Shown here piece by piece: positions 1-64,000 of a DNA stretch of 64,000 nucleotides (position 1 is the first letter of the stretch; every line of letters begins with the position of its first letter). The notes under the pieces are model-generated. The model made no database searches. It was not told the DNA's origin and worked only from the letters and a program-made list of their open reading frames with translations. The position numbers and the translations under genes are program-made. This stretch comes from Microbacterium helvum (GTDB lineage: Bacteria; Actinomycetota; Actinomycetes; Actinomycetales; Microbacteriaceae), in assembly GCF_014779795.1 (NCBI RefSeq), contig NZ_JACXZS010000014.1, positions 1 through 64,000 on the forward strand, written 5' to 3'.

Positions 1-105
1 CTCCACGGCGAGCTCGACTACCGCCCGCCCATCGAGGTCGAGGACGCGTACTACGCTGACCTGGAATCCGCCCAGCCGGTGATCGCCGGACAGGGAACCC
101 GATAG
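1..105 (+). CDS. IS3-family transposase orfB, C-terminal fragment (cut by window edge)
   Basis: Frame 1 is open from the window edge to a TAG at 103-105 and gives 34 residues beginning HGELDYRPPIEVEDAYY. This matches the conserved tail of the rve/DDE integrase domain of IS3-family OrfB, usually written RLHSxLGYRPPxEVE. The protein would catalyse strand transfer of its element. The catalytic DDE residues lie outside the window, so activity cannot be judged. A terminal-repeat-like sequence follows directly. The family call is strong despite the short length. Confidence 0.85.
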   Translation, partial: LHGELDYRPPIEVEDAYYADLESAQPVIAGQGTR

Positions 106-127
106 GAACGAAACCCAGGGCGATTCA
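1..127 (+). mobile_element. Right end of an IS3-type insertion sequence
   Basis: After the transposase stop there is GAACGAAACCCAGGG at 106-120 and a TTCA end at 124-127. This resembles the right inverted repeat of actinobacterial IS3 elements, which run GGAACGAAACCCAGGGCGG to TTCA. Immediately beyond 127 the sequence becomes the interrupted coding frame of an ICL/PEP-mutase gene, so the boundary is placed there. The left end and target duplication are outside the window. Confidence 0.75.
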
Positions 128-381
128 TCGAGATCGGCCGACACCGGCACCTCCACGGCCCCGACGATCTCGGCGACGCGCGCGAACATCGTGTCGCGGC
201 TCAGCGCGCCGCCGTCGGGCACTCCGCACGACCACGCGATGCCGGCGCTGGTCGTGGCGATGGCCGGGAAGCCCACCTGCTCGAGGATGCGGGCGGTTCC
301 GGCATCCCACGCGTTGGGGATGACGAAGCCGGCCCCGGCGTGCAGGGCACGCAGCGCCGCGGCGCGGTCGTTGTCGGTCAC
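128..381 (-). pseudogene. Isocitrate lyase/PEP mutase family protein, N-terminal fragment truncated by the IS
   Basis: Reading from a GTG at 381 on the minus strand gives about 84 residues containing FVIPNAWDAGTARILEQ and a segment ending PVSADLD. These are the N-terminal beta-strands of the ICL/PEPM superfamily, carboxyphosphonoenolpyruvate mutase/PEP phosphonomutase type. Full proteins are about 250-270 residues and continue with the Mg-binding ADLEGGYG-like motif, but here the frame runs into the IS terminal sequence at 127/128 within that motif. About two thirds of the protein, with most of the active site, is missing. The remnant is almost certainly non-functional unless an out-of-window copy exists. 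Confidence 0.7.
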
Positions 382-479
382 GTTCCGGATCGTACGCCGC
401 CCCTCCGACAATCGCCCCCGACGCGGCCGTCAGGTCGACTGGTTTTCTGTCTGATCTGGCCCTTTTCTGTTCATGATGC

Positions 480-508
480 TTGACCAGGCGGGTAACTCGC
501 CCTACCGT
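480..508 (+). promoter_or_regulatory. Candidate sigma-70 type promoter for the secreted-protein gene
   Basis: TTGACC at 480-485 and TACCGT at 503-508 are separated by exactly 17 bases, about 60 nt upstream of the GTG at 567. The surrounding 382-566 stretch holds no other gene that I can support. This is a pattern match only. Confidence 0.4.
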
Positions 509-566
509 GTCTGCCGGGGGTGAAACCAACAAGGCAACGGCGTAACGCGTTGCACAGGAGATGATG

Positions 567-1109
567 GTGAAGTTACTCAACCTCAAGCGATTGATCGGCG
601 CGACCGTGGCTACCGCGATCAGTGCGAGCTTGTTGGCAGTCGCGAGCCCCCAGATCGCATCGGCTGCTGACGATACTGGCAACTCGGCCTCGACCGTAGC
701 AATCGGGGAACCCGCGACCGTGACCGCCGACCAGCTCCCTCCTAGAGACGATCCCCAGGCAGTTGTTGCCTATCTCGCGGAGCTATCCGCGTTGAGGTCG
801 ACCGGAGTAACCGGTGCTGCAGCCAATATCTGCATCAACAGCGTCAGTCTCGAGGCTGTGTCGCTGGGGACGATCGTCCACGTGTACAAGAAGTCCTCGG
901 CATCTGAAGTCATTTGCAACCGAGTGGCACAGTCCGTCTACGACAACGAATACAAGCCGCTCGTGGCAAGTCAGTACGAGGGCAACAAGTACCGGGATCA
1001 GCTCGTCTGCCACATCGGCTTTGCGTGGGGTAAGACGCCATGGAACCTCGACTCGTGGCGACCGGACGTCGGCTATCCCGCCACCGTCGCAGCCTCCTGC
1101 AACCCCTGA
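567..1109 (+). CDS. Small secreted protein of unknown function
   Basis: The 180-residue product begins with a classic Sec signal: a basic start, then IGATVATAISASLLAVA, and likely cleavage after ASA near residue 34. The mature part has four cysteines (NICIN, VICNR, LVCHI, SCNP), consistent with two disulfides outside the cell. The sequence is otherwise not recognised. The GTG at 567 is preferred over the ATGs at 561 and 564 because AGGAG at 556-560 is then 6 nt upstream. GC and codon use (ttg, tta, agt, gca) are visibly less biased than in the neighbours. Together with the adjacent IS end this suggests acquisition by transfer. The 2-TM gene 30 nt downstream is probably co-transcribed. Confidence 0.75.
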   Translation: MKLLNLKRLIGATVATAISASLLAVASPQIASAADDTGNSASTVAIGEPATVTADQLPPRDDPQAVVAYLAELSALRSTGVTGAAANICINSVSLEAVSLGTIVHVYKKSSASEVICNRVAQSVYDNEYKPLVASQYEGNKYRDQLVCHIGFAWGKTPWNLDSWRPDVGYPATVAASCNP

Positions 1110-1139
1110 CACTGACCGTTGCCAAAGGACGGGAGAGCC

Positions 1140-1403
1140 ATGCGATCCACCAAGAAGCTCTGGACATCAGCGATCGTCGCCCTGATCTGTCTCGGGGGGA
1201 TGGGAATACTCGCGGCCGTGTTCGGGGACCTCGTGGATGTGTCCGATTCCTCGCGCGGTGACCCCCTCGTGGGCGTCTCACTGCTTGTTGTCGGTGCCAT
1301 ACTCGTGGTCCTTGGTGTCGGAGCGCTGATCGTGTTCTTCACTACGGTGGCGGGGAAACGCGACGAAGTTCCACCGAGTCCAGCCAAACCTCCCACTGCC
1401 TGA
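1140..1403 (+). CDS. Small integral membrane protein, two TM segments
   Basis: This 87-residue protein has two hydrophobic helices, about residues 9-29 (ALICLGGMGILAAVF) and 46-69 (VSLLVVGAILVVLGVGALIVFF). A short loop separates them and the polar tail KRDEVPPSPAKPPTA is proline-rich. The ATG at 1140 is preceded by GGGAGAG, which supports this start over one further upstream. It lies 30 nt after the secreted-protein gene with similar base composition, so the two may form one small transferred operon. No family was recognised; a membrane partner for the secreted protein is only a guess. Confidence 0.6.
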   Translation: MRSTKKLWTSAIVALICLGGMGILAAVFGDLVDVSDSSRGDPLVGVSLLVVGAILVVLGVGALIVFFTTVAGKRDEVPPSPAKPPTA

Positions 1404-1536
1404 CGATGGGCCACGCCCATCGAGACCGGGGATCCGGTCGTCGAGCCAGGGGACTCCGTCCGAAATGCAGGGCCATGCCCTCGGTCTGAGCCCGAAGCCC
1501 CGGTCTCGGCAGAAGCACCGGGGCGCCGGCATCCAG

Positions 1537-2466
1537 TCAGCCCTTGACGGCGCCGCCCATCCCCGCGCCGTTCAGGAACAGCCGCTGGAAGAGGAGGAAC
1601 AGCACGATCGGGATGACGGTGGCGATCGCGAGGGCGGCGAGGAACACGTCGAGCTCGATGAACTGCTGCAGCTGCGGCAACCGCACCGACAGCGGCTGGA
1701 GGTTCGGATCTTTGAGCACGAGCATCGGCCACAGGAAGTCCTTCCACGCGCCGATGACGGCGAACACCGACACCACGCCGATGATCGGCTTCGACATGGG
1801 CAGCACGATCGACCAGAACAGCCGGTACGGTCCGGCGCCGTCCATGCGGGCCGCCTCGAACACCTCGCGCGGGAGCGACTCGAAGAACCGCATGACCAGC
1901 AGCACGTTGAACGCGTTCGCACCGGCGGGCAGCCACACCGCCAAGAACGTGTTGATGAGGGATTGGCCGAGCAGAGGCGGCTGCACGATCGTGAGGTACA
2001 GCGGGACGAGCAGGACGATGCTCGGCACGAACATCGTCGCGAGCACCAGGGCCACGACGATCCGGCCGTAGCGGGGCCGCAGCACCGACAGCGCGTAGCC
2101 GGCGGTGGTCGCCACGAGGACCTGCACGAGCCACACGCCCGCGGCGAGGATGACCGTGTTGAGGAAGTACTTGTCGATCTCGACCCGCGTCCACGCCTCG
2201 GCGAGGTTCGCCCAGTCGATCCCGTTCGGCCACAGCGCCAGCGGCTGCCGCAGCGTGTCCTGCGTCGGGGTGACCGCCGATTTCGCGAGCCACAGGATCG
2301 GGCCGAGACCGACGAGGATCAGCGAGAGGAGCAGGATCGTGTGCGTGAGGCGCGTGGTGATCCGCACCGGTCGGCGTCGCAGATCGGAGACCGAGAGGAT
2401 GCCGCGGTCGGCGTCCGCCGCCGGACGCGGGCGCCGTGCGGGACGTGCGCGGTCGATGGCGGTCAT
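1537..2466 (-). CDS. Carbohydrate ABC transporter permease, MalG type
   Basis: This 309-residue inner-membrane protein has six predicted TM helices. The cytoplasmic EAA loop EAARMDGAGPYRLFWSIVLP that docks the ATPase sits at about residues 195-215. It is the last gene of the minus-strand run GH13-binding protein-MalF type-MalG type, and its start overlaps the preceding permease by 4 nt (2463-2466), indicating translational coupling. With that permease it should form the channel for an alpha-gluco-oligosaccharide, given the adjacent GH13 and GH87 enzymes. No ATPase gene is present, so a shared MsiK-type ATPase elsewhere is expected. The N-terminal 40 residues are unusually Arg/Pro-rich. Confidence 0.9.
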   Translation of the reverse strand: MTAIDRARPARRPRPAADADRGILSVSDLRRRPVRITTRLTHTILLLSLILVGLGPILWLAKSAVTPTQDTLRQPLALWPNGIDWANLAEAWTRVEIDKYFLNTVILAAGVWLVQVLVATTAGYALSVLRPRYGRIVVALVLATMFVPSIVLLVPLYLTIVQPPLLGQSLINTFLAVWLPAGANAFNVLLVMRFFESLPREVFEAARMDGAGPYRLFWSIVLPMSKPIIGVVSVFAVIGAWKDFLWPMLVLKDPNLQPLSVRLPQLQQFIELDVFLAALAIATVIPIVLFLLFQRLFLNGAGMGGAVKG

Positions 2467-3449
2467 GTGGTGCTCCAGCTCTTGGTGATGCGGAAGTAGA
2501 TGGCCGAGAAGACCGCTAGCACGAGGGCGAGCATGATGCTCAGCGCGGTGGCCGCGCCGTAGTCGCCGCCCATGCTGCTCTGGAACGCGTATCTGTAGAT
2601 GAGCATGAGCACGGTCGTCGTCGAGTTAGCGGGGCCGCCGCCGGTGAGCAGGAATGGTTCGAGGAACACCTGCGCCGTGCCGATGATCTGCAGGATGAAC
2701 GTCACCAGCAGCACGCCCCGCAGCTGCGGCATGGTGACATGCCACACCTTGCGCCACACCCCGGCGCCGTCGACCTCGGCGGCGTCGTAGAGTTCGGGCG
2801 CCACGCCCACCAGCGCCGCCAGATAGATGATCACGGTGCCGCCGGCGGCGGACCACGTGGCGAAGAGCACGATCGAGGGCATCGCCCAGTCCGGGTCCGA
2901 GAGCCACGGCACCGGGCCGAGCCCGACCCAGCCGAGCATCGTGTTGAACACGCCGTTCGGCGAGCCGTCGTAGAAGAACTTCCACAGCAGGGCGGCGACC
3001 ACGGGCGGGACGACGACGGGCAGGTACGCGAGGGCGCTGAACAGCCCGCGCGCACGCCGCACCTCACTCAGGAGCACGGCCACGAACAGGGGGATCGGGT
3101 ACCCCAGCAGCAGGGCGAGCACCGCGAAGTACAGCGTGTTGAGCACGGCCGTGCCCAGCAGCGGGTCCTGTAGCACGGTGGCGAAGTTGTCGAGCCCGAC
3201 CCACTTCGGCGGCGCGACGAGATTCGTCTGCTGGAAGGCCATGACGGCGGCATCCACGATCGGTCGCCAGGAGAACAGCACGAAGCTGAACAGCAGCGGG
3301 ATCAGGAACACCAGGATGTGGGGTCCGTCTCCGCGGAACCAGGCCATCGGCGCCGGCCGACGACGTGCTGCGCGCTTCTCGGCGAACTCGACTGTCGGAG
3401 CCGTCTCGGGTGCGGGCGGCCGCGCCGTGGTGGGGGTGATCTGTGTCAT
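2463..3449 (-). CDS. Carbohydrate ABC transporter permease, MalF type
   Basis: The 328-residue product starts MTQITPT and has a 45-residue cytoplasmic N-tail, then six TM segments. The EAA motif is YDAAEVDGAGVWRKVWHVTMP at about residue 225. The ATG at 3449 is chosen because an upstream extension of the frame is not protein-like, and GGAAAC lies just before it. It partners the MalG-type permease that overlaps its 3' end, and sits 68 nt downstream of the binding-protein gene. It imports the oligosaccharide captured by that lipoprotein. The length is normal for the family. Confidence 0.9.
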   Translation of the reverse strand: MTQITPTTARPPAPETAPTVEFAEKRAARRRPAPMAWFRGDGPHILVFLIPLLFSFVLFSWRPIVDAAVMAFQQTNLVAPPKWVGLDNFATVLQDPLLGTAVLNTLYFAVLALLLGYPIPLFVAVLLSEVRRARGLFSALAYLPVVVPPVVAALLWKFFYDGSPNGVFNTMLGWVGLGPVPWLSDPDWAMPSIVLFATWSAAGGTVIIYLAALVGVAPELYDAAEVDGAGVWRKVWHVTMPQLRGVLLVTFILQIIGTAQVFLEPFLLTGGGPANSTTTVLMLIYRYAFQSSMGGDYGAATALSIMLALVLAVFSAIYFRITKSWSTT

Positions 3450-3517
3450 CGGGTTTCCGTTGCTCGGGGGCGTGGGTCCCCGGGGGCGCGCTCGGGTCGC
3501 GCCCCCGGGTCCACGGG

Positions 3518-4888
3518 TTACTTCGCCTTCGCGTACAGCGACTCGGCCTGCACCTGTGCGTCGGCCAGCAGCTGGTCGATGTCGGCGTTCTGGTCGGTCA
3601 GCACCGATTGCACGACCGCGTCGAGGAGCGCGTACACGTCCTGCGTCGCGGTGCGGGGCTCGGCGATGAGCGGCTGGTCGCCGCTGTTGTCGGTGTACGG
3701 CGCCATCTGGTCGAGCGGGACGTTCACGTACGGCGCGATCCACGACTGGTACTCGGCGAACTGGTCGGCGTTGAAGATCGGCAGTTCGGGTGCGCCCACG
3801 GGCTGATCGAGGGATGCCGCCAGCTTCGCAGTCTCGACGGCCACGTCCTCGTCGGTGATCTTGGCGAGGTAGTAGAAGTCGATCCACTTCACCGCGGCCG
3901 CCTGTGCCGCATCGTCGGCCTTGGGGCTCACGGCCGCGAGGGTGCCGCCGCCGAGAACGCCCGGGTCATCACCCTGCAGGGGCAGCACGGTGATGCCGTA
4001 ATCGTCGGGGTTGAGGGCGTTCTGTGTGACGAGGTTGCCGTAGTTGCCGCCGCCCGAGACGTACATGCCGATCCGGCCCGAGGCGAAGTCCTGATTGATG
4101 GTGCCCCAGTCGTACAGGAAGTTCGCACCCATCGAGTTGTCGTACCAGCGCAGCTCGTGCAGGTACTGCAGCACCTCGGCCACGGCGGGGTCGGAGTCGA
4201 TGGTCGGCTCGCTCGAGTCGGCGTTCTCGGTGCGCCCGCCGAAAGCGTTGACGAGCGTCGTGAGGATCCAGCCGCCGGTGTTGCTCGACGTCATCGTCGC
4301 GTAGCCCGCCTCGCCGGTGGCATCGGTGATCTTCTTCGCAGTCTCACGGACGCCGTCCCACGTGGTGGGCGGGTCGTCCGGGTCGAGCCCGGCGGCCTCG
4401 AACAGCGACCGGTTGTAGTGGAGCGCCTGCCCGTAGGCCGCGATGGGCACGGCCCACTGGCTGCCGTCCTCGGCCTGACCCGCTTGCGCGACGTTCGGGT
4501 TGAAGTCGGCGGCGTACGGGAGCTCGGCGACCAGATCGCTGATATCGGCGATCTGCTTGCCGGCGATGAGCCCCCGACCGTCGGTGAACGGGATCGTGAA
4601 CACGTCGGGGAGGGTGCCGCCCGCGAGGTCGGCCGTGAAGGTGGTTGCCGTCCAGGTGTACTCCTGCGCCTTGACCGCGATGTCGGGGTTGGCCTTCTCG
4701 AACGCCTCGACGCGGGCGTCGAAGTTCGCGCGTGCCTCCTTCTCCAACCCCGCGTCGATGGCGACCGTGATGGTCGTCTTTCCGTCGGAGGAGTCGGAGC
4801 CGGAGCCGCTCGCGCAGCCGGCGAGCAGGGCGCCTGCCGTGACGAGGGCGAGTCCGGCGAACGTGCCTCGGGTGAGGGATGACCTCAT
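3518..4888 (-). CDS. Extracellular solute-binding lipoprotein (family 1) for alpha-glucosides
   Basis: This 456-residue protein has a lipoprotein signal with lipobox LLAGC (Cys25) and a Ser/Gly/Asp-rich linker. The family-1 binding-protein body follows, including GTLPDVFTIPF and NRSLFEAAGLDPDDPPTTWDG, the conserved sugar-binding lobe signatures. It would be anchored outside the membrane and deliver sugar to the two downstream permeases. It is encoded 66 nt after the GH13 gene in the same direction, so its substrate is probably the oligosaccharide released by the secreted GH87 enzyme and later cut by GH13. Substrate identity is inference from context. Confidence 0.9.
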   Translation of the reverse strand: MRSSLTRGTFAGLALVTAGALLAGCASGSGSDSSDGKTTITVAIDAGLEKEARANFDARVEAFEKANPDIAVKAQEYTWTATTFTADLAGGTLPDVFTIPFTDGRGLIAGKQIADISDLVAELPYAADFNPNVAQAGQAEDGSQWAVPIAAYGQALHYNRSLFEAAGLDPDDPPTTWDGVRETAKKITDATGEAGYATMTSSNTGGWILTTLVNAFGGRTENADSSEPTIDSDPAVAEVLQYLHELRWYDNSMGANFLYDWGTINQDFASGRIGMYVSGGGNYGNLVTQNALNPDDYGITVLPLQGDDPGVLGGGTLAAVSPKADDAAQAAAVKWIDFYYLAKITDEDVAVETAKLAASLDQPVGAPELPIFNADQFAEYQSWIAPYVNVPLDQMAPYTDNSGDQPLIAEPRTATQDVYALLDAVVQSVLTDQNADIDQLLADAQVQAESLYAKAK

Positions 4889-4954
4889 TGTCTGGTCCTT
4901 TCGTGCTGTGTCAATTGTCAGCGCCAGGGCGGGCGCTCTCCGCGTGCGCGCGGC

Positions 4955-6634
4955 TCAGACGACGAGCCATGCGGTGGAGTCTGTGGGCAGCGCGCCGTCG
5001 TCGACGGGCGCGCTGGAGAGGAGCACCTCGCGGTGCGGGGGAAGGGCGATGGGTGCACCGAGATTCGTGATCGACACGAGGTGCGTGCCCCGGCGGAACG
5101 CGATGACGCCGGGGCCGTGATCCAACCACTCCAGTCCATCTGTGTGGAAGCCAGGCGTTCGCCGCCGGATCGCGAGGGCATTGCGGTAAAGCGAGAGCAT
5201 CGATCCCGGGTCGGCCAACTGTGCCTCGACCGTGAGCGCGCCCCAACCGGCGGGCTGAGGCATCCAGGTCTCGGCTCCCGGCGCCGTGCCGAATCCGTAC
5301 GGCGCGGCCGCGCCCGACCACGGCAGCGGCACCCGGCACCCGTCGCGTCCCGGATCGACCCCGCCGGAACGGAAGTGCATCGGGTCCTGCAGAACATGAG
5401 GCGGCAGCTCCACCTCGGGCAGACCGAGCTCGTCGCCCTGATAGATGTAGAGCGCGCCGGGCAGGGCGGCCGTGAGCAGAGCCGCGGCACGGGCGCGGCG
5501 GGTTCCGAGCGCGAGGTCGGTCGGGGTGCCGAAGCGCTTCCGGTCGAACGCGAAACCGGAGTCTGTGCGGCCGTAGCGGGTCACCGGACGGGTGACGTCG
5601 TGGTTCGACAGCACCCATGTCGCTGGTGCGCCGACGGGGGCATGTTCCCGCAGGGTGCGCTCGATGGATCCGCGCAGCTGCGACCCATCCCACGGGCGCG
5701 TCATGAAGTCGAAGTTGAAGGCGCTGTGCATCTCATCGGGCCGCAGGTACGCCGCGAAGCGCTGCGGGTCGTCGAGCCAGACCTCGCCGACGAGCACGCG
5801 GGGCTCGTCGTACGAGTCGGCGATGGCGCGCCAGGACCGGTAGATGTCGTGGAGGTCGTCGCGGTCCATGTGGGGGTGCTCCCCGGGGGCGGCCTGCACC
5901 GGAAGGGGCGGAAGGGCGGCATCCTTCACGAGGAACGCGGCGGAGTCGATCCGGATGCCGGCGACGCCGCGATCGAACCAGAACCGCAGCACGTCCTCGT
6001 GCTCGCGGCGGACGTCAGCGGCGTCCCAGTTGAGGTCCGGCTGCTCAGGGCTGAAGAGGTGCAGGTACCACTCGCCGGGTGCGCCATCGGCATCGATGGT
6101 GCGGGTCCAGGTGTCACCGCCGAAGCTCGAGACCCAGTCCGTGGGCTGCTGCTCGCCGTGCTCGCCGCGACCAGGCCGGAACCAGAACCGCTCACGCTCC
6201 GGGGATCCCGGCGATGCGGCGAGCGCCTGCTGGAACCATGCATGCTGATCCGAGACGTGGTTGGGGACGATGTCGACGATCGTGCGGATCCCGACCTCAC
6301 GCGCCTCATGGATCAGAGCCTCCGCGTCGGCGAGGCTGCCGAAGGCGGGATCGATCGTGCGGTAGTCGGCCACGTCATAGCCGCCGTCCGCGAGGGGTGA
6401 GGCGTACCAGGGCGTGAACCACAGCGCGTCGACGCCGAGGTCTCGCAGGTATCCGAGCCGGCTGCGCACGCCGGCGAGGTCCCCCGTGCCGTCGCCGTCG
6501 CCGTCGGCGAAACTGCGGGGATAGATCTGGTAGATCACCGCGTCACGCCACCACGGAGCAGTGAGGACGAGGCGTCCGCCCTCACCTCCGTCGGCTCGCG
6601 CCACGGGTGTCTCTTGCAGATCTTGGGGACCCAT
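4955..6634 (-). CDS. GH13 alpha-glucosidase (cytoplasmic)
   Basis: This 559-residue protein has a complete GH13 catalytic barrel. YQIYPRSF is near residue 36, DIVPNH at 121-126, the nucleophile region GIRIDS has Asp230, acid/base Glu284 is in LVGEVW, and NHD is at 344-346. There is no signal peptide, so it acts in the cytoplasm. The pattern fits oligo-1,6-/alpha-glucosidases that hydrolyse short imported alpha-glucosides to glucose. It is the first gene of the importer operon. A LacI-type site lies about 35 bp upstream in the divergent region shared with the LacI-like gene at 6739. GAGAGG precedes the ATG at 6634. Exact linkage specificity is not evident. Confidence 0.9.
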   Translation of the reverse strand: MGPQDLQETPVARADGGEGGRLVLTAPWWRDAVIYQIYPRSFADGDGDGTGDLAGVRSRLGYLRDLGVDALWFTPWYASPLADGGYDVADYRTIDPAFGSLADAEALIHEAREVGIRTIVDIVPNHVSDQHAWFQQALAASPGSPERERFWFRPGRGEHGEQQPTDWVSSFGGDTWTRTIDADGAPGEWYLHLFSPEQPDLNWDAADVRREHEDVLRFWFDRGVAGIRIDSAAFLVKDAALPPLPVQAAPGEHPHMDRDDLHDIYRSWRAIADSYDEPRVLVGEVWLDDPQRFAAYLRPDEMHSAFNFDFMTRPWDGSQLRGSIERTLREHAPVGAPATWVLSNHDVTRPVTRYGRTDSGFAFDRKRFGTPTDLALGTRRARAAALLTAALPGALYIYQGDELGLPEVELPPHVLQDPMHFRSGGVDPGRDGCRVPLPWSGAAAPYGFGTAPGAETWMPQPAGWGALTVEAQLADPGSMLSLYRNALAIRRRTPGFHTDGLEWLDHGPGVIAFRRGTHLVSITNLGAPIALPPHREVLLSSAPVDDGALPTDSTAWLVV

Positions 6635-6666
6635 TCGTCAGTGACCTCTCTGTCGGATGCGCTAGG

Positions 6667-6678
6667 TTTAGCGGTATA
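6667..6678. promoter_or_regulatory. Candidate LacI-family operator TTTAGCGGTATA
   Basis: The site lies in the 104-bp divergent region between the GH13 operon and the HTH-less LacI-like gene. It shares TTTAGCGGTA and differs in only one base from the site at 10550-10561 in the GH87/LacI divergent region. The core resembles LacI-family operators (TTTAGCGCTAAA-like) with a central CG. The probable ligand is the full LacI repressor at 10628. Confidence 0.6.
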
Positions 6679-6738
6679 TCTCGATGAGACAGTAGATGTC
6701 CGTCGGGGTGATGTCAACTCGCACCGAAGGAGGATCGG

Positions 6739-7566
6739 ATGACCGATCCGCGACCGAGCATCGGCCTCATGTTCCCCGACGCGCAGCCCGAGTCACTCGC
6801 GCCGTGGGGGCACGACGGCGAGTACCTGGCGGCGCTCGACGGAGAAGCGCGGCGCCGCGGCATGCGGCTCGTGCTGTGCGGCACACGCCGCGCCGCCGAC
6901 ATCCCGCAGATCGCCGACGACCTCGATGGCGTCGTGCTCATGGGGTACCACGACGACGACCTCGAGACGCTCCCACGACTGACCGCGCCCGCGGTCGCGG
7001 TCGACGGCTACAGCGATCGGGACGACCTGATGATCGTGCGCTCGGACGACCACGACGGAGGGCGCCGTGCGGGCGCGCTGCTCACGTCGCGCGGGCACCG
7101 CGAGCTCGTGCTCGTCGGGCCGGACGCGCACGACAGCGGAGCGATGCGCGCCCGCGCGGCGGGCTTCGAACGCGCGGCCATGGACGGCGGCGCGCGCTCG
7201 ATCCACCGCCAGGTGACGGCCGGCACGACCCTGCGGGAAGGCACGATGATCGGCAGGATGCTGCGAACCCGCTTCCCCGCCGCCACCGCCGTCTTCGCCA
7301 CGACAGACACCCTCGCGGCGGGCATCGTCGAGGGGCTCGCACAGTCGGGCGCGCGCGTTCCGGAAGACCTCTCGATCGTCGGCTACGACAACCTGGCGCT
7401 GGCCGCACTCGTGACCCCGAAGCTCTCGACGGTGGCGCAGAACGTCGCCCGCAAGGCGCGCCTGACGGTCGACCTGCTCCTCGAGCCGGATCGGCGCACC
7501 GGTCCGCTCGTCACCGAGGTGGTGGTGCTCGAACGCGCGACGGTCGGACCGCCGGCATCGCGCTGA
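6739..7566 (+). CDS. LacI-type ligand-binding protein lacking the DNA-binding domain
   Basis: The 275 residues correspond only to the periplasmic-binding-like core of a LacI/GalR regulator. Recognisable elements are DGVVLMGYHDDD, the DDHDGGRRAGALLTSRGH segment, FATTDTLAAGIVEGL, and the C-terminal PEDLSIVGYDN followed by the usual domain-closing strands. Normal family members are about 330-340 residues with an N-terminal HTH (TIxDVAxxAGVS). Here there is none. AAGGAGGA lies directly upstream of the ATG at 6739, and no in-frame HTH precedes it. It may be a cytoplasmic sugar sensor or an anti-repressor-like partner of the LacI protein at 10628. Its role is unknown. Confidence 0.8.
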   Translation: MTDPRPSIGLMFPDAQPESLAPWGHDGEYLAALDGEARRRGMRLVLCGTRRAADIPQIADDLDGVVLMGYHDDDLETLPRLTAPAVAVDGYSDRDDLMIVRSDDHDGGRRAGALLTSRGHRELVLVGPDAHDSGAMRARAAGFERAAMDGGARSIHRQVTAGTTLREGTMIGRMLRTRFPAATAVFATTDTLAAGIVEGLAQSGARVPEDLSIVGYDNLALAALVTPKLSTVAQNVARKARLTVDLLLEPDRRTGPLVTEVVVLERATVGPPASR

Positions 7567-7575
7567 CGAGAGCGC

Positions 7576-7590
7576 GATGCCGGCGGCATC
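7576..7590. terminator. Short perfect palindrome between convergent genes
   Basis: GATGCCGGCGGCATC is a 7+7 bp palindrome around one base. It lies in the 29-nt gap between the stop of the LacI-like gene and the stop of the GH87 gene. Its position between convergent genes suggests a bidirectional terminator, although no T tract follows. It belongs to the GATGCCGGCGGC hairpin family seen elsewhere in the window. Confidence 0.4.
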
Positions 7591-7595
7591 CCGGA

Positions 7596-10517
7596 TCAGC
7601 CGCCGCAGGCGACCCCGTCGAGCGTGAAGCCGGCCGGGGTGACCAGGCGCGGCCCGTTCACGGTGCCCGACACGACGAGGGTGCGACTGCCGCCCGGCCG
7701 CAGTTCGCTCACCTGCGGGTGGACCTCGACACGCGTGCCGGTCTGCACGACCTCCGCACCGGCGACGCTGAGCACGGCCTCACCGCTCGCGGCGTGCCAC
7801 GCGAGCGAAGACACCGGCAGCACGACGGCGCCCGTGTTGCGCAGCGTCACCGTGGCGACGAACGCGCCGCTCGGGCTCGGGGTCGTCTTGACCGTGACGG
7901 CGCACGCCGCCGTCACCGCCGCGAGCAGTCCCGTGTTGCCGCCCTCGTCGATGAACGTGCCCCACAGGTGGTTGCGCCCGTCCGCCGGCTCGGTGACGCC
8001 CGAGACGACGACGTCGCGGAAGCGATGGTCGCCGCCGACGCGCGCCGCGACCGCGTACGAGCCCGTGCCCTCGATCGTCACGTCGCTGACGCGCAGGTCG
8101 TTGACCCAGTGGCTTCCGCTCACGAGGAGGCCTTCGTACGACGAGTCGACGATGCGGGTGTCCGAGATCACGACGGGTGTGGTGATGTGGCTGGTGTCGG
8201 CGAACACCCAGATGCCGCCGAACGACGTGCTCCAGTTCGGCTCCCACCCGCCGCTGCGGAAGATGTCGTTGCCCGACACGACCGTGGTGCCCGAGAACGG
8301 CACCGGATTGAACCGCGTGCTGACTGCGATGCCTGCCGGAGCAGTCAGGGTGTCGGCGATCACCGAGTCGGTCACACGGTTCGAGTCGCCGCCGTAGATC
8401 GCCGCACCGTTGCCGAGCAGCGGGCTCTGCACCGTCGCGTGGGTGAACACGGCGCGGGTCACCGCACCTCCCGACGACCACATCGCCATGGCGTCGTCCC
8501 CGGTGTTGCGCACGCTCGCGTGCGCAACGACCGCGTCGGTCACACCGCCGTGGAGGTGGATGCCGTCGGCGTAGGTATCGCGCACGCGCAGCCCGACCGC
8601 GAGGAGGCCGTCCGTGCCGGCATCCACCCACACCCCGGTCTTGGTGTGTGCGATCCAGACGTCCTGAACGAGCGACCCCTGCCCGAAGTCGCCCTCGAGC
8701 CCGGAATCGGAACGGGCATCGTCGCGATGGTCGGCGTCACCGTCGATCATGAGATCGGCGACCGTGACACCCGACCCCATCGCGTACAGGCCTCCCCTGC
8801 CTTCGCGCCCCTGCAGGACGGAGTACCAGGGTCCCGCACCGCGCACCGAGACGCCGACCAGGCGTACGCGGTCGGTGATGGTGAACCGGCCCTGCGGGAT
8901 CCACACGCCCGTCGGCTGCTCCTGCGCGGCGGCCACGGCCGCGACGATCGCCGCGGTGTCGTCGGTGCCGTCGTCGGCGGTCGCGCCGAAGTCGCGCACG
9001 TCGAGGTATCCGTCTGGCTTCGGCAGCGCCACCGGAGCCGGTCCGGTCTCGATGAGGTCGACCGTGTAGGGCAGATCACCCGACTCGTTCACGAGCCGCA
9101 GCTTCGTGCCCGCCGGCACCTGCGGGAACGTGATCCGGCCGTCGTCGAAGTACCGCTGAGGCCCGCCCTGCGAGGGATCGTTGCCGTAGGGATACGCACC
9201 GTACACCCAGGAGTGCCGGCTGGTGACGGGCAGGTTGGCGATCTTCTTCGATCCCGCGTACACGGCGAGCATGCCGTCCTGGCCGGTTCCCTCGGCAGTG
9301 TCGGGGATCGACACACGGGCTTCGAGCGCACCTGCCGCGGCCGTCAGCGTCCAGGCCACCTCGTCACGCGCGCCGGCGAGGGTGACCGCCTGACGGCCGG
9401 ATGCCTCTGCCGCCAGGTCGTGGAACGTCCGGCTCTCGGTCAGGATGACCCCGTCCGTGCGTCCGTGCTCGGCCTCGTAGACGGTGGTGCCCAGGTGCGC
9501 TCCTCGGCCGGCGGCATCCGTCCCGCGCTCGAGCCGCAGTGCGTCGACCACGACCCCGCCGTCCAGGGCGTCGCCCACGCGGCGGAGTTCGACCGTGCCG
9601 AGTCCCTCCCGCAGCGGAGTAGCAAAGGCTATGTCACGCCACGCCGACGAGGGCGGCAGCTCGAGCACACCGCGCGGCATCCCGTCGGTGCCGACGACGA
9701 GCCGCACCGACTCCGTCGCGGTGCTGCGGTAGCGCAGCGACACCGCCTGGGCCCGCGAGTCGGCCGCGAACGTCGTGACGACGAGCCGGGCACGCTCGGC
9801 AGAGAGGTCGACGCCCGACGGGCCCGCCTGCGTCACCACGGCACCGTTGGCCCGGAACGCATCCTCTGCCTCGGCCACCACTCCGCCGCGTGCGGGTGCG
9901 GCCGTCGGGAGCACCGTCGTGACGGCATCCCACCGCGTGTCGGGGCCCGTCCCCGGGATGTCGCCGGGGTCGGTGGCGCCGCCGCCCGGTGTCGACAGGT
10001 CGCCGACCGCGGTCAGGGCGATGGCGTCGAGGTTGACGTTGCCGGTGTCCTCGGCGTCGAACCGGAAGGCGATCCGCTGCGGCCCGGCGTCGAGCGTCAC
10101 CGCCTCCTGGTGGATGAACCACTGACTCCACGATGCGCCGATCGCGGACGGCAGCACGATCTGACGATCCTCGTCGCCGATGACCTGCGAGAGGGTCATG
10201 TCGGAGCCCAGGCCGTTGGCGTACCGGAGGTTGAGTCCGTACTCGCCGGGGGCCGGCACGTCGACGTCGAACGTCACCGCGGCGGTGCCCGTGTGGTCGA
10301 TCACGAAGCCGTCGACGAACCCGGATCCCGAGTAGCCGAGGTGATTCTGGTTGACACCGGCGCCGCCGGCGAGCGCGGCATCCTCGGCTTCATAGACGAG
10401 TGGCTCGGCGGCGTAGGCGGCCGGAACGCACGTGGCGCCGACCGCGATCACGACGGCGACGGCCGCGCATGCCGCGGCGATGCGGCCGCGGCGCCGACCA
10501 GGCAGGGGAATGGTCAT
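7596..10517 (-). CDS. Secreted GH87 alpha-1,3-glucanase (mycodextranase type), multidomain
   Basis: This 973-residue secreted enzyme has a signal peptide to about residue 37 (AYA/AEP). Three carbohydrate-binding-like beta modules each start with an (E)AE motif (about 40-172, 214-332 and 347-492). A right-handed beta-helix catalytic domain spans 503-860, beginning DGYLDVRDFGA. A C-terminal CBM2-like module has a Cys pair and ends in LDGVAC. Candidate catalytic aspartates are Asp651 (YADGIHLHGG) and Asp674/Asp675 (NTGDDAMAMW); their 23/24 spacing matches the Asp triad known for GH87. It should cut alpha-1,3-glucan of fungal walls or dental/plant mutan outside the cell. It is divergent from LacI at 10628, with a shared operator. 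Confidence 0.85.
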   Translation of the reverse strand: MTIPLPGRRRGRIAAACAAVAVVIAVGATCVPAAYAAEPLVYEAEDAALAGGAGVNQNHLGYSGSGFVDGFVIDHTGTAAVTFDVDVPAPGEYGLNLRYANGLGSDMTLSQVIGDEDRQIVLPSAIGASWSQWFIHQEAVTLDAGPQRIAFRFDAEDTGNVNLDAIALTAVGDLSTPGGGATDPGDIPGTGPDTRWDAVTTVLPTAAPARGGVVAEAEDAFRANGAVVTQAGPSGVDLSAERARLVVTTFAADSRAQAVSLRYRSTATESVRLVVGTDGMPRGVLELPPSSAWRDIAFATPLREGLGTVELRRVGDALDGGVVVDALRLERGTDAAGRGAHLGTTVYEAEHGRTDGVILTESRTFHDLAAEASGRQAVTLAGARDEVAWTLTAAAGALEARVSIPDTAEGTGQDGMLAVYAGSKKIANLPVTSRHSWVYGAYPYGNDPSQGGPQRYFDDGRITFPQVPAGTKLRLVNESGDLPYTVDLIETGPAPVALPKPDGYLDVRDFGATADDGTDDTAAIVAAVAAAQEQPTGVWIPQGRFTITDRVRLVGVSVRGAGPWYSVLQGREGRGGLYAMGSGVTVADLMIDGDADHRDDARSDSGLEGDFGQGSLVQDVWIAHTKTGVWVDAGTDGLLAVGLRVRDTYADGIHLHGGVTDAVVAHASVRNTGDDAMAMWSSGGAVTRAVFTHATVQSPLLGNGAAIYGGDSNRVTDSVIADTLTAPAGIAVSTRFNPVPFSGTTVVSGNDIFRSGGWEPNWSTSFGGIWVFADTSHITTPVVISDTRIVDSSYEGLLVSGSHWVNDLRVSDVTIEGTGSYAVAARVGGDHRFRDVVVSGVTEPADGRNHLWGTFIDEGGNTGLLAAVTAACAVTVKTTPSPSGAFVATVTLRNTGAVVLPVSSLAWHAASGEAVLSVAGAEVVQTGTRVEVHPQVSELRPGGSRTLVVSGTVNGPRLVTPAGFTLDGVACGG

Positions 10518-10549
10518 ATGTCTCCTTCGACAGTGTGCTCCCGCGATGA

Positions 10550-10561
10550 TTTAGCGGTAAA
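10550..10561. promoter_or_regulatory. Candidate LacI-family operator TTTAGCGGTAAA
   Basis: A near-palindrome (TTTA..TAAA around CGG) sits between the divergent GH87 and LacI genes, 33 bp from the GH87 start. It is almost identical to the site at 6667-6678. Autoregulation by the adjacent LacI protein and control of GH87 are the simplest reading. Confidence 0.65.
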
Positions 10562-10627
10562 CTCGAGAGACGCTATTGCACACTGAGAGGGCCGTCAAGG
10601 GGCCATAGGATGTGCCCGGAGGATCAG

Positions 10628-11641
10628 GTGACCGTCAAACTCAGCGACATCGCGGCCGAAGCGGGCGTCAGCGTCATGACCGTTTCGAATGTGATGAACG
10701 GCAAGCGCGCACGGGTCGGGGCGGCGACGATCGACCGCGTGCGCGAGATCGCCGATCGCATGGGGTACGTCCCCAACATCCCGGCGCGCAGCCTCGCGGC
10801 ATCCCGTTCTCACATCGTCGCGATGTTCGTCCCTGTCGGCGAGAACAACAGCCTGCTCGTGAGCCCGCACACGGTCGCCGTCATCGGCGGCGTCGAGCAG
10901 CAGCTGCGGCACCGCGGGTACCACGTGCTGCTACGCGGCATCGAGCACGAAGGCGACGTGGCGGAGGCGATCCGGGGCTGGTCGCTCGACGGCGCGATCC
11001 TCGTGGAGTTCACCGATGCCGAGATCGACCGCATCGCCGCGGACGGCGTCCCGCTCGTCGCGATCGACAGCTACTCGACGAACCCGCGGACGGTCGGCGT
11101 GCGCACCGACGACTACCGGGGCGGGCGCCTCGCGGCCGAGCATCTCCTCGCGGCGGGGCATCGGCGGCTGCTGTTCGCCGGTCCCCCGCACGAGGCGACC
11201 GGCGTCGTCGCCCAGCGGTGGGACGGCTTCCGCACCGCGTGCGCAGAAGCCGGGATCGCCGGTGAAGACATCGCGGTAGAAGAGGTGCTGACCTCGTTCG
11301 AGGACGGCAGAGAGCTGGGACTGCATCTGCGGGCCCGGCATCCCGACGTCACGGCCGTGTTCGCGACAGCCGATGTCCTCGCGGTCGGCCTGATGGCGGG
11401 GCTGCACGAATCCGGCGCTGCTGTGCCGGCCGACCTCTCGCTCGTCGGCTTCGACGACCTCGACATCAGCGCCTACACGACGCCCGGCCTGACGACGATC
11501 GCTCAGGACATGCCCGCGAAGGTCGCCGAGGCATCCCGCATCATCCTCGAGGAGATCGAGGGCGGCGAGGGTCCACGCGCCCCCGTCTCACTCGGCGTCG
11601 CGCTCGTGGAGCGCGGCTCGGTCGCCGCGCCCCGCGAGTGA
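10628..11641 (+). CDS. LacI-family transcriptional repressor of the alpha-glucan locus
   Basis: This 337-residue regulator is complete. An N-terminal HTH (VKLSDIAAEAGVSVMTVSNVMNG) is followed by the hinge helix NIPARSLAA and the sugar-binding core, with FDDLDISAYTTPGLTTIAQ near the C-terminus. The GTG at 10628 is chosen because GGAGG lies 6 nt upstream and the HTH begins immediately; an in-frame ATG at 10610 lacks a good ribosome-binding site. It is divergent from the GH87 gene, and the TTTAGCGGTAAA site lies between them. The same site upstream of the GH13/importer operon suggests one regulon for extracellular depolymerisation, uptake and hydrolysis. Confidence 0.9.
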   Translation: MTVKLSDIAAEAGVSVMTVSNVMNGKRARVGAATIDRVREIADRMGYVPNIPARSLAASRSHIVAMFVPVGENNSLLVSPHTVAVIGGVEQQLRHRGYHVLLRGIEHEGDVAEAIRGWSLDGAILVEFTDAEIDRIAADGVPLVAIDSYSTNPRTVGVRTDDYRGGRLAAEHLLAAGHRRLLFAGPPHEATGVVAQRWDGFRTACAEAGIAGEDIAVEEVLTSFEDGRELGLHLRARHPDVTAVFATADVLAVGLMAGLHESGAAVPADLSLVGFDDLDISAYTTPGLTTIAQDMPAKVAEASRIILEEIEGGEGPRAPVSLGVALVERGSVAAPRE

Positions 11642-11647
11642 TCGACG

Positions 11648-11974
11648 CTAGCCGCCGCTGGAGTCCGCGCCGCTGCCGAGCGACGCGCGATACCGGTCGG
11701 CATAGGTCGGCGTGTCTGTGATCAGCTCGTCGGCGAAGGCCGCGACGTCGTCGCCGATGAGCGCGCGGACGCCCTTGCCGTCGGCCGCGCCCTGCTCGAA
11801 GAAGTCGACTATTCCCGACAGCAGCGTGCCGTCGTCGATGCCCACCGGCCCGACCTTGAAGTAGTACTTCTGGATCTCGTCGTAGACGATGCGATAGTCC
11901 GGCGGCAGCGCCTTCACGCGGGCGACATGCGCCCGCCACTGCTTCTTGCCGTCGACGATGTCTCGGATGCCCAT
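11648..11974 (-). CDS. DUF1048 family protein (short paralogue)
   Basis: This 108-residue acidic protein is all-helical in character, with LPPDYRIVYDEIQKYYF and DDVAAFADELI. It matches the DUF1048 pattern of small cytoplasmic proteins of unknown function that travel with PadR regulators. It follows the other DUF1048 gene by 1 nt and is the last gene of the PadR operon. Its level is probably set by the PadR protein. The C-terminal ASLGSGADSSGG looks disordered. Molecular function is unknown. Confidence 0.75.
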   Translation of the reverse strand: MGIRDIVDGKKQWRAHVARVKALPPDYRIVYDEIQKYYFKVGPVGIDDGTLLSGIVDFFEQGAADGKGVRALIGDDVAAFADELITDTPTYADRYRASLGSGADSSGG

Positions 11975-11975
11975 G

Positions 11976-12332
11976 TCACTCTCCCAGCTGCGCGAGCTTG
12001 CGCGCCACGTTGCGGTTCAGCTGCCGGCGCCACTTGTCGCGGAAGTCGCCGGAACCCTCTTCACCGGCGAGCGCGGAGGCGAAGGCCGCGACGTCGCCGC
12101 CGAGCACGTCCTGGACGCTCAGCCCTTCGGCGGCGGATTCTTCGAGCAGCCCGAGCGCGCCGTCCATGATGGGCGTGAGGTTGCGCCCGGCGAAGTCGCC
12201 GTAGGGCATCATCCGCGTGGTGAGCTCGCGCCAGGCTGCACGGTAGTCGTCCGGCAGCGCCTGGGCGCGGGCGTCGAACTCCTTCCACTCGCGGGTCAGG
12301 TCGCTTCCGGTGATGGTCTCCCAGAAGTTCAT
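11976..12332 (-). CDS. DUF1048 family protein
   Basis: This 118-residue protein begins MNFWETITGSDLTREWKEF and contains LPDDYRAAWRELTTRMMPYGDF and GLLEESAAEGLSVQDVLG, the hallmark segments of DUF1048. It is cytoplasmic with no TM or signal. Its ATG overlaps the end of padR by 4 nt, so translation is coupled, and the second DUF1048 gene follows directly. Such trios are common in Gram-positive genomes, but the biochemical role is not established. Confidence 0.8.
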   Translation of the reverse strand: MNFWETITGSDLTREWKEFDARAQALPDDYRAAWRELTTRMMPYGDFAGRNLTPIMDGALGLLEESAAEGLSVQDVLGGDVAAFASALAGEEGSGDFRDKWRRQLNRNVARKLAQLGE

Positions 12333-12655
12333 CGTGCACCTTCCTTCAGTGTGTCGATGCGTGCGGACACGTACTCCCATTTCGCCCAGAACCGCGCGAG
12401 CTCGTCCCGGCCCGCGTCGTTGAGCGCATAGAACTTGCGGGGTGGACCGACCCCCGACGGGCGCTTGGTCACCTGCACCAGGCCGTTCCGCTCGAGCCGC
12501 AGGAGGATCGTGTAGACGGTTCCCTCGATGACATCGGCGAACCCGAGCTCGTTCAGCTGCCGCGTGATGGCGTAGCCGTAGGTCTCTTCGCTGCCGATGA
12601 TCTGCAGCACGCATCCCTCGAGCGTGCCCTTGAGCATCTCGGTCAGGTCTTCCAT
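12329..12655 (-). CDS. PadR-family transcriptional regulator
   Basis: The 108-residue winged-helix protein carries the PadR signature: MLKGTLEGCVLQIIGSEETYGYAI, EGTVYTILLRLERNGLV and the GPPRKFYALNDAGR wing. A short C-terminal helix (FWAKWEYV) serves dimerisation. It heads a three-gene operon with two DUF1048 proteins. Two copies of a TACTCGGTATCACCGAGTA-type palindrome lie 20-60 bp upstream, so negative autoregulation is likely. The inducer is unknown. Confidence 0.88.
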   Translation of the reverse strand: MEDLTEMLKGTLEGCVLQIIGSEETYGYAITRQLNELGFADVIEGTVYTILLRLERNGLVQVTKRPSGVGPPRKFYALNDAGRDELARFWAKWEYVSARIDTLKEGAR

Positions 12656-12674
12656 CCGATCCCCATCCCCTCAG

Positions 12675-12716
12675 TACTCGGTATCACCGAGTACCACTAT
12701 ACGGTATCACCGAGTA
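12675..12716. promoter_or_regulatory. Tandem palindromic operators of the PadR operon
   Basis: TACTCGGTATCACCGAGTA at 12675-12693 is a perfect inverted repeat (TACTCGGT/ACCGAGTA). A second copy at 12698-12716 keeps CGGTATCACCGAGTA, with the left end degenerated to TATA. The 23-bp centre-to-centre spacing places two dimers on nearly the same DNA face. The location directly upstream of padR argues for PadR binding and control of the promoter. Confidence 0.7.
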
Positions 12717-12814
12717 GTGGGCCCGGCAAGCTCGGAAGAGTGGATGCCGGCGGCCCCGGCCTCGGGCGGGCCCCAGGTGCGATGATCGGGGGATCGAGAC
12801 GAGAGGGGACGACG

Positions 12815-13933
12815 ATGCCTCCTTCACCGGCCACCGCTGTGGACGCCTTCCGCGTGGTGACACGCACGACCGGCGACGTCTCGGGCCTCGCCTCCCTCGT
12901 CGCGGACGGGCGCCTGCACGCCGACGACGTGGTCGCGGTGACCGGCAAGATCGAGGGCTGGGAGCCGGGCGATACGACCCGCGCCGAGTCCGACCGGGCG
13001 ATGCGGCGCTTTCTGCTGGAGCACGGCACGCGCACCGCCGCGCAGGTCGAACAGGTGCCGATGGCGTTCAGCGCGGGCGTGGGCACGATCCTCACGCCCC
13101 ACCTCGTCGTGTATACGCGCACGCTCGCCGAGCCTGCGGCCGACGGCGCGCCGCGGCTCGCGATCGGCACCGCGCGGTCCGAGGTCATCCGCCCCGAGTG
13201 GGTGGGGACCCCGCGCGTGGTCGAGCTCAACGCGGACGCCGTCCGCGCGGCTGCGGCCGACGCCTGCCTGCGCCCCGAAGACGTCGAGTTCGTCGTCGGC
13301 AAGTCGTACTACCCGACGCCGGACGAGATGGCGGCGGCGCGGGCCGCGGGGCTCGCCGCGCCCGACGTCGACGACGAGACGATGTTCCGGCTCGGCTGCG
13401 GAAGCGCGGCGCTCGGCGTGGGCGTCGCCGCGGAGGGGATGCGGATGCCGCACGCCGATGAGATCGGACGCCCCGGCACCCTGTGGTCGGGGCGGGCCGC
13501 GATGTCGGTCAACCCATGGGAGGGCACCGGCGGTCCCGGTCCGCAGTCGCAGCTCACGGCGCTCGGGAACCTGGCCGGTGCCGGCGGTCGTCTGCGCGTC
13601 GGTCACGCGGTGTTCGACGACGTGCTCGACGTCGCTGCTGTCCCCCGCGCGCTCGCCCGCGCCGGCGTCGAGGTCGGGCCCGGGCCACTGACGCCCGAGC
13701 TGTCGTCGCGCATCGTCGCCGCGTACATCAAGTTCGACTGGCCGCTCAGCGGCGTCCTCCGCGGCCGCCCGCAGGTCGTCGCCGATCCCGCCTATCGCCG
13801 TACCTTCCGCAGCGTCGTCGCCGGCGCGTTCGCCGCAGCACTGCAGGACACCTTGATCTGGGTCTCGGCCGGCGCCGTCCAGCAGGGCCCGCCCGGAGGC
13901 GGCACCCTCGCGCTGGTCGTCGACGTGAGCTGA
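12815..13933 (+). CDS. Ring-opening amidohydrolase (cyanuric acid hydrolase/barbiturase family)
   Basis: The 372-residue protein shows the threefold repeat of the AtzD/barbiturase fold. Candidate Lys-Ser pairs are K45 (VTGKIEG) with S86 (FSAGVG), K163 (VVGKSYY) with S231 (AAMSVNP), and K306 (YIKFDW) with S351 (WVSAGAVQQGPPGGG). The family opens cyclic amides such as barbiturate or cyanuric acid in the cytoplasm. Length is normal (about 360-380). The ATG at 12815 has AGGGG 7 nt upstream; earlier in-frame ATGs fall in a repeat element. No pyrimidine or triazine pathway genes lie nearby, so the substrate remains open. It appears to be a stand-alone gene. Confidence 0.85.
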   Translation: MPPSPATAVDAFRVVTRTTGDVSGLASLVADGRLHADDVVAVTGKIEGWEPGDTTRAESDRAMRRFLLEHGTRTAAQVEQVPMAFSAGVGTILTPHLVVYTRTLAEPAADGAPRLAIGTARSEVIRPEWVGTPRVVELNADAVRAAAADACLRPEDVEFVVGKSYYPTPDEMAAARAAGLAAPDVDDETMFRLGCGSAALGVGVAAEGMRMPHADEIGRPGTLWSGRAAMSVNPWEGTGGPGPQSQLTALGNLAGAGGRLRVGHAVFDDVLDVAAVPRALARAGVEVGPGPLTPELSSRIVAAYIKFDWPLSGVLRGRPQVVADPAYRRTFRSVVAGAFAAALQDTLIWVSAGAVQQGPPGGGTLALVVDVS

Positions 13934-14002
13934 GCCCCCGAGCGGTCACCCCGCTCGGTGAGCGAGCGAGGCCCGAGCGAGACGAAACGTCGCACCCCGC
14001 CC

Positions 14003-14689
14003 TCAGCCGGTCGCCAGGGCCGCCGCGCTGAAGGCCCGGATCAGCGGGTGGATCGGGGCTCCCGCACGCGCACCGATGTGCGGTTGGAACATGCTCGTCA
14101 CGAAGAATGTCTCGCTCGGGAACTCCAGGACTTCCGCTCCGGCGTCCGCGGCGCGTGCCCCGACCACGACGCCCGCGGACTGAAGGACCGCGATCGCTGC
14201 CGCAGTAGGGGCGTAGTTGCAGAAGTGCATCCCGCTGAACGGCTCGGAGCACCACGTACTGAACTGGGTTCCTGCGATGGGGACGACGGTGCGCACCTCC
14301 CCGTAGAGGGAGCACGCCAACGACGCCACTGCGTTGTCGTCTGCCTCGCCATCGGACTCGGCATGTGTCGCAGTGACACCGAGGACCTCGCGGAGGTACG
14401 AGACGACGGCATACTGCATGCCCCCGCACGTGCCGAGAAACGGGATCTCTTCCTCACGCACGATGCGGAGCGCGTCATAGACAGCATCGTCCGACTGGTA
14501 CGGCGATCCGGGGGTGAGCCACACCCCGTCGAAATCAGTGACATCGAACGACGAATCGGTCGGCACCCACAACGCTCGCACCCCCAACTCGTCACGAAGC
14601 TGCGGCACGAGCGCGTTGAGCTCGCGATGGCTTGTGTGGCCTCGGTCATCACCGAGGAGCGCAATCGTGGGCAAGGGAGCAGAGTGCAT
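14003..14689 (-). CDS. Class I glutamine-amidotransferase-like protein (CTP-synthase GATase type)
   Basis: This 228-residue single-domain protein resembles the glutaminase half of CTP synthase: IALLGDDRGHTSHRELNA, then WLTPGSPYQSDD, and the nucleophile elbow GTCGGMQ with Cys88. The usual catalytic His-x-Glu (QFHPE) appears changed, because the aligned segment reads MFQPHIG. Glutamine hydrolysis may therefore be lost or use other residues. No synthetase domain is attached. It stands alone on the minus strand, convergent with the amidohydrolase gene. Function is unknown beyond the family. Confidence 0.7.
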   Translation of the reverse strand: MHSAPLPTIALLGDDRGHTSHRELNALVPQLRDELGVRALWVPTDSSFDVTDFDGVWLTPGSPYQSDDAVYDALRIVREEEIPFLGTCGGMQYAVVSYLREVLGVTATHAESDGEADDNAVASLACSLYGEVRTVVPIAGTQFSTWCSEPFSGMHFCNYAPTAAAIAVLQSAGVVVGARAADAGAEVLEFPSETFFVTSMFQPHIGARAGAPIHPLIRAFSAAALATG

Positions 14690-14744
14690 GCTCGATGCTA
14701 GCCGTCGAGCCCGTCCCGGCCACCGGACGCCGGCTCGGACTGCA

Positions 14745-15914
14745 CTATCCGGTCCTCGACGACAGCGCGTCGCGCACCGAACCCCACCCCGCCATCACGT
14801 CGCGGACCTCCAGGTCGCGTTCGGCGTCGAGCGCGGCCGCCAGCGACGCCTCGAGGATCTCGTCGATCGTCACCCGGCGCCCCTCGCGAGCGCTGAGCAT
14901 CGCGGCCTCGACCATCGCAAGGCTCAGGATGTTCTCGTGCACACGCCCCATCGGCTCGACTCCGGTGCGCAAGGCCGCGGTGAACTCTCGCAGAGATCCC
15001 GCGATCCCGTCCCCCGGCGCCGGCGAGACCGGCGCCCCCGAACCCGCCGCAGCGGTGACCGCCGCCTCGCCGACCGGACGGTCGGCCCCGTCGCTGACGG
15101 CATCCACGATCGGGGCGTCGTCGCCGTCCCACAGCACGGTGCCGCCCTCGGCCGAGAGCCGCCAGGCGCCGTTCCATGAGGTCTCGGCGCCGGGGCTGCA
15201 CCAGCTTCCGGCGAAGACGAACCGCGCGCCGCCCTCGAACGCGAACGCGGCAGTGGCCGCGGCGTCGCCGGCGTACCAGCTCCACGCAGGGTTGTACTCG
15301 TCGCACAGCACCGACACCGGGTCGGCATCGAGCAGGAACCGCGCCATGTCGAACTGGTGGATCGCCATGTCGAGCAGCAGCGGACTCGCCATCTCGTCGC
15401 GGAAGCCGCCGAAGCGCGGCGCCTTGAAGAAGTCGACCGACAGGATGCCGGCACGCCCGAGCCGCCGCGCGGCCGCGCGTGCGGCGTAGAGGTGGTCGTT
15501 GTAGCGGCGCGACTGGCTGACCATGAACAGCCGGCCGGTCAGCGTCGCGGCCGCAGCCAGCGACAGCGCCTCGGCGACCGTCGCCGCGGCAGGCTTCTCG
15601 CCGAGCACCGGGAGGCCCGCGCGCAGCGCAGCGAGCGTCACCGGGTGGTGTGCTGCGGGAACGGTGACGTCGACGATGGCGTGAGCGCCGGTGCGTCGGG
15701 CGAGCTCGACGCCGTCGGTTCCGGTCGGCAACCCGGCCAGGCCGATCTCGCGCGCCGCGTCCTCCGCCACGTGAACGGCGAGGTCCGCGATGCCGGCGAG
15801 CTCGATCGCGTCATCGGCGACGATGGTGTGCAGCCAGGCGCGTCCCATGGGACCGGCCCCGACGACGACGACCCTCACGCGTTCGACGTCGTCGGGCAGG
15901 AGGGCGAACGTCAT
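14745..15914 (-). CDS. Gfo/Idh/MocA family oxidoreductase
   Basis: This 389-residue NAD(P)-dependent sugar dehydrogenase-type protein has a Rossmann GAGPMG motif at about 19-24 and the conserved EKP near residue 103. The substrate domain has the usual [13 protein letters not shown] helix (Lys/His/Asp catalytic region). It would oxidise or reduce a hydroxyl of a sugar or cyclitol in the cytoplasm. Its start overlaps the stop of the upstream ThuA gene by 4 nt, a common pairing in carbohydrate loci. The substrate is unknown; there is no transporter adjacent. Confidence 0.85.
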
Positions 15915-16720
15915 GCGTCGGCCGCCTCGGCGGCGGCGCGTGCCTCGGCGATCTCGGGGGCCGCGTGCGCATAATCCGCACCCTGGAAGAACTCGCCCCT
16001 CTCGTAGCGCATCAGCGTCGGCAGCCCGCGCTCGGCCCGATCCCTGTGCGCCCACCGCACGCCGTTCGCGATCACGCGCCGGACGTCGCGGTGGTGGTAG
16101 ACGGGGTACTCCTGGTCGCCGGGGCTGAAGTAGAAGATGCGACCGTGCCCGCGCCGGAACGTGCAGCCCGAGCGGAACACCTCTCCCCCGCTGAACGAGC
16201 TGACGAACACGAGCTCGTCGGGCGCGGGGATGTCGAAGAACTCGCCGTACATCTCCTGCTCGGGGATGTCGATCGGATGCGGCACGCCCTGCGCGATCGG
16301 ATGCGTGGGGTCGACCGTCCACACCAGCTCGCGATCCCGGTCGGACCGCCACCGCAGCGTGCAGCTCGTGCCCATGAGCTTCACGAAGATCTTCGACCAG
16401 TGCCCCGAATGCAGCACGATGAGCCCCATGCCCGAGAGCACGTGCCGGTGCACGCGCTCGACGACCTCGTCGCTCACCTCGCCGTGGGCCGCGTGCCCCC
16501 ACCACGTCAGCACGTCGGTCTCGGCCAGCACCTCCTCGGTGAGCCCGTGCTCGGGCTCGTCGAGCGTCGCCGTGCGCACGACGGCGCCGTCGCCGAGATT
16601 CTCACGGATGCCGTCGGCGATCGTGGTGTGCATGCCGTCCGGGTAGATCCGGGCGACGCTCTCGTCGTGCTGCTCGTGGCGGTTCTCGCCCCACACGGTG
16701 ACTCTGATGGGTCTGGTCAT
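15911..16720 (-). CDS. ThuA-domain protein (trehalose-utilisation type)
   Basis: This 269-residue protein begins [17 protein letters not shown] and contains the class-I-GATase-like ThuA core: [38 protein letters not shown] and [14 protein letters not shown]. ThuA proteins take part in disaccharide catabolism, and rhizobial ThuA/ThuB make 3-keto-disaccharides, although their chemistry is poorly defined. It is the first gene of a two-gene unit with the Gfo/Idh gene. The pair is the architecture expected for a keto-sugar step. The 36-bp repeat bordering the inserted segment starts 51 nt upstream of it. Confidence 0.85.
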
Positions 16721-16771
16721 GCGCCGATTCTTCCGCGCTGCTCCGGCGTCATGCGTGAGGCGCGGCGCTAT

Positions 16772-16807
16772 TTCGCGGGCGCGCCGACAAATGGATGCCG
16801 GCGGCCT
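16772..16807. repeat. 36-bp direct repeat, left copy
   Basis: The sequence runs TTCGCGGGCGCGCC-GACAA-ATGGATGCCGGCGGCCT. It is identical over 36 bases to 17697-17732, with 925 bp between equivalent positions. The two copies bound a lower-GC segment carrying one membrane-protein gene. Confidence 0.85.
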
Positions 16808-16821
16808 CGGCCGCCGGCATC
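16794..16821. terminator. GATGCCGGCGGCC hairpin at the left repeat
   Basis: Arms 16794-16806 and 16809-16821 pair perfectly over 13 bp with a 2-nt gap. It sits between divergent genes, where a terminator is not expected. This fits the idea that it was displaced by the insertion. Confidence 0.5.
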
Positions 16822-16970
16822 TCCGGCTGCTTCTACCTGAGGGAACGACTGCTGAACGCGCCAGAACCGAGTGCAGACGAAGCTTCCCTCGCCGCGTCTT
16901 CTGCGCTACGTTCAGATCGGGATCTGACCCACAAAAGCGCCAACAACCTGGGGATAGTGTGCATTGGGCG

Positions 16971-17669
16971 ATGGGGGACGCGGATGAGACCCCGCCACCG
17001 GGCACCGTCGATGTAACCCGGTGGCTGTGGAAGAGGAGGATGACAACAGCCCACGCCCGACTCGCGATAGTCGGCGTAATGATCGGTGTGGTCGGCGCGG
17101 TCGCAACCGTCTGGGCAGCATACGCAGTTGGACTGTACATGCCAGGGCGCATCTTCCGCGGCTGGATCGCAACCGTGGATTACGCCAACGCCCTGTTCAT
17201 GATCCTTTGGGCATCGACGTTGATCGGCTTCGGCGCCAACGACGGTCGGCGCTATCACATCCGTTTCGGATCACGAATCCGCAGAACGAGCTACTCGGAT
17301 GCTGTCGTCATCGCCTTGTTTGCAGCGACAGGCGCACTCTGGGGCGAACTGGTTCTGCGACCCGTCATGAACGGACGGGCCATCGACCCGGCGTACCTCC
17401 GTCACGTCCCGGCGGGAATGTCAGTCGACGCGTTGGCTTCAGGCGTCACCGTGGTGATTGTCACGTACTACGCAGCGCTGGGCCTTGTCTTCGCCGTCAA
17501 CCTCCTCGGCATGAGGTTCAACCCCGTCGACCTTGATTACTACACGACGATCACGCGCCGCCCCATCCGGTTCGGTCGCCCGTCAGAACGCCCCACCACC
17601 TCAGAAGGTAAGGAACACTCATTAACAGAACCCGAAAGACAGCAACCATGGTCGTGTGCGCATTGGTAG
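16971..17669 (+). CDS. Predicted four-TM membrane protein in an inserted segment
   Basis: The 232-residue product has four hydrophobic segments: about 28-52 ([21 protein letters not shown]), 65-85 ([15 protein letters not shown]), 103-123 ([18 protein letters not shown]) and 145-175 ([22 protein letters not shown]). A basic C-tail follows. No family was recognised. The start is uncertain: ATG at 16971, or GTG at 16959 preceded by GGGGATA. Codon use is less GC-biased than the neighbours, and the gene lies wholly between the two 36-bp direct repeats, so it is probably a recent arrival. Confidence 0.6.
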
Positions 17670-17696
17670 CCGGGAGCTTCACTGAATCGGCCTGAC

Positions 17697-17732
17697 TTCG
17701 CGGGCGCGCCGACAAATGGATGCCGGCGGCCT
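17697..17732. repeat. 36-bp direct repeat, right copy
   Basis: It is identical to 16772-16807. Its last bases overlap the stop codon of the DUF72 gene (17731-17733), so in an uninserted ancestor the repeat would have been the spacer between the DUF72 and ThuA genes. Confidence 0.85.
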
Positions 17733-18489
17733 ACCCGGTCACCAGCTCGCGCAGCCGCAGGGCATCGCGCACCGCGGCCCCACCGCCGTCGTTGTTGACA
17801 TAGCAGAGCACTGCGAGACCCTCCGCACGCCATCCGTCGATGCGCTGCGCCCACCACGCGAGGGCCGCGTCGTCGTAGCTGCCGACGTAGAGTCGCTCCG
17901 GATCGGGACCGTGGAAGCGCACGTACACGAAGTCGGTCGTCGCCCTCGGCTGCAGCGGCATGTGCGCTCCGCTCATCACGCAGTAGGCGGCATCCCGATC
18001 CTGCAGCAGCGCGAAGACGTCATCGGCCACCCATGAGGCGTGCCGCAGCTCGACGGCGACGCGGCACCCGTCCGGCATGGCGTCCAGCGCGGCCGCCAGC
18101 CGCTCGTCATCGCGCTCCAGATCGGGTGGCAGCTGCAGCAGCAGCGGACCGCGCGCGTCGCCGAGGCCCGCACTCCCCTCGGACAGACGCCCCGACCATG
18201 CCTGGGCCGAGGCGAGCTTGCGCGCGTGGGTGAGTCCGCGCGGCGCCTTCACCGCCATCAGGAACCCCGCAGGCACCCGGCTCGCCCACGACTCGAAGGA
18301 CGACCGCCGCGGCCAGTGGTAGAAGCTCGAGTTCAACTCGACGGTGTCGAACGACTGAGCGAAGACCTCCAGCCGGCGCGAGCCCGTGCCCCGCGGGTAC
18401 AGCACGTCCCGCCAGTGGTCGTAGCTCCAGCCAGAAGTGCCGATCCGCACGTCTCCCGGGGCCAGTCGTAGGTTCGCGACGCCGTCCAT
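17731..18489 (-). CDS. DUF72 family protein
   Basis: The 252-residue protein has the TIM-barrel DUF72 hallmarks: IGTSGWSYDHWRDVLYP at the N-terminus, ELNSSFYHWPRRSSFESWA, LQLPPDL, VAVELRHASW, and TDFVYVRFHGPD. It is cytoplasmic. The molecular function of the family is not established. ATG 18489 has GGAAGGTGGGG upstream. It is transcribed divergently from the flavodoxin-like gene across a 147-bp region with a 10-bp inverted repeat. Confidence 0.85.
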   Translation of the reverse strand: MDGVANLRLAPGDVRIGTSGWSYDHWRDVLYPRGTGSRRLEVFAQSFDTVELNSSFYHWPRRSSFESWASRVPAGFLMAVKAPRGLTHARKLASAQAWSGRLSEGSAGLGDARGPLLLQLPPDLERDDERLAAALDAMPDGCRVAVELRHASWVADDVFALLQDRDAAYCVMSGAHMPLQPRATTDFVYVRFHGPDPERLYVGSYDDAALAWWAQRIDGWRAEGLAVLCYVNNDGGGAAVRDALRLRELVTG

Positions 18490-18526
18490 CTGCCCCACCT
18501 TCCGCCCGCGGACGTCGGTTCGGCGA

Positions 18527-18578
18527 GGGGGTTGACGAATGGATGCCGCCGACCGAGCACACCGGTCTGTCAACCCCC
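18527..18578. promoter_or_regulatory. 10-bp inverted repeat in the DUF72/flavodoxin divergent region
   Basis: GGGGGTTGAC at 18527-18536 and its exact complement GTCAACCCCC at 18569-18578 are separated by 32 bp. Each arm contains a -35-like TTGAC facing outward, towards one of the two divergent genes on each side. They could be paired promoters or a two-site operator. Confidence 0.45.
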
Positions 18579-18636
18579 TGCGGTCCGATGGCACTCCGCC
18601 TAGCGTCGTTCCCCTGAGACGAAGGAGGACTTCGAC

Positions 18637-19098
18637 GTGCGCCCGGGAGTGAAGGCCGACATGGGGTCCGGCGACGCCTGGCCCGGCATCCGCCGCCGCA
18701 TCCTCGCGGCCGACATCCTCGTGTTCGGCACGCCCACGTGGATGGGCCACATGTCGAGCGTCGCTCAGCGCGTCCTGGAGCGCCTCGACGCCGAGCTCTC
18801 CGAGACCGACGAACAGGGGCGTCCGATCCTGGCCGGAAAGGTCGCCGCGACCTGCGTCGTGGGCAACGAGGACGGCGCCCACAAGATCACCGCCGACCTG
18901 TATCAGGCGCTCACCGACGTCGGCTTCTCGATCGCGTCGCAGGCGGGCACGTACTGGAACGGCGAGGCCATGCACACCGTCGACTACAAGGACCTCGACG
19001 GCACACCCGACGAGGTGGCGAGCGCCACGGCGACGCTGGCGCGCAACACCGCGCACCTGGCCGCGCTGCTGTCAGAGCGCCCGTATCCGGCCCCGTGA
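18637..19098 (+). CDS. Flavodoxin-like NAD(P)H oxidoreductase, N-terminally short
   Basis: The 153 residues match the C-terminal three quarters of the flavodoxin/NADPH-dependent FMN reductase family: GDAWPGIRRRILAADILVFGTPTWMGHMSS, VVGNEDGAHKITADLYQALTDVGF and YWNGEAMHTVDYKDL. Full relatives have about 45-50 more N-terminal residues that supply the first beta-strand and the FMN phosphate-binding loop. No such sequence lies upstream in any frame. Yet an AAGGAGG site sits 8 nt before the GTG at 18637, so the short form is probably translated. Flavin binding is doubtful. It may be a degrading gene or a re-purposed fragment. Confidence 0.65.
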   Translation: MRPGVKADMGSGDAWPGIRRRILAADILVFGTPTWMGHMSSVAQRVLERLDAELSETDEQGRPILAGKVAATCVVGNEDGAHKITADLYQALTDVGFSIASQAGTYWNGEAMHTVDYKDLDGTPDEVASATATLARNTAHLAALLSERPYPAP

Positions 19099-19104
19099 AA
19101 GACA

Positions 19105-19140
19105 GATGGATGCCGGCGGCCCAGGCCGCCGGCATCCATC
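19105..19140. terminator. Bidirectional intrinsic terminator hairpin
   Basis: Arms 19105-19121 and 19124-19140 (GATGGATGCCGGCGGCC and its complement) pair perfectly over 17 bp. GTTTCTTCT follows. It lies exactly between the convergent flavodoxin and truncated-hemoglobin genes and serves both strands. Confidence 0.85.
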
Positions 19141-19157
19141 GTTTCTTCTGTCAGGCG

Positions 19158-19550
19158 TTACGCGGTCTGCTCGACGGCGACCTCGTTCGTGATGACCGGA
19201 CGCAGCGGCAGCAGCGCACCGGCGACCTGGTTGATCGCGTCGGCGTCGACGCCCGCTTCCGCGAGCGCTGAGGCGGCGTGGCCGATGACGCGGTCGAAGT
19301 CCTCGCCCGAGATGCCGCGACCGGCGTGCGCGACGCCGAGGTCCTTGCCCTTGTAGCCGTCAGGGCCGCCCGCGGCGGCCGCGAGGAACAGCGCCATGTG
19401 ACGCTTCTGGTCGACCATGCGGGTCTCGGTGAAGTACGGCGCGAGGGTCTCGTCGCCCAGGATGCGCGTGTACAGCCCGTCGACGACGGCGGCGATGCCG
19501 GCGCCCTCGCCGAGTCGCTGATACAGGGTCGCTTCGGTGGTGTCGGTCAT
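19158..19550 (-). CDS. Group I truncated hemoglobin
   Basis: This 130-residue 2-on-2 globin starts TLYQRLGEGAGIAAVVDGLYTRIL. It contains YFTETRMVDQKRHMALFLAAAAGG and the proximal (F8) histidine in LGVAHAGRGIS. Such proteins bind O2/NO in the cytoplasm and often detoxify nitric oxide. It is the last gene of a minus-strand unit headed by a flavohemoglobin gene with a DivIVA-like gene between, so a nitrosative-stress role is likely. GGAG lies 8 nt before the ATG. Confidence 0.88.
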   Translation of the reverse strand: MTDTTEATLYQRLGEGAGIAAVVDGLYTRILGDETLAPYFTETRMVDQKRHMALFLAAAAGGPDGYKGKDLGVAHAGRGISGEDFDRVIGHAASALAEAGVDADAINQVAGALLPLRPVITNEVAVEQTA

Positions 19551-19599
19551 GTGCGTGCTCCGATCGTGAAGGTGGGGGATGGATGCGTACAGAGAAGGA

Positions 19600-20307
19600 T
19601 CAGTGGTCGGTGTCGCCGGTGCGCTGCCGGCCGTCGGCAGCGGGGGCGGCATCGGCGGACGGCGCCGGGGGTGCGGCAGGAGCGGGAGTCGCGCCGAGGC
19701 GTCCGAGCTCGCGCTCGATCGACTCGAGCAGCGAGTGCACCTGGGCCGTCGCCATCCGGGCGAACTGTCGTGCGCGGACCACGTCGTCGGGCGAGGCGGG
19801 GCCCGCGGCGGCGAGGTCGTCCGTCGCGAACGCGAAGGCCGGCGACCGGTCCGCCGCCCACGGCTGCGCCGCGGGGGCCGGGGCCAGGGCAGGGGCACCG
19901 ACTGCCGGGGCGGCGGCCGATGCCGCGGCGACCTGGCCCGGGTGCGCGGCCGCCTGCTTCTCGATCGCGTGCGCGGCCTGCTGCGCCCGCTCGACGATCT
20001 CGCGGTATTGCTTGCGGGCGGTCTCGATGAGGTCCTTCGCATAGGCCTCGGCTTCGGCGACGGCGTCGTCGGCGATGCGCTGTGCGCTGCTGAGCAGCAG
20101 CACCGCACGGCTCGAGATCTCGCCCTCGTCGGCGCTGACGCCGTTCGCGGTGAGGGCGTCGTTGTCGCGCCACGCGAGTTCGAGGGCGTCGGCAGCCGCC
20201 GCGAGGAGCGTCTGCACCTCGTCGCGCGAGTACCCGTGGCGCTCTTCTGCGAACGAAGCGCTGCGCAGCAGTTCGGGAGTGATGGATGCGGATTGAGTCG
20301 CGGTCAT
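19600..20307 (-). CDS. DivIVA-like coiled-coil protein
   Basis: This 235-residue protein has an N-terminal DivIVA-type segment (FAEERHGYSRDEVQTLLAAAADALE). Alanine-rich helices with heptad character follow (about 75-125, AEAEAYAKDLIETARKQYREIVERAQQA), then a Pro/Ala linker (about 128-160) and a second short helix. DivIVA-domain proteins sense membrane curvature and act in polar growth or septation in actinobacteria. Here the gene is sandwiched between two globin genes with 15- and 49-nt gaps, an unusual context. The family call rests on motif likeness only. Confidence 0.55.
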   Translation of the reverse strand: MTATQSASITPELLRSASFAEERHGYSRDEVQTLLAAAADALELAWRDNDALTANGVSADEGEISSRAVLLLSSAQRIADDAVAEAEAYAKDLIETARKQYREIVERAQQAAHAIEKQAAAHPGQVAAASAAAPAVGAPALAPAPAAQPWAADRSPAFAFATDDLAAAGPASPDDVVRARQFARMATAQVHSLLESIERELGRLGATPAPAAPPAPSADAAPAADGRQRTGDTDH

Positions 20308-20322
20308 ATTCGTCTCTGCCCT

Positions 20323-21525
20323 CTACTGGACTGCCGTCCGACGCCCGGCCGGGACGAGTTCCGGGGGGTTCGCCTGAGCGCCGGACGCGCTGGGTTGCTG
20401 GGTGAACGGATCTTCGTACTTCTCGCTGCGGATGAGGTGCTCGTCGATGCCGGCCCCGCGCAGCACGGCGATCGAGTGATCGACCATGCGAGGCGAACCG
20501 CAGATCATCGCGAGGCGGTCCTCCCACGGCCCGTCGGCGGCGGCGAGATCGCCGATCAGGCCGCGATGGCCCGGGAAAGACGGGTCGTCCGACACCGCGT
20601 ACGTCACCGTCAGCCACGAGGCGTCGGCGAAGCGCTCGAGCTCGGGCTTGGCGTAGAACCCCCAGGGATGCCGCACGCCGTGGTACAGCGCGACGCGCGG
20701 TCCGCTGCCGCGGGAGGCGTGGCGCGCGGCCACCTGATCGAGGATGGCGAGGAGCGGCGCGAGGCCGGTCCCGCCTGCGACGAGCAGGAGGTCGGGCCAC
20801 TCGCTGTCGAAGGGAAGGGTGAGGAGCTCGCCGATGGGCGGCCCGAGCCGCACCCGGTCGCCGGCCTGCACGTCCCGCAGCAGCGCACCGCTGACCTGAC
20901 CGCCGGCGACGAGCTGCACGTGGAAGGTGATCGAGCCGTCGGCGCGAGGCGCGTGCGTCGGCGAGTAGTAGCGCCACTGACGCGGCCGCTGCGGGATCTC
21001 GAGCGCGATGGACTGACCGGCCTGGTAACGGTAGCGGTCGTCGGGACGCACGGTGATCGTGCCGACGTCCATGCCGCGGCGCTCGGTCGACACGACCTCG
21101 CCCGACCACGTCGCCGGCTGCGACTCGACGGCCTCGGCCGCGGTGATCATGGTGGTGGCGATGAGCCCGTAGGCCTCTGCCCAGTCCGCGGCGAGCTCGG
21201 GCGTCCAGGCATCGCCGAGGAAGTGCTTGAGGGTCGCGAGCAGCGAACCGCCCACGGCCGGGTAGTGCCCCGCGACGGTGCCGAACTTCCGGTGGTCGCG
21301 CCCGAGGTCCTCGATGTAGGGGACGACCTCGCCGACGCGGTCGACGTTGCTGACCATGTGGCCGAGCGCCTTCACGAGGCGGTCGCGCTGGGCGGCCATC
21401 GCGACGGGGAACAGATCGCGCGTCTCGGGGTGGGCCAGGAACAGGTGGGCGTAGAAGTACCCGGGAACCGCGTCCCCGTGAGCCGCCACCTGTGCCCAGG
21501 TCCGCTTGAGCGCGTCCGCATCCAC
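20323..21525 (-). CDS. hmp: Flavohemoglobin (nitric oxide dioxygenase type)
   Basis: This 400-residue fusion protein has a globin domain (1-135) with proximal His78 (GRDHRKF) and Tyr in PGYFYAHLF. The FAD-binding beta-barrel (140-245) has the RYYS motif at 185-188. The NAD domain (250-375) has VAGGTGLAPLLAIL and ICGSPRMVD. It oxidises NO to nitrate using NADH and O2 in the cytoplasm. The C-terminal 25 residues are a non-conserved Pro-rich extension. It is the first gene of the globin operon. A 15-bp inverted repeat of the kind bound by NO-responsive repressors lies 50-90 bp upstream. Confidence 0.88.
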   Translation of the reverse strand: MDADALKRTWAQVAAHGDAVPGYFYAHLFLAHPETRDLFPVAMAAQRDRLVKALGHMVSNVDRVGEVVPYIEDLGRDHRKFGTVAGHYPAVGGSLLATLKHFLGDAWTPELAADWAEAYGLIATTMITAAEAVESQPATWSGEVVSTERRGMDVGTITVRPDDRYRYQAGQSIALEIPQRPRQWRYYSPTHAPRADGSITFHVQLVAGGQVSGALLRDVQAGDRVRLGPPIGELLTLPFDSEWPDLLLVAGGTGLAPLLAILDQVAARHASRGSGPRVALYHGVRHPWGFYAKPELERFADASWLTVTYAVSDDPSFPGHRGLIGDLAAADGPWEDRLAMICGSPRMVDHSIAVLRGAGIDEHLIRSEKYEDPFTQQPSASGAQANPPELVPAGRRTAVQ

Positions 21526-21575
21526 CTGATTCGTATCCCATCCGTCGGCGAGTCGGTAGGGGCGACGCTAGTACG

Positions 21576-21614
21576 TTCCAGTTGCATCTGCAAAGCCTTC
21601 AGATACAACTGGAA
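21576..21614. promoter_or_regulatory. 15-bp inverted repeat upstream of flavohemoglobin
   Basis: TTCCAGTTGCATCTG at 21576-21590 and CAGATACAACTGGAA at 21600-21614 pair at 14 of 15 positions around a 9-nt spacer. The AGTTGyATCT/AGATrCAACT half-sites recall NsrR/Rrf2-type operators, which control hmp genes. It lies between divergent hmp and the excisionase-type gene and could serve either. Confidence 0.6.
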
Positions 21615-21673
21615 GGGCATATCATGGATGCCGCAAGCGCCCGCGTCCGGCGCGTCGCAGGCTGGGGGGCCTC

Positions 21674-22111
21674 ATGACCGTGCTCTTGACGAACGGAACC
21701 GTCTTCGTCGACGACGATCTGCGTGCGCAGGCGGCGGATCTCGTTGCGCGGGCACATGAGCAGGGTGCGCACCGCCTCGCGCTGGTGCGCGACGGCGACG
21801 CCGAGGCGGCGCTCTCGCCCGACCTCAGCGAGCTGCTGATCCAGGTGCTGACCGGGCTCGCGCGGGGACCGGTGTCGGTCAGCGCTCTGCCCGAAGAACT
21901 CACCACGACTGTCGCCGCCGAACTCATCGGCGTCTCGCGGCCGACCCTTATGAAGATGGTGCGCGACGGCGTGCTCCCTGCTCATCAGGTCGGCAGCCAC
22001 ACGCGGCTGCGCACCGAGGACGTCTTGGCGCTGCGCAAGACCCGCGCGCGAGAACGGCGCGAGGCGTTCGAAGCCTTGCTGCGATTGGATGAGCAGTTCG
22101 GAGCCGACTGA
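21674..22111 (+). CDS. Excisionase-type HTH protein, putative antitoxin
   Basis: The 145-residue protein has a C-terminal MerR/excisionase-like DNA-binding domain (about 77-122: TTTVAAELIGVSRPTLMKMVRDGVLPAHQVGSHTRL). Its acidic N-terminal domain is typical of a family paired with PIN-domain proteins in actinobacteria. The PIN gene follows after 26 nt. The arrangement suggests a type II toxin-antitoxin module in which this protein neutralises the PIN nuclease and represses the promoter. No RBS of note except GGGG before the ATG. Function is inferred from pairing. Confidence 0.7.
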   Translation: MTVLLTNGTVFVDDDLRAQAADLVARAHEQGAHRLALVRDGDAEAALSPDLSELLIQVLTGLARGPVSVSALPEELTTTVAAELIGVSRPTLMKMVRDGVLPAHQVGSHTRLRTEDVLALRKTRARERREAFEALLRLDEQFGAD

Positions 22112-22137
22112 CAGGCTGGCGCGCGTAGTCTGGCTGT

Positions 22138-22602
22138 GTGCCGCATCCCCCCGTGCCGCAACGCTTCTTCGTCGACGCCGACGTGCTTGCCAGGCCCACC
22201 CCGTTCTGCTGGCTGGCGATGCTGCGCGACGAGACCGACGGCGCCTTCCGGCTGCACTCCTCGGACGACGCGCTGACCGCGGCGACCGCGGAGTGGCGGA
22301 TGCGTCATCCGGATGCCGGTGGCGCTGCGCTCCGGCGCGAAGAACTGCTGCGCACCGTGCTCGACGACGTGACGAACGAGGGCGAGCCGGCCGCAGCGCC
22401 GACGCCCGACGAGTTTCTGTGCCTCGTCGACGACGACGACGCCAAGAGCGTGCGCGCCCTGACCGGTCGACGCCAGCACGACATCGAACGGCGCCTGGCC
22501 GCAGGCATCCCCTCCACTCCCCTCGCCGACGCACTCGTCGACGCCGGATGCCCCGCCTTCGCCGACCGCGTCGCCGCGCACGTGCGCGCCCTCGCGCACT
22601 GA
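22138..22602 (+). CDS. PIN-domain protein, putative VapC-like toxin
   Basis: This 154-residue protein starts at a GTG with FFVDADVLARPTPFCWLAML, the first PIN strand with its acidic residue. Further acidic residues occur in DEFLCLVDDDDAKSV (about 98-112). It ends in a helix-rich region. PIN domains are Mg-dependent ribonucleases. Together with the upstream excisionase-type protein it forms a likely toxin-antitoxin pair. Conservation of all four acidic positions cannot be verified by eye. Confidence 0.65.
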   Translation: MPHPPVPQRFFVDADVLARPTPFCWLAMLRDETDGAFRLHSSDDALTAATAEWRMRHPDAGGAALRREELLRTVLDDVTNEGEPAAAPTPDEFLCLVDDDDAKSVRALTGRRQHDIERRLAAGIPSTPLADALVDAGCPAFADRVAAHVRALAH

Positions 22603-22849
22603 CCGCCCCTTCCGGGCGCCGGGCCCTGCCGAGCGTCCGCGCTCGCGCCCGCGCCGAGCTTTCGCGCTGCCGAGACCCGGGATCCTGGTCGGCGATCCAG
22701 GGGATTTCGCCCGAGACCGGGGGCGCTGCCCTTTGCCTCGGCCCAAACCGCCTGCCTCGGCGACGCCGCCGGCGAACTCAGGCAACTGACACTCAGTCTC
22801 GCGTACACTGAACCCCAGTTCCACGAATCTGACACGTCAGGAGTCCGTC

Positions 22850-24595
22850 ATGGCTGACGCAAGCTCGTACACCGCCCCCGTCGACGACTACACCTTCCTC
22901 TTCGGCGAGGCGTTCGGCCTCGACCTGGTCGCCCGCGCGACCGGCGGCGAGCTGACGACCGAGGACGCCGGCGACATCATGGCCGGAGCCGGCGAGTTCG
23001 CGGCATCCGTCCTCGCCCCGCTCGAGACGGTCGGCGACCGGGTCGGCGCCCGATTCCAGAACGGCGAGGTGATCCTGCCCGAGGGGTTCGCCGAGGCGTT
23101 CCAGGCGTTCGTCGACGCCGGCTGGGTCACCGCCAGCGCACCCGTCTCGGCCGGCGGCGACGGCCTGCCCGGCGCGGTCCTGGCAGGACTCGGCGAGATC
23201 TGGAACGGCTCCAACGCGGCACTCGCGCTCTGCTGGCTGCTCACGGTCGGGCAGATCCACGCGCTCGATGCCGTGGCGTCCGACGAGATCCGCGAGACCT
23301 ACCTCACCCGGCTCGTCTCCGGCGAGTGGACCGGCACCATGAACCTCACCGAGCCGGACGCCGGCACGGACCTCGGCGCGATCCGCACGACGGCCACGCA
23401 GCGCGAGGACGGCAGCTGGGGCATCCGCGGGCAGAAGATCTTCATCACGTGGGGCGACCACGACGCCGCCGAGAACATCGTGCACCTCGTGCTCGCGCGC
23501 ACGCCCGGCGCCCCCGAGGGCGCGCGGGGCCTGTCGCTGTTCGTCGCGCCCAAGTTCCTCGTGAACGACGACGGCAGCCTCGGCGAGCGCAATGCCGTGA
23601 CGACGGTGTCGATCGAGCACAAGCTCGGCATCCACGGCTCACCGACGTGCGTGCTGGCGTACGAGGACGCCACCGGCTATCTCGTCGGCGAACTCGGCGG
23701 GGGCCTCGCCGGCATGTTCGTGATGATGAACTCGGCGCGCGCCGGCATGGGCTTCCAGGCCACCGGCATCGCCGACCGTGCGTACCAGCAGGCGGCGGCC
23801 TACGCCGCCGACCGGGTGCAGGGCCGCGTGCTCGGACGCGACGGCCGGGCGCCGATCGCCGAGCACCCCGATGTGCGCCGCCTGCTGCTGTCGATGTCGA
23901 GCAAGATCTTCGCGATGCGCGCCCTCGGCGTCTACACGGCCGACCTGCTCGACAGAGCTGATCAGAAGCGGGGGGCGGAGAGCGACCCGTCACTCGCCGC
24001 CCTGGCAGAGTTCTTCGTGCCGATCCTCAAGGGGTGGACCACCGAGGACGCCGTGCAGACCACGAGCGAGGGCATCCAGGTCTACGGCGGCATGGGCTTC
24101 ATCGAAGAGACCGGCGCCGCCCAGCACTACCGCGACATCCGCATCACGCCCATCTACGAGGGCACGACCGCGATCCAGTCGAACGACCTCGTCGGCCGCA
24201 AGCTGATCCGCGACGCCGGGGCGACCGCCGAGCAGCTGTTCACGCAGATCGACGCGACCGTCGCCGCTCTGCGCGCCTCTTCCGAGCCTGTGGCCGCGCG
24301 CACCGCGGACCGTCTCGAGCGGGCGGTCGCGGCATCCCGTCGCGCCACCGCCGACCTGCTCGGCTTCGCCGCCTCGCCCCGCGACGCGTACGCCGTCAGC
24401 GTGCCGTACCTGCTGCTGCTCGGCACGCTCGCGGGCGGCTGGATGCACGGACTCGCGGTCGCCGCGGTGGGTGCGCACGCGACGGAAGAGCCGATGGATG
24501 CCTCCCGCCTGACGTCGGCGGACTTCTACGGCGCGCACCACCTGTCGCGCGTGCACGCGCTGGCCGAGACCGTGGCGGCGGGCGAGATCGCCTGA
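22850..24595 (+). CDS. Acyl-CoA dehydrogenase (long, FadE5/DmdC-like)
   Basis: This 581-residue flavoenzyme is of the enlarged ACAD type. It has MNLTEPDAGTDLGAIRTTA and KIFITWGDHD for FAD and substrate binding, a central helical region, and the catalytic base Glu in IYEGTTAIQSNDL (about residue 440). A C-terminal extension of about 120 residues is typical of FadE5/3-methylmercaptopropionyl-CoA dehydrogenase relatives. It catalyses alpha,beta-dehydrogenation of acyl-CoA in the cytoplasm. CAGGAG lies 8 nt before the ATG. The upstream 22603-22849 region holds no recognised gene. No beta-oxidation partners are adjacent. Confidence 0.9.
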   Translation: MADASSYTAPVDDYTFLFGEAFGLDLVARATGGELTTEDAGDIMAGAGEFAASVLAPLETVGDRVGARFQNGEVILPEGFAEAFQAFVDAGWVTASAPVSAGGDGLPGAVLAGLGEIWNGSNAALALCWLLTVGQIHALDAVASDEIRETYLTRLVSGEWTGTMNLTEPDAGTDLGAIRTTATQREDGSWGIRGQKIFITWGDHDAAENIVHLVLARTPGAPEGARGLSLFVAPKFLVNDDGSLGERNAVTTVSIEHKLGIHGSPTCVLAYEDATGYLVGELGGGLAGMFVMMNSARAGMGFQATGIADRAYQQAAAYAADRVQGRVLGRDGRAPIAEHPDVRRLLLSMSSKIFAMRALGVYTADLLDRADQKRGAESDPSLAALAEFFVPILKGWTTEDAVQTTSEGIQVYGGMGFIEETGAAQHYRDIRITPIYEGTTAIQSNDLVGRKLIRDAGATAEQLFTQIDATVAALRASSEPVAARTADRLERAVAASRRATADLLGFAASPRDAYAVSVPYLLLLGTLAGGWMHGLAVAAVGAHATEEPMDASRLTSADFYGAHHLSRVHALAETVAAGEIA

Positions 24596-24639
24596 CGCGC
24601 ACCTGCACCGTGTCGGCGACGGCCGGTACTGTGTGGCCC

Positions 24640-25083
24640 ATGGTCGAACAGTCGCCGCCCGAGGTCGAGATCCTGCACAGGTTCCGCGCGCCGAGGGTCG
24701 CCGTCTGGAATGCCTGGACCGACCCTGAGGTCGTCGCCCGCTGGTGGGGGTCGGACCCGGACGGCGTCGTGACCGCGGCGACCCTCGACGTCAGGGTCGG
24801 CGGCCGCTTCGTCGTCTCGTTCCAGGACTCCACCGGTGAGACCCACACGTCGGAGGGCGTGTATCTACACGTGAAGCAGCCCGCCGAGCTGGGCTTCACA
24901 TGGTCGTGGGTGAGCGAACCCGGCAACACCTCGCGCGTCAACGTGGAGCTCACCGCCGACGGCGGCGACACCGAGATGCGCTTCGTGCACAGCGAGCTGC
25001 GCGGCGCCTCAGCGCACGATTACGCCGCCGGCTGGCGTCGCACCTTCGCGAAGCTCGACCGCGCGCTGGCGGCCGGACGCTGA
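24640..25083 (+). CDS. SRPBCC/AHSA1-family protein
   Basis: This 147-residue START-like domain has HRFRAPRVAVWNAWTDPEVVARWWG at the N-terminus and GWRRTFAKLDRALA at the end, the usual AHSA1 bookends around a hydrophobic cavity. The ATG at 24640 is the first position giving the conserved start. It lies 44 nt after the acyl-CoA dehydrogenase gene. Family members bind hydrophobic ligands or assist chaperones; the ligand is unknown. Confidence 0.8.
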   Translation: MVEQSPPEVEILHRFRAPRVAVWNAWTDPEVVARWWGSDPDGVVTAATLDVRVGGRFVVSFQDSTGETHTSEGVYLHVKQPAELGFTWSWVSEPGNTSRVNVELTADGGDTEMRFVHSELRGASAHDYAAGWRRTFAKLDRALAAGR

Positions 25084-25126
25084 CGCTGACTCGTGACCGT
25101 CCCGGGTCGGGACGGCCCGGGACGCC

Positions 25127-25939
25127 TCAGTGCGGGGCCGCCGGCATCCATCCGTCTCCGCACGCGCCGCCGTCGGCGGTCTCGGCGATCGCGACCTCGG
25201 TGCCGTCGAGACGGAGGAGCGGGTTGTAGAACTTCGAGATCTCGGTGCTGTCGACCGGGACATAGTGGAAGATGAGCGACCGGCGGAAGCGGTCCTGCGA
25301 CCGGTTGGGCCCCGAACCGTGGACCATGCTGCCGTGGAAGAACAGCACGTCGCCCGCCGCGAGCTCGGTCTGCTGCGTCGAGAATCCGTCGGGCAGGGTG
25401 ATCTCGGTGCTCGTGAACGACTCCTCGGGGTCGGCCTCGTCAGGGCACACGATCTCGTAGCGGTGCGACCCCGGCACGACCTTGAGGCCGCCGTTCTCGG
25501 CATCGCAGTCGTCGATGGCGACCCACGCCGCGATGCAGGTCTCGGGGTGGGCCTGCAAGAAGATGTTGTCCTGGTGCAGTGCCTGGCCGCGCGCGGTCGG
25601 CGGCTTGAAGTAGAACATCGACTGCGCGGCATGCACCGGTCCGACCATGTCGATGACAGGCCCGACGATGCGCGGGTCGAGCATCCAGCGGCGCGCGAGC
25701 CGTCCGATCGCGAGGTCGCTGCGGCGGTGCGGATGCACGAAGCGCGGGTAGCGGGCGAGCACGTCATCGTCGGGGATGCTGTCGTCATGACCGATGCTGC
25801 GGTCGCGGTCGACCTGCTCCATGAAGACATCGCGGATCTCGGCGACTTCGGCGGGGCTCAGGAGGGCCCGCAGCTGCACGACGCCGTGCTGCTCGTAGTC
25901 GGCCGCGAGACCGGGCTCGGAAGTGGTGATGATGGACAT
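25127..25939 (-). CDS. Phytanoyl-CoA dioxygenase family (PhyH) enzyme
   Basis: This 270-residue Fe(II)/2-oxoglutarate oxygenase has iron ligands His122 and Asp124 (LHQDN) and His207 (HGSGPN), with Arg219/220 (RFRRSL) for 2-oxoglutarate. It hydroxylates an unactivated carbon of a small substrate in the cytoplasm. The C-terminal residues WMPAAPH are encoded by one arm of the GGATGCCGGCGGCC repeat, suggesting the original stop was replaced. It is divergent from the AraC gene at 25996, which probably activates it. The substrate is unknown. Confidence 0.85.
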   Translation of the reverse strand: MSIITTSEPGLAADYEQHGVVQLRALLSPAEVAEIRDVFMEQVDRDRSIGHDDSIPDDDVLARYPRFVHPHRRSDLAIGRLARRWMLDPRIVGPVIDMVGPVHAAQSMFYFKPPTARGQALHQDNIFLQAHPETCIAAWVAIDDCDAENGGLKVVPGSHRYEIVCPDEADPEESFTSTEITLPDGFSTQQTELAAGDVLFFHGSMVHGSGPNRSQDRFRRSLIFHYVPVDSTEISKFYNPLLRLDGTEVAIAETADGGACGDGWMPAAPH

Positions 25940-25995
25940 GGCGCCCACTCTGGTCTGTCGCTGCGGCCGGCGCCATGGGAGGATCGGCCGATGAC

Positions 25996-26847
25996 ATGGA
26001 CGATCCTGCTGTGACCGCGTCCCTACCCGAGCCACGCGAGACACCGCATCCGCACGTCGTGCGGGTGGTCGCGGGCGAGTTCACCGGCGGCTGGGACTAC
26101 TCCACGTGGCGTACCCACGGAACGACGGATTGGCTGCTCATCCAGACGATCGCGGGCTCAGGGCGCATCGGCGGCGCAGCCGGCGACGTCGTCACGCGCG
26201 CGGGCGACAGCATCCTGCTGCGACCCAGCACCCGCCACGATTACGCCACCGCGACCGATTCCGGCGGCGACCAGTGGTCGCTCGCGTTCGCACACTTCCA
26301 CCCGCGCGCGGAGTGGACGCCGCTGCTGGACTGGCCGCAGCACGCCGGCGACGTCGGGCTCGTGCACGCGCCGGGCGGCATCCGGTCCCGGGTGGTCGCG
26401 GGCCTGCGCGCGGCGGCGCGGTCATCGGCGGGGGCGCTCCCGCGGTCCGAGCTGTTCGCGATGAACGCCCTCGAGTCGGCGCTGCTGTGGCTCGACACGC
26501 AGAACCCGCTGCGCGGGCGCATGGACGAGCGACTGCTGCGCGTCGTCGAGCACATCGGCGCCGACCTCGCCGCCGACCTCAGCGCGCCGGCGCTCGCCCG
26601 CATCGCGACGCTGTCGCCGTCACGGCTCACTCATCTGTTCACCGAGACCCTGGGGATGGCGCCGCAGCAGTACGTGGAGCGTGAACGCCTGACGCGCGCT
26701 GCTCAGCTGCTCGCGTCCACGGACCGAGCCGTGGGCGAGATCGCCCGGGACGTCGGCTGGGACGACCCGCTGTACTTCTCGCGGCGGTTCTCCAAGCTGC
26801 ACGGGATGAGCCCGACCGCGTACCGCGCGTCACGGGCCGGGCGTTAG
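25996..26847 (+). CDS. AraC-family transcriptional regulator
   Basis: The protein is about 283 residues. An N-terminal cupin-like sensing domain (WLLIQTIAGSGRIGG, DSILLRPSTRHDYAT) is followed by a C-terminal double HTH (about 190-280: LARIATLSPSRLTHLFTETLGMAPQQYVERERL, then VGWDDPLYFSRRFSKLHGMSPTAYR). It resembles regulators of sugar genes. The ATG at 25996 is preceded by GGAGG 12 nt away; an in-frame ATG at 25975 has no ribosome-binding site. It is divergent from the PhyH gene with a 56-bp shared region, so it is the likely regulator. Confidence 0.85.
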   Translation: MDDPAVTASLPEPRETPHPHVVRVVAGEFTGGWDYSTWRTHGTTDWLLIQTIAGSGRIGGAAGDVVTRAGDSILLRPSTRHDYATATDSGGDQWSLAFAHFHPRAEWTPLLDWPQHAGDVGLVHAPGGIRSRVVAGLRAAARSSAGALPRSELFAMNALESALLWLDTQNPLRGRMDERLLRVVEHIGADLAADLSAPALARIATLSPSRLTHLFTETLGMAPQQYVERERLTRAAQLLASTDRAVGEIARDVGWDDPLYFSRRFSKLHGMSPTAYRASRAGR

Positions 26848-26855
26848 ACCCCCTC

Positions 26856-28433
26856 TCATTCCTCCGCCCGCAGCCGCGCCGCCGCCGCCCGCGCACCGCG
26901 GACCGCGATGGCGACGCTCGTGAGGGTCGGGTTCATCGTGTTCGCGGTCGGGATGAGCGCATTGCCGCCGACGACGAGGTTGTCGAAGCTCCACACCCGC
27001 GACCAGGGATCGGCGACCGACGTGCCGTCGTCGACGGTGCCCATGCGCATCGTCCCCATGTAGTGCAGGCTCGAACCGTTCGGCAGCAGACGCGGCGGCG
27101 CCACGAACGCACCCAGCGCCGCGCCCGCCCGCCGCAGACGCGCTGTGGCCGCGCTGATCTCAGCGTTCTCAGCATCCGTCAGCTCGTATTCGATCGTGAA
27201 GTTCGGGAAGCCGCGGTAATCGACCTCTTCGTCGCTGAACGTGACGCCGTCCTCTACGCGCGGATGCTTGCGCACGCCGTAGCCCATGTTCACGTAGCCC
27301 CATCGGTTGCCGGCCTGCGGGTCGGACGGGTCGAGCTGGAACGGCGGGTTCTCGGCGTACATGACCTGCAGCGAGTACGGGTGATCGGGCTCCGAGAAGG
27401 GGATGCGATTGACCGCCGCGACCGGGTCGGCCGCGTGCAGCGAGCGCCGCGCCAGTTCGGACTCGAGCTGTTCGTCGGTCACGAGACCGCCCATGCGATC
27501 GGCGTCGAGGGCGATGGTGGTGATCACGACGTGATGCTCGGTGAGATAGCGACCGAGCGCGGCGGGACGGATGCCGGAAGCCCAGAGCAGCTGCGGCGAC
27601 CGGAAGGCGTCCGCGGCGACGACCACGAGGTCGGCCGCGACGAACGACGTCTGACCGGTGCGCAGGTCTTCGACCGTCACGCCCGAGACGACGCCGCCCT
27701 CGTGCTCGATACGGCGCACGAGCGTCAGATCGCGCAGCTCGAAGCGCGACGCCTCGTCGGTGCCCGCCTCGATGAGCGGCCCCAGGACCATGTCGGCGCC
27801 GGCCCAGACCATCGACCCGTCGGGCTGCGGGTCGCCGGCCACCGGCAGCGTTCCGACACCGTACCCGTCAGGCAGCACGGCACCGAACTCTCTGTCGAGG
27901 AGGGTGCGGATGGCTCCGCCGATCGGCGAATCCGCGAAAGCCGCCGCCTGGTGGTGGAGCAGCCCTTCGGCGGCCTCCACGAGTTCTTCCCACTCGTCGT
28001 CGTCGATGAAGGGGATCTTCTCGCTGAACGCCGGGCGCGGGATCGCGCACGTCCAGTGCGCGCCCTGACCGCCGACGTTCGTGGCTGCGGCCGCGGCCGG
28101 GAACTGCGCCGCGTGAGCAGACCCCTCGCCACCGAAGTCCAGCAGATGCGTGCCCTGGCGCGCCGTGAACATCCCCTCGACGACGACACCCTCGGGGATG
28201 CCCAGCGACGCGCGCAGCGCGCCGCTCTGCGGCCCCTGCGATTTCTGGCGCGCGAGCGCCTTCGCCTCGGGATCCGCGATGTTGCGCACGCTCGCACCGG
28301 GGCGCGGTGTGAGCTGCGGGCCGGCTTCGAACATGACGACGCGGGCGTCGGGCAGTTCCTCCAGCAGCACGCGGGCATAGGCGGATCCGATCGGACCGCT
28401 GCCGACGACGGCGATGACGGGGTGTGCGGGCAT
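26856..28433 (-). CDS. GMC oxidoreductase, CarA/pyranose-oxidase-like paralogue
   Basis: This 525-residue FAD enzyme has GSGPIGSAYARVL at 10-22, NVGGQGAHWTCAIPRP near residue 140 (FAD-linking His region), and a catalytic pair His457 (SLHYMGTMRMG)/Asn501 (NTMNPTLTS). It is a close relative of the second GMC protein at 48483, sharing GxGPxGxAYARxL, LLWASGIRP and the C-terminal block. That group includes bacterial C-glycoside 3-oxidases. It probably oxidises a sugar hydroxyl at C2/C3. GAGGAGGAG precedes the ATG. It is 20 nt downstream of the MFS gene, forming a transport-plus-oxidation pair. Confidence 0.85.
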   Translation of the reverse strand: MPAHPVIAVVGSGPIGSAYARVLLEELPDARVVMFEAGPQLTPRPGASVRNIADPEAKALARQKSQGPQSGALRASLGIPEGVVVEGMFTARQGTHLLDFGGEGSAHAAQFPAAAAATNVGGQGAHWTCAIPRPAFSEKIPFIDDDEWEELVEAAEGLLHHQAAAFADSPIGGAIRTLLDREFGAVLPDGYGVGTLPVAGDPQPDGSMVWAGADMVLGPLIEAGTDEASRFELRDLTLVRRIEHEGGVVSGVTVEDLRTGQTSFVAADLVVVAADAFRSPQLLWASGIRPAALGRYLTEHHVVITTIALDADRMGGLVTDEQLESELARRSLHAADPVAAVNRIPFSEPDHPYSLQVMYAENPPFQLDPSDPQAGNRWGYVNMGYGVRKHPRVEDGVTFSDEEVDYRGFPNFTIEYELTDAENAEISAATARLRRAGAALGAFVAPPRLLPNGSSLHYMGTMRMGTVDDGTSVADPWSRVWSFDNLVVGGNALIPTANTMNPTLTSVAIAVRGARAAAARLRAEE

Positions 28434-28453
28434 GTGCTCCTCCTCGAGCGGAT

Positions 28454-29947
28454 TCAGACGGGTTCGGCTTGCGGCTCGACGGCCGCGACAGGTGAGGGCT
28501 CGTCCGACAGGCGACCCTGAGGCAGCAGGACGGCGGCGAGGATGCCCACGGCGTACACGCACGCGAGCACCAGGAAGATCGGCGAGAACACGTCGTGGTA
28601 CACCGCGGCGACCGCGGTCTGCACCTCGGCGGTCGAGCCATGGACGACCTGCGGCGTCAGGCCTGCGGCATCCACCCCCGCCGGAAGGGCCGCGGCGACA
28701 CCGAAGCCGACGAGTCCGCCGATCATCGCAGTGCCCACCGTCGCACCCACCTGCCGGACGAGGTTGGTCGTGGCTGTGACGACGCCGAGCGATTCCCGGG
28801 GGGCGGCACTCTGCACGACCGCGAAGATCAGGTTCATGAACCCGCCCGTGCCGATGCCCACCACGGCCATGACCGCCATCGGCACCCACAGCGGCAGACC
28901 CGCCGGCAGGATCGCCATCGTCAGCAGTCCGGACGCCCCCAAGGCGGTGCCGGCGATCGGGTAGGGGCGGTACCGCCCGGTGCGCGCGACCAGGAATCCG
29001 GTGGCGAGGTTGCTCACCAGCATGCCGAGCACGGTGGCGATCGGCACGAGTCCCGACACCGTCGCGCTCGTGCGGTAGGCCATCTGGAAGTAGGTCGGAA
29101 GGTACGACGTGATGGCGAAGAGACCGACGCCGATGATGGCGGACAGGCCGAGGCACGCGGCGATCGTGCGGTTCGCGAACAGCGACGGCGGAATCATCGG
29201 CGCGGGCGACCGCAGCTCGATCACGAAGAAGGCGGCGATGCCGATGGCGGCGAACGCGAAGCATCCCAGTCCCGCCGTGGCGAGCCGCTCGTCCGTGATC
29301 CAAGTGACCCCGAGCACCAGCGCGACCAGCGAGACCGTGAAGACGATCGACCCCGCGACATCGAACCGCGGGTGCGCGCCGCCGGGAAGCTTCGGCACCG
29401 CGACGACGGCGAGCAGCAGAGCGACGAGGCCGACGGGGACGTTGACCCAGAACACCCACGGCCAGCCCCAGAAGTCCACGATCAGGCCGCCCAGCACGGG
29501 GCCCACCACGATCGCGATCGGGAACGCCGCGCCGATGATCGCCAGATAGCGGGGACGCTGACGCGGTGAGGTGACGCGCGCGACGATCGTCTGCGACATC
29601 AGCTGCAGTCCGGCGGAGCTGGCGCCCTGCACGACGCGCGCGGCCACCAGCCACCCCAGACCGGGCGCGAACCCACACACGAGCGAGGCTGCGAGGAACA
29701 GCACGAGCGACGTGAGGAACACCCGGCGCGGGCCGAGGATGTCGCCGAGCTTGCCGGCGATCGGCAGCATCACCGTCGCGGCGAGCGTGTAGCCCACCAT
29801 GATCCAGCTGAGCTGTTCGAGGGCGCCCAGCGAACCCGCGATCGTCGCGATCGAGGTCGAGACGATGGTGTGGTCGAGGGCGCCCAGGAACGACACCGCA
29901 AGCAGTGAGGCGACGAGGAGGCGGAGCCGAAGAGGTGAGAGTGTCAT
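28454..29947 (-). CDS. MFS transporter, DHA2 (14-TM) type
   Basis: This 497-residue membrane protein has motif A after TM2 (GKLGDILGPRRV) and a TM1 signature LGALDHTIVSTSIATI typical of the drug:H+ antiporter 2 family. A motif-C-like glycine run is in TM5 (AIVVGPVLGGLIVDFWGW), and TM count is about 14. DHA2 members export drugs, but some take up or expel aromatic compounds. The GMC gene follows by 20 nt. Its promoter region at 29948-30100 contains an ACTTTCGT/ACCAAAGT inverted repeat. Direction and substrate of transport are unknown; an aromatic glycoside or aglycone is plausible from context. Confidence 0.88.
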   Translation of the reverse strand: MTLSPLRLRLLVASLLAVSFLGALDHTIVSTSIATIAGSLGALEQLSWIMVGYTLAATVMLPIAGKLGDILGPRRVFLTSLVLFLAASLVCGFAPGLGWLVAARVVQGASSAGLQLMSQTIVARVTSPRQRPRYLAIIGAAFPIAIVVGPVLGGLIVDFWGWPWVFWVNVPVGLVALLLAVVAVPKLPGGAHPRFDVAGSIVFTVSLVALVLGVTWITDERLATAGLGCFAFAAIGIAAFFVIELRSPAPMIPPSLFANRTIAACLGLSAIIGVGLFAITSYLPTYFQMAYRTSATVSGLVPIATVLGMLVSNLATGFLVARTGRYRPYPIAGTALGASGLLTMAILPAGLPLWVPMAVMAVVGIGTGGFMNLIFAVVQSAAPRESLGVVTATTNLVRQVGATVGTAMIGGLVGFGVAAALPAGVDAAGLTPQVVHGSTAEVQTAVAAVYHDVFSPIFLVLACVYAVGILAAVLLPQGRLSDEPSPVAAVEPQAEPV

Positions 29948-30060
29948 GCGCGGGGCACCCGTACGACCGGGTGATCGACGCGACCGAGTGTGTCCGGATC
30001 GCATCGGTGCGACTCGGAACGGGCTCAACGGGAACCCCGACGTCCGTTCCATTCTAGCGC

Positions 30061-30085
30061 ACTTTCGTAGCTTTTCAACCAAAGT
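30061..30085. promoter_or_regulatory. Inverted repeat upstream of the MFS-GMC unit
   Basis: ACTTTCGT at 30061-30068 and ACCAAAGT at 30078-30085 are complementary except for one position, around 9 nt in an AT-rich patch. Similar blocks ACCAAAG and ACTTTCGT recur upstream of the fused gene at 37928 (37867-37888) in reversed order. It is a candidate regulator site. Confidence 0.4.
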
Positions 30086-30100
30086 TGCAGCGCGTGATCC

Positions 30101-30134
30101 TCACGCCCGCACCTTCGTCACGCCCGCACCTTCG
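30101..30134. repeat. Perfect 17-bp tandem duplication at the end of the amidohydrolase gene
   Basis: The unit TCACGCCCGCACCTTCG occurs twice head-to-tail. The second copy encodes the last codons and stop (TKVRA) of the amidohydrolase, and the first copy repeats the same stop region just downstream. It looks like a replication-slippage event with no effect on the protein. Confidence 0.8.
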
Positions 30135-31158
30135 TCCGCAGCAGCGCGTCGGCATTCTCCGACAGGATGCGTGCGGCGATCTCTTGGGGCAGATCGGCGG
30201 AGCGGATGAAGCCCACCGGATCGTCCAGGCCCATGTCGAACGGGAAGTCGCTGCCCAGCAGCACGCGCGACCCGCCGGCGACCTCGACGAGGTGGCGCAG
30301 GCCTGCAGGATCGTGCACGACGGTGTCGAACCACAGCCGCTTCAGGTAGCTCGACGGCTCGTGCGCACAGCGCTGCGCCTCGGGCCGCACCCGCCATGCG
30401 CGGTCAGAGCGACCGATCGCGAACGGCAGGTAGCCGCCGCCGTGCGCGGCGACGATCTTGAGGGCGGGATGCCGGTCCAGCACGCCCGCGAAGATCAGAT
30501 GCGACAGCGCGACGGCGTTCTCGACGGGCTGGCCGACGGTGTTCGAGAGGTAGAAGCGGTCCAGCCGTTCGTCGAGGCTGCAGCCGAAGGGGTGCAGGAA
30601 GACGACGCAGCCGAGCTCGGCCGCACGAGCCCAGAACGGCTCGAGGCGCTCGTCGGAGAGCTCGACGTCGCCCGCGAACGACGAGATCTCGACGCCGGCG
30701 AGCCCGCGCCCGAGCACGGCGTCGTCGAGGTACTCCACGATCCGTTCGGGATGCTGCAGAGGCACCGCGCCGAGTCCGGTCAGCCGCTCCGGCGCCTGTG
30801 CGACGTGCTCGGCGATGAGCCGGTTGGTCTCGCCGGCGACCCACACCGCCAGCCCCTCGGGCGCCCACGGGTAGAAGTGGTTGGGCGAGACGCTCACCCA
30901 CTGCCGGTCGACGCCCTGCTCGTCCATCGCGGCGAGCCGGGCGTTCACATCAGTGAGGAGAGGAATGCGGGCGCCGACCATGGCGCCCGAGACCTGCTGG
31001 CTCTCGCCGCCGTTGCGTCGCAGTTCGAGCGCCGCCGCCTCGGCGACGAGCTCGGGACCTCGGCGCTCCACCTCGGCGTGCAGCTGCGGCAGCAGCAGGT
31101 GGGCGTGGACGTCTACAACCGGCATCCGGGCGCCGCTGACCGGGATGGGCCCAGTCAT
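30118..31158 (-). CDS. Metal-dependent amidohydrolase, ACMSD/decarboxylase type
   Basis: This 346-residue TIM-barrel enzyme of the amidohydrolase_2 family has metal ligands His18 and His20 (DVHAH), His189 (FLHPFG), His239 (AHGGG) and Asp304 (LGSDFPFD). The family includes aminocarboxymuconate-semialdehyde, resorcylate and orsellinate decarboxylases, which act on aromatic or ring-opened acids. Its start overlaps the flavin monooxygenase by 4 nt. Together with the extradiol dioxygenase and FAH genes it fits an aromatic meta-cleavage pathway. Decarboxylase rather than hydrolase activity is inferred. Confidence 0.82.
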   Translation of the reverse strand: MTGPIPVSGARMPVVDVHAHLLLPQLHAEVERRGPELVAEAAALELRRNGGESQQVSGAMVGARIPLLTDVNARLAAMDEQGVDRQWVSVSPNHFYPWAPEGLAVWVAGETNRLIAEHVAQAPERLTGLGAVPLQHPERIVEYLDDAVLGRGLAGVEISSFAGDVELSDERLEPFWARAAELGCVVFLHPFGCSLDERLDRFYLSNTVGQPVENAVALSHLIFAGVLDRHPALKIVAAHGGGYLPFAIGRSDRAWRVRPEAQRCAHEPSSYLKRLWFDTVVHDPAGLRHLVEVAGGSRVLLGSDFPFDMGLDDPVGFIRSADLPQEIAARILSENADALLRTKVRA

Positions 31159-32303
31159 GCCGGCTGCGCCATCTGCTGGGCGATGCCGAAGATCAGGCCG
31201 CCGGCATCCGCATCACGGTCGCCGTCGATCTGCCACTGACCGAGCTGGACGGATGCCTCGACCACCGCCTTGGCGCGCGGCAGACGCCGCGCGTGGAAGT
31301 CGTCCCACAGCCGCTGGTCGACGGCATCGCGGGAGGTCAGCAGCTCGGTGAGGACGAGGGCGTCTTCCAGGCCCTGCGCCGCGCCCTGGGCGATCGTCGG
31401 CGGACAGGTGTGGGCGGCGTCGCCGATCACGACCACGCGGTCACGGTTCCACGGCCCTTCGATGAGGTGCTGCGTGAACCACGTGTAGTTGGCGTGCGCA
31501 CCGGCGGCGAGGTCGGCGCGGATGTCGTTCCACGGGCCGTCGTAGGCACGGGACTCGTCGAGCATGATCTGCGTGGCCTCTTCGTCCGAGACGCCGAAGC
31601 GGTCCTGCGCCTTCTCGACCAGGAACGCGTACATGCTGTCGTCCCCGGTCGGGGTGTAGCCGGCGATGTAGACCGGACCGCCGTAGTACAGCTCGCTGCG
31701 CTCCACCTCGGCGGGCCGCGACACGAAAGTGCGCCAGATGCCCATGCCGGTCGGCTCCGGCTTCGTGTCGATGCCGATGAGCCCGCGGACGGCCGAGTTC
31801 AGCCCGTCCGCGCCGATGAGCAGGTCGTACTCACCCGCGGACTCGCCGTTCACGAAGACCTCCACGGACTCGTCAGTACCCGGTCGCTGAGCCTGTCGAA
31901 GTGCGGTGACCGCGGCACCGAAGCGGACCTTCGCGCCGGCCGCGATCGCGTGCTCCAGCAGGATCCGGGCGAGCTCGGGACGCGGCATCCCCATCGCGGC
32001 CGGATAGTGGGGACCACCCGTCTTGACGTCGGGCAGGGCGGCGACCACCGGGGCGCCCGGGCCGGGAGCACGCAGATTCAGCCCCTCGAAGGGATAGCCG
32101 GCGGCCTTGATGTCGTCCCACGCGCCCAGCGCATCGAAGACCCGCAGCGCGTTGCCCTGCAGCGAGATGCCGGACCCGAGGGCGCTCGGCTCGGGCTTGG
32201 ACTCGAAGACGTCCACCTCGACGCCCGCCTTCGCGAGCTGGATGGCGGCGGCGAGTCCCGTGACACCGCCTCCGGCGACGGCGACCTTGTTGACTGCGGT
32301 CAT
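31155..32303 (-). CDS. FAD-dependent aromatic monooxygenase (salicylate/3-hydroxybenzoate hydroxylase type)
   Basis: This 382-residue group A flavoprotein monooxygenase has the FAD GxGxxG motif AGGGVTGLAAA, the DG motif LLIGADGLNS, and the GD motif VVIGDAAHTCPP. It hydroxylates phenolic acids using NAD(P)H and O2. It sits in the operon with extradiol dioxygenase and FAH genes and overlaps the amidohydrolase gene by 4 nt. An unusual feature is a 20-bp REP-like sequence at 31882-31901 inside the gene, which encodes a local LRQAQRPGTDESV stretch likely to be a surface loop. Substrate is unknown. Confidence 0.85.
   Translation of the reverse strand: MTAVNKVAVAGGGVTGLAAAIQLAKAGVEVDVFESKPEPSALGSGISLQGNALRVFDALGAWDDIKAAGYPFEGLNLRAPGPGAPVVAALPDVKTGGPHYPAAMGMPRPELARILLEHAIAAGAKVRFGAAVTALRQAQRPGTDESVEVFVNGESAGEYDLLIGADGLNSAVRGLIGIDTKPEPTGMGIWRTFVSRPAEVERSELYYGGPVYIAGYTPTGDDSMYAFLVEKAQDRFGVSDEEATQIMLDESRAYDGPWNDIRADLAAGAHANYTWFTQHLIEGPWNRDRVVVIGDAAHTCPPTIAQGAAQGLEDALVLTELLTSRDAVDQRLWDDFHARRLPRAKAVVEASVQLGQWQIDGDRDADAGGLIFGIAQQMAQPA
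31882..31901. repeat. REP-like element GGTCGCTGAGCCTGTCGAAG inside a coding region
   Basis: This sequence, as TTCGACAGGCTCAGCGACC on the other strand, is a well-known dispersed element of many actinobacterial and proteobacterial genomes, usually intergenic. Here it lies in the monooxygenase gene and stays in frame. Confidence 0.6.
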
Positions 32304-32476
32304 GTCAGAACCTCTCTGTTCTTGCGTTCGGGGGGTTGGAGAATCGCGACGGGGGTTGATCGGCGAGCCGATCGCGCCGGTGAGGGGAAGCGGCGGCGCC
32401 GACAGTTGGAAGTCCCATCTTCCCCGTGCCGCGGGGTCGCCGCGGTCGAGGTCGGCGGGATCCCCGCCGGCCCGGC

Positions 32477-33460
32477 TCATCCGGTCGCCTGCTCTGCGAC
32501 GCAGCGCACGACCTGGGTCCCCAAGCCCTGAATGGTGCCGGTCATCACGTCGCCGTCGCGAAGGAAGCGCTTCCAGTGCTGGCCGTTTCCCGCGGGGCTG
32601 CCGGTGAGCAGGATGTCGCCGGGCAGCAGCGGCATGGTCTGCGACGCCCCCGACACGAGCGCCGGGATGTCGAACAGCAGATCGCTGGTCGAGGCATCCT
32701 GCATCACCTCTCCGTTCAGCTCGAGGCGCACGTTCAGGTCCGCCCCGTCGATGAACGGTGCGGGGACGAGGAAGGGCCCGGCCGGAAGGAACCCGGGCGC
32801 GTTCTTGGACCGGTACCAGTCCGTGCCGATCTCTTTCATGTCTTTGCGGAACACGAGGTCGCGCGTGGTGATGTCATTGACGATCGTGTACCCGGCGATA
32901 TGGTCCCTCGCCTCGTCGCGGGACACCCGGAACGCCTCGCGGCCGATCACGACCGCGAGCTCGAGCTCCCAGTCGTGCACCTCGCTGTACGCGGGCAGGA
33001 CGAGCGGCACGTCGTCGCCGACCACGCACGCCGGCAGGCCGATGAAGAAGTACGGCTCGCCGTTCGCCTTGCGGTCGTCCATCATGCGCGCCGCGAACTC
33101 GCGCGCCTCGTCGGGGGTGCGGTCGGAGTTCTGCGTGAGCCCGGCGGCGACCAGCTCGATGACGTGCTGCCGGTAGTTGGCGCCGGTCTGCAGCACCTGG
33201 CGCGGCTCGACCGGGGCGGTCAGGGTCACCTCGGCCAGAGGCATCCACCCTTCGACAGACCCAGGGACCGATGTCGCGAGGGCGGCCAGCCGGCCCCAAT
33301 CGGGCGCGGCGAGAAAGCCGTTGAGCCCGCCCGGGCCGAGTTCGGCCTCACCGAGCGGGCGGATGCGGTCGCCGGCCACGAGACCGGGGCGCACCTCGTC
33401 GCCGATTCGAAAGCGGGCCAGCGCGTACGGGGCGGTGAGCCCCTGTGACGTCGTCGTCAT
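32477..33460 (-). CDS. Fumarylacetoacetate hydrolase (FAH) family enzyme
   Basis: This 327-residue protein has an N-terminal beta domain and the FAH fold: GANYRQHVIE, HDWELELAVVIG (metal-binding Glu-x-Glu), GYTIVNDITTRD, and LLPGDILLTGSPAGNG. These enzymes cleave or hydrate/decarboxylate ring-fission products such as acylpyruvates and 2-hydroxymuconate derivatives in the cytoplasm. It is located 70 nt after the extradiol dioxygenase gene, consistent with processing its product. The 173-nt gap to the monooxygenase gene holds no gene. Confidence 0.87.
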   Translation of the reverse strand: MTTTSQGLTAPYALARFRIGDEVRPGLVAGDRIRPLGEAELGPGGLNGFLAAPDWGRLAALATSVPGSVEGWMPLAEVTLTAPVEPRQVLQTGANYRQHVIELVAAGLTQNSDRTPDEAREFAARMMDDRKANGEPYFFIGLPACVVGDDVPLVLPAYSEVHDWELELAVVIGREAFRVSRDEARDHIAGYTIVNDITTRDLVFRKDMKEIGTDWYRSKNAPGFLPAGPFLVPAPFIDGADLNVRLELNGEVMQDASTSDLLFDIPALVSGASQTMPLLPGDILLTGSPAGNGQHWKRFLRDGDVMTGTIQGLGTQVVRCVAEQATG

Positions 33461-33530
33461 GTGTCCTCCGGGTGCCGAACGCGAGTGGTGCGGGGAGGGG
33501 CGGGATCGGCGCCGCCCCTCCCCGGGTCTT

Positions 33531-34550
33531 TCAGCCCTGGCCGTGCTTGGCGTACGGGTTGAAGAGCGCTTCCTTGATCTCGTCCGGGACGCCCTCTTCG
33601 GTCGCGCTGGGACCGTCGGCGGGAGGGAACGACTCCGTCATCGACATCGGCATGACGCTGTTGCGGTAGAAGTTGTTCGACCCCTGCGACGGCTTCCAGG
33701 TGTTCGCCTGCCAGTCCGGCACGTAGTTGCGGTAGCCGCCGGTGTTCAGCTCGATGCGCAGCGACGACGGCTCGCGGTAGTACAGGAAGTTCTGCTCGCC
33801 GATGCCGTGGATCGACGGACCGTATTCGATCGGGTAGCCGTTCTCGCCGAGCAGGTCGGCCGCGATGAGCAGCTCCTCGCGGGTGTCGACCCAGAACGCG
33901 TAGTGGTTGACGCGGCCCGCACGGGTCGAGCCGTCGAGCACGACGCCGAGGTCGTGCGACTTCTCGTTCGTCGTCAGCACCGAGAACACCGAGATCGGGG
34001 CCTCGTCGAGCACCGTGCGCGCCATGAAGCGGAAGCCGAGCACGTCGACGTACCACTGCACGAACGCGTCGACGTCGCTGGTCGCGACCGTGACGTGGTC
34101 CAGCTGACGCGGCGCGCCGGCGACCTTGCTGCGGCGGGACGGGCGGTCGGGGTAGATCGACGCGGCTTCGCCTTCGGTGTCGTGGTGGCGCTCGACCTCC
34201 CAGTGCAGGGTCATCGGGTGCCCGAACGGGCCGACGAAGCGGTACGCCCGGCCGATCTTGAAGCCGTCGAACCATTCGCCCTGGATGCCGGCCGCCTCGA
34301 TGCGCCGTGCAGCCTCTTCGAGCGCCTCGGGGCTCGACGTGCGCCACGCCATGGTCTCCAGCGAGGGCTCGTCACCGGGCGCGACGACGACGGAGTACGA
34401 GTAGTAGTCGCCCCAGCAGCGGAGGTAGACCCTGCCGTCTTCGCGGGCGACCTCGGTCAGGCCGACCTGGGTCTTGTAGAACTCCACCGACGCCTCGACG
34501 TCCGGCGACGTGATCGCGACGTACGAGAGGTGGGAGAGAAGCTTGATCAT
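33531..34550 (-). CDS. Type I extradiol (catechol 2,3-) dioxygenase, VOC superfamily
   Basis: This 339-residue two-domain VOC protein carries the iron triad in the C-terminal domain: His152 (LDHVTVAT), His216 (VNHYAFWV) and Glu267 (RIELNTGG). The N-terminal domain is a non-catalytic repeat (LLSHLSYVAI at 4-13). It cleaves a catechol ring next to the diol. The ATG at 34550 is chosen because GAAAGG lies upstream and MIKLLSHLSYV is the conserved beginning. It is the first gene of the aromatic operon and probably acts on the aglycone-derived catechol. A C-terminal tail of about 55 residues is longer than usual. Confidence 0.88.
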   Translation of the reverse strand: MIKLLSHLSYVAITSPDVEASVEFYKTQVGLTEVAREDGRVYLRCWGDYYSYSVVVAPGDEPSLETMAWRTSSPEALEEAARRIEAAGIQGEWFDGFKIGRAYRFVGPFGHPMTLHWEVERHHDTEGEAASIYPDRPSRRSKVAGAPRQLDHVTVATSDVDAFVQWYVDVLGFRFMARTVLDEAPISVFSVLTTNEKSHDLGVVLDGSTRAGRVNHYAFWVDTREELLIAADLLGENGYPIEYGPSIHGIGEQNFLYYREPSSLRIELNTGGYRNYVPDWQANTWKPSQGSNNFYRNSVMPMSMTESFPPADGPSATEEGVPDEIKEALFNPYAKHGQG

Positions 34551-34656
34551 CTTCGATCCTTTCGAGAAGCCGGTGATCCTCGGCTCTTCTTCCACTATCC
34601 GACCTAAGTCGCGCATCAGGGAAGCGGATTACATCGATGCTTCGTATCCACGGTTG

Positions 34657-35442
34657 TTATGCGCTCGCGGCAGCCGCGAACGCCCCCGAGACACATGCAT
34701 CCGACTCGAGGTCGCGGAGGTCCACCGGCGCTTCGTCGGCTTCCAGAGCATCGAGGGCACGGCGCAGCGCGACCCGCTGACGCCTCTCGAAGCGCGGCGG
34801 GAGCGACAGCCGCCCTGCGGCGCTCTCGGTCTCGATGGTCGCCGTCCCCGACGCCTCGTCGACGTGGACGCCGACGCGGCTCGCGCCGATCGCGACGACC
34901 TCCAGCGTGCCGCGTGCCGACGTCGTCGCGGTGATGGTGAGGCTCGCCGCGACCGCGACGCCGGCGGGGGAACGCCCCGCGACGATCACCGCCGCGCGAC
35001 CGGCCGCGGCATGCTCGATCCGGACGGGTCCTCCTCCGAGCACCCGCAGCCACCCGCACAGATCACGCGCGACGCCCTGCTGCTCGTTCGGCGCGGCGAA
35101 CGCGTCACCGCTGAGCAGCGCGACGTCGCCGCGGGCATTCGCCGCATCGGCGGCGACGTCCGGGCGCAGTCTCGGACGGTCGAGCACGACGGGCACGCCG
35201 CGCAGGGCGGCTGCTTCGCGCAGGCCGGCGATCTCATCGCGTCCGGCCGGGGCCGGATCGTCCACGACGATCGCACGGGCGCCGCGGGTGAGCAGCGCGC
35301 GTCCGCGTTCACACCACGCGCCGGCACCGCCCACGACGCAGACCGCGTCCGCAGTCCCCGGTGCGAGCAGGGTCGTCGCCGCGAGCTGCCCAGCGGCCGC
35401 CTGATACGCGACGAGGTCGGTGTGGATCGACACGCGCATCAT
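34657..35442 (-). CDS. Uncharacterised protein, degenerate Gfo/Idh-like
   Basis: This 261-residue alanine-rich protein has its start overlapping the end of the Gfo/Idh gene at 35439. It has a weak Gfo/Idh-like rhythm (ADAVCVVGGAGAWCERGRALLTRGARAIVVDDP, GVPVVLDRPRL) but lacks the GxGxxG nucleotide loop and the EKP motif. A paralogue that has lost cofactor binding and forms a complex with its neighbour is possible, but unproven. No other domain is recognised. The context is the left end of the minus-strand pair divergent from the ROK regulator. Confidence 0.5.
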   Translation of the reverse strand: MMRVSIHTDLVAYQAAAGQLAATTLLAPGTADAVCVVGGAGAWCERGRALLTRGARAIVVDDPAPAGRDEIAGLREAAALRGVPVVLDRPRLRPDVAADAANARGDVALLSGDAFAAPNEQQGVARDLCGWLRVLGGGPVRIEHAAAGRAAVIVAGRSPAGVAVAASLTITATTSARGTLEVVAIGASRVGVHVDEASGTATIETESAAGRLSLPPRFERRQRVALRRALDALEADEAPVDLRDLESDACVSGAFAAAASA

Positions 35443-36476
35443 GAGCCGCCTCCGGCGAGCACCGCGGAGGCGGCCGCCTCGGCCAGCTCGATCGCGAACA
35501 CGGCGTCGGCAGCGATCTCGGAGTACTCGGTAGGCCGATCGCCGCGCAGCACGCCGACGAGTTCGCGCCATTCCTCCTCGTAGCCGTCACCCCGCTCGAC
35601 CGGGTACCGGATGTCGCGCCCGGCCGCGTCGCGCACCCGCACATGCGCACTGCCCGCATGGACGAACGGCGGCGGGAACGCGATGTCGATGCGGTCATGG
35701 TCCGTGTGGATCGACATCCGCCACAGCGTGTCAGCCCCGGGTGGCAGCATCACCGCGGAGTGCCGGACCACCACACCGCTCGCGAGGTATCCGAGGTCGA
35801 AGCCGATCGGCGGCACGGCACGCGCGTACACCAGACGCTCCCGCTCCGGTGCGAGATCGCGGATGAGGGGAAGGTCGTGCACGCCGAGGCCGACGACGAG
35901 CTGACGCACGATGTCGGCCGCCTGATCGCGATCCGCCAGATCGACCGCGGGACGGACGGGAGGCGGACCGACCGGGACGTCGCTGACAAGCCGGTGATAG
36001 CGATCGTTGGGCGCCAGCGCGGCGGTGACCGAGATCGAGCGGACGTCCGCCGCCGCCGCGTCGAGATGGAGCTTCGCCCGCGTCCACGCCGGGTCGAACA
36101 GGTGGTTCGTCCCGACCACGAGCGCGACGCCTGCCTCAGCGCACGCCGTGACGACGGCCGCCGCGTCCGCCCGTGTGAGCGCGATCGGCTTCTCGCAGAA
36201 GATCGCGCGCTTGCCCGCCGCCACGGCCGCGAGGATCTGCCGCGCGTGCGCGGACGGCGGACTGCAGATGGCGACGATCTCGACGCGGGGGTCCGCCAGG
36301 ATCTGCTCGTCGCCCGATGACGAGCGGGCGCCGAGGCGCTCCGCGAGCGCAGTCGCCCGGCCGCTGCCCGCGTCGGCGACGTGCACCACGTCGAGTTCGG
36401 CGCGCCAGGCCGCAAGGAGCGGCAGATGCAGCGCCGAGACCCCCGGCCCCGCACCGATGATGCCGACACCGCGCAT
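35439..36476 (-). CDS. Gfo/Idh/MocA family oxidoreductase
   Basis: This 345-residue NAD(P)-dependent dehydrogenase has GAGPGVSALHLP at 8-19, AICSPPSAH, and CEKPIAL near residue 94. GLGVHDLPLIRDLAPE is the catalytic helix with His and Asp. It would oxidise or reduce a sugar/cyclitol hydroxyl, and in this locus C3 oxidation of a glycoside is the attractive option. GAGGAGG lies before the ATG. It is divergent from the ROK regulator, and an ACTTATGT/ACATAAGT palindrome lies in the gap. Confidence 0.85.
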   Translation of the reverse strand: MRGVGIIGAGPGVSALHLPLLAAWRAELDVVHVADAGSGRATALAERLGARSSSGDEQILADPRVEIVAICSPPSAHARQILAAVAAGKRAIFCEKPIALTRADAAAVVTACAEAGVALVVGTNHLFDPAWTRAKLHLDAAAADVRSISVTAALAPNDRYHRLVSDVPVGPPPVRPAVDLADRDQAADIVRQLVVGLGVHDLPLIRDLAPERERLVYARAVPPIGFDLGYLASGVVVRHSAVMLPPGADTLWRMSIHTDHDRIDIAFPPPFVHAGSAHVRVRDAAGRDIRYPVERGDGYEEEWRELVGVLRGDRPTEYSEIAADAVFAIELAEAAASAVLAGGGS

Positions 36477-36492
36477 TCTGAGCCTCCTCGCT

Positions 36493-36517
36493 ACTTATGT
36501 TTGAACTATACATAAGT
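36493..36517. promoter_or_regulatory. Perfect palindrome ACTTATGT-N9-ACATAAGT
   Basis: Arms at 36493-36500 and 36510-36517 lie in the 109-bp AT-rich divergent region between the Gfo/Idh and ROK genes. The ACATAAG half-site recurs as direct repeats at 54083/54105 and 56568/56589, in front of other genes of this locus. Confidence 0.7.
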
Positions 36518-36585
36518 GGCGCGATTGTCGACATTGGGCACCAGAACATCCGCTGAAGCGGCACACGCTTGTGTCACAATCGAGC

Positions 36586-37851
36586 ATGGCCACGGAATCC
36601 ACCTTGCGTTTCGGCGCACAGACCGACGAAGTCACGAGCCTGCTGCGCATCGTGAACATGGTGCGCACCGGCGAGGCGACCACGCGCCCCGAGATCGGCC
36701 GCGTGACCGGGCTCGGACGCGGCGTCGTCGCCCAGCGCGTCGATCAGGCGATCGAGATGGGCTTCCTCGAAGACGGCGCGTTCGGCCCGTCGTCTGGGGG
36801 GCGCGCACCCCGGACCCTGAGGTTCCGCAGCGAGCAGGGGCTGATCGTGATCTGCGCGCTCGGCGCCCTTCACATCCACGTCGGCATCGCCGACCTCGAC
36901 GGCGCCATCATCGATCAGTCGCATCGGGAATGGGCGATCGCGAACGGCCCCGCCGAGACCCTCGCCGCCGCGTTGGCGATGGCGGACGAGCTGCTCGCCA
37001 GAGGCGACGGCACGCCCGTGTGGGCGGTGGCCGTCGGCCTTCCCGGGCCGGTCGACTTCGCGACCGGCCGCCCGGTCGCGCCGCCGATCATGCCGGGCTG
37101 GAACGGGTTCGACGTCAGGCGGCGCTTCGAGCAGCACTTCGACGCACCGGTGTGGGTCGACAACGACGTCAACATCCTCGCGCTCGGCGAACGCGCGCGG
37201 CGCCGCGGCGAGCACGCGGATCTCATCTACTGCAAGATCGGATCCGGCATCGGCGCCGGCCTGCTCTCACACGGCCGTATCCATCGAGGCGCCAACGGGG
37301 CCGCAGGCGACATCGGCCACGTGCGGGTGGCGGGCTCCACATTGCAGTGCCGATGCGGCAAGGTGGGCTGCCTCGAGGCCGTGGCCGGCGGGTGGGCGCT
37401 CACTCGCGACGCTGAAGCTGCGATCGCGGAGGGCGCGACGGGGATGCTGGCCAGCCAGGCCCAGGCGGGCGATCCGCCGACCCCCGAACGCATCGCCCGC
37501 GCGGCCGAGGACGGCGACGCGCTCGCGATCTCGCTCATCCAGGGGTCCGCCCGCACGATGGGCGAATCGATCGCAGCCCTCGTCAACATGTTCAACCCCG
37601 GCGTCATCGTGATCGGCGGCGCCATCGTCTCTGCCGGCGAGGTGTTCCTGGCAGAGGTGCGCCAGCGCGTCTACGAGCTCTCGCTCCCCCTGGCCACCCG
37701 CGACCTCGCGATCGTCCAGTCGATCGACGACCCCGCAGAACCTCTGCGCGGCGCGGTCGAGATGGTGCAGGAGCAGCTGTTCGAGGTCACGTTCCCGCGG
37801 TGGTTCGCCGAGTCGCGACCCCATACCTGGCTGACATCGAGCACCGAGTAA
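36586..37851 (+). CDS. ROK-family transcriptional regulator
   Basis: This protein of about 421 residues has an N-terminal winged HTH (RPEIGRVTGLGRGVVAQRVDQAIEMGFLED) and a ROK sugar-kinase-like body with NDVNILALGE, IGSGIGAGL and the zinc-binding CRCGKVGCLEAV motif. The usual ATP-binding DIGGT motif is not evident (LGALHIHVGIADLDG instead), so it is a regulator rather than a kinase. It is divergent from the Gfo/Idh pair and upstream of the fused CarB-CarC gene. The start could be the GTG at 36571. It is a probable sensor of a sugar of this locus. Confidence 0.85.
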   Translation: MATESTLRFGAQTDEVTSLLRIVNMVRTGEATTRPEIGRVTGLGRGVVAQRVDQAIEMGFLEDGAFGPSSGGRAPRTLRFRSEQGLIVICALGALHIHVGIADLDGAIIDQSHREWAIANGPAETLAAALAMADELLARGDGTPVWAVAVGLPGPVDFATGRPVAPPIMPGWNGFDVRRRFEQHFDAPVWVDNDVNILALGERARRRGEHADLIYCKIGSGIGAGLLSHGRIHRGANGAAGDIGHVRVAGSTLQCRCGKVGCLEAVAGGWALTRDAEAAIAEGATGMLASQAQAGDPPTPERIARAAEDGDALAISLIQGSARTMGESIAALVNMFNPGVIVIGGAIVSAGEVFLAEVRQRVYELSLPLATRDLAIVQSIDDPAEPLRGAVEMVQEQLFEVTFPRWFAESRPHTWLTSSTE

Positions 37852-37882
37852 CTTCTTCCGGTTTCATACCAAAGCGTGTACT

Positions 37883-37914
37883 TTCGTGTCTAAAGCCTTC
37901 GGGCCCGACACGAA
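37883..37914. promoter_or_regulatory. Inverted repeat TTCGTGTC/GACACGAA over the leader of the fused gene
   Basis: Arms at 37883-37890 and 37907-37914 are perfectly complementary. The right arm overlaps the start of the AAGGAG ribosome-binding site (37913-37918) of the gene at 37928. A repressor site or an RNA stem hiding the ribosome-binding site are both possible. Confidence 0.45.
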
Positions 37915-37927
37915 GGAGTGCCCGCGC

Positions 37928-39379
37928 ATGCCGCTGCCGCTGCTGCTCGAGGACGCGCTGGTCCAGACCGACGACGGCTACGCCCTGCGGGTGAGCCTCC
38001 CCTGGATCCGGTCGATGCCGTTCGCGAGCATCGGCGCGCTCGACGTCGTGGTCGACGGTGAGCATGCCGACCTCGTCGCGCGTGTGGGCGGCCACGACGT
38101 CGCACCCGACCAGCTCGCCGCCGAGCCGGGGTGGTGGTTCATCCAGGACCGGCTCGAGCTGCGCAGCACCCGGCGGCTGGCGTCCGGCGTCCACCGCATC
38201 GGCGTGACATTCGTCCTGACGATCCCCTACCTCCCGGGCGGCCCCGCCGGTCCCCTCGTCCTGCCGTTCCACACCGATGACACCCTGCGGCTGCGCGACG
38301 CGGCATCCCCCCACCCTCCGACGCTCGCGCGCCCACGCGGACGCGTCCCGCAGCCCGTGCTCGCGGACGTCGCGGACGATCTCGCCGTGCCCGACGGATG
38401 GATGCTGTCGGCCAGTGCCTTCAACTGGACCCCCGAGGTGATCCGGGCCGAGCGCGATGCGGCCGACATCGCCGTCGGCATCGTCGCGGACGGCGTCGCC
38501 GACAGCATCGAGGTCGAGGCTGGTCAGGTGTGGCGGTCGTTCCCGACGCCGACGGACGCCGAGGTCGACGCGCTGCGCGAGCGGCTGCGCGAGGTCGGTG
38601 GTGTGGTGACCATCGTCGGCGGCAGCATCGACGACTGGGCGACGACGGCGCGACGACGCACCACCGACGAGCGCCTGGCCTTTCTCGCGCCCCAGCTGCG
38701 CGCGGCCTCGCGACTCGGCGCGCGCGGCGTGCGCGTGCCGTACGGCCAGGCGGGTGCCGAGCTGCTGCAGCAGGTGCAGCCGCTGCTGGCCGACCTCGGC
38801 ATCGTGCTGTACGAAGAGATCCAGGGGCAGCAGACCCTCGACGTCGACGCCGTCCTCGCGAACCTGGAAGTGCTGCGGCGGCTCGACGATCCGCACGTGC
38901 GCGTGCTCGTCGACATCAGCATGCTCATGCCCTCGCTGCCGCCGAGCTACCTCGACGAGCTGCGCGCCGGCGGGGTCGACGCGCATCTTCTCGATCGGCT
39001 CGAGCACGAGTGGCTCGCTCCGGGCACGCATGACGCGGTGGTCGCGACCCTGCGCGAAGGCCGGGTTCCGGCCGCCGTGCACACCCTCTTCATGAACCTG
39101 CTGGTGCGCTTCGGACGCTCGTCGGTCGCCGACATCGAGCCGCTGCTGCCGCTCACCACGGGAGTGCATCTGAAGTTCTGGGACCTCGACGATGCCGACG
39201 GGCGGGTGTCGCAGCCCATCGCCGACATCGGCGCCGCACTGCGGCGCGTCGGCTTCACGGGCACCCTCACCAGCGAGTGGGGCGGGCACGAATGGCTCGA
39301 CGCCGACGCTGCGGTGATGACCCGCGCACACCTGGACCTCGCCCGCACCGCCCTGGCCACGGCATCCGTCTCTGCCTGA
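37928..39379 (+). CDS. Natural fusion of C-glycoside deglycosidase-like beta (CarB-like) and alpha (CarC-like) domains
   Basis: This 483-residue protein has an N-terminal domain (1-125) that follows the CarB pattern: YALRVSLPWIRSMP, a beta-sandwich, and VTFVLTIPYL. A Pro/Arg linker (125-145) follows, then a TIM barrel (155-475) like CarC. Candidate metal ligands are Glu297, Asp329 (LVDISML), His414 (VHLKFWDL) and Glu450 (TSEWGGHE). The His after the first metal Glu in the paired CarC proteins is Gln299 here. The ATG at 37928 has AAGGAG 9 nt upstream. It is the first gene of an operon with two more TIM-barrel isomerases. Activity on 3-keto-C-glycosides is inferred; altered chemistry is possible. 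Confidence 0.75.
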   Translation: MPLPLLLEDALVQTDDGYALRVSLPWIRSMPFASIGALDVVVDGEHADLVARVGGHDVAPDQLAAEPGWWFIQDRLELRSTRRLASGVHRIGVTFVLTIPYLPGGPAGPLVLPFHTDDTLRLRDAASPHPPTLARPRGRVPQPVLADVADDLAVPDGWMLSASAFNWTPEVIRAERDAADIAVGIVADGVADSIEVEAGQVWRSFPTPTDAEVDALRERLREVGGVVTIVGGSIDDWATTARRRTTDERLAFLAPQLRAASRLGARGVRVPYGQAGAELLQQVQPLLADLGIVLYEEIQGQQTLDVDAVLANLEVLRRLDDPHVRVLVDISMLMPSLPPSYLDELRAGGVDAHLLDRLEHEWLAPGTHDAVVATLREGRVPAAVHTLFMNLLVRFGRSSVADIEPLLPLTTGVHLKFWDLDDADGRVSQPIADIGAALRRVGFTGTLTSEWGGHEWLDADAAVMTRAHLDLARTALATASVSA

Positions 39380-39436
39380 TCCGCGACCCGGCCCACCCGC
39401 CGGCGACACGACCGCACACCCACCACAAGGAGCACG

Positions 39437-40411
39437 ATGATGTCCGCCCCACCAGAGGCACCCCGACGGATCAAATGGAGCTACATGGACCACTGGCGCG
39501 CGAACGGGCCCGCGGGGCCGTACGACCAGTGGCAGTCACGCCGGGCGATGACCCGGTTCCTGCGGCAGGTCGCCGCCGTCGGCTTCGACGCCATCGACAC
39601 ATTCGACTTCCGGATCTGGCAGATCTACGAGCAGTACGGCTCGGTCGCCAACTACCAGGAGTTCGTGCAGGAGCAGGGTCTCGAGCGCATCGTGAACACG
39701 TTCCACGGCGTGTACTACACCCCCGATCGCTACGCGCCCGAGGTGCCCGCCACCCACGCCACGATCCTCGACGACTTCGCGCGGACGATGGACATGTGGT
39801 CCGGCATCCAGCTCGACAACATCATCGTGATGCCGGGCTCGCGGTACTACGACGAGGCGGGAGTGCCCGACGACGGGCTCAAGCACGCCGCCGACATCTG
39901 GGGCAAGGTGGGCGAGCTCACCCAGCAGTACGGGGTCAACCTGACCTGCCACCACGAGTTCTACGCCGGCATCCGCACCCGCGACCAGATCGACCGGTTC
40001 TACTCGTACGCCGACCCGCAGTACGTGAAGTTCTTCGTCGACACCGCGCAGCACTGCATCGCCGACGTCGACCCCGTCGACGTCTACGAGAAGCACCACG
40101 AGCGCGTCACCGGCTTCCACTTCAAGGACACCCGGTTCAAGGACACGAACGAGGACTACCGGATGTTCCCCGACGCCGAGGTGTCGGCCAAGACGACCGA
40201 GAAGTGGTTCTACGAGATGGGCACCGACGAGGGACTCGTCGACTTCGAGTCGATGATGCGCTCGGTGCGCGACCACGGCTATTCCGGCTGGATCAGCGTC
40301 GAGCACGACAAGGCCGACAAGCTCGGGGGCGACTACGCCGAGAGCACCGCCATCGCGCGGTGGTATGCCAAGAACGTCCTCGACGGGATCTACCAGGAGC
40401 AGAGCGCATGA
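39437..40411 (+). CDS. Sugar phosphate isomerase/epimerase family TIM barrel
   Basis: This 324-residue xylose-isomerase-like (AP_endonuc_2) protein has candidate metal ligands Glu in TCHHEFYAG, Asp in FFVDTAQH, His in GFHFKDT and Glu in SVEHDK. AAGGAGC lies before the ATG. Its end overlaps the next isomerase gene by 4 nt, and it follows the fusion gene by 57 nt. In keto-sugar pathways such barrels isomerise, epimerise or dehydrate the released sugar. The specific reaction is not known. Confidence 0.82.
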   Translation: MMSAPPEAPRRIKWSYMDHWRANGPAGPYDQWQSRRAMTRFLRQVAAVGFDAIDTFDFRIWQIYEQYGSVANYQEFVQEQGLERIVNTFHGVYYTPDRYAPEVPATHATILDDFARTMDMWSGIQLDNIIVMPGSRYYDEAGVPDDGLKHAADIWGKVGELTQQYGVNLTCHHEFYAGIRTRDQIDRFYSYADPQYVKFFVDTAQHCIADVDPVDVYEKHHERVTGFHFKDTRFKDTNEDYRMFPDAEVSAKTTEKWFYEMGTDEGLVDFESMMRSVRDHGYSGWISVEHDKADKLGGDYAESTAIARWYAKNVLDGIYQEQSA

Positions 40412-41409
40412 CCGGGGTTCGATGGGCGTACGCGCTCAATCAGTGGGACACGAACATCGACGCCTTCGTGCGCAAGCGAGAGCACGAGCGCGCGTTCAAG
40501 ACGGTCTCGATCAGCGGCTTCTCGGCGGTCGAACTGACCGCCGAGAGCTTCGGCGCGTGGGAGCCGCTGGGAACCCCGAAGCAGATCGCCGACCTTTACG
40601 GATCGCTGGAAGGCTTCCGCGAGGTGCTGCGCTCGTGCGCGCTCGACGGCGTCTCGAGCTACGTCTACGACCCGTTCATCGGGTTCGACGTCGAGATGGG
40701 GCGCGGGTACGACCCGCTCGAAGAGGCGAGCATCCCCCAGATCACCGCGACGGCGACCTGGTTCGCTTCGGCGCTCCAGGCGCTCGGCGGCGACGTCCTC
40801 GTGGTCCGCCCGGTGGGCTCGGCCTGGCAGACCGGCCCGCTCGGCGACGATCAGATCGCCGCGCTCGCGCGCTGCTGGAACGAGGTCGGACGCGCCGTGC
40901 AGGCCGAGGGCGTCGCGCTCGCGCTGCACTTCGACTTCCTGTCGGCGCTCCGTCTCGACGACGGCCTCGATCGGCTGCTCACGGCGACCGACCCGGACCT
41001 CGTCGGGCTCGCGCTCGATACCGCCGAGTTCGCCATCGCGGACATCGACCCCGTCGACTTCTACACGAGGCACGCGGCGCGGGTGCGCCACGTGCAGCTC
41101 AAAGACGCCAGGGCCGTGGTCGACGACGAAGAGGCGCGCGCACCGCACGCCGAGCACTTCGTGCGCACCGAAGGCGGCGCGCGGGGCATCCTGCGCTGGT
41201 TCTTCGAGCCGACCGACGAAGGCGGCCTCGTCGACTTCGTCGGGTTCGCCGAAGCGCTCGCCGCGCACGGCTACGAGGGCTGGATCGTGGTCGAGTCCGA
41301 CCAGAGCCCGCACCCCGCCGAGAGCACGATGGTCAGCGGCTGGTACGTGCAGAAGGTGCTGGCGCCGATCGTCGAAGGCGCGGCCGCGGCGGTCTCGGCC
41401 GGAGCCTGA
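40408..41409 (+). CDS. Sugar phosphate isomerase/epimerase-like (IolE-like) protein
   Basis: This 333-residue TIM barrel is coupled to the upstream isomerase gene (ATGA overlap). Ligand positions are partly changed: the first strand reads LALHFDFLS (no Glu), then GLALDTAEF, HVQLKD and VVESDQ. It resembles keto-inositol dehydratase/epimerase relatives. Loss of the first Glu means the metal site may use other residues. It is the last gene of the plus-strand operon and ends just before a strong bidirectional terminator. Confidence 0.75.
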   Translation: MTGVRWAYALNQWDTNIDAFVRKREHERAFKTVSISGFSAVELTAESFGAWEPLGTPKQIADLYGSLEGFREVLRSCALDGVSSYVYDPFIGFDVEMGRGYDPLEEASIPQITATATWFASALQALGGDVLVVRPVGSAWQTGPLGDDQIAALARCWNEVGRAVQAEGVALALHFDFLSALRLDDGLDRLLTATDPDLVGLALDTAEFAIADIDPVDFYTRHAARVRHVQLKDARAVVDDEEARAPHAEHFVRTEGGARGILRWFFEPTDEGGLVDFVGFAEALAAHGYEGWIVVESDQSPHPAESTMVSGWYVQKVLAPIVEGAAAAVSAGA

Positions 41410-41417
41410 GCTCGAAA

Positions 41418-41456
41418 GAGCACGGCCCCCGATCGCTGCGATCGGGGGCCGTGCTC
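41418..41456. terminator. Strong bidirectional terminator hairpin
   Basis: An 18-bp perfect stem (41418-41435 and 41439-41456) with a 3-nt loop lies between the convergent IolE-like and ThuA genes. It separates the two large transcription units of the glycoside locus. Confidence 0.9.
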
Positions 41457-41478
41457 ATGCTCGGGTTGCGCGGGGCGT

Positions 41479-42351
41479 TCAGCCCTCGTGGTTGTAGTAC
41501 GGCCAGGGCAGGAACCGGCGCTCGCCCCGGCGGTCGGGGCCGTTGAAGGTCACCTCGCCGGTCGCGGCCCACTCGACGCCGCGCGGGAACAGGCGGATGA
41601 ACTCGATGCGGCGGAACGTGTCGATGTCGTGCCCGATCGTGATGGTGAACGAGCGGCCCTCGCCGTACTCGTTGATCCACGCGATCGGCTGATCGGTGTT
41701 CATGCCGTTCAGCTCGGCGATGCCACCCTCGGGGATGTCGACCGGGTAGTGCGCCATCGGCCAGACAGGCGCCTGCTCGTAGGCCTCGAGGTCGTCGAAG
41801 GTCGTCAGCAGCACCTGCGCACCCTCGTAGAGGTCGACGCCCGTGAGGATGTCGTCGCCGGTCACCGTCCAGCGCGCACTGATGCCCTCGGTGATGGCGT
41901 GGCGCGGCTCGACCGTGTCGAGCTGCGCCTCGCCCCACGGGCGCGGGCGCAGGCCGGTCTCGTACGCGCTGAGCTTCGCGCCCCGCATGACGTTGTACTC
42001 CTCGGGGTAGCCCCAGCGGTCCTCCTGCGCGGCCGATCCGTGGAACCACACGATGCCCTTGCCGTCGTCGTGGACGAACTTCAGGATCGCGGCATCCGTC
42101 TCCGCCCCGAACCCGACGGCCGCGTCGAAGAATCCGTCGCGACCCTCGAACACGACGATCAGCACGTCGTATTTGTCGATGACCTCGGCACCGAGGCCGC
42201 GCGGGTCCTCGACGACCCGCACCCGGAACCGGCCGGTGTCTTCGAGAAGCGTGGTGATCCACTGGTTGTGCAGGCGGAAGCTCCGGTGCTCATTGTCGTG
42301 CTCGCGGGTCATGTGGCCCGACAGGATGAGCACGTTCAGCACATCGGTCAT
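41479..42351 (-). CDS. ThuA-domain protein
   Basis: This 290-residue protein of the ThuA/GATase1-like fold has VLNVLILSGHMTREHDNEH, YDVLIVVFEGRD, GKGIVWFHGSAAQE, RHAITEGIS and EYGEGRSFTITIGHD. It is last in the long minus-strand C-glycoside operon. ThuA proteins accompany keto-sugar metabolism, and the second copy at 15911 is also next to a Gfo/Idh gene. GAGAGG precedes the ATG. It may interconvert or reduce a keto-sugar; no catalytic residues can be assigned. Confidence 0.83.
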   Translation of the reverse strand: MTDVLNVLILSGHMTREHDNEHRSFRLHNQWITTLLEDTGRFRVRVVEDPRGLGAEVIDKYDVLIVVFEGRDGFFDAAVGFGAETDAAILKFVHDDGKGIVWFHGSAAQEDRWGYPEEYNVMRGAKLSAYETGLRPRPWGEAQLDTVEPRHAITEGISARWTVTGDDILTGVDLYEGAQVLLTTFDDLEAYEQAPVWPMAHYPVDIPEGGIAELNGMNTDQPIAWINEYGEGRSFTITIGHDIDTFRRIEFIRLFPRGVEWAATGEVTFNGPDRRGERRFLPWPYYNHEG

Positions 42352-42421
42352 TTCGGGTTCCTCTCGGTGTGCGGGCACGCCGAACACCGGCCTCGTGGGG
42401 CCGGTGGTCGGGCGACCGCGG

Positions 42422-43429
42422 TCAGTCGGTCTTGGTCGAGAACGCCGCGTCGAAGGCGGCGGCGGGCGGAGTGATCGCGTTGAGCTTGCGGACGAAGGCG
42501 AGCGCCTCGGGGGCGCCGTCCAGCCGGTCCATGCCGGCGTCCTCCCACTCCACCGAGGTGGGGCCGTCGTAGCCGATCGCGTTCAGCGCGCGGAACAGCG
42601 GCTCCCACGGCACGGCGCCGTGGCCCGTCGACACGAACGTCCAGCCGCGGCGCGGGTTCGCCCACGGCAGGTGCGAGCCGAGCACGCCATTGCGGCCATC
42701 GAGGTTCGTGACCGACTCCTTCACGTGCACGTGGAAGATGTGGTCGGCGAAGTCGAGCACGAACGCGACGGGGTCGAGCTGCTGCCACATGAAGTGCGAG
42801 GGGTCGAAGTTCAGCCCGAACGACGCGCGGTGGCCGATGGCCTCGAGGGTGCGCTTGGCGGTCCAGTAGTCGTACGCGATCTCGGACGGGTGCACCTCGA
42901 GCGCGAAGCGCACGCCGACCTCTTCGAAGACGTCGAGGATCGGGTTCCACCGCTCGGCGAAGTCCCGGTAGCCCGCGTCGACCCACTCGTCCGACGCCGG
43001 CGGGAACATCGCGACGCCCTTCCAGATGGACGAGCCCGTGAAGCCGTTAACCGTCTTCACGCCGAGCTTCGCGGCGAAGCGGGCGGTGTTCTTCAGGTCC
43101 TCGGCGGCACGCTGTCGCACGCCCTCGGGGTCGCCGTCGCCCCACACGCGGTCCGACAGGATGTCGCGGTGGCGCTGGTCGATCGGGTCGTCGCAGACGG
43201 CCTGGCCGGTCAGGTGGTTCGAGATGGCGAAGACCTTCAGGCCGTTGCGCTCCAGGATGTCCTTCCGGGACTGCACATACGCCGCGTCGTCCCAGCGGGA
43301 CACGTCGATGTGGTCGCCCCAGCAGGCGATCTCCAGACCGTCGTAGCCCCATTCGCCGGCGAGTCGGGCGACCTCCTCGAAGGGCAGGTCGGCCCACTGG
43401 CCCGTGAAAAGCGTGATCGGACGAGGCAT
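42422..43429 (-). CDS. Sugar phosphate isomerase/epimerase family TIM barrel
   Basis: This 335-residue protein has all four metal ligands of the xylose-isomerase-like family: Glu in FALEVHPSE, Asp in GLNFDPSHF, His in IFHVHVKE and Glu in SVEWEDA. It begins [20 protein letters not shown]. It lies 53 nt after the Gfo/Idh gene in the car operon. A 3-keto-sugar isomerase or hydratase role downstream of C-C bond cleavage is plausible; related genes in known car clusters convert the 3-keto-hexose. AAAGGAG lies before the ATG. Confidence 0.83.
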
Positions 43430-43482
43430 CGCAGCTCCTTTGCTTTGTTGTTGAGTCAAACCTATCGACCGGCCCGACCGGA

Positions 43483-44667
43483 TCACAGGGCCGGGAGGAC
43501 GACGTCCGCGCCGGTTCGCACCCACGCCGAGTCGCGCGCCGCGCTCTCTTCGACGGCCGCGAGCACGCGCTGCACCGACAGCCCCGCCTCGAACGAGGGC
43601 TGCGGGTCGGTGCCGTCCACGATCGCCGTCACGAGGTCGACCACCTGGTGGCTGAAGCCGTGCTCGTATCCGAGCATGTGGCCGGCCGGCCACCATGCCG
43701 CCACATAGGGGTGCGTGGGCTCCGTGACCAGGATCCGGGCGAAGCCCTGAGTGGCCTCGGGCGCAGTGCGGTCGTAGAACCACAGCGTGTTGAGGTCTTC
43801 GAGGTCGAAGCGCAGCGCGCCCCGATCGCCCGAGACCTCGATCGACAGGTCGTTCTTGCGGCCGGTCGCGAAGCGCGACGCCTCGAACGACACCAGCGCC
43901 CCGGTCGACAGGCGCCCCGTGAAGATCGCCACATCGTCGACGGTGACCTCGCCGTACCCCGCGGCGGCTGTCCCCGAAAGGCCGGATCCGCTCCCCTGCA
44001 GCGGGCGCTCCTTCACGATGGTGTCGACCACGCCCGAGACGGCGGCCACCTCGAGACCGGTCACGAACTGTGTCATGTCGATGATGTGCGCGCCGATGTC
44101 GCCCAGCGCACCCGAGCCGGCGTGCTCCTTCTGCAACCGCCACGCCAGCGGCATCTCAGGATCGACGAGCCAGTCCTGCCGGTAGGCGGCCCGCACCTGC
44201 GCGATGCGGCCGACCGCACCCTGCGCGATCAGGTCGCGCAGAAGGGTCACTGCCGGAACGCGACGGTACGTGAAGCCGACCATCGACCGGACGCCGCAGG
44301 TGGCGGCGCGGGAAGCGGCCTGCGCCATCGCCTCCGCCTCGGCCACCGTGTTCGCCAACGGCTTCTCGCAGAGCACGTGTTTGCCCGCCTCGAGCGCCGC
44401 GATGGCGATCTCGGCGTGCGAGTCGCCCGGCGTGACGATGTCGACGATGTCGATGTCGTCGCGCGCGATCACCTCGCGCCAGTCGGTCGCCGATTCCTGC
44501 CAGCCCCATCGGGTGGCGGCATCCCCCACCGCCTCGGCGTTGCGGCCGACGATCACGGCCATCTCGACCTCGTCGGGCAGCGCGAACACCCGCGGCGCCT
44601 GACGCCAGCCGACAGAATGCGCGGCGCCCATGAAGCCGTAGCCGATCATGGCGACGCGGAGGGTCAT
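43483..44667 (-). CDS. Gfo/Idh/MocA family oxidoreductase
   Basis: This 394-residue dehydrogenase has [13 protein letters not shown] at 9-21, [17 protein letters not shown] at about 99-106, and the catalytic helix [12 protein letters not shown]. It overlaps the upstream CarB-like gene by 4 nt. In a car operon it could either make the 3-keto-glycoside or re-reduce the released 3-keto-sugar with NAD(P)H. The length is slightly above average because of an insertion in the substrate domain. Confidence 0.87.
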
Positions 44668-45080
44668 GCGAGCACGACCTCGCGCTCGACCGGGACGCGG
44701 TTGGTGACGTAGCGGCCGGGCCCGCCGTCGACGCCCGGCGAGATCTGCATGTAGAGCAGACGCATCGTGAGGACGACCTCGACGGTGAGCTTCTCTCCCT
44801 CGGCAGGAACGTGGTCGAGCGGGATCACGACGTCGGGCCGGTCCGCGACGAACCAGAGCGTCTCGGACTGCTCGGGCAGCTCGGCGATCGTGTACGTGCG
44901 CCCCTCGAGCACGAAGCGCAGCTCTTCTTTGGGCACCTCGACGCCGTTGACGGATGCCGCGACGTCGTCGACGGCCGACAGCCAGAGGCTGCGGTACCAG
45001 GGCAGCTGGAGCGAGACGGCGATGCCGCCGTCGACGCGGCGGACGTCCTTGTCGGCGAAGAGTGAGTTGTGGGTGGCCAT
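44664..45080 (-). CDS. carB: C-glycoside deglycosidase beta subunit-like (CarB-type), second copy
   Basis: This 138-residue protein has the CarB hallmark IAVSLQLPWYRSLWLSAV, GRTYTIAEL, a WFVADRP segment and a C-terminal VVLTMRLLYMQI strand, a small beta-sandwich (family formerly DUF6379). In characterised enzymes the beta subunit caps the metal site of the alpha TIM barrel and both are needed for cleavage of 3-keto-C-glycosides. Here it is separated from the CarC genes by the NTF2-like gene. Which alpha subunit it pairs with is unknown. Confidence 0.8.
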   Translation of the reverse strand: MATHNSLFADKDVRRVDGGIAVSLQLPWYRSLWLSAVDDVAASVNGVEVPKEELRFVLEGRTYTIAELPEQSETLWFVADRPDVVIPLDHVPAEGEKLTVEVVLTMRLLYMQISPGVDGGPGRYVTNRVPVEREVVLA

Positions 45081-45096
45081 GACGAATCCTTCGGGT

Positions 45097-45882
45097 TCAG
45101 GCGAACGTGTCGGTGAAGGCGGCGTGCGGCACGGGTGGCACCGGCTCGAGCTTCTGCACCGTCTCGGGGCTGTAGGGGTGGTTGGTCGACGGCACGGGCT
45201 CGTCGGCCGGCGGCATGAAGACGGGCTTGCCGTCGTCGCCGAAGTACATGAGGTCGAGATCGAACGCGCCCTGGTTCTTCAGGCCGAAGCTGACCCAGTT
45301 CTCTTCGAACGGCGCGCGGGCCAGCTCGTAGCAGCGGAACTTCCAGAACTTCCACTCGCCGTCCTGCTTGAGGAAGTCGATCGCGTACTTGCACCACACC
45401 CAGTGCGCCCAGACCTTCTTGCCGAGCACCTCGTCGGGCGAGTACATGTCGGGGAACGCCTTCGCGACCTCGGGATCGGTGAGACCCGACTCGGTGCCGG
45501 CCATGAGCCAGACACCCTTGGCGGTCTTGCCGTCGGCGGCGACCTCGATGACCGGGGTCGTGGTGGCGTGCAGGATCAGCTTGCCGACCGGCGTCGGGCG
45601 GTCACGGTGGTACCGCGTGACGCTCTCCCACGTGGTGTACTGACCGGCGTTGGTGTAGCGCGCGCGGATGCCCTCCGTGCCCTCCTTCACCCAGAGCGGG
45701 ATGATCTGCTCGTCCTGGAACGCGTTGTGCAGATGCATGTAGCGGTTGAAGAGGTTCTCGACCTGGCCCCGGTCCTCGGCGCGCTGCGCGAGGCGCTGGG
45801 CGTCGGCGACCTGCTCGCGGAGGCGCGCGACCTCGGCGGCGAGTTCGGCGACGGAGACGTCGGCGACGGATGCCTCAGGCAC
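45097..45882 (-). CDS. NTF2/SnoaL-like protein with N-terminal coiled coil
   Basis: This 261-residue protein has an N-terminal helix with heptads (VAELAAEVARLREQVADAQRLA, 9-30). A SnoaL-like alpha+beta barrel follows (VENLFNRYMHLHNAFQDEQI, WVKEGTEGIRARYTNAGQY, DGEWKFWKFRCYELAR). The GTG at 45882 is chosen because AAGGAGAG is 6 nt upstream; it overlaps the stop of the CarC gene. NTF2-like proteins bind small hydrophobic ligands and include dehydratases and cyclases. Inside a car operon it could handle the aglycone or keto-sugar. Function is not established. Confidence 0.7.
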   Translation of the reverse strand: MPEASVADVSVAELAAEVARLREQVADAQRLAQRAEDRGQVENLFNRYMHLHNAFQDEQIIPLWVKEGTEGIRARYTNAGQYTTWESVTRYHRDRPTPVGKLILHATTTPVIEVAADGKTAKGVWLMAGTESGLTDPEVAKAFPDMYSPDEVLGKKVWAHWVWCKYAIDFLKQDGEWKFWKFRCYELARAPFEENWVSFGLKNQGAFDLDLMYFGDDGKPVFMPPADEPVPSTNHPYSPETVQKLEPVPPVPHAAFTDTFA

Positions 45883-46927
45883 GGGCGCTCTCCTTCGACT
45901 TCGCGGCGACGGTCTCTTCGATGGCACGGCGCATGAGGGTGTGCTGCTTCTTCACGACGTCGATCGGGTCGACCACGCCGAGGTCGACGAAGGCGTGGCC
46001 CTCCCACTCGCTGGAGAGGTAGCCGCGGTAGCCGCCCTCGACGAACTGCTTCACGATGCGCGGGATGTCCATCGCTGGCTCGTCGCCGTTCTCGTCGATG
46101 TCGTAGAACTTCGCGTGCACGTGGAAGATCTGCGGCATGATGTCGAGCCACTCCTCCGGCGGCACGAGCCCGTGCATGTTGAACGCGAGTCGCGTGTGCG
46201 GCCCGAAGCCGACCGGGTCGACGCCCTCGCCGATCAGGTAGTCCTCGAACTTCTGGTTGCGCTCGTTCATCGGCATCGGCTCGTGCCAGATCTCATCCAT
46301 CACCGCGAAGTGCTTCGGATCCATGCCCATCAGCTCGAGCTGGTCCAGCAGCAGCGGAGACAGGGAGTGCATGGTCGACGAGAAGTCCGCGGTGAAGCCG
46401 AGGCGCTCGGACTGCAGCTCGTCGTACATCTCGCGCATCTGGACGACGGCTGGATTGTTCGGCCCGGACGGCGCGTGGATCTCGTAGCCGAGGTACTGGT
46501 CGTACTTCTCGGCGAGCGGCAGCAGGCTGCGCAGCAGCTCCTTGCCGTGCGAGCGGATGACGACCTTCTTGAATCCGAGCATGTGCGCGGTCTTCAGCTG
46601 GCGTGCGAGGAAGTCGTGCTCTTCGTCGGGCGTCATGTCGCGGTCCTTGCGGCGGCCCATGTCGAGGTTCGTGCCGACGGCGCTGGCCTCGAGCCCGTAC
46701 TTCTCCAGCGAGTCGAACCAGAGCTTCACGAACTCCTGGTCGACGTCGGGGTACGTGCGCAGCAGCTGCGCGATGTTGAACTCGACGCCGGGGCCGATGC
46801 CGTGCTCCGCGACGGCGGCGATGAGCGTCTCGGGGGTGTAGAGGCCGGCGGCGAATTCGCTCGTCAGCGAGTACAGCGTCGTGCCCAGCTTGATGCCGGT
46901 GCCGGCGATCCCGTCGTTGTCGGTCAT
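45875..46927 (-). CDS. carC: C-glycoside deglycosidase alpha subunit-like (CarC-type), second copy
   Basis: This 350-residue TIM barrel has candidate metal ligands Glu149 (YEIHAP), Asp181 (FTADFSS), His271 (HVHAKFYDID) and Glu307 (SSEWEGH), plus His151 next to the first ligand. In known C-glycoside deglycosidases the alpha subunit with Mn abstracts a proton from the 3-keto-sugar and eliminates the aglycone through C-C cleavage. It overlaps the upstream CarC copy by 4 nt, and the two share the EhH-D-HVHxKF-SSE pattern. Substrate range (C- or also O-glycosides) cannot be read from sequence. Confidence 0.82.
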   Translation of the reverse strand: MTDNDGIAGTGIKLGTTLYSLTSEFAAGLYTPETLIAAVAEHGIGPGVEFNIAQLLRTYPDVDQEFVKLWFDSLEKYGLEASAVGTNLDMGRRKDRDMTPDEEHDFLARQLKTAHMLGFKKVVIRSHGKELLRSLLPLAEKYDQYLGYEIHAPSGPNNPAVVQMREMYDELQSERLGFTADFSSTMHSLSPLLLDQLELMGMDPKHFAVMDEIWHEPMPMNERNQKFEDYLIGEGVDPVGFGPHTRLAFNMHGLVPPEEWLDIMPQIFHVHAKFYDIDENGDEPAMDIPRIVKQFVEGGYRGYLSSEWEGHAFVDLGVVDPIDVVKKQHTLMRRAIEETVAAKSKESARA

Positions 46928-48030
46928 GCGGATGCTCCTTCAGTGGTGGGCAGCCAGGCGGCGAGCTGAGCCCGCGCCTGAGCAAGGTCGGTGGTCATGC
47001 GCGAGCCGGCGGCTTCGGCGGCCGAGCGCTGCACAGCCTGCTCGTCGCGGATGATGTCGAACGGGGACTGCCAGTGGTTCCAGTGCCAGCCCTCGTACTC
47101 GCTCGAGATCGCGCCGTTGTAGCCGCTCTCGACGAGCAGGCGGACGAGGTCGCGCACCGGGACCGACGGCTCTTCGCCGTTGTCGTCGATGCCGAAGAAC
47201 TTGCCGTGGACGTGCTTGATCCACGGGAAGATCTCGAGCCAGTCGTCCACCCGGGCGGGTCCGAACAGCCCGGTGCCGTTGATGCCGAAGTCGATGCCGA
47301 GGTCGGGCCGGCCGTTCTGCGCGCCGAGAGCGATGAAGCGGCCGAAGCGCTCGCCGTGCTCGGCCTGGTCGGCCGGCGGACCCTGCCGGTAGAACTCGTC
47401 CCAGAGACCCACGACCTGCGCGAGCAGGTCATCCGACGCGCCACGGCGCCGGTACGCCTCGATCAGCGAGGGCGCGAAGCCCGAGACGGTGGCGCCCCAG
47501 TCCATCGTGAAGCCGAGGAAGGGCGAGCCGACCTTCTCGTAGCGGTCGCGCAGCGCCAGGATGCGGGGATGCGACGCGTACTGGTCGGCATGAACCTCGA
47601 GGGCGAGCGTCACGCCGTACTCCTCGGCGATCGGCGCGAGCGCTTCCATCGAGTCCGGCGTGATCGAGATCTGCACGCGAGCGATCGGGAAGCCGAGCTT
47701 GGCCGCGGCCGCGATCTGGCGGCGCATGTATTCGAGCAGTTCGTCCTGAGTGAGCAGCCGGTCGCGGTGGATGCCGATGTCGGCGTTGACCGCGAGCGAG
47801 GTCGTGACCAGGCCGGTCTCGGCGACGAGGTCGCGGAACGAGCCCGCGAACCGGTCGTCGATCTCGGGGAAGCCGCGGAAGCTCGAGAACCCGATGATCT
47901 CCAGCCCGGGACCGTAGCCCTCCGCGGCGACCTTGCGGATCAGACCCTCGAGGTCATACTCGCGGCCGTGGAAGGCGCGGGTGAAGCTGTACAGCGTGAC
48001 GCCCTGAATGGGCGATCCGAGGTTGGTCAT
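46924..48030 (-). CDS. carC: C-glycoside deglycosidase alpha subunit (CarC-type)
   Basis: This 368-residue protein has the CarC-type TIM barrel: IQGVTLYSFTRAFHG at the N-terminus, then candidate ligands Glu145 (LEVHAD), Asp177 (FTMDWG), His275 (KHVHGKFFGID) and Glu311 (SSEYEGWHW). Its ATG overlaps the end of the carB gene, the arrangement expected for an alpha/beta complex. It should cleave the C-C bond of a 3-keto-C-glycoside made by CarA. It is one of four CarC-like barrels in the window. Confidence in the family is high, in the substrate low. Confidence 0.85.
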   Translation of the reverse strand: MTNLGSPIQGVTLYSFTRAFHGREYDLEGLIRKVAAEGYGPGLEIIGFSSFRGFPEIDDRFAGSFRDLVAETGLVTTSLAVNADIGIHRDRLLTQDELLEYMRRQIAAAAKLGFPIARVQISITPDSMEALAPIAEEYGVTLALEVHADQYASHPRILALRDRYEKVGSPFLGFTMDWGATVSGFAPSLIEAYRRRGASDDLLAQVVGLWDEFYRQGPPADQAEHGERFGRFIALGAQNGRPDLGIDFGINGTGLFGPARVDDWLEIFPWIKHVHGKFFGIDDNGEEPSVPVRDLVRLLVESGYNGAISSEYEGWHWNHWQSPFDIIRDEQAVQRSAAEAAGSRMTTDLAQARAQLAAWLPTTEGASA

Positions 48031-48434
48031 GCGGTGACCGCCTTCCGGGCACGCATCGTCTTGGCGTCCTTCTCTTCGATGTGCAGCACCTCGTCGGCGC
48101 CGATGACGATGTAGGGGATGTAGAGCACGAGGCCGACCTCGACGGTGTGCTCGCCGTCGCCGTCCGGCACGGCGATGTCGCCCGAGAGGATGGCGGAGTC
48201 GGTGGGGAACCACCACTCCTCGATGTTCGGCACGAGCTCGGCGAACGTGAACGTGCGGCCGTTCATCTGCCACCGCAGCGATTCGGCGGGCGCTGCGACG
48301 CCGTCGATCGTGAGGCTGGCGCCGGCGATGCACGAGGCGGGCAGAGCCCGGTACCAGGGCAGCCGCACCTCGACCGCAGCGCGCGCGCCGTCGGACGTGA
48401 GCGTGCCCTGCTCGATGATGCGATCGGGGATCAC
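48027..48434 (-). CDS. carB: C-glycoside deglycosidase beta subunit (CarB-type)
   Basis: This 135-residue beta-sandwich protein has AAVEVRLPWYRALPASCI, a GRTFTFAEL strand, EEWWFPTDSAIL and VEVGLVLYIPYIVIG. These are the conserved CarB features, including the LPWYR motif shared with the second copy. It is translationally coupled to carC. AAGGAGG is before the ATG. The 48-nt AT-rich gap upstream holds a candidate promoter, so the carBC section may be transcribed separately from carA and the importer. Confidence 0.83.
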   Translation of the reverse strand: MIPDRIIEQGTLTSDGARAAVEVRLPWYRALPASCIAGASLTIDGVAAPAESLRWQMNGRTFTFAELVPNIEEWWFPTDSAILSGDIAVPDGDGEHTVEVGLVLYIPYIVIGADEVLHIEEKDAKTMRARKAVTA

Positions 48435-48489
48435 GAATCCTCCTTGAGACTTAATCCGTATTTCTACACTCTAATGTCTAAATCAGACA
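48435..48489 (-). promoter_or_regulatory. AT-rich promoter/operator region of the carBC section
   Basis: This is the most AT-rich stretch of the locus, between carA and carB. It contains TGTCT-AAATC-AGACA (48475-48489), a perfect 5-bp inverted repeat overlapping the carA stop. TGTCTAAA also occurs at 37887-37894 upstream of the fused gene. An internal promoter is likely. Confidence 0.5.
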
Positions 48490-50003
48490 GAAGCAAGAGC
48501 GCCAGCGATTCTGCGCGCTCCGCGGACGGCCAGCGCGACCGAAGTCAGAGTGGGGTTGCACGCGGTCGGCGTGGGGATCACGCCATTGCCCGCGACATAC
48601 AGGCCGCGAACACCCCACACCTCGCTGTCGGGCCCGCAGACCGACCGTCCGTCGTCCGCCTCACCCATGCGCGTGGTGCCCTGGTAGTGCAGCGACGCGC
48701 CCAGCGGCATCGTGAACGGGCGCTCGCCGATCGGCTCGCCGACCGCCTTCGCAAGTGCGAGGATCTCGTCGCGCGCCCGGTCGAGCACGGCGTGATCCCG
48801 CTCCGTCAGCGTGTAGTGCAGCCGCATCGCGGGCATTCCGTACCAGTCCCGCTCGTCATCCGAGAACTCGACGTGGTCGTCCCACTGCAAGTCCTTCGCG
48901 CAGAACAGGCCGAGCCCGACGATCGATCCGGGAATCACCGGATCGTCCTCCGCAACGGGCACAGGCGAGGCATCCATCTGCATGATCTGCCCGTGGAACG
49001 GCAGCTCGTCGGTGAACGGCACCCAGCTCACGCCGCTCTGCTCGGCGAGGGCACCGGATGCCGCAACGGCATCCGCTGCGGGACGCTCGACGCCGCGCAG
49101 CCGGGCCGCGTAGACGACCTGCGTCTGGTCGTTGAGCGTCCGGCCCAGCGCGTCGGGACGGATGCCGGACGCCCAGAGCACCTGCGGTGTGCGCAGTGCG
49201 TCGGCGGCGACCACGACGTACCCCGCGCGCACCTCGTGCGCTTCGTCCGTCGTGAGGTCGCGCACGACGACGCCCGCCGCGCGCCCCTCTTCGACCAGCA
49301 CCCTCGTCACGAGGGACTCGTCGAACAGCGAGAAGTTCGGATTGGCGCGGGTGATGTCGCCGAACACGACGTCGGAGCCCGACCACACGAGTCGGCCGTC
49401 CTCCCGACGGTGCACCGCGAGCGGCATGCGCTGCACGCGCGCCGCGGCGGGTCGTCCGTCGTCGACCACGGCGGCGAGCCTTTCGCGCACGAGCGCCGTG
49501 AACGGTGCGCCGTCGAAGGCGTCCGTCGTGACGCCCAGCAGGCGATCGCCCTCGTCGAGCAGCTCGTCGAGATCGGGAAGGAACGCGATGCGCTCGCTGC
49601 CGCCCGGTCGCGGGCACGCTCCCGTCCAGTGCGCCGACATGCCGCCGACGTTGCTCGAGAACGCGACCACCGGAAGACCGTCCTCGCCGTCGACACGGTA
49701 GCCCTCGTCGAGCAGATAGGTCCCCGGCCGGGCGCGGCGCTCCCCCGCCTTGACGGCGCCGGGGTTGTCGACAGTCGCCGCGCCGGCCCCCGGCCCCTCC
49801 GAGCGACGCTGCGCCGCAGCGCGCGCGATCGGGTCCTCGATGTTCTTGACGTGCGCGCCCGCCGGGTCCGACACCGTCGGGCCGACCTCGAACATCGCGA
49901 TCGCGGCATCCGGAGCCTGCTCGCTCAGGATGCGCGCGTAGGCGGCGCCGGTCGGACCGCTGCCGACGATGGCGACGTCGACCCGGGCCGGGTAGCGGGT
50001 CAC
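48483..50003 (-). CDS. carA: GMC-family C-glycoside 3-oxidase-like flavoenzyme (CarA-type)
   Basis: This 506-residue FAD oxidoreductase has GSGPTGAAYARIL at 14-26, NVGGMSAHWTGACPRP, LWASGIRPDALG, and the catalytic His439 (SLHYQGTTRMG)/Asn483 (TACNPTLTS). CarA-type enzymes oxidise C3 of the sugar in C-glycosides such as carminic acid or mangiferin, which makes the elimination by CarBC possible. The start is a GTG at 50003 overlapping the previous gene. A paralogue lies at 26856. Position directly before carBC strongly supports the role. Confidence 0.82.
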   Translation of the reverse strand: MTRYPARVDVAIVGSGPTGAAYARILSEQAPDAAIAMFEVGPTVSDPAGAHVKNIEDPIARAAAQRRSEGPGAGAATVDNPGAVKAGERRARPGTYLLDEGYRVDGEDGLPVVAFSSNVGGMSAHWTGACPRPGGSERIAFLPDLDELLDEGDRLLGVTTDAFDGAPFTALVRERLAAVVDDGRPAAARVQRMPLAVHRREDGRLVWSGSDVVFGDITRANPNFSLFDESLVTRVLVEEGRAAGVVVRDLTTDEAHEVRAGYVVVAADALRTPQVLWASGIRPDALGRTLNDQTQVVYAARLRGVERPAADAVAASGALAEQSGVSWVPFTDELPFHGQIMQMDASPVPVAEDDPVIPGSIVGLGLFCAKDLQWDDHVEFSDDERDWYGMPAMRLHYTLTERDHAVLDRARDEILALAKAVGEPIGERPFTMPLGASLHYQGTTRMGEADDGRSVCGPDSEVWGVRGLYVAGNGVIPTPTACNPTLTSVALAVRGARRIAGALASV

Positions 50004-50794
50004 GCCGACGCCGCCACGTCGCGGATGAGAGCGACGGATGCCTCCGACGCCGTGGTCGGGTAGTACTCCAGGCCGATCGGACCGTCGTAACCGGCGGAGC
50101 GGAGGATGCCGAGCCGCTCGGCCCAGTCGAGCGCTCCGGTGCCCGGCTCACCGCGCCCCGGAGCATCCGCGAGCTGGACGTATTCGACGATCGAGCCTGC
50201 ATTCTCCAGCTCGGCCGCCATGTCTTCGCCCTCGACCGCCGAGTGGTAGATGTCGTACAGCACGCCGAAGAAGGGCGAGTCGACGCCCCGCGCGACGTAG
50301 ACGGCCTCGGCGGTGCGGTCCAGCAGCGAGCCGGGGTGGTCGACGCGCACATTGACCGGTTCGAGCACGAGCGTGATGCCCGAGCCCGCGATCTGCGCGA
50401 TCGCCTTCTGGTAGATCTCGACGAGCTTGTCGAGCTGCACCTGGCGCTTCCAGCCGCCGAAGCCCGTGCCGCTGCCCACGACGATGCGGGGGCAGCCGAG
50501 GTCAGTGGCGATCGCGACGCCCTCGTCGAGCTTGCGGAAGAACTCGGAGTGGTCCCACGGCGGGATCATGAACTGGGTGCGCGGCTCCGAGAGCTGCGCG
50601 GTCAGCCGGGTGCCGGTCTCTTCGAGCGCCGCCTTGAGCGCGGGGAGGTCTTTGGGCTGCGCCGGCGCGTCGACGCCCGTCGGACCCCACATCTCCACGG
50701 CGTCGAAGCCGGCTACCGCCGCCGCGCGCACACGGTCGTGGTAGTCGCCGGCCTCGGTGAAGAGCAGTTCGATGTTGGGTGCGAGTTGATACAT
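50000..50794 (-). CDS. Hydroxypyruvate isomerase-like (Hyi) TIM barrel
   Basis: This 264-residue short barrel has LAPNIELLFTEAGDYHDRV at the N-terminus (as in Hyi/OtnI). Metal ligands lie in LVLEPVNVRVDHPG, GVLYDIYHSAV, EYVQLADAPGRGEPGTG and IGLEYYP. All four positions match the Hyi pattern. It isomerises a small keto-acid or keto-sugar, and in this operon probably the sugar fragment. It is coupled to carA (overlap) and 37 nt after the permease gene. Confidence 0.83.
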   Translation of the reverse strand: MYQLAPNIELLFTEAGDYHDRVRAAAVAGFDAVEMWGPTGVDAPAQPKDLPALKAALEETGTRLTAQLSEPRTQFMIPPWDHSEFFRKLDEGVAIATDLGCPRIVVGSGTGFGGWKRQVQLDKLVEIYQKAIAQIAGSGITLVLEPVNVRVDHPGSLLDRTAEAVYVARGVDSPFFGVLYDIYHSAVEGEDMAAELENAGSIVEYVQLADAPGRGEPGTGALDWAERLGILRSAGYDGPIGLEYYPTTASEASVALIRDVAASA

Positions 50795-50831
50795 GGGAGC
50801 TCCTGGTCGGTTCGGGGAGGAAGGGGGTTCG

Positions 50832-51668
50832 TCAGCCCTTGAGGCCGCCGGCGAAGCCCTGGATGAAGCGCTTCTGCGCGAAGAGGTAGAAGGCGAGGAT
50901 CGGGATCATCGAGACGATCACGATCGCGAAGATCTTGTTCCACGACGAGACCAGCGAGCCGATGTAGTAGTACATGGCGACCGGCAGCGTCTGGTTGGCC
51001 GATCCGCCGAGGAAGATCAGCGACGTGAAGAAGTCGTTCCACACGATGAGTCCCGCCAGGATCGCGACGGTCCCGGTCGCCGGCGACATCAGGGGCAGCA
51101 CGACGCGGAAGAAGATCTGCGTGCGGCTCGCGCCGTCGATCGTCGCCGCCTCCTCGTACTCGGTGCCGAGGCCGCGGAAGAATCCGGCGTACAGGAAGAT
51201 CGACAGGGGCAGCAGCATCCCCGTATAGAGGATGACCATGCCCCAGACCGAGCCGGTGAGCCCGACGGTCCGCGCGCCGATGTACAGCGGCACCGTGCCG
51301 AGCTGCGTCGGCAGCACGATGGCGATGAGGAACAGGTAGTACACCGCCCGGCTCCATCGCCGGGTGCTGCGCGCGATGACGTAGCCCGTGAGCGAACCGA
51401 GCAGCACCAGGAAGAAGATGCTGCCCGCCGTGATCAGCACGCTGTTGAAGAGCCCCAGCAGCACGTTCGAGTTGCCGCGGGCGGTGAGCACCTCGGCGAA
51501 GTTGCTGAAGTCGACGCTCGTGGGCGGTGCGAGGTTCGAGGTGGTGAGCACCTCTTCGTCGGACTTCAGCGCGGTCGTCACCAGGAAGTAGAACGGGGCG
51601 AGGAAGACGATCGCGAGCAGCCAGAACCCGACCTCGCGCAGCGCCGTGAGCTTCGTGTAGCGGAACAT
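50832..51668 (-). CDS. Carbohydrate ABC transporter permease, MalG type
   Basis: This 278-residue protein has six TM segments with the EAA loop EEAATIDGASRTQIFFRVVLP and the C-terminal FIQGFAGGLKG of MalG-like permeases. It is the second permease of the importer heading the car operon, 1 nt after the MalF-type gene. It would carry a glycoside (possibly a C-glycoside) into the cell. No ATPase gene is nearby. Confidence 0.92.
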   Translation of the reverse strand: MFRYTKLTALREVGFWLLAIVFLAPFYFLVTTALKSDEEVLTTSNLAPPTSVDFSNFAEVLTARGNSNVLLGLFNSVLITAGSIFFLVLLGSLTGYVIARSTRRWSRAVYYLFLIAIVLPTQLGTVPLYIGARTVGLTGSVWGMVILYTGMLLPLSIFLYAGFFRGLGTEYEEAATIDGASRTQIFFRVVLPLMSPATGTVAILAGLIVWNDFFTSLIFLGGSANQTLPVAMYYYIGSLVSSWNKIFAIVIVSMIPILAFYLFAQKRFIQGFAGGLKG

Positions 51669-51669
51669 G

Positions 51670-52629
51670 TCATGCCTCCTGGGGGCGGCCCGAGGCCACC
51701 CGCTGCTGGACGATCGCGAAGACGAGGATGATGAGGGTGAGCACGAGCGCCAGAGCCGCGCCGTACCCGAAGTTTCCGAGCGCGAACGACTCCTTGTAGA
51801 CCTGGGTGGCCAGCGTCTCGGTCGCCCCGGCGGGGCCGCCGCCGGTCAGCGCCATGATCTGGTCGAAGACCCGCAGCCCGTTGACGAGCCCCAGGGTGGT
51901 GGCGATGGCGACGGCCGGCCGGATGGCCGGAAGCGTGACGTGCCAGAAGCGCTGCCAGAGATTGGCCCCGTCGATCGCCGCGGCCTCCTCGATCTCGACG
52001 GGCACGGCGGCGAGCCCGGCCATGTAGATGACCATCGCGAAGCCGGTGTTCTGCCAGACGATGACGATCAGGACGGTCCAGATCGCCCAGGTCGGGTCGG
52101 CGACCCAGGCCTTCGCGAACTCTCCCAGCCCCGCCGCGCGCAGAAAGCCGTTGATGGGGCCGTTGTAGTCGAAGATGAACTTCCACACATACGACACTGC
52201 GAGCGGGCTGAGCACCACGGGCATGAAGAACAGCACGCGCAGCGCATAGCGGGACTTGAGCCCGCGGTTCAGGCCGAGACCGATCGCCAGTCCCGCGACA
52301 TTGCTGAGGATCACCGACGCGAACGCGAGGAACAGCGTGTTGACCAGCGCGCCGATCTGGGTCGGATCGTTGAAGATCTTGACGAAGTTGTCGAGCCCGA
52401 TCCAGTTGAACGTGCCGATGCCCGACCAGTCGGTGAAGGCGAAGAAGCCGCCGATCGAGGTTGCGACGTAGTGGATCGCGATGACGAGGAGGATGCCGGG
52501 CAGCGCCCACCACCAGTATCCGAACTTCAGCAGACCCGGGCGCCGGGGTGTCGCATCGCGGTGGCGTCCGCCGGACGTGCGCTTGGGGACGATCAGCGTC
52601 TCGGTCTCGGAGTACATGGTCCCAGTCAT
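51670..52629 (-). CDS. Carbohydrate ABC transporter permease, MalF type
   Basis: This 319-residue membrane protein has a cytoplasmic N-tail and six TM helices, with the EAA loop EEAAAIDGANLWQRFWHVTLP. The ATG at 52629 has GAGGAA 7 nt before it; upstream in-frame ATGs lack such a site. It pairs with the MalG-type permease directly downstream and the binding lipoprotein upstream (68 nt). The substrate is inferred to be the glycoside processed by CarA and CarBC. Confidence 0.92.
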   Translation of the reverse strand: MTGTMYSETETLIVPKRTSGGRHRDATPRRPGLLKFGYWWWALPGILLVIAIHYVATSIGGFFAFTDWSGIGTFNWIGLDNFVKIFNDPTQIGALVNTLFLAFASVILSNVAGLAIGLGLNRGLKSRYALRVLFFMPVVLSPLAVSYVWKFIFDYNGPINGFLRAAGLGEFAKAWVADPTWAIWTVLIVIVWQNTGFAMVIYMAGLAAVPVEIEEAAAIDGANLWQRFWHVTLPAIRPAVAIATTLGLVNGLRVFDQIMALTGGGPAGATETLATQVYKESFALGNFGYGAALALVLTLIILVFAIVQQRVASGRPQEA

Positions 52630-52697
52630 CGTGTTCCTCGTGTTCGTCATACGGGTGCGGTCGCCCGGGTCCGTGCGGACCCGGGCGACCGGCGCGC

Positions 52698-53993
52698 TCA
52701 CTCGCCCCAAGCGGCGTCCATGTCGGACAGCACCTGGTCGATGGTATTCTGACCGGTGAGCAGGCCCTGGACGCCGACCTGCAGCGCCTCGTACACCGAG
52801 GGGTTGGGCCAGATGTTGGCGGGCAGCGGCGCGTACGCGTCATCCGCGAGCAGATCCACGACCGGCGAGTAGATGGTGTCGCTCAGGTCCATGTCCTTGT
52901 ACGCCGAGATGGGCAGTTCACCCGAGAGCTCGTGGTACCGCTGCTGCGCCTGGTCCGATGCCATCCAATCGAGGAAGTCGTTCGCCGCGTCCTTCTGCTT
53001 CGACGCCGCGTTGATCGAGAGGGTGTAGTTGGAGCTGGCGAGGATGCCGGGCTTGCCGCCCACTGCCGGCGGGAACGGCTCTACCTTGAAGTTCGCCTCG
53101 GCGGGTGCCGCCTTCGCGATCTCGATGGCCGATCCCGACGGGATGAAGCCGCCCACCGAGGTGCCCTGAGCCAGACCGTTGGTGATCGCGTCGAACCCGC
53201 CGCCCTCGGCCCCCGGCTGGAAGCAGCCGCCGTCGTTCAGATCGATGATGGTCTGCAGCGTGTCCTTCCAGCCTTGGCTCTCGGCGAAGGTCGTCTTGCC
53301 GTCGGCGCGCTGCTCGTTCCAGTCGGGTTCCTCCGCGTAGACGCGCGTCGCCGAGATGGCCTGGGCCGTCAGACCGGCGTTGGGGCCGGCTGCGCCGGCG
53401 AGCGCGATGAGCGACTTGCCGCCGGCCGCGAGCTGCGTGCACACGTCGAAGAAGTCGGTCTCGGTGGAGGGGAACTCGTCGATCCCGTTCTGGTTCAGCG
53501 TGCCGATGCTGGCCACGATGGCGCCGATGGTGAAGTCCAGCGGCTGCCCATAGACCTTGCCGTCGATCTCGAAGATCGACTCGCTGCCGGCCGGCACCAG
53601 GTTCTTCGCGGTGTCGCCCAGCGGCTCCAGGAAGCCGGCCTCGGCGAGCGGAATGAGGCCGCGCGCGTCACCCGAACCGGGAGTGGTCTGGATCACGTCC
53701 GAGGCGTTGCCCGCCTGCAGCTGCGTGCGGATCGTCTCGCCATACTTGTCGTTGGGCGTCGGGTTCGTCGTGATGGTGACGTCGGGGTTCTCGTCCATGT
53801 ACTCCTTGGCGAGCGTCTCGTACGGGCTCTCCAGGTTGTTGGAGGTCGCGAACGTGAACGAGAACTCGACCTTGCCCGAGTCGTCGCCGGAGTCGTCACT
53901 CGAACCGGAGCAGCCGGCGAGGAGCAGAGCCGCCACCACGGGGACCGCGATGACGGCGCCTCGGCGAGCGGCCGAGGAACGGTGCTGTGTCAT
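52698..53993 (-). CDS. Extracellular solute-binding lipoprotein (family 1) of the car operon
   Basis: This 431-residue lipoprotein has a signal with lipobox LLAGC (Cys28), an Asp/Ser-rich linker, and family-1 sugar-binding features (NASDVIQTTPGSGDARGLIPLAEAG, WNEQRADGKTTF, ASDQAQQRYHEL). The ATG at 53993 has AAAGG upstream. It is the first gene of the minus-strand operon. Direct repeats of ACATAAGYG lie 90-120 bp upstream, in the region shared with the divergent LysR gene, suggesting regulation by that protein. Probable ligand: an aryl C-glycoside or related glycoside. Confidence 0.9.
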   Translation of the reverse strand: MTQHRSSAARRGAVIAVPVVAALLLAGCSGSSDDSGDDSGKVEFSFTFATSNNLESPYETLAKEYMDENPDVTITTNPTPNDKYGETIRTQLQAGNASDVIQTTPGSGDARGLIPLAEAGFLEPLGDTAKNLVPAGSESIFEIDGKVYGQPLDFTIGAIVASIGTLNQNGIDEFPSTETDFFDVCTQLAAGGKSLIALAGAAGPNAGLTAQAISATRVYAEEPDWNEQRADGKTTFAESQGWKDTLQTIIDLNDGGCFQPGAEGGGFDAITNGLAQGTSVGGFIPSGSAIEIAKAAPAEANFKVEPFPPAVGGKPGILASSNYTLSINAASKQKDAANDFLDWMASDQAQQRYHELSGELPISAYKDMDLSDTIYSPVVDLLADDAYAPLPANIWPNPSVYEALQVGVQGLLTGQNTIDQVLSDMDAAWGE

Positions 53994-54082
53994 GTCCAGC
54001 CTTTCTGACTTCGTTGTCGGCGACTCGCTCATCGAGTGGCCTGTGCTGTCCTCTCAGTATCGCGACCATGTGCCAGAAACAC

Positions 54083-54113
54083 ACATAAGTGTTCGCTATA
54101 TCCGACATAAGCG
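54083..54113. promoter_or_regulatory. Direct repeat ACATAAGTG/ACATAAGCG in the LysR/importer divergent region
   Basis: The two 9-mers at 54083-54091 and 54105-54113 are 22 bp apart start to start, two helical turns. Similar pairs occur at 56568/56589, and the palindromic version at 36493-36517. The region 54003-54222 contains no gene. Confidence 0.65.
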
Positions 54114-54222
54114 CCCGGCGTGACGGCATCCCGGACCGTTCATTCCTGAAACGGATACTCTCCGGCCCGCGTATCGCCGTGATTGATACACTGAGCGAGG
54201 CCCGAACCCGAAGGATCACATT

Positions 54223-55167
54223 GTGGTGACCGATCATTCCCAGCTGTCCCGGTTGGATCTGAACCTGCTCGTCGCGCTCGACGCGCTGCTGACGGAGAAG
54301 AGCGTCACCCGCGCGGCAGAGCGCCTGCACCTGAGCCAGCCCGCGCTCAGCGCATCGCTGTCACGACTGCGCACCCACTTCGGCGACCAGATCCTGGCGC
54401 GCCGCGGAAACACCTATGACCTGACACCGTTCGCGCTGAGACTCACCGAGCACACCACCACGGCGCTCGAGGCGGCCCGGCGCGTGTTCGACAGCCAGGC
54501 GACCTGGAGTCCGACGGAGTCCACGCGCGAGTTCTCGATCTACGGGTCGGACTACGGCTTCGTGACGCTCGGCACCGTGGTGTCGAGGCTCGCGGCCGAG
54601 CGATCCCCCGGCGTGCGCTTCCGGTTCATGCTGCACAACCCGGCGATCGTGGAGGATGCCGCAACCAGGCTGCGTTCGGCCGACGGCATGGTGATCCCGC
54701 ACGGGCCGGTGTCGGACCTGCCGTACCTCGATCTCTGGCACGACGGCTGGCTCGCGGTCGTCGACGAGTCGAACGAGGCCGTCGGCGACGTGCTCACGAT
54801 GGACAACATGGCCGCGCTGCCATGGGTGATGACGTACCAGTCGCGGTCCGCGTTCACGTCGGCGGCACGACAGGTGCAGCAGCTCGGCATCGAGGCGCGG
54901 ATCGAGGTGGTCCTCGAGAGCTTCCTGTCGGTCGGCCATTTCGTGAGCGGGACGCATCGCATCGGCCTGGTGCAGACCGCCCTGGCCCCGCAGATGCTCC
55001 GCATCGGGGGTCTGCGCGTCGTCCCGCTGCCGTTCGACGCCACGCCGATCGTCACGGCGCTGTGGTGGCACCCCGTTCACACGCGCGACCCCGAGCACGC
55101 GTGGATGCGGAGCCTCTTCGAGGAGGCGGGAAGGATCGTGCAGGCCAGCGCCCCGCTCGACGGCTGA
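54223..55167 (+). CDS. LysR-family transcriptional regulator
   Basis: This 314-residue regulator has an N-terminal HTH (LDLNLLVALDALLTEKSVTRAAERLHLSQPALSASLSRLR) and an effector-binding domain of NodD/NahR type, a group that often senses flavonoids or aromatic acids. The start is a GTG at 54223 (or 54226), with AAGGAT upstream. It lies between the divergent car importer operon and the convergent fused gene. The ACATAAG repeats next to both are candidate binding sites. A flavonoid or aromatic aglycone as inducer is inferred. Confidence 0.87.
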   Translation: MVTDHSQLSRLDLNLLVALDALLTEKSVTRAAERLHLSQPALSASLSRLRTHFGDQILARRGNTYDLTPFALRLTEHTTTALEAARRVFDSQATWSPTESTREFSIYGSDYGFVTLGTVVSRLAAERSPGVRFRFMLHNPAIVEDAATRLRSADGMVIPHGPVSDLPYLDLWHDGWLAVVDESNEAVGDVLTMDNMAALPWVMTYQSRSAFTSAARQVQQLGIEARIEVVLESFLSVGHFVSGTHRIGLVQTALAPQMLRIGGLRVVPLPFDATPIVTALWWHPVHTRDPEHAWMRSLFEEAGRIVQASAPLDG

Positions 55168-55189
55168 GGCGCCGGCGGATCCTGTGCGA

Positions 55190-56497
55190 TCAGCCGAGCG
55201 CCGCGACCGTCCGTCGCAGCAGGGAGTGCTGGCGGCGCACCTGCTCGATGGAGCGCCGGGGGGATCGCTCACCCTCGTACTCGCTCGAGAGGTATCCGGT
55301 GTACCCCGCATCCTTCAGCGCACGCAGCACAGGCGCCCAGGGGATCTGCTGATCCTCGAGGTTCTCGTCGATGTCGTGGAACTTGGCCTGGATGAACACG
55401 ACGTACTCCGCAATGTCGGCGATGTCGGCCGGGTCCACCGCGATGCCGTCCAGGAACGCCGGACGCTGACCGGGAAGCTCCCCCGGGCGGAGCGGGATGG
55501 GGCGATCCTGGAAGATGCCCGTGTCGAGCAGCAGCCCGAAGTGCTTCGTGCCCGTGCGCCGGATGAGTTCGACGTAGTCGTCGACCACCTCGTGCTTGAT
55601 GGGTGTCGGCGAATGGATCTCGGGACAGATGATGACGTCCAGCTCGGCCGCGAGCTCGAGTGAGCGCTCCACGGACTCCGTCCAGGCCGGATGCGGGACG
55701 AGATCGCTCGACACGACGCCGATCTTCGGTCGCACGAACCGGAAGCCGAGCCGGTGGGCCAGGCGCAGGTCGCGCTGCAGGATCGCGGCGCCCTCGGCCG
55801 GCGTGAGGTCGCGGGCGTTCGGACCGCTCGAATGCAGGCGCGTGTCGATCCACGACCCGTAGTTCGTCGGCTCCAGGCGGTGCTGCTCCAGCAGCGCGAA
55901 CCACCGATCGATCCATGCCGTCGACGGCTCGGGGTAGCCCTCGATGTGCCCCTCTCCGAGGATCTCGATCCCTGTCGCGCCGACGTCGGCGACGTGCGCG
56001 AACGCGGACTCCAGATCGAGCACCGTCCCGAAGTCGGTCATGTAGCTGTAGAGCGACACCCCGTAGCGGAACGGACCCCCGTCACCTTCGGGCGTCAGCG
56101 TGATCCGGCGCGTCTCACGGTAGGTCGAGGGCTGGTGTTCGAGGGGGATGTACGACATGCGCAGCCGCAGTTCGATCGAGACCTCGTGGATGCCGTCGGG
56201 CAGGCCTCCCGGGAACGGCACGGTGACGACAGCGGCATCTTCCAGTGGCCACCGCACGCCGTCGCCGTCCCACAGCTGCTGCAGCGTGTGGGTCTTCCCA
56301 CCCAGAGTCCACAGCGGAACCTCGGCGGGGACGGCGACGAGATCGCCGACCCGCACGGCGACGCCGTCGATGAGCGATGCCGCCATTCCGCGGTAGGAGG
56401 GCATGCGCAGCCGCAGCTGGAACCCGGTCACACTCCCCCGGTCGTCGCGGATGTTGCGGAAGCCGGTGGACTGCAGGATGTCCCGCTCGAGAAGCAT
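55190..56497 (-). CDS. Second natural CarB-CarC-like fusion protein
   Basis: This 435-residue protein has an N-terminal CarB-like domain (5-130) with FQLRLRMPSYRGMAASLI, GGKTHTLQQL and IELRLRMSYIPLE. A CarC-like TIM barrel (143-430) follows with Glu293 and His295 (PEIHSP), Asp325 (LLLDTG) and Glu406 (SSEYEGE). The His of the HVHxKF motif in the other proteins is Gln370 here (FIQAKFHDID), with a new His at 374. The ATG at 56497 has AGGGAGAA upstream. It is transcribed alone, convergent with lysR, from a region with CATAAG repeats. It is clearly a separate fusion from the one at 37928 because the linker is much shorter. Confidence 0.75.
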   Translation of the reverse strand: MLLERDILQSTGFRNIRDDRGSVTGFQLRLRMPSYRGMAASLIDGVAVRVGDLVAVPAEVPLWTLGGKTHTLQQLWDGDGVRWPLEDAAVVTVPFPGGLPDGIHEVSIELRLRMSYIPLEHQPSTYRETRRITLTPEGDGGPFRYGVSLYSYMTDFGTVLDLESAFAHVADVGATGIEILGEGHIEGYPEPSTAWIDRWFALLEQHRLEPTNYGSWIDTRLHSSGPNARDLTPAEGAAILQRDLRLAHRLGFRFVRPKIGVVSSDLVPHPAWTESVERSLELAAELDVIICPEIHSPTPIKHEVVDDYVELIRRTGTKHFGLLLDTGIFQDRPIPLRPGELPGQRPAFLDGIAVDPADIADIAEYVVFIQAKFHDIDENLEDQQIPWAPVLRALKDAGYTGYLSSEYEGERSPRRSIEQVRRQHSLLRRTVAALG

Positions 56498-56567
56498 GTG
56501 CTCGTTCTCCCTGATCGCGCCGCGGCGTCGCGGCCTGATCAGGCTAACGGCCTTAGGTGTCGTTTCC

Positions 56568-56597
56568 GCATAAGTAGTCCTGATGTGCACATAAGCG
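56568..56597. promoter_or_regulatory. Direct repeat GCATAAGTA/ACATAAGCG upstream of the second fusion gene
   Basis: The copies at 56568-56576 and 56589-56597 are 21 bp apart, like the pair at 54083/54105. They lie 70-100 bp upstream of the fusion gene start and probably bind the same regulator. Confidence 0.6.
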
Positions 56598-56649
56598 ATG
56601 CCGACGGCCGGTCGGGAAGCCCTTGACGGCTCATCTGCGAAGTGGTGTA

Positions 56650-56667
56650 ATCAACGCATTCGTTGAT
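56650..56667. promoter_or_regulatory. ArsR-type operator ATCAACG-CATT-CGTTGAT
   Basis: This perfect 7-bp inverted repeat with a 4-nt spacer ends 18 bp before the arsR-type gene start. It is the usual geometry for ArsR autoregulation. Confidence 0.65.
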
Positions 56668-56684
56668 CAATGCAGAGGTTGGAT

Positions 56685-57026
56685 ATGGTGAGCGATCCTC
56701 TCGACCAGGCTTTCCTGGCCCTGGCGGACCCGGTGCGGCGCGCCATCATCGCCCGCTTGAGCCGAGGCTCGGCCACCGTCAACGAACTGGCCGAGCCGTT
56801 CGCGATCACCAAGCAGGCGGTGTCGCGGCACATCGCCGTGCTCGAGAGCGCCGGGCTGGTCACGCGCTCCCGCGATGCCCAGCGTCGCCCGGTCCACCTC
56901 GACCCCGCGGCGCTCGAACGCCTCACCGCATGGATCGACCGCTACCGGCTGCAGTCCGAAGCGGCCTACCGCCGGCTGGACGCCGTGCTGGCGGCATCCG
57001 CTTCCGAGAAGGAGAAGGAATCATGA
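56685..57026 (+). CDS. ArsR-family regulator (no metal-binding cysteines)
   Basis: This winged helix of about 113 residues has FLALADPVRRAIIARLSRG, NELAEPFAITKQAVSRHIAVLESAGLV and RSRDAQRRPVHLDP. It has no Cys, so it is not a metal sensor. It is the type that controls adjacent SRPBCC (AHSA1) genes. ATG 56685 has AGAGG upstream. Its stop overlaps the next gene. A perfect inverted repeat lies immediately upstream. Confidence 0.87.
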   Translation: MVSDPLDQAFLALADPVRRAIIARLSRGSATVNELAEPFAITKQAVSRHIAVLESAGLVTRSRDAQRRPVHLDPAALERLTAWIDRYRLQSEAAYRRLDAVLAASASEKEKES

Positions 57027-57496
57027 ACACAGGCCTCAGCGTCCAGACACAGCCGGGTCAGCCGGTGGTCGACTTCGTGCGCGAGTTCGACGCCGCCGCC
57101 GCGGCGGTCTACGCCGCGCATGCCGATCCCGACCGGTATGCCCGGTGGAGTGCCCCCGGTGACCACGAGACCCGGATCGTGAAGTGGGACCACCGCTCGG
57201 GCGGCTCGTATCGGTTCGCGCACACCGACGGCTCCGCCGAGTATCTGTTCCGCGGTGCGATCCACACCGCACGACCGAACGAACTGATCATCCAGACGTT
57301 CGAATGGGAGGGCTCGCCCGACGATGTGAGCCTCGACATCCTGCGCTTCGAGGACCTGCCGGGCGGGCGCTCGCGCATCGTCGGTCGCGGCGTGTTCTCG
57401 TCGCTGCAGAACATGCAGGCGATGTTCGAGGACGGCATGACCGGCGGCATGGAGTCCGGCTACCGCAAGCTCGACGCGCTGCTGGCGGAGGGCTGA
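57023..57496 (+). CDS. SRPBCC/AHSA1-family protein
   Basis: This 157-residue START-like domain has FVREFDAAAAAVYAAHADPDRYARW, SGGSYRFAHTDGSAEYLFRGAIH, and GMTGGMESGYRKLDALLAE at the C-terminus. It is coupled to the ArsR gene by an ATGA overlap, a very common pair in actinobacteria. It has a ligand-binding cavity of unknown specificity. The MBL-fold gene follows after 3 nt. Confidence 0.88.
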   Translation: MNTGLSVQTQPGQPVVDFVREFDAAAAAVYAAHADPDRYARWSAPGDHETRIVKWDHRSGGSYRFAHTDGSAEYLFRGAIHTARPNELIIQTFEWEGSPDDVSLDILRFEDLPGGRSRIVGRGVFSSLQNMQAMFEDGMTGGMESGYRKLDALLAEG

Positions 57497-57499
57497 ACG

Positions 57500-58321
57500 A
57501 TGCTGACCCAGGTCGCCGACGGCGTGTTCGTCCACGAGGCGGAGTTCGTGCAGAGCAACACGGTGGTCGTGCAGGGCGAGGACGGCGTGCTGCTCGTCGA
57601 TCCGGGCATCACGCGTGACGAGCTGGCGTGCCTCGCCTCGGATCTCGAAGCCCTCGGGGCGCGCGTCGCCGCGGGCTTCTCCACTCACCCGGACTGGGAT
57701 CACCTGCTGTGGGATGCGCGGTTCGGCGATGCGCCTCGGTTCGCGACCGCGCGGGGCGCCGCGAGCGCGCGCGAGCAGCTGTCGAAGCCCGGCGCGACGG
57801 ATGAGATCGTGGCGCACCTGGAGGGCACCGGCATCGAGGAGGATGTGCCGATGGACCTGCTCGGTCTCGTCACCGGGCTGCCGGACGGCGCCGACGAGGT
57901 CCCGTGGCGCGGGCCGCACGCGCGGATCCTCGAGCACTCGGCGCACGCACCGGGTCACGCGGCGCTGTGGATCGAGGACCGGCGCGTGCTGATCGCGGGC
58001 GACATGCTGTCGGACGTGCTCATCCCGATGTTCGACCTCGACGGCACCGCGGACCCGCTGGGCGACTATCTCGGTGCGCTGCGGCTGATGGACGGCGTCG
58101 CCGGTGACGCCGCCGTCGTCATCCCCGGGCACGGATCGGTCGGCGGACCCGGCGAGGTCGCGGCCCGCATCGCGCAGGATCGCGCCTACGTCGAGGCGCT
58201 GCAGGACGGCGTCGAGCCCGCCGACCCGCGCATCGGACCCGCCGCCCGAGAGGGATGGGAGTGGGTCGCCGACGTGCACGCCGGGCAGGCCGAGGCCCTG
58301 CGGCGGCGGGGCGAAGAGTAG
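57500..58321 (+). CDS. Metallo-beta-lactamase-fold hydrolase
   Basis: This 273-residue MBL-fold protein has VDPGITRDEL, the metal motif THPDWDHLLW (HxxWDH rather than the canonical HxHxDH), HSAHAPGHAALW, GDMLSDVL and PGHGS. The first His of HxHxDH is replaced by Trp-flanked residues, so one zinc site may be altered. It is cytoplasmic. It is the third gene of the ArsR-SRPBCC-MBL operon. The substrate is unknown. Confidence 0.82.
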   Translation: MLTQVADGVFVHEAEFVQSNTVVVQGEDGVLLVDPGITRDELACLASDLEALGARVAAGFSTHPDWDHLLWDARFGDAPRFATARGAASAREQLSKPGATDEIVAHLEGTGIEEDVPMDLLGLVTGLPDGADEVPWRGPHARILEHSAHAPGHAALWIEDRRVLIAGDMLSDVLIPMFDLDGTADPLGDYLGALRLMDGVAGDAAVVIPGHGSVGGPGEVAARIAQDRAYVEALQDGVEPADPRIGPAAREGWEWVADVHAGQAEALRRRGEE

Positions 58322-58397
58322 GTCCGCTTCGCCGCCGATCCATAGTGAGCGGTGGTTGGCTGGAACCTGCCGCTGCCCGCGGCCGAAGGAGAACGAC

Positions 58398-59279
58398 ATG
58401 ACAGACCTCTCGAACACCCCCACGTCTGCGCGGCCCGAGGCTGCCTCGCCGTTCTTCCGCGCCGGCGGCCGCAACCGGTTCACGGCACGTCGCGGCCGCG
58501 TGATCGCGGTGGAGCAGGTGTCGCCGGTGATGCGGCGCGTGCGGGTCACGGGACCCGAGTTCGCGGACTTCACGAGCGGCGGACCGGCCGACCATGTGAA
58601 GGTGTTCTTCCCCGACCCCGAGACCGGTGAACTCGTCGCGCCGAGCCCCGTCGGTCCGGACGAGGACGGCATCGTGCGCCCCGAGGGCCCGATGCATGCA
58701 CGCGACTTCACCCCGCTGCGCGTCACCGAGACCTCCGAGGGCGTCGCGGTGGACCTCGACTTCTACCTTCACCCCTCGCCCGGGCCCGCATCGCGGTGGG
58801 CCGCACAGGCGAAGCCGGGCGACGAGCTGGTGATCGTCGGCCCGCGCGGATCCCGGGGTGCACCGCAGGGGGCGGGGCGCCTCGTGCTCGTGTGCGACGA
58901 GACCGCGCTGCCGTCGGCGACGCGCTGGGCCGCCGAGGTGCCCGCCACGACGTCGGTCGAGCTCCTCGCTGTCGCCGCCGACGACGGCGCGTGGATCGCG
59001 GGCTACGTCTCGTCCACGTCCGGTCGGGTCGACATCCGGGTGAGTGTGCTCGCCGCCGGCGACGCCGACGCGCTGCTCGCGGCGCTCGAGGCTGCGGACG
59101 TGGATGCCTCGACCTTCGTGTTCGCTGCGGGCGAGGCATCCACTCTCATCCCGGTGCGCCGGCACCTCAAGGGCACGCTCGCACTGCCCTCGGAGCAGTT
59201 CGCCGTGAGCGGCTACTGGAAGCGCGGCACCGTGGGCTTCGACCACCACGCCCCGATCGACCCCGCCGACCCGGACTGA
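58398..59279 (+). CDS. Siderophore-interacting protein (FAD-dependent ferric reductase family)
   Basis: This 293-residue protein has a FAD-binding barrel (VEQVSPVMRRVRVTG, ADHVKVFFPD, ARDFTPLRV) and a SIP C-terminal domain (LVLVCDETALPSATRWA, VFAAGEASTLIPVRRHLKG, SGYWKRGTVGFDHHAP). These proteins reduce ferric siderophores in the cytoplasm. GAAGGAGAA lies before the ATG. No siderophore transporter is adjacent. Confidence 0.88.
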   Translation: MTDLSNTPTSARPEAASPFFRAGGRNRFTARRGRVIAVEQVSPVMRRVRVTGPEFADFTSGGPADHVKVFFPDPETGELVAPSPVGPDEDGIVRPEGPMHARDFTPLRVTETSEGVAVDLDFYLHPSPGPASRWAAQAKPGDELVIVGPRGSRGAPQGAGRLVLVCDETALPSATRWAAEVPATTSVELLAVAADDGAWIAGYVSSTSGRVDIRVSVLAAGDADALLAALEAADVDASTFVFAAGEASTLIPVRRHLKGTLALPSEQFAVSGYWKRGTVGFDHHAPIDPADPD

Positions 59280-59432
59280 CACGGGCGAACTCCGCGCGAA
59301 CACGCGCCGAAATGTGGGGCGGCGCCCCTCCTGCCCGCCCCGGTGCGGCGCTACCATCACAGCACCGTCTCGAAGCGGAGTTGTGGGGGCGTTGGGCCGA
59401 GCGCTTCGGACGTGATTCGAAGGAGTGATTCG

Positions 59433-59960
59433 ATGAGCACGAAGAACCTCGCACTGGTGGTCGGCTCGTACGACGACACCGCCGCCGCGTCCGACGACTA
59501 CGAGGCGCTGCGCAGCGGCCAGGACGCTGGCGGGTATGAAGTGGTCGGCGCCGTCGTGCTGGTCCGCGGCAAGGACGGCAAGGTCCAGGTGCACGAGCAC
59601 GGCGACAAGTCCGTCGGACACGGCGCCGCCTGGGGCGCCGGGGCGGGCGTGGTCGTCGGCCTGTTCGCCCCGCCGCTGCTGGCGGCGACCGCGATCGGCG
59701 CGGGCATCGGCGCCGTGCTGGGCAAGATCAAGAAGGGCCACGACGAGAAGAAGTTCGGCGTCGACGTCGACGAATACCTCGCGCCGGGCACGTCCGCGGT
59801 CGTCGCGGTGGTCGACGACAAGTGGGCCGACCGTGTCGAGAAGGCCCTGACGCGTGCCGACAAGCGCATCAGCAAGGCGATCGAGGCCGACGACTACGAG
59901 AAGCTGCAGAAGGCGCTCGAGCAGTCGGCCGACGACGTCGTGGAGCAGATCAACTCCTGA
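59433..59960 (+). CDS. DUF1269-type membrane-associated protein
   Basis: This 175-residue protein has LALVVGSYDDTAAASDDYEAL at the N-terminus, a glycine/alanine-rich hydrophobic hairpin (about 70-100: GAAWGAGAGVVVGLFAPPLLAATAIGAGIGAVLG), and a charged C-terminal coil. It matches the DUF1269 family seen in actinobacteria, of unknown function. GAAGGAG lies before the ATG at 59433. A strong hairpin follows its stop. Confidence 0.8.
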   Translation: MSTKNLALVVGSYDDTAAASDDYEALRSGQDAGGYEVVGAVVLVRGKDGKVQVHEHGDKSVGHGAAWGAGAGVVVGLFAPPLLAATAIGAGIGAVLGKIKKGHDEKKFGVDVDEYLAPGTSAVVAVVDDKWADRVEKALTRADKRISKAIEADDYEKLQKALEQSADDVVEQINS

Positions 59961-59969
59961 CACGACGGC

Positions 59970-60013
59970 AGCCGGCGTCCCTGACGGGCATCGGCTCGTC
60001 AGGGACGCCGGCT
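59970..60013. terminator. Intrinsic terminator hairpin downstream of the DUF1269 gene
   Basis: Arms 59970-59986 and 59997-60013 (AGCCGGCGTCCCTGACG and its complement) pair perfectly over 17 bp with a 10-nt loop. It lies between convergent genes and overlaps the 3' end of the small minus-strand gene. Confidence 0.88.
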
Positions 60014-60166
60014 GTGATCCTCGACGTCGGGTTCGGCCCGCAGCAGGTCGGCGATCTCCTCCTCCGGACGAGGGGCGATGTCCTCGTCCTCCTCCAGCTC
60101 CGGGATGCTCGGCTCACCGGCATCCGGGACGTGATCCGGGGGAAGATGTGCGCCGTGACCCGACAC
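59999..60166 (-). CDS. Small acidic protein (55 aa)
   Basis: A GTG at 60166 is preceded by AAGGAG with 5-nt spacing and opens a 55-codon frame. The product is SGHGAHLPPDHVPDAGEPSIPELEEDEDIAP and continues with a run of Glu/Asp. It is strongly acidic and probably unstructured. It lies 25 nt downstream of another small gene and two genes after hsp20, so it may be part of the heat-shock unit. The evidence is the ribosome-binding site, composition and context only. No family was recognised. Confidence 0.5.
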   Translation of the reverse strand: MSGHGAHLPPDHVPDAGEPSIPELEEDEDIAPRPEEEIADLLRAEPDVEDHSRRP

Positions 60167-60191
60167 CGCTGCTCCTTCGCTTCCGTGCTGC

Positions 60192-60509
60192 TCACAGCGT
60201 AGGCGAGGACGAGACGGGTGGCGAGGGATGCCGGTCCCACGGCGCCCGTACGGGCGGTGAGCGCTGCCGCGACCTGGCGGGTGCGGCGACACGGCGCTGG
60301 CCTCGAGGACGTGCGGCGCGGCTGTCGGACGGCGATCGTCCGCGGGTCCGGCGTGGATCGCCGCGCGGCGGGGCGAGGGAGGCAGCCGGCGGCGCGGGCC
60401 AGTTCGCCGCGACGATCGCGTCGAACTCCGCCGCGAGCAGTTCCTCGTCACCGCAGACGAGTTCGAGGAACTCCTCGTCGATGCTCCGGGCGCTCGCACT
60501 CGCGCGCAT
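60192..60509 (-). CDS. Small conserved-looking protein downstream of hsp20
   Basis: This 105-residue protein starts MRASASARSIDEEFLELVCGDEELLAAEFDAIVAANWP, a compact helical N-terminal block that resembles a short protein frequent in actinobacteria. A disordered Arg/Pro/Ser-rich tail follows. The start lies 13 nt downstream of the hsp20 stop, suggesting co-transcription. The tail could be an artefact of high GC, while the N-terminal 45 residues look real. Function is unknown. Confidence 0.55.
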   Translation of the reverse strand: MRASASARSIDEEFLELVCGDEELLAAEFDAIVAANWPAPPAASLAPPRGDPRRTRGRSPSDSRAARPRGQRRVAAPARSRQRSPPVRAPWDRHPSPPVSSSPTL

Positions 60510-60522
60510 GTCGACCTCGGCG

Positions 60523-60951
60523 TCAGGCGTCGATCGCCTGCGGGGTCCGGCTGCCCGCGATCGGGATCCGTCGCGGTTTCGCCTGCTCCGCGACGGGGAT
60601 GCGCAGCGACAGGACGCCCGCGTCGTAGCTGGCGCTGATGTGCTCGGTGTCGAGGTTGTCCCCGAGCACCAGCTGCCTGCTGAAGATCCCGCGAGGACGT
60701 TCGGCGGCGATGAGCTCGGCATCGCTCGCCCGATGCGGCCGCTCCGCGCGTACGGTCACCACATTGCGTTCGACGTCCAGGTCGATCGACTCCGGATCGA
60801 CGCCGGGCAGGTCGAACTCCACATGGAAGGTGTCCTCATCCCGCCAGGCATCCAGTGGCATCACCGCCGGCCGTGCCAGTGTTCCGTCCGAACGGAGCAT
60901 CTGCTGAGCAAGTCGGTCCAATTCGCGGAACGGATCTGTGCGCATCAACAT
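60523..60951 (-). CDS. Small heat-shock protein Hsp20 (alpha-crystallin family)
   Basis: This 142-residue chaperone has an N-terminal arm ([17 protein letters not shown]), an alpha-crystallin domain (about 37-125: [56 protein letters not shown]) and the C-terminal RRIPI motif. It holds unfolded proteins in the cytoplasm. GGAG is near the ATG at 60951. The HspR-type gene is divergent, with palindromic sites between, so heat-inducible repression is expected. Confidence 0.9.
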
Positions 60952-61006
60952 CGTCTCCACCTCCGTCTTCTGTCTTGAGTTGATGCTGTGACGCCGTCGA
61001 TCCAAG

Positions 61007-61028
61007 ATCTATGACGGTCGCCATAGAT
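61007..61028. promoter_or_regulatory. Palindrome ATCTATG-N8-CATAGAT between hsp20 and hspR
   Basis: Perfect 7-bp arms lie at 61007-61013 and 61022-61028. A lone CTTGAGT (60974-60980), the half-site of the HspR HAIR element, lies closer to hsp20. Either could be the regulator site. Confidence 0.45.
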
Positions 61029-61094
61029 TTCTTGTACCACTCATGACATGCTTATGCAAGAGACCTGCTGGAAGTTCTTCACGGAGAGGTTGCC

Positions 61095-61436
61095 ATGAGC
61101 GACGTCGAGCTCGATCCCGACCGGGGCGTGTACGGAATCTCGGTCGCGGCCGAGCTCGCGGGATCGGGGGTGCAGAACCTGCGCGCCTACGAGGCGCACG
61201 GGCTGCTGCTCCCCGACCGATCGGCAGGCGGCACCCGCCGGTACAGCGTCAACGATGTCGTGATGCTGCGCCGCATCGGCGAACTGCTCGACGCGGGGCT
61301 CAACCTCGCCGGAATCGCCATGGTGATCCCCCTCCAGGACGAGAACCGCCGGCTGCGTGCCAAGGAAGGAGCAACAGTGAACCTCGAACGCACCCACTCC
61401 CGCCACGACGGCGACGACTCGGAGCGGACGCGATGA
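61095..61436 (+). CDS. hspR: HspR-like MerR-family heat-shock regulator
   Basis: This 113-residue protein has the MerR/HspR N-terminal HTH: GVYGISVAAELAGSGVQNLRAYEAHGLLLPDRSAGGTRRYSVNDVVMLRRI. HspR normally represses dnaK or clp/hsp20 genes by binding HAIR elements. Here it is divergent from hsp20 by about 140 bp and is followed by an overlapping small gene. The C-terminus is short and charged, without the long tail of Streptomyces HspR. Confidence 0.85.
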   Translation: MSDVELDPDRGVYGISVAAELAGSGVQNLRAYEAHGLLLPDRSAGGTRRYSVNDVVMLRRIGELLDAGLNLAGIAMVIPLQDENRRLRAKEGATVNLERTHSRHDGDDSERTR

Positions 61437-61720
61437 ACGAACGATTCGTCCTGCAGCAGCTCACGCCCGTCGAGTGGATCATCGTCGACGCGTCCTGCGC
61501 GGTCGACGACCCCCATCGCACCGTCACCTGCATCCGCGAGATCAGCTCCGCCGAGTACGAGGCCGTCTGGCTGCGCCACCTGGCCCTCCCGGTGATCTAT
61601 GCGTCGCCCCGAGCCGTCCTCGACGACGTCATCCGGGTGGCGGCACACCCCTCGCGCGTGCCCTCGCGCAAGCCCGTGCCCATACCCCACCTGGCGCCGC
61701 CGACACGCGTGGCGCACTGA
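61433..61720 (+). CDS. Small hypothetical protein downstream of hspR
   Basis: This 95-residue protein is coupled to the HspR gene (ATGA overlap). It starts NERFVLQQLTPVEWIIVDASCAVDDPHRTVTCIREISSAEYEAVW and continues with a basic Pro-rich tail. The segments look like a compact alpha/beta domain. No family was recognised. Similar short proteins downstream of hspR occur in related genomes from memory, but the function is unknown. Confidence 0.65.
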   Translation: MNERFVLQQLTPVEWIIVDASCAVDDPHRTVTCIREISSAEYEAVWLRHLALPVIYASPRAVLDDVIRVAAHPSRVPSRKPVPIPHLAPPTRVAH

Positions 61721-61777
61721 TCCCGACGCACGGCGCCCGTTTCGGCTCGGCGCCACGGTCGCTTAGACTCCACCGGA

Positions 61778-61820
61778 GTATCCCCCACGTACGACGGCGT
61801 ATGCCCCCAGATACGACGGC
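61778..61820. repeat. Imperfect tandem repeat upstream of the VWA gene
   Basis: GTATCCCCCACGTACGACGGC (61778-61798) is followed by GTATGCCCCCAGATACGACGGC (61799-61820), 18-19 identical bases, about 40-80 bp before the VWA start. It may be a double regulator site (TACGACGG core). Confidence 0.5.
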
Positions 61821-61858
61821 GTGCATCACGCAGCGGGTTCCGCCCGCCGTCCATCGGA

Positions 61859-63556
61859 GTGCCAGTGACCCGACTGCAGCCGAACCCAGCCACCGGCGAG
61901 ACGCCGACGCGGGCGGCCGCGCGCGCCGCGCAGCGACGGCGGCGCTCGCTGATCCTGCTGGGCCTCGTCATCCTCCTCGTCGTCGCGCTCGTCGTCGTGA
62001 TCGGCGTCGTCTTCGCGCGCGGCGCGGCGGACGAACCCGAGCAGAACCCTGGGGCCGTCGGCGCCTGCCTGCCTGAAAGCCTTCGCATCACCGCCGACCC
62101 GGCGGTCGCCGATGCGGTCGCCGAGCTGGCTGCCGGCCTCGGCGCGGATTGCCCCAAGGCCGCGATCACGACCGAAGACAGCGCGGCGACCGCCGAGGCG
62201 CTGGCGACCGGAGCGAACCCCGAGTTCGACATCTGGGTGCCCGACTCGGCGATGTGGCCCGCTCGGGCGACCGGGCAGGCCGAACGGACAGGCGTCGACG
62301 CGGCGGAGCTCGCCGTGGGCGGCACGCTCGCGAGCACGCCGGTCGTCTTCGCGACGACCGAGCCGACCGCCGCCGTCCTCGAAGCGGCCGATGCCGGGTT
62401 CTCAAGCTTCGCGCAGCGTTCCGTCGCCGTCGTGCTGCCGGACCCGGCGACCGTGGCGGCGAGCTCTTCCGCGCTGCTCGCGCTGCAGACAGCGCTCAAC
62501 GGCGACGCCCGGACGTTCACCGCCCTCGCTCTCGCCCTCGACCCCGCGGTCGCTCCCACGACCACGGCGGCGCTCGACGCGGTCTCTGCCGCGACCACCC
62601 CGACGGTCGCCGTGACCACCGAGCAGGCGGTGCAGCAGTACGACGAGGACTCGACGACGAAGCTCGTCCCCGTCTACCCGGCCGATGTGAAGCCGGCGGT
62701 GAGCATTCCCCTCGTGACGGCCGCCGACGCGTCCGACGACACCGTCGCCGCCGCCGAGGCGCTCACCGCCGCCGCCGACGACGCCGACGACGTGCTCGTC
62801 GCTCACGGGCTGCGCAACGCCGCGGGCAACCCTCCGGCGACCGCGACCGGCGACGCCGAGACCACCATCGCCGCGCCCGAGCAGGCCGACAGCGCGAACC
62901 AGGCCGAGGTGCTGCGCACCTGGCAGGTCCTCACCGCGCCGTCGCGGATGCTCTCGCTCAACGACGTCTCGGGCTCCATGCTGCAGCAGGCGACGCCCGA
63001 CATGCGGCGCGTCGACCTGTTCGAGCAGGCGGCCGTCCGTGCCATCAACTCGCTGTCGACGGACTCGTCGCTCGCGGTCTGGGTCTTCTCCAGCCGGCGG
63101 ATCGGCGGGCAGGACTGGCAAGAGGTCGTCCCCTTCGGCTCGCTCGGCGATCCCGTCCACAAGCAGCTCACGATCGACACCGCCAACGGGCTCGACAGCC
63201 TCGTCGGCGGCGGGACCGGCCTCTACGACAGCGTGCTCGCCGCGGTGAAGTACATGCGCGACACGTATGTGCCCGGCCAGGTCAACCTCGTGCTGCTCAA
63301 CACCGACGGCGTCAACGAGGACGACGACGGCCTCGACCTGCCCGGGCTGCTCGCCGAACTCGAGAAGCTGCGCGACCCGGCGAAGCCCGTCGCCGTCATC
63401 GCGATCGGCTACGGCCCTGACACCGACCAGTCCGCGCTGGAGCAGATCGCCGCCGCGACCGACGGCGCGGCCTATCAGGCGCTGCAGCCGACCGACATCG
63501 GCACGGTGCTCATCGACGCGGTCACGCAGCGCGGCTGCCGGCCGAGCTGCGGCTGA
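61859..63556 (+). CDS. Membrane-anchored substrate-binding-like/VWA-domain protein
   Basis: This 565-residue protein has a cytoplasmic basic N-tail and a single TM (about 31-53, LILLGLVILLVVALVVVIGVVFA). The extracellular part has an SBP-like domain (70-330: FDIWVPDSAMWP, VVFATTEPTA) and a C-terminal VWA domain with MIDAS DxSxS (Asp369, Ser371, Ser373 in LNDVSGSM), GGGTGLYDSV and LLNTDGVNEDD. Such SBP-VWA proteins occur in actinobacteria and may bind metal-dependent ligands at the cell surface. The GTG at 61859 is one of two in-frame starts. Confidence 0.82.
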   Translation: MPVTRLQPNPATGETPTRAAARAAQRRRRSLILLGLVILLVVALVVVIGVVFARGAADEPEQNPGAVGACLPESLRITADPAVADAVAELAAGLGADCPKAAITTEDSAATAEALATGANPEFDIWVPDSAMWPARATGQAERTGVDAAELAVGGTLASTPVVFATTEPTAAVLEAADAGFSSFAQRSVAVVLPDPATVAASSSALLALQTALNGDARTFTALALALDPAVAPTTTAALDAVSAATTPTVAVTTEQAVQQYDEDSTTKLVPVYPADVKPAVSIPLVTAADASDDTVAAAEALTAAADDADDVLVAHGLRNAAGNPPATATGDAETTIAAPEQADSANQAEVLRTWQVLTAPSRMLSLNDVSGSMLQQATPDMRRVDLFEQAAVRAINSLSTDSSLAVWVFSSRRIGGQDWQEVVPFGSLGDPVHKQLTIDTANGLDSLVGGGTGLYDSVLAAVKYMRDTYVPGQVNLVLLNTDGVNEDDDGLDLPGLLAELEKLRDPAKPVAVIAIGYGPDTDQSALEQIAAATDGAAYQALQPTDIGTVLIDAVTQRGCRPSCG

Positions 63557-63588
63557 GCCTCGGGATGAGTGGATGCTCCCCACGCCCT

Positions 63589-63617
63589 CTCCACGCATCG
63601 CTTCGCGCTGCGTGGAG
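63589..63617. terminator. Hairpin after the VWA gene
   Basis: CTCCACGCA (63589-63597) and TGCGTGGAG (63609-63617) form a 9-bp stem with an 11-nt loop between the converging VWA and MFS genes. No T tract follows. Confidence 0.5.
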
Positions 63618-63720
63618 CCTCGGGGCGCGTGGGCCCAGGCGCTCTGTTGCAACGGCGCGCCCAGCGGGACCTCCTCAGGGCCGATGACATCGGCCCGGGT
63701 CGCCCGCGGCACCGCTGACG

Positions 63721-64000
63721 TCAGACCGCTGCCCGCACCCGCGCCCGCAGCACCACCGCGATCACGATCGCGACGACGGCCGCGGCGACGCCGACGATGC
63801 CGACTCCGATCGTCAGGGCTCCCGTGGCGCCGCCCAGGATGCCCATGAGGATCGGCGTGAGGAACTGGCCGAGGTAGAACGCCGCCGTCCACCAACCGGT
63901 GACGCGGCCGCGCTCTTCGAAGCTCGTCGGTGCGACGACCCACGTCAGCAGGGACGGCAGCAGTAGGCCGGAGCCGAACGACGCGATGATCGCGCCGGCG
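63721..64000 (-). CDS. MFS transporter, C-terminal part (cut by window edge)
   Basis: The minus frame is open from the window end to a TGA at 63721-63723, giving 92 residues: GSGLLLPSLLTWVVAPTSFEERGRVTGWWTAAFYLGQFLTPILMG and a last TM helix (VGVAAAVVAIVIAVVL). The ERGRVTGWWTAAFYLGQFLTP segment is the motif before TM11 in MFS exporters. The rest lies outside the window. The substrate is unknown. Confidence 0.8.
   Translation of the reverse strand, partial: AGAIIASFGSGLLLPSLLTWVVAPTSFEERGRVTGWWTAAFYLGQFLTPILMGILGGATGALTIGVGIVGVAAAVVAIVIAVVLRARVRAAV

Follow-up and report, generated by a model that had tools for sequence, protein, structure and literature searches.

A gene fragment bounded by 36-bp direct repeats in Microbacterium helvum: probably a one-off illegitimate insertion

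Transposable elements typically come to lie between direct copies of their native target, the target-site duplication. Direct repeats also bound a sizeable share of other variable DNA: passages of a comparative study of E. coli, S. aureus and S. pyogenes give direct-repeat-flanked inserts as 10–18% of variable segments, with 66–94% of the flanking repeats being shorter than 30 bp, and quote a RecA threshold of about 30 bp in E. coli (PMC2884548). Homology-facilitated illegitimate recombination, as described in parts of a second paper, generally deletes or replaces a similar length of the target, whereas duplication results from circular single-crossover events (PMC3240628). The same pages report that 56 of the 60 clones analysed after E. 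coli conjugation carried a duplication product, attributed to single crossing-over, and that the duplications measured 109–950 bp in the 14 that were sequenced (PMC3240628).

Here we describe a segment of 889 bp between a ThuA-domain gene and a DUF72 gene of Microbacterium helvum. It lies in a window of 64,000 nucleotides, by which we mean the whole stretch of DNA analysed; the window lies in contig 6 of a 4.37-Mb draft genome in 33 contigs (G000 below). Like the variable segments with short direct repeats, as far as that account describes them (PMC2884548), it is a short intergenic insert with an empty allele in relatives and without mobile-element genes, but its repeat reaches 36 bp and one end of it also lies in a dispersed palindrome. 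With homology-facilitated illegitimate recombination, in the parts of the work cited (PMC3240628), it would have in common that one end sits at shared sequence while the other is illegitimate, and its insert is likewise about 1 kb long; in contrast, the target was duplicated rather than deleted, with an anchor no longer than 15 bp. The event is of an ordinary kind, a slightly long member of the known direct-repeat-flanked inserts. As with the target duplications of transposable elements, copies of the native target flank the insert; however, a duplication of 36 bp, or of 21 at the least, exceeds the usual length, terminal repeats and a transposase are missing, and the insert ends within a gene. 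On balance we favour, with some confidence, a one-off illegitimate insertion of foreign DNA between the ThuA and DUF72 genes. Rather than an element that moves itself, the insert is most likely a scar left by accident, and its DNA is probably foreign. Coordinates are collected in Table 1.

Table 1. Features of the ThuA–DUF72 locus (window coordinates)
Feature	Position	Strand	Remarks
ThuA-domain gene	15911..16720	-	left native neighbour
Left repeat copy	16772..16807	.	21 bp locus-specific, then 15 bp GGATGCCGGCGGCCT common to the dispersed palindrome
Junction palindrome	16793..16822	.	probably chimeric, with one arm in the repeat copy (left) and one in the insert (right); differs from the genome-wide family at 1 position
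Insert	16808..17696	.	889 bp, 61.5% GC; missing from both nearest relatives
4-TM membrane protein gene	16971..17669	+	alternative internal ATG start at 17040; no family match
Gene-2 remnant	17621..17695	+	~24 codons like the start of a 332-aa partner, similarity by eye
Right repeat copy	17697..17732	.	enters the stop codon of DUF72; the right flank is native
DUF72 gene	17731..18486	-	native neighbour on the right; coordinates follow the translation, start codon approximate

A first-pass annotation of this DNA had reported perfect 36-bp direct repeats, and the two copies are indeed identical over their full length. With up to 3 mismatches allowed, the 36-mer has exactly 2 matches in the window and 0 in 100 dinucleotide shuffles. 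The annotation had further spoken of a 925-bp low-GC insert; the low GC content stands (61.5% vs 69.8% for the window), whereas 925 is the start-to-start period of the copies. Within each copy, the 15 bp of GGATGCCGGCGGCCT that follow the locus-specific part may derive from either partner, so that the true duplication measures 21 to 36 bp.

To place the locus among relatives, we searched the DUF72 gene as DNA against 366 genomes of the genus, one genome per species. It found a match in 154, many of them over a few dozen bases only, and the best 30 of these loci, our own included, were compared with the window. Among those 30, similarity extended into ThuA only in G135 and G028, besides our own genome. 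DUF72 is 86% identical to the window in both of these nearest relatives, and on either side their flanks match the window at 82–89% identity as far as the repeat. In G028 and G135 alike, ThuA adjoins DUF72 with a single repeat core and without the insert. This is the empty site with one copy that the first-pass annotation had proposed to look for between the two genes, in keeping with its view of the segment as inserted; the contrary outcome it had named, relatives devoid of an empty-site allele, did not occur.

The repeat core (TTCGCGGGNNNNNCGACAAATGG, one mismatch allowed) was recovered from 3 of the 366 genus genomes, twice in G000 and once each in G028 and G135. The other 363 genomes searched gave none, nor was it present in the two genomes that hold homologous gene pairs (G174 and G162, see below). 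Because the core is single in the two relatives and absent from the rest of the genus genomes searched, the initial stretch of the repeat represents native target DNA. Both outer flanks are native too, and the unique part of the repeat is intergenic sequence of the locus that became duplicated. The first 23 bases of the copies differ at 5 positions from G028 and at 2 from G135, while no difference separates the copies from each other. Since the copies are mutually identical but differ from the relatives, the duplication probably postdates the split from both.

The two joints differ in kind. GGATGCCGGCGGCCT opens with one arm of a palindrome and the insert opens with the second, which places the left joint inside that palindrome. 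A hairpin of GATGCCGGCGGCC had been assigned to the repeat itself, but GATGCCGGCGGCC is one arm only, and a strong stem forms at the left copy alone: the stem at 16785–16830 folds with −30.1 kcal/mol (z −4.75), its second arm being contributed by the insert, vs a folding z of −0.40 for 17690–17750 at the right copy. The palindrome belongs to a dispersed family, GGATGCCGGCGGCC-NN-GGCCGCCGGCATCC. When up to 3 mismatches are allowed, the genome has 39 such places: 22 match perfectly, while 7, 7 and 3 carry one, two and three mismatches, respectively; a reversed-pattern control gave 0. Another member lies at window 19108–19137. At the left joint, 15 bp of the palindrome are common to the repeat copy and the family. 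The right joint lies outside any palindrome and has no clear homology. Of the earlier suggestion of recombination between dispersed repeats, it holds that a dispersed repeat, the palindrome, is involved at one end.

In all 15 palindromes inspected, complementarity extends at least one base beyond the 30-mer, the base outside GGATGCC pairing with the base outside GGCATCC. This outer pair is missing at the junction, as expected of a chimera, and the junction palindrome probably represents two different sequences fused. By crude gene calls, 7 of the 15 lie between convergent genes, 2 are ++, 2 are −−, 1 is −+ and 3 fall inside an ORF; the junction palindrome lies between divergent genes. Dispersed palindromes of this family may be terminators, and a search of the junction palindrome gave no terminator-like match. 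In being dispersed, perfect inverted repeats that are mostly called intergenic they resemble REP-like or terminator palindromes, but they are built from an enriched word, GGATGCC.

As had been annotated, the insert holds one ORF for a protein with four transmembrane segments (4-TM). Its structure model shows four long helices (mean pLDDT 66.6), and the GC3 of the gene is 0.72 vs 0.94 for ThuA. The protein has no match in Pfam, PHROGs or NCBIfam, and tblastn found none in phage or plasmid collections. In its own genome the gene matches only itself. Across the genus, 23 of the 366 genomes contain a match, our own, G174 and G162 included. Apart from our own, the convincing ones are confined to Microbacterium paulum 2C (G174; 40% identity, E 3e-38) and M. 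oleivorans Wellendorf (G162; 30%, E 3e-20), which share their genus with the window. The 20 other, weak matches were treated as chance similarity between membrane proteins; the one inspected by eye (L015) is a 458-aa Trk-like transporter ORF. A 4-TM profile run against 297 genomes drawn evenly from the order returned only our own genome, a weak negative given that the known holders G174 and G162 were not among the matches either, having been left out of the draw or missed by the profile.

Downstream of the 4-TM gene, both M. paulum and M. oleivorans have a second gene (gene 2), whose 332-aa protein is 54% identical between the two and has, by eye, a signal-peptide-like start; it is probably secreted. 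A structure model of this protein was unusable (pLDDT 33.4). At its start the M. oleivorans protein reads MTTTWKTSVLLVSALVGGSLAAVA; a stump in the window resembles this start over ~24 codons. The stump overlaps the tail of the 4-TM ORF, whose reading frame continues across it, and meets a TGA just before the right repeat copy. With gene 2 whole in two species and reduced to ~24 codons here, the insert is a truncated fragment of a two-gene pair, cut inside gene 2 at what amounts to a random end point. Scanning genome contigs for gene 2 (92 pattern stretches) yielded 2 loci, those of M. paulum 2C and M. oleivorans Wellendorf; a gene-2 profile search of our own genome, run without a positive control, found none, and among viral contigs 53 pattern stretches gave 0 confirmed relatives. 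A phage or plasmid origin was rejected on the absence of 4-TM matches from the phage and plasmid collections and of gene-2 relatives from the viral contigs. The whole pair of M. paulum (L067, 8900–11823) sits on a 15-kb contig where other ORFs match TniB (76.9 bits) and Mu-transpos_C (22.9 bits); by eye these are Tn7/Tn5053-like. That of M. oleivorans (L068, 10805–13584) adjoins a tyrosine-recombinase-like ORF (Pfam Phage_integrase, 19.2 bits, E 0.001, below the cut-off of 27.1) and lies beside a transposase-like ORF, the latter by eye.

We found no transposase, integrase, element ends or recognisable mobility gene in the insert. The annotation had likewise seen no integrase, and beyond the 4-TM ORF and the gene stump there was indeed no recombinase. 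Its description of the insert as a passive unit holds as to 'passive'; as a truncated piece of a pair, the fragment gives no evidence of moving as a unit. Insert-derived matches listed outside the locus in our own genome covered the palindrome part only (40 of 289 candidates scored), and a search of 58 whole genomes, our own included, returned a single match of 38 bp, in G007. A mobile unit with further copies was rejected on these results. Among the 25 longest of 37 inverted pairs, none joined the ends of the insert, and an IS or MITE was dismissed for want of terminal inverted repeats and of further copies.

How the fragment may have entered can be outlined as follows. A piece of the accessory pair (the 4-TM protein and its probably secreted partner), perhaps from another Microbacterium, would have reached the intergenic space between DUF72 and ThuA. 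One of its ends, bearing a copy of the dispersed palindrome (GGATGCCGGCGGCCTCGGCCGCCGGCATC), would have paired with the half-palindrome GGATGCCGGCGGCCT at the DUF72 end through microhomology of up to 15 bp; its second end would have been joined 21–36 bp upstream without clear homology, which would duplicate the target. The same duplication could arise if a staggered break were filled in and then closed by Ku-dependent end joining, or through a one-sided-homology event during DNA uptake. Ku is encoded in the genome (172–173 bits), so that a staggered break could have been filled in and end-joined; the presence of Ku is compatible with non-homologous end joining, by which the joint could possibly have been made. 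Palindrome-anchored illegitimate joining is the mechanism that we infer. Our searches found no donor sequence, and the donor palindrome and the true ends were thus not seen but belong to that inference. An anchor of 15 bp is short, and the homology-facilitated events on record generally delete the target instead of duplicating it (PMC3240628); both points count against the proposal. Of later events, only one can be foreseen: recombination or slippage between the repeats could remove the insert.

Of the rival explanations, a Campbell-type single crossover would have had a small circularised donor integrate through some homology to the site and duplicate that homology; the shared palindrome sequence could have seeded pairing, and duplication is the majority product in the E. 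coli conjugation assays, in the portion of that report cited (PMC3240628). Such a donor would have needed the 21-bp core itself, though, which among 366 genus genomes occurs at this locus only, and 15–36 bp is short for RecA by the threshold of ~30 bp that PMC2884548 quotes for E. coli, so we regard a single crossover as unlikely. The same core weighs against an integrative element that has decayed or is mobilised in trans, its integrase lost or supplied by the host, with the copies as attL and attR. Long perfect direct repeats and a clean empty site would fit att sites, as the first-pass annotation had thought; the M. oleivorans pair lies near its recombinase-like ORF of sub-threshold score, and the M. 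paulum pair shares a contig with TniB and Mu-transpos_C. Against this, the site is used nowhere else in the 366 genus genomes, the core is absent from both of those pair-bearing genomes, no tRNA lies in 15000–19500, and the insert lacks a recombinase and ends inside gene 2. The attL/attR assignment was rejected on the genus-wide core search (3/366, all at the same locus) and the missing tRNA, and we give an element of this kind a distinctly low probability.

An empty site might also come from deletion between repeats, since such a deletion leaves exactly one copy, and the insert could accordingly be ancestral and have been lost from the relatives by recombination or slippage. This would need two losses or a particular branching order. 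Moreover, the copies are identical although the relatives have diverged from both, and the gene is an outlier in GC3 with convincing matches in only 2 other genomes of the 366, at other loci; the copy divergence and the outlier gene argue for a recent insertion, and ancestry appears quite improbable. Least probable, and only barely to be entertained, is an assembly artefact in which a chimeric contig was joined at the shared palindrome. The draft state of the genome and a left joint inside a palindrome with 39 places would allow for it, but the right joint is outside the palindrome, a mis-join there would not duplicate the 21-bp core, which both copies contain, and the gene family does occur in the genus. 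If illegitimate insertion is the correct reading, the locus is a fairly clean natural case of a small accessory gene entering a chromosome without mobile-element machinery, and palindromes, were they truly recurrent joining points, would offer a route for gene gain in the genus.

A breakpoint test of the palindromes drew on 19 palindrome stretches of G135 and 18 of G028, which provided 12 locus pairs with shared flanks. A length difference of ≥100 bp no more than 100 bp away was seen for 4/13 palindromes vs 5/32 palindrome-free intergenic gaps, no clear excess. The comparison used crude ORF calls, one of its control gaps coincides with a palindrome case, and the pair L120/L145, in which only one flank aligns, was counted as showing no difference. 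These counts give no clear support to palindromes as general joining points. In two regions of our own genome, chosen for holding palindromes, synteny with G028 and G135 starts close to the palindrome. The clearest parallel is a stretch of 3.8 kb beside a palindrome in G028 (L150, ~4035–7800) vs 8 bp in G135 (L132, 4035–4043).

The palindromes are built from a word that may matter more than the insert. No 7-mer of the window is more strongly enriched than GGATGCC, counted together with its complement GGCATCC (87 vs 15.3 expected from dinucleotides). The word is also enriched in stretches from G135 (103 vs 18.9, rank 3), G028 (46 vs 5.9) and G162 (22 vs 4.2), and more weakly so in the 15-kb contig of G174 (9 vs 3.3, rank 75), so that the enrichment is 5–8 fold in four of the five stretches. 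Inside ORFs of the window it occurs 68 times, vs a mean of 25.1 and a maximum of 34 in 200 synonymous-codon shuffles; the corresponding figures are 61 vs 22.5 for G135 and 36 vs 11.8 for G028, which amounts to ~2.7–3 fold above synonymous shuffles in the three stretches tested, with ORFs crudely called. Neisseria and Haemophilus have DNA uptake sequences, and the pairing of GGATGCC in palindromes recalls these. Judged by title among the best-ranked matches of a literature search, no paper dealt with GGATGCC in Microbacterium. It could possibly be an uptake-, Chi- or regulatory-type word of the genus. Very speculatively, and with little probability in our estimate, GGATGCC might be a Microbacterium DNA signal word like the Neisseria uptake sequences, kept against synonymous drift and placed head-to-head in terminator-like palindromes; the insert would then be an uptake scar whose incoming fragment was selected and anchored by the palindrome.

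Other rearrangements are visible in the same window. About 0.55 kb that G028 and G135 retain is gone at ~18629, 0.9 kb from the insert, with about 2 bp shared at the deletion scar. The counterpart of this gap in G028 encodes a CBS-domain protein (Pfam, 100.5 bits) and the N-terminus of an FMN reductase; that enzyme has 200 aa in G028 and is down to 153 aa in the window (18637–19098). Given this second scar, repair scars do occur in the region of the insert. Further along, ~30 kb of the window (26828–56646) has no collinear match of at least 200 bp in the G135 stretch compared, which spans this distance in <100 bp; the difference reflects either a large insertion in the window genome or a deletion in G135.
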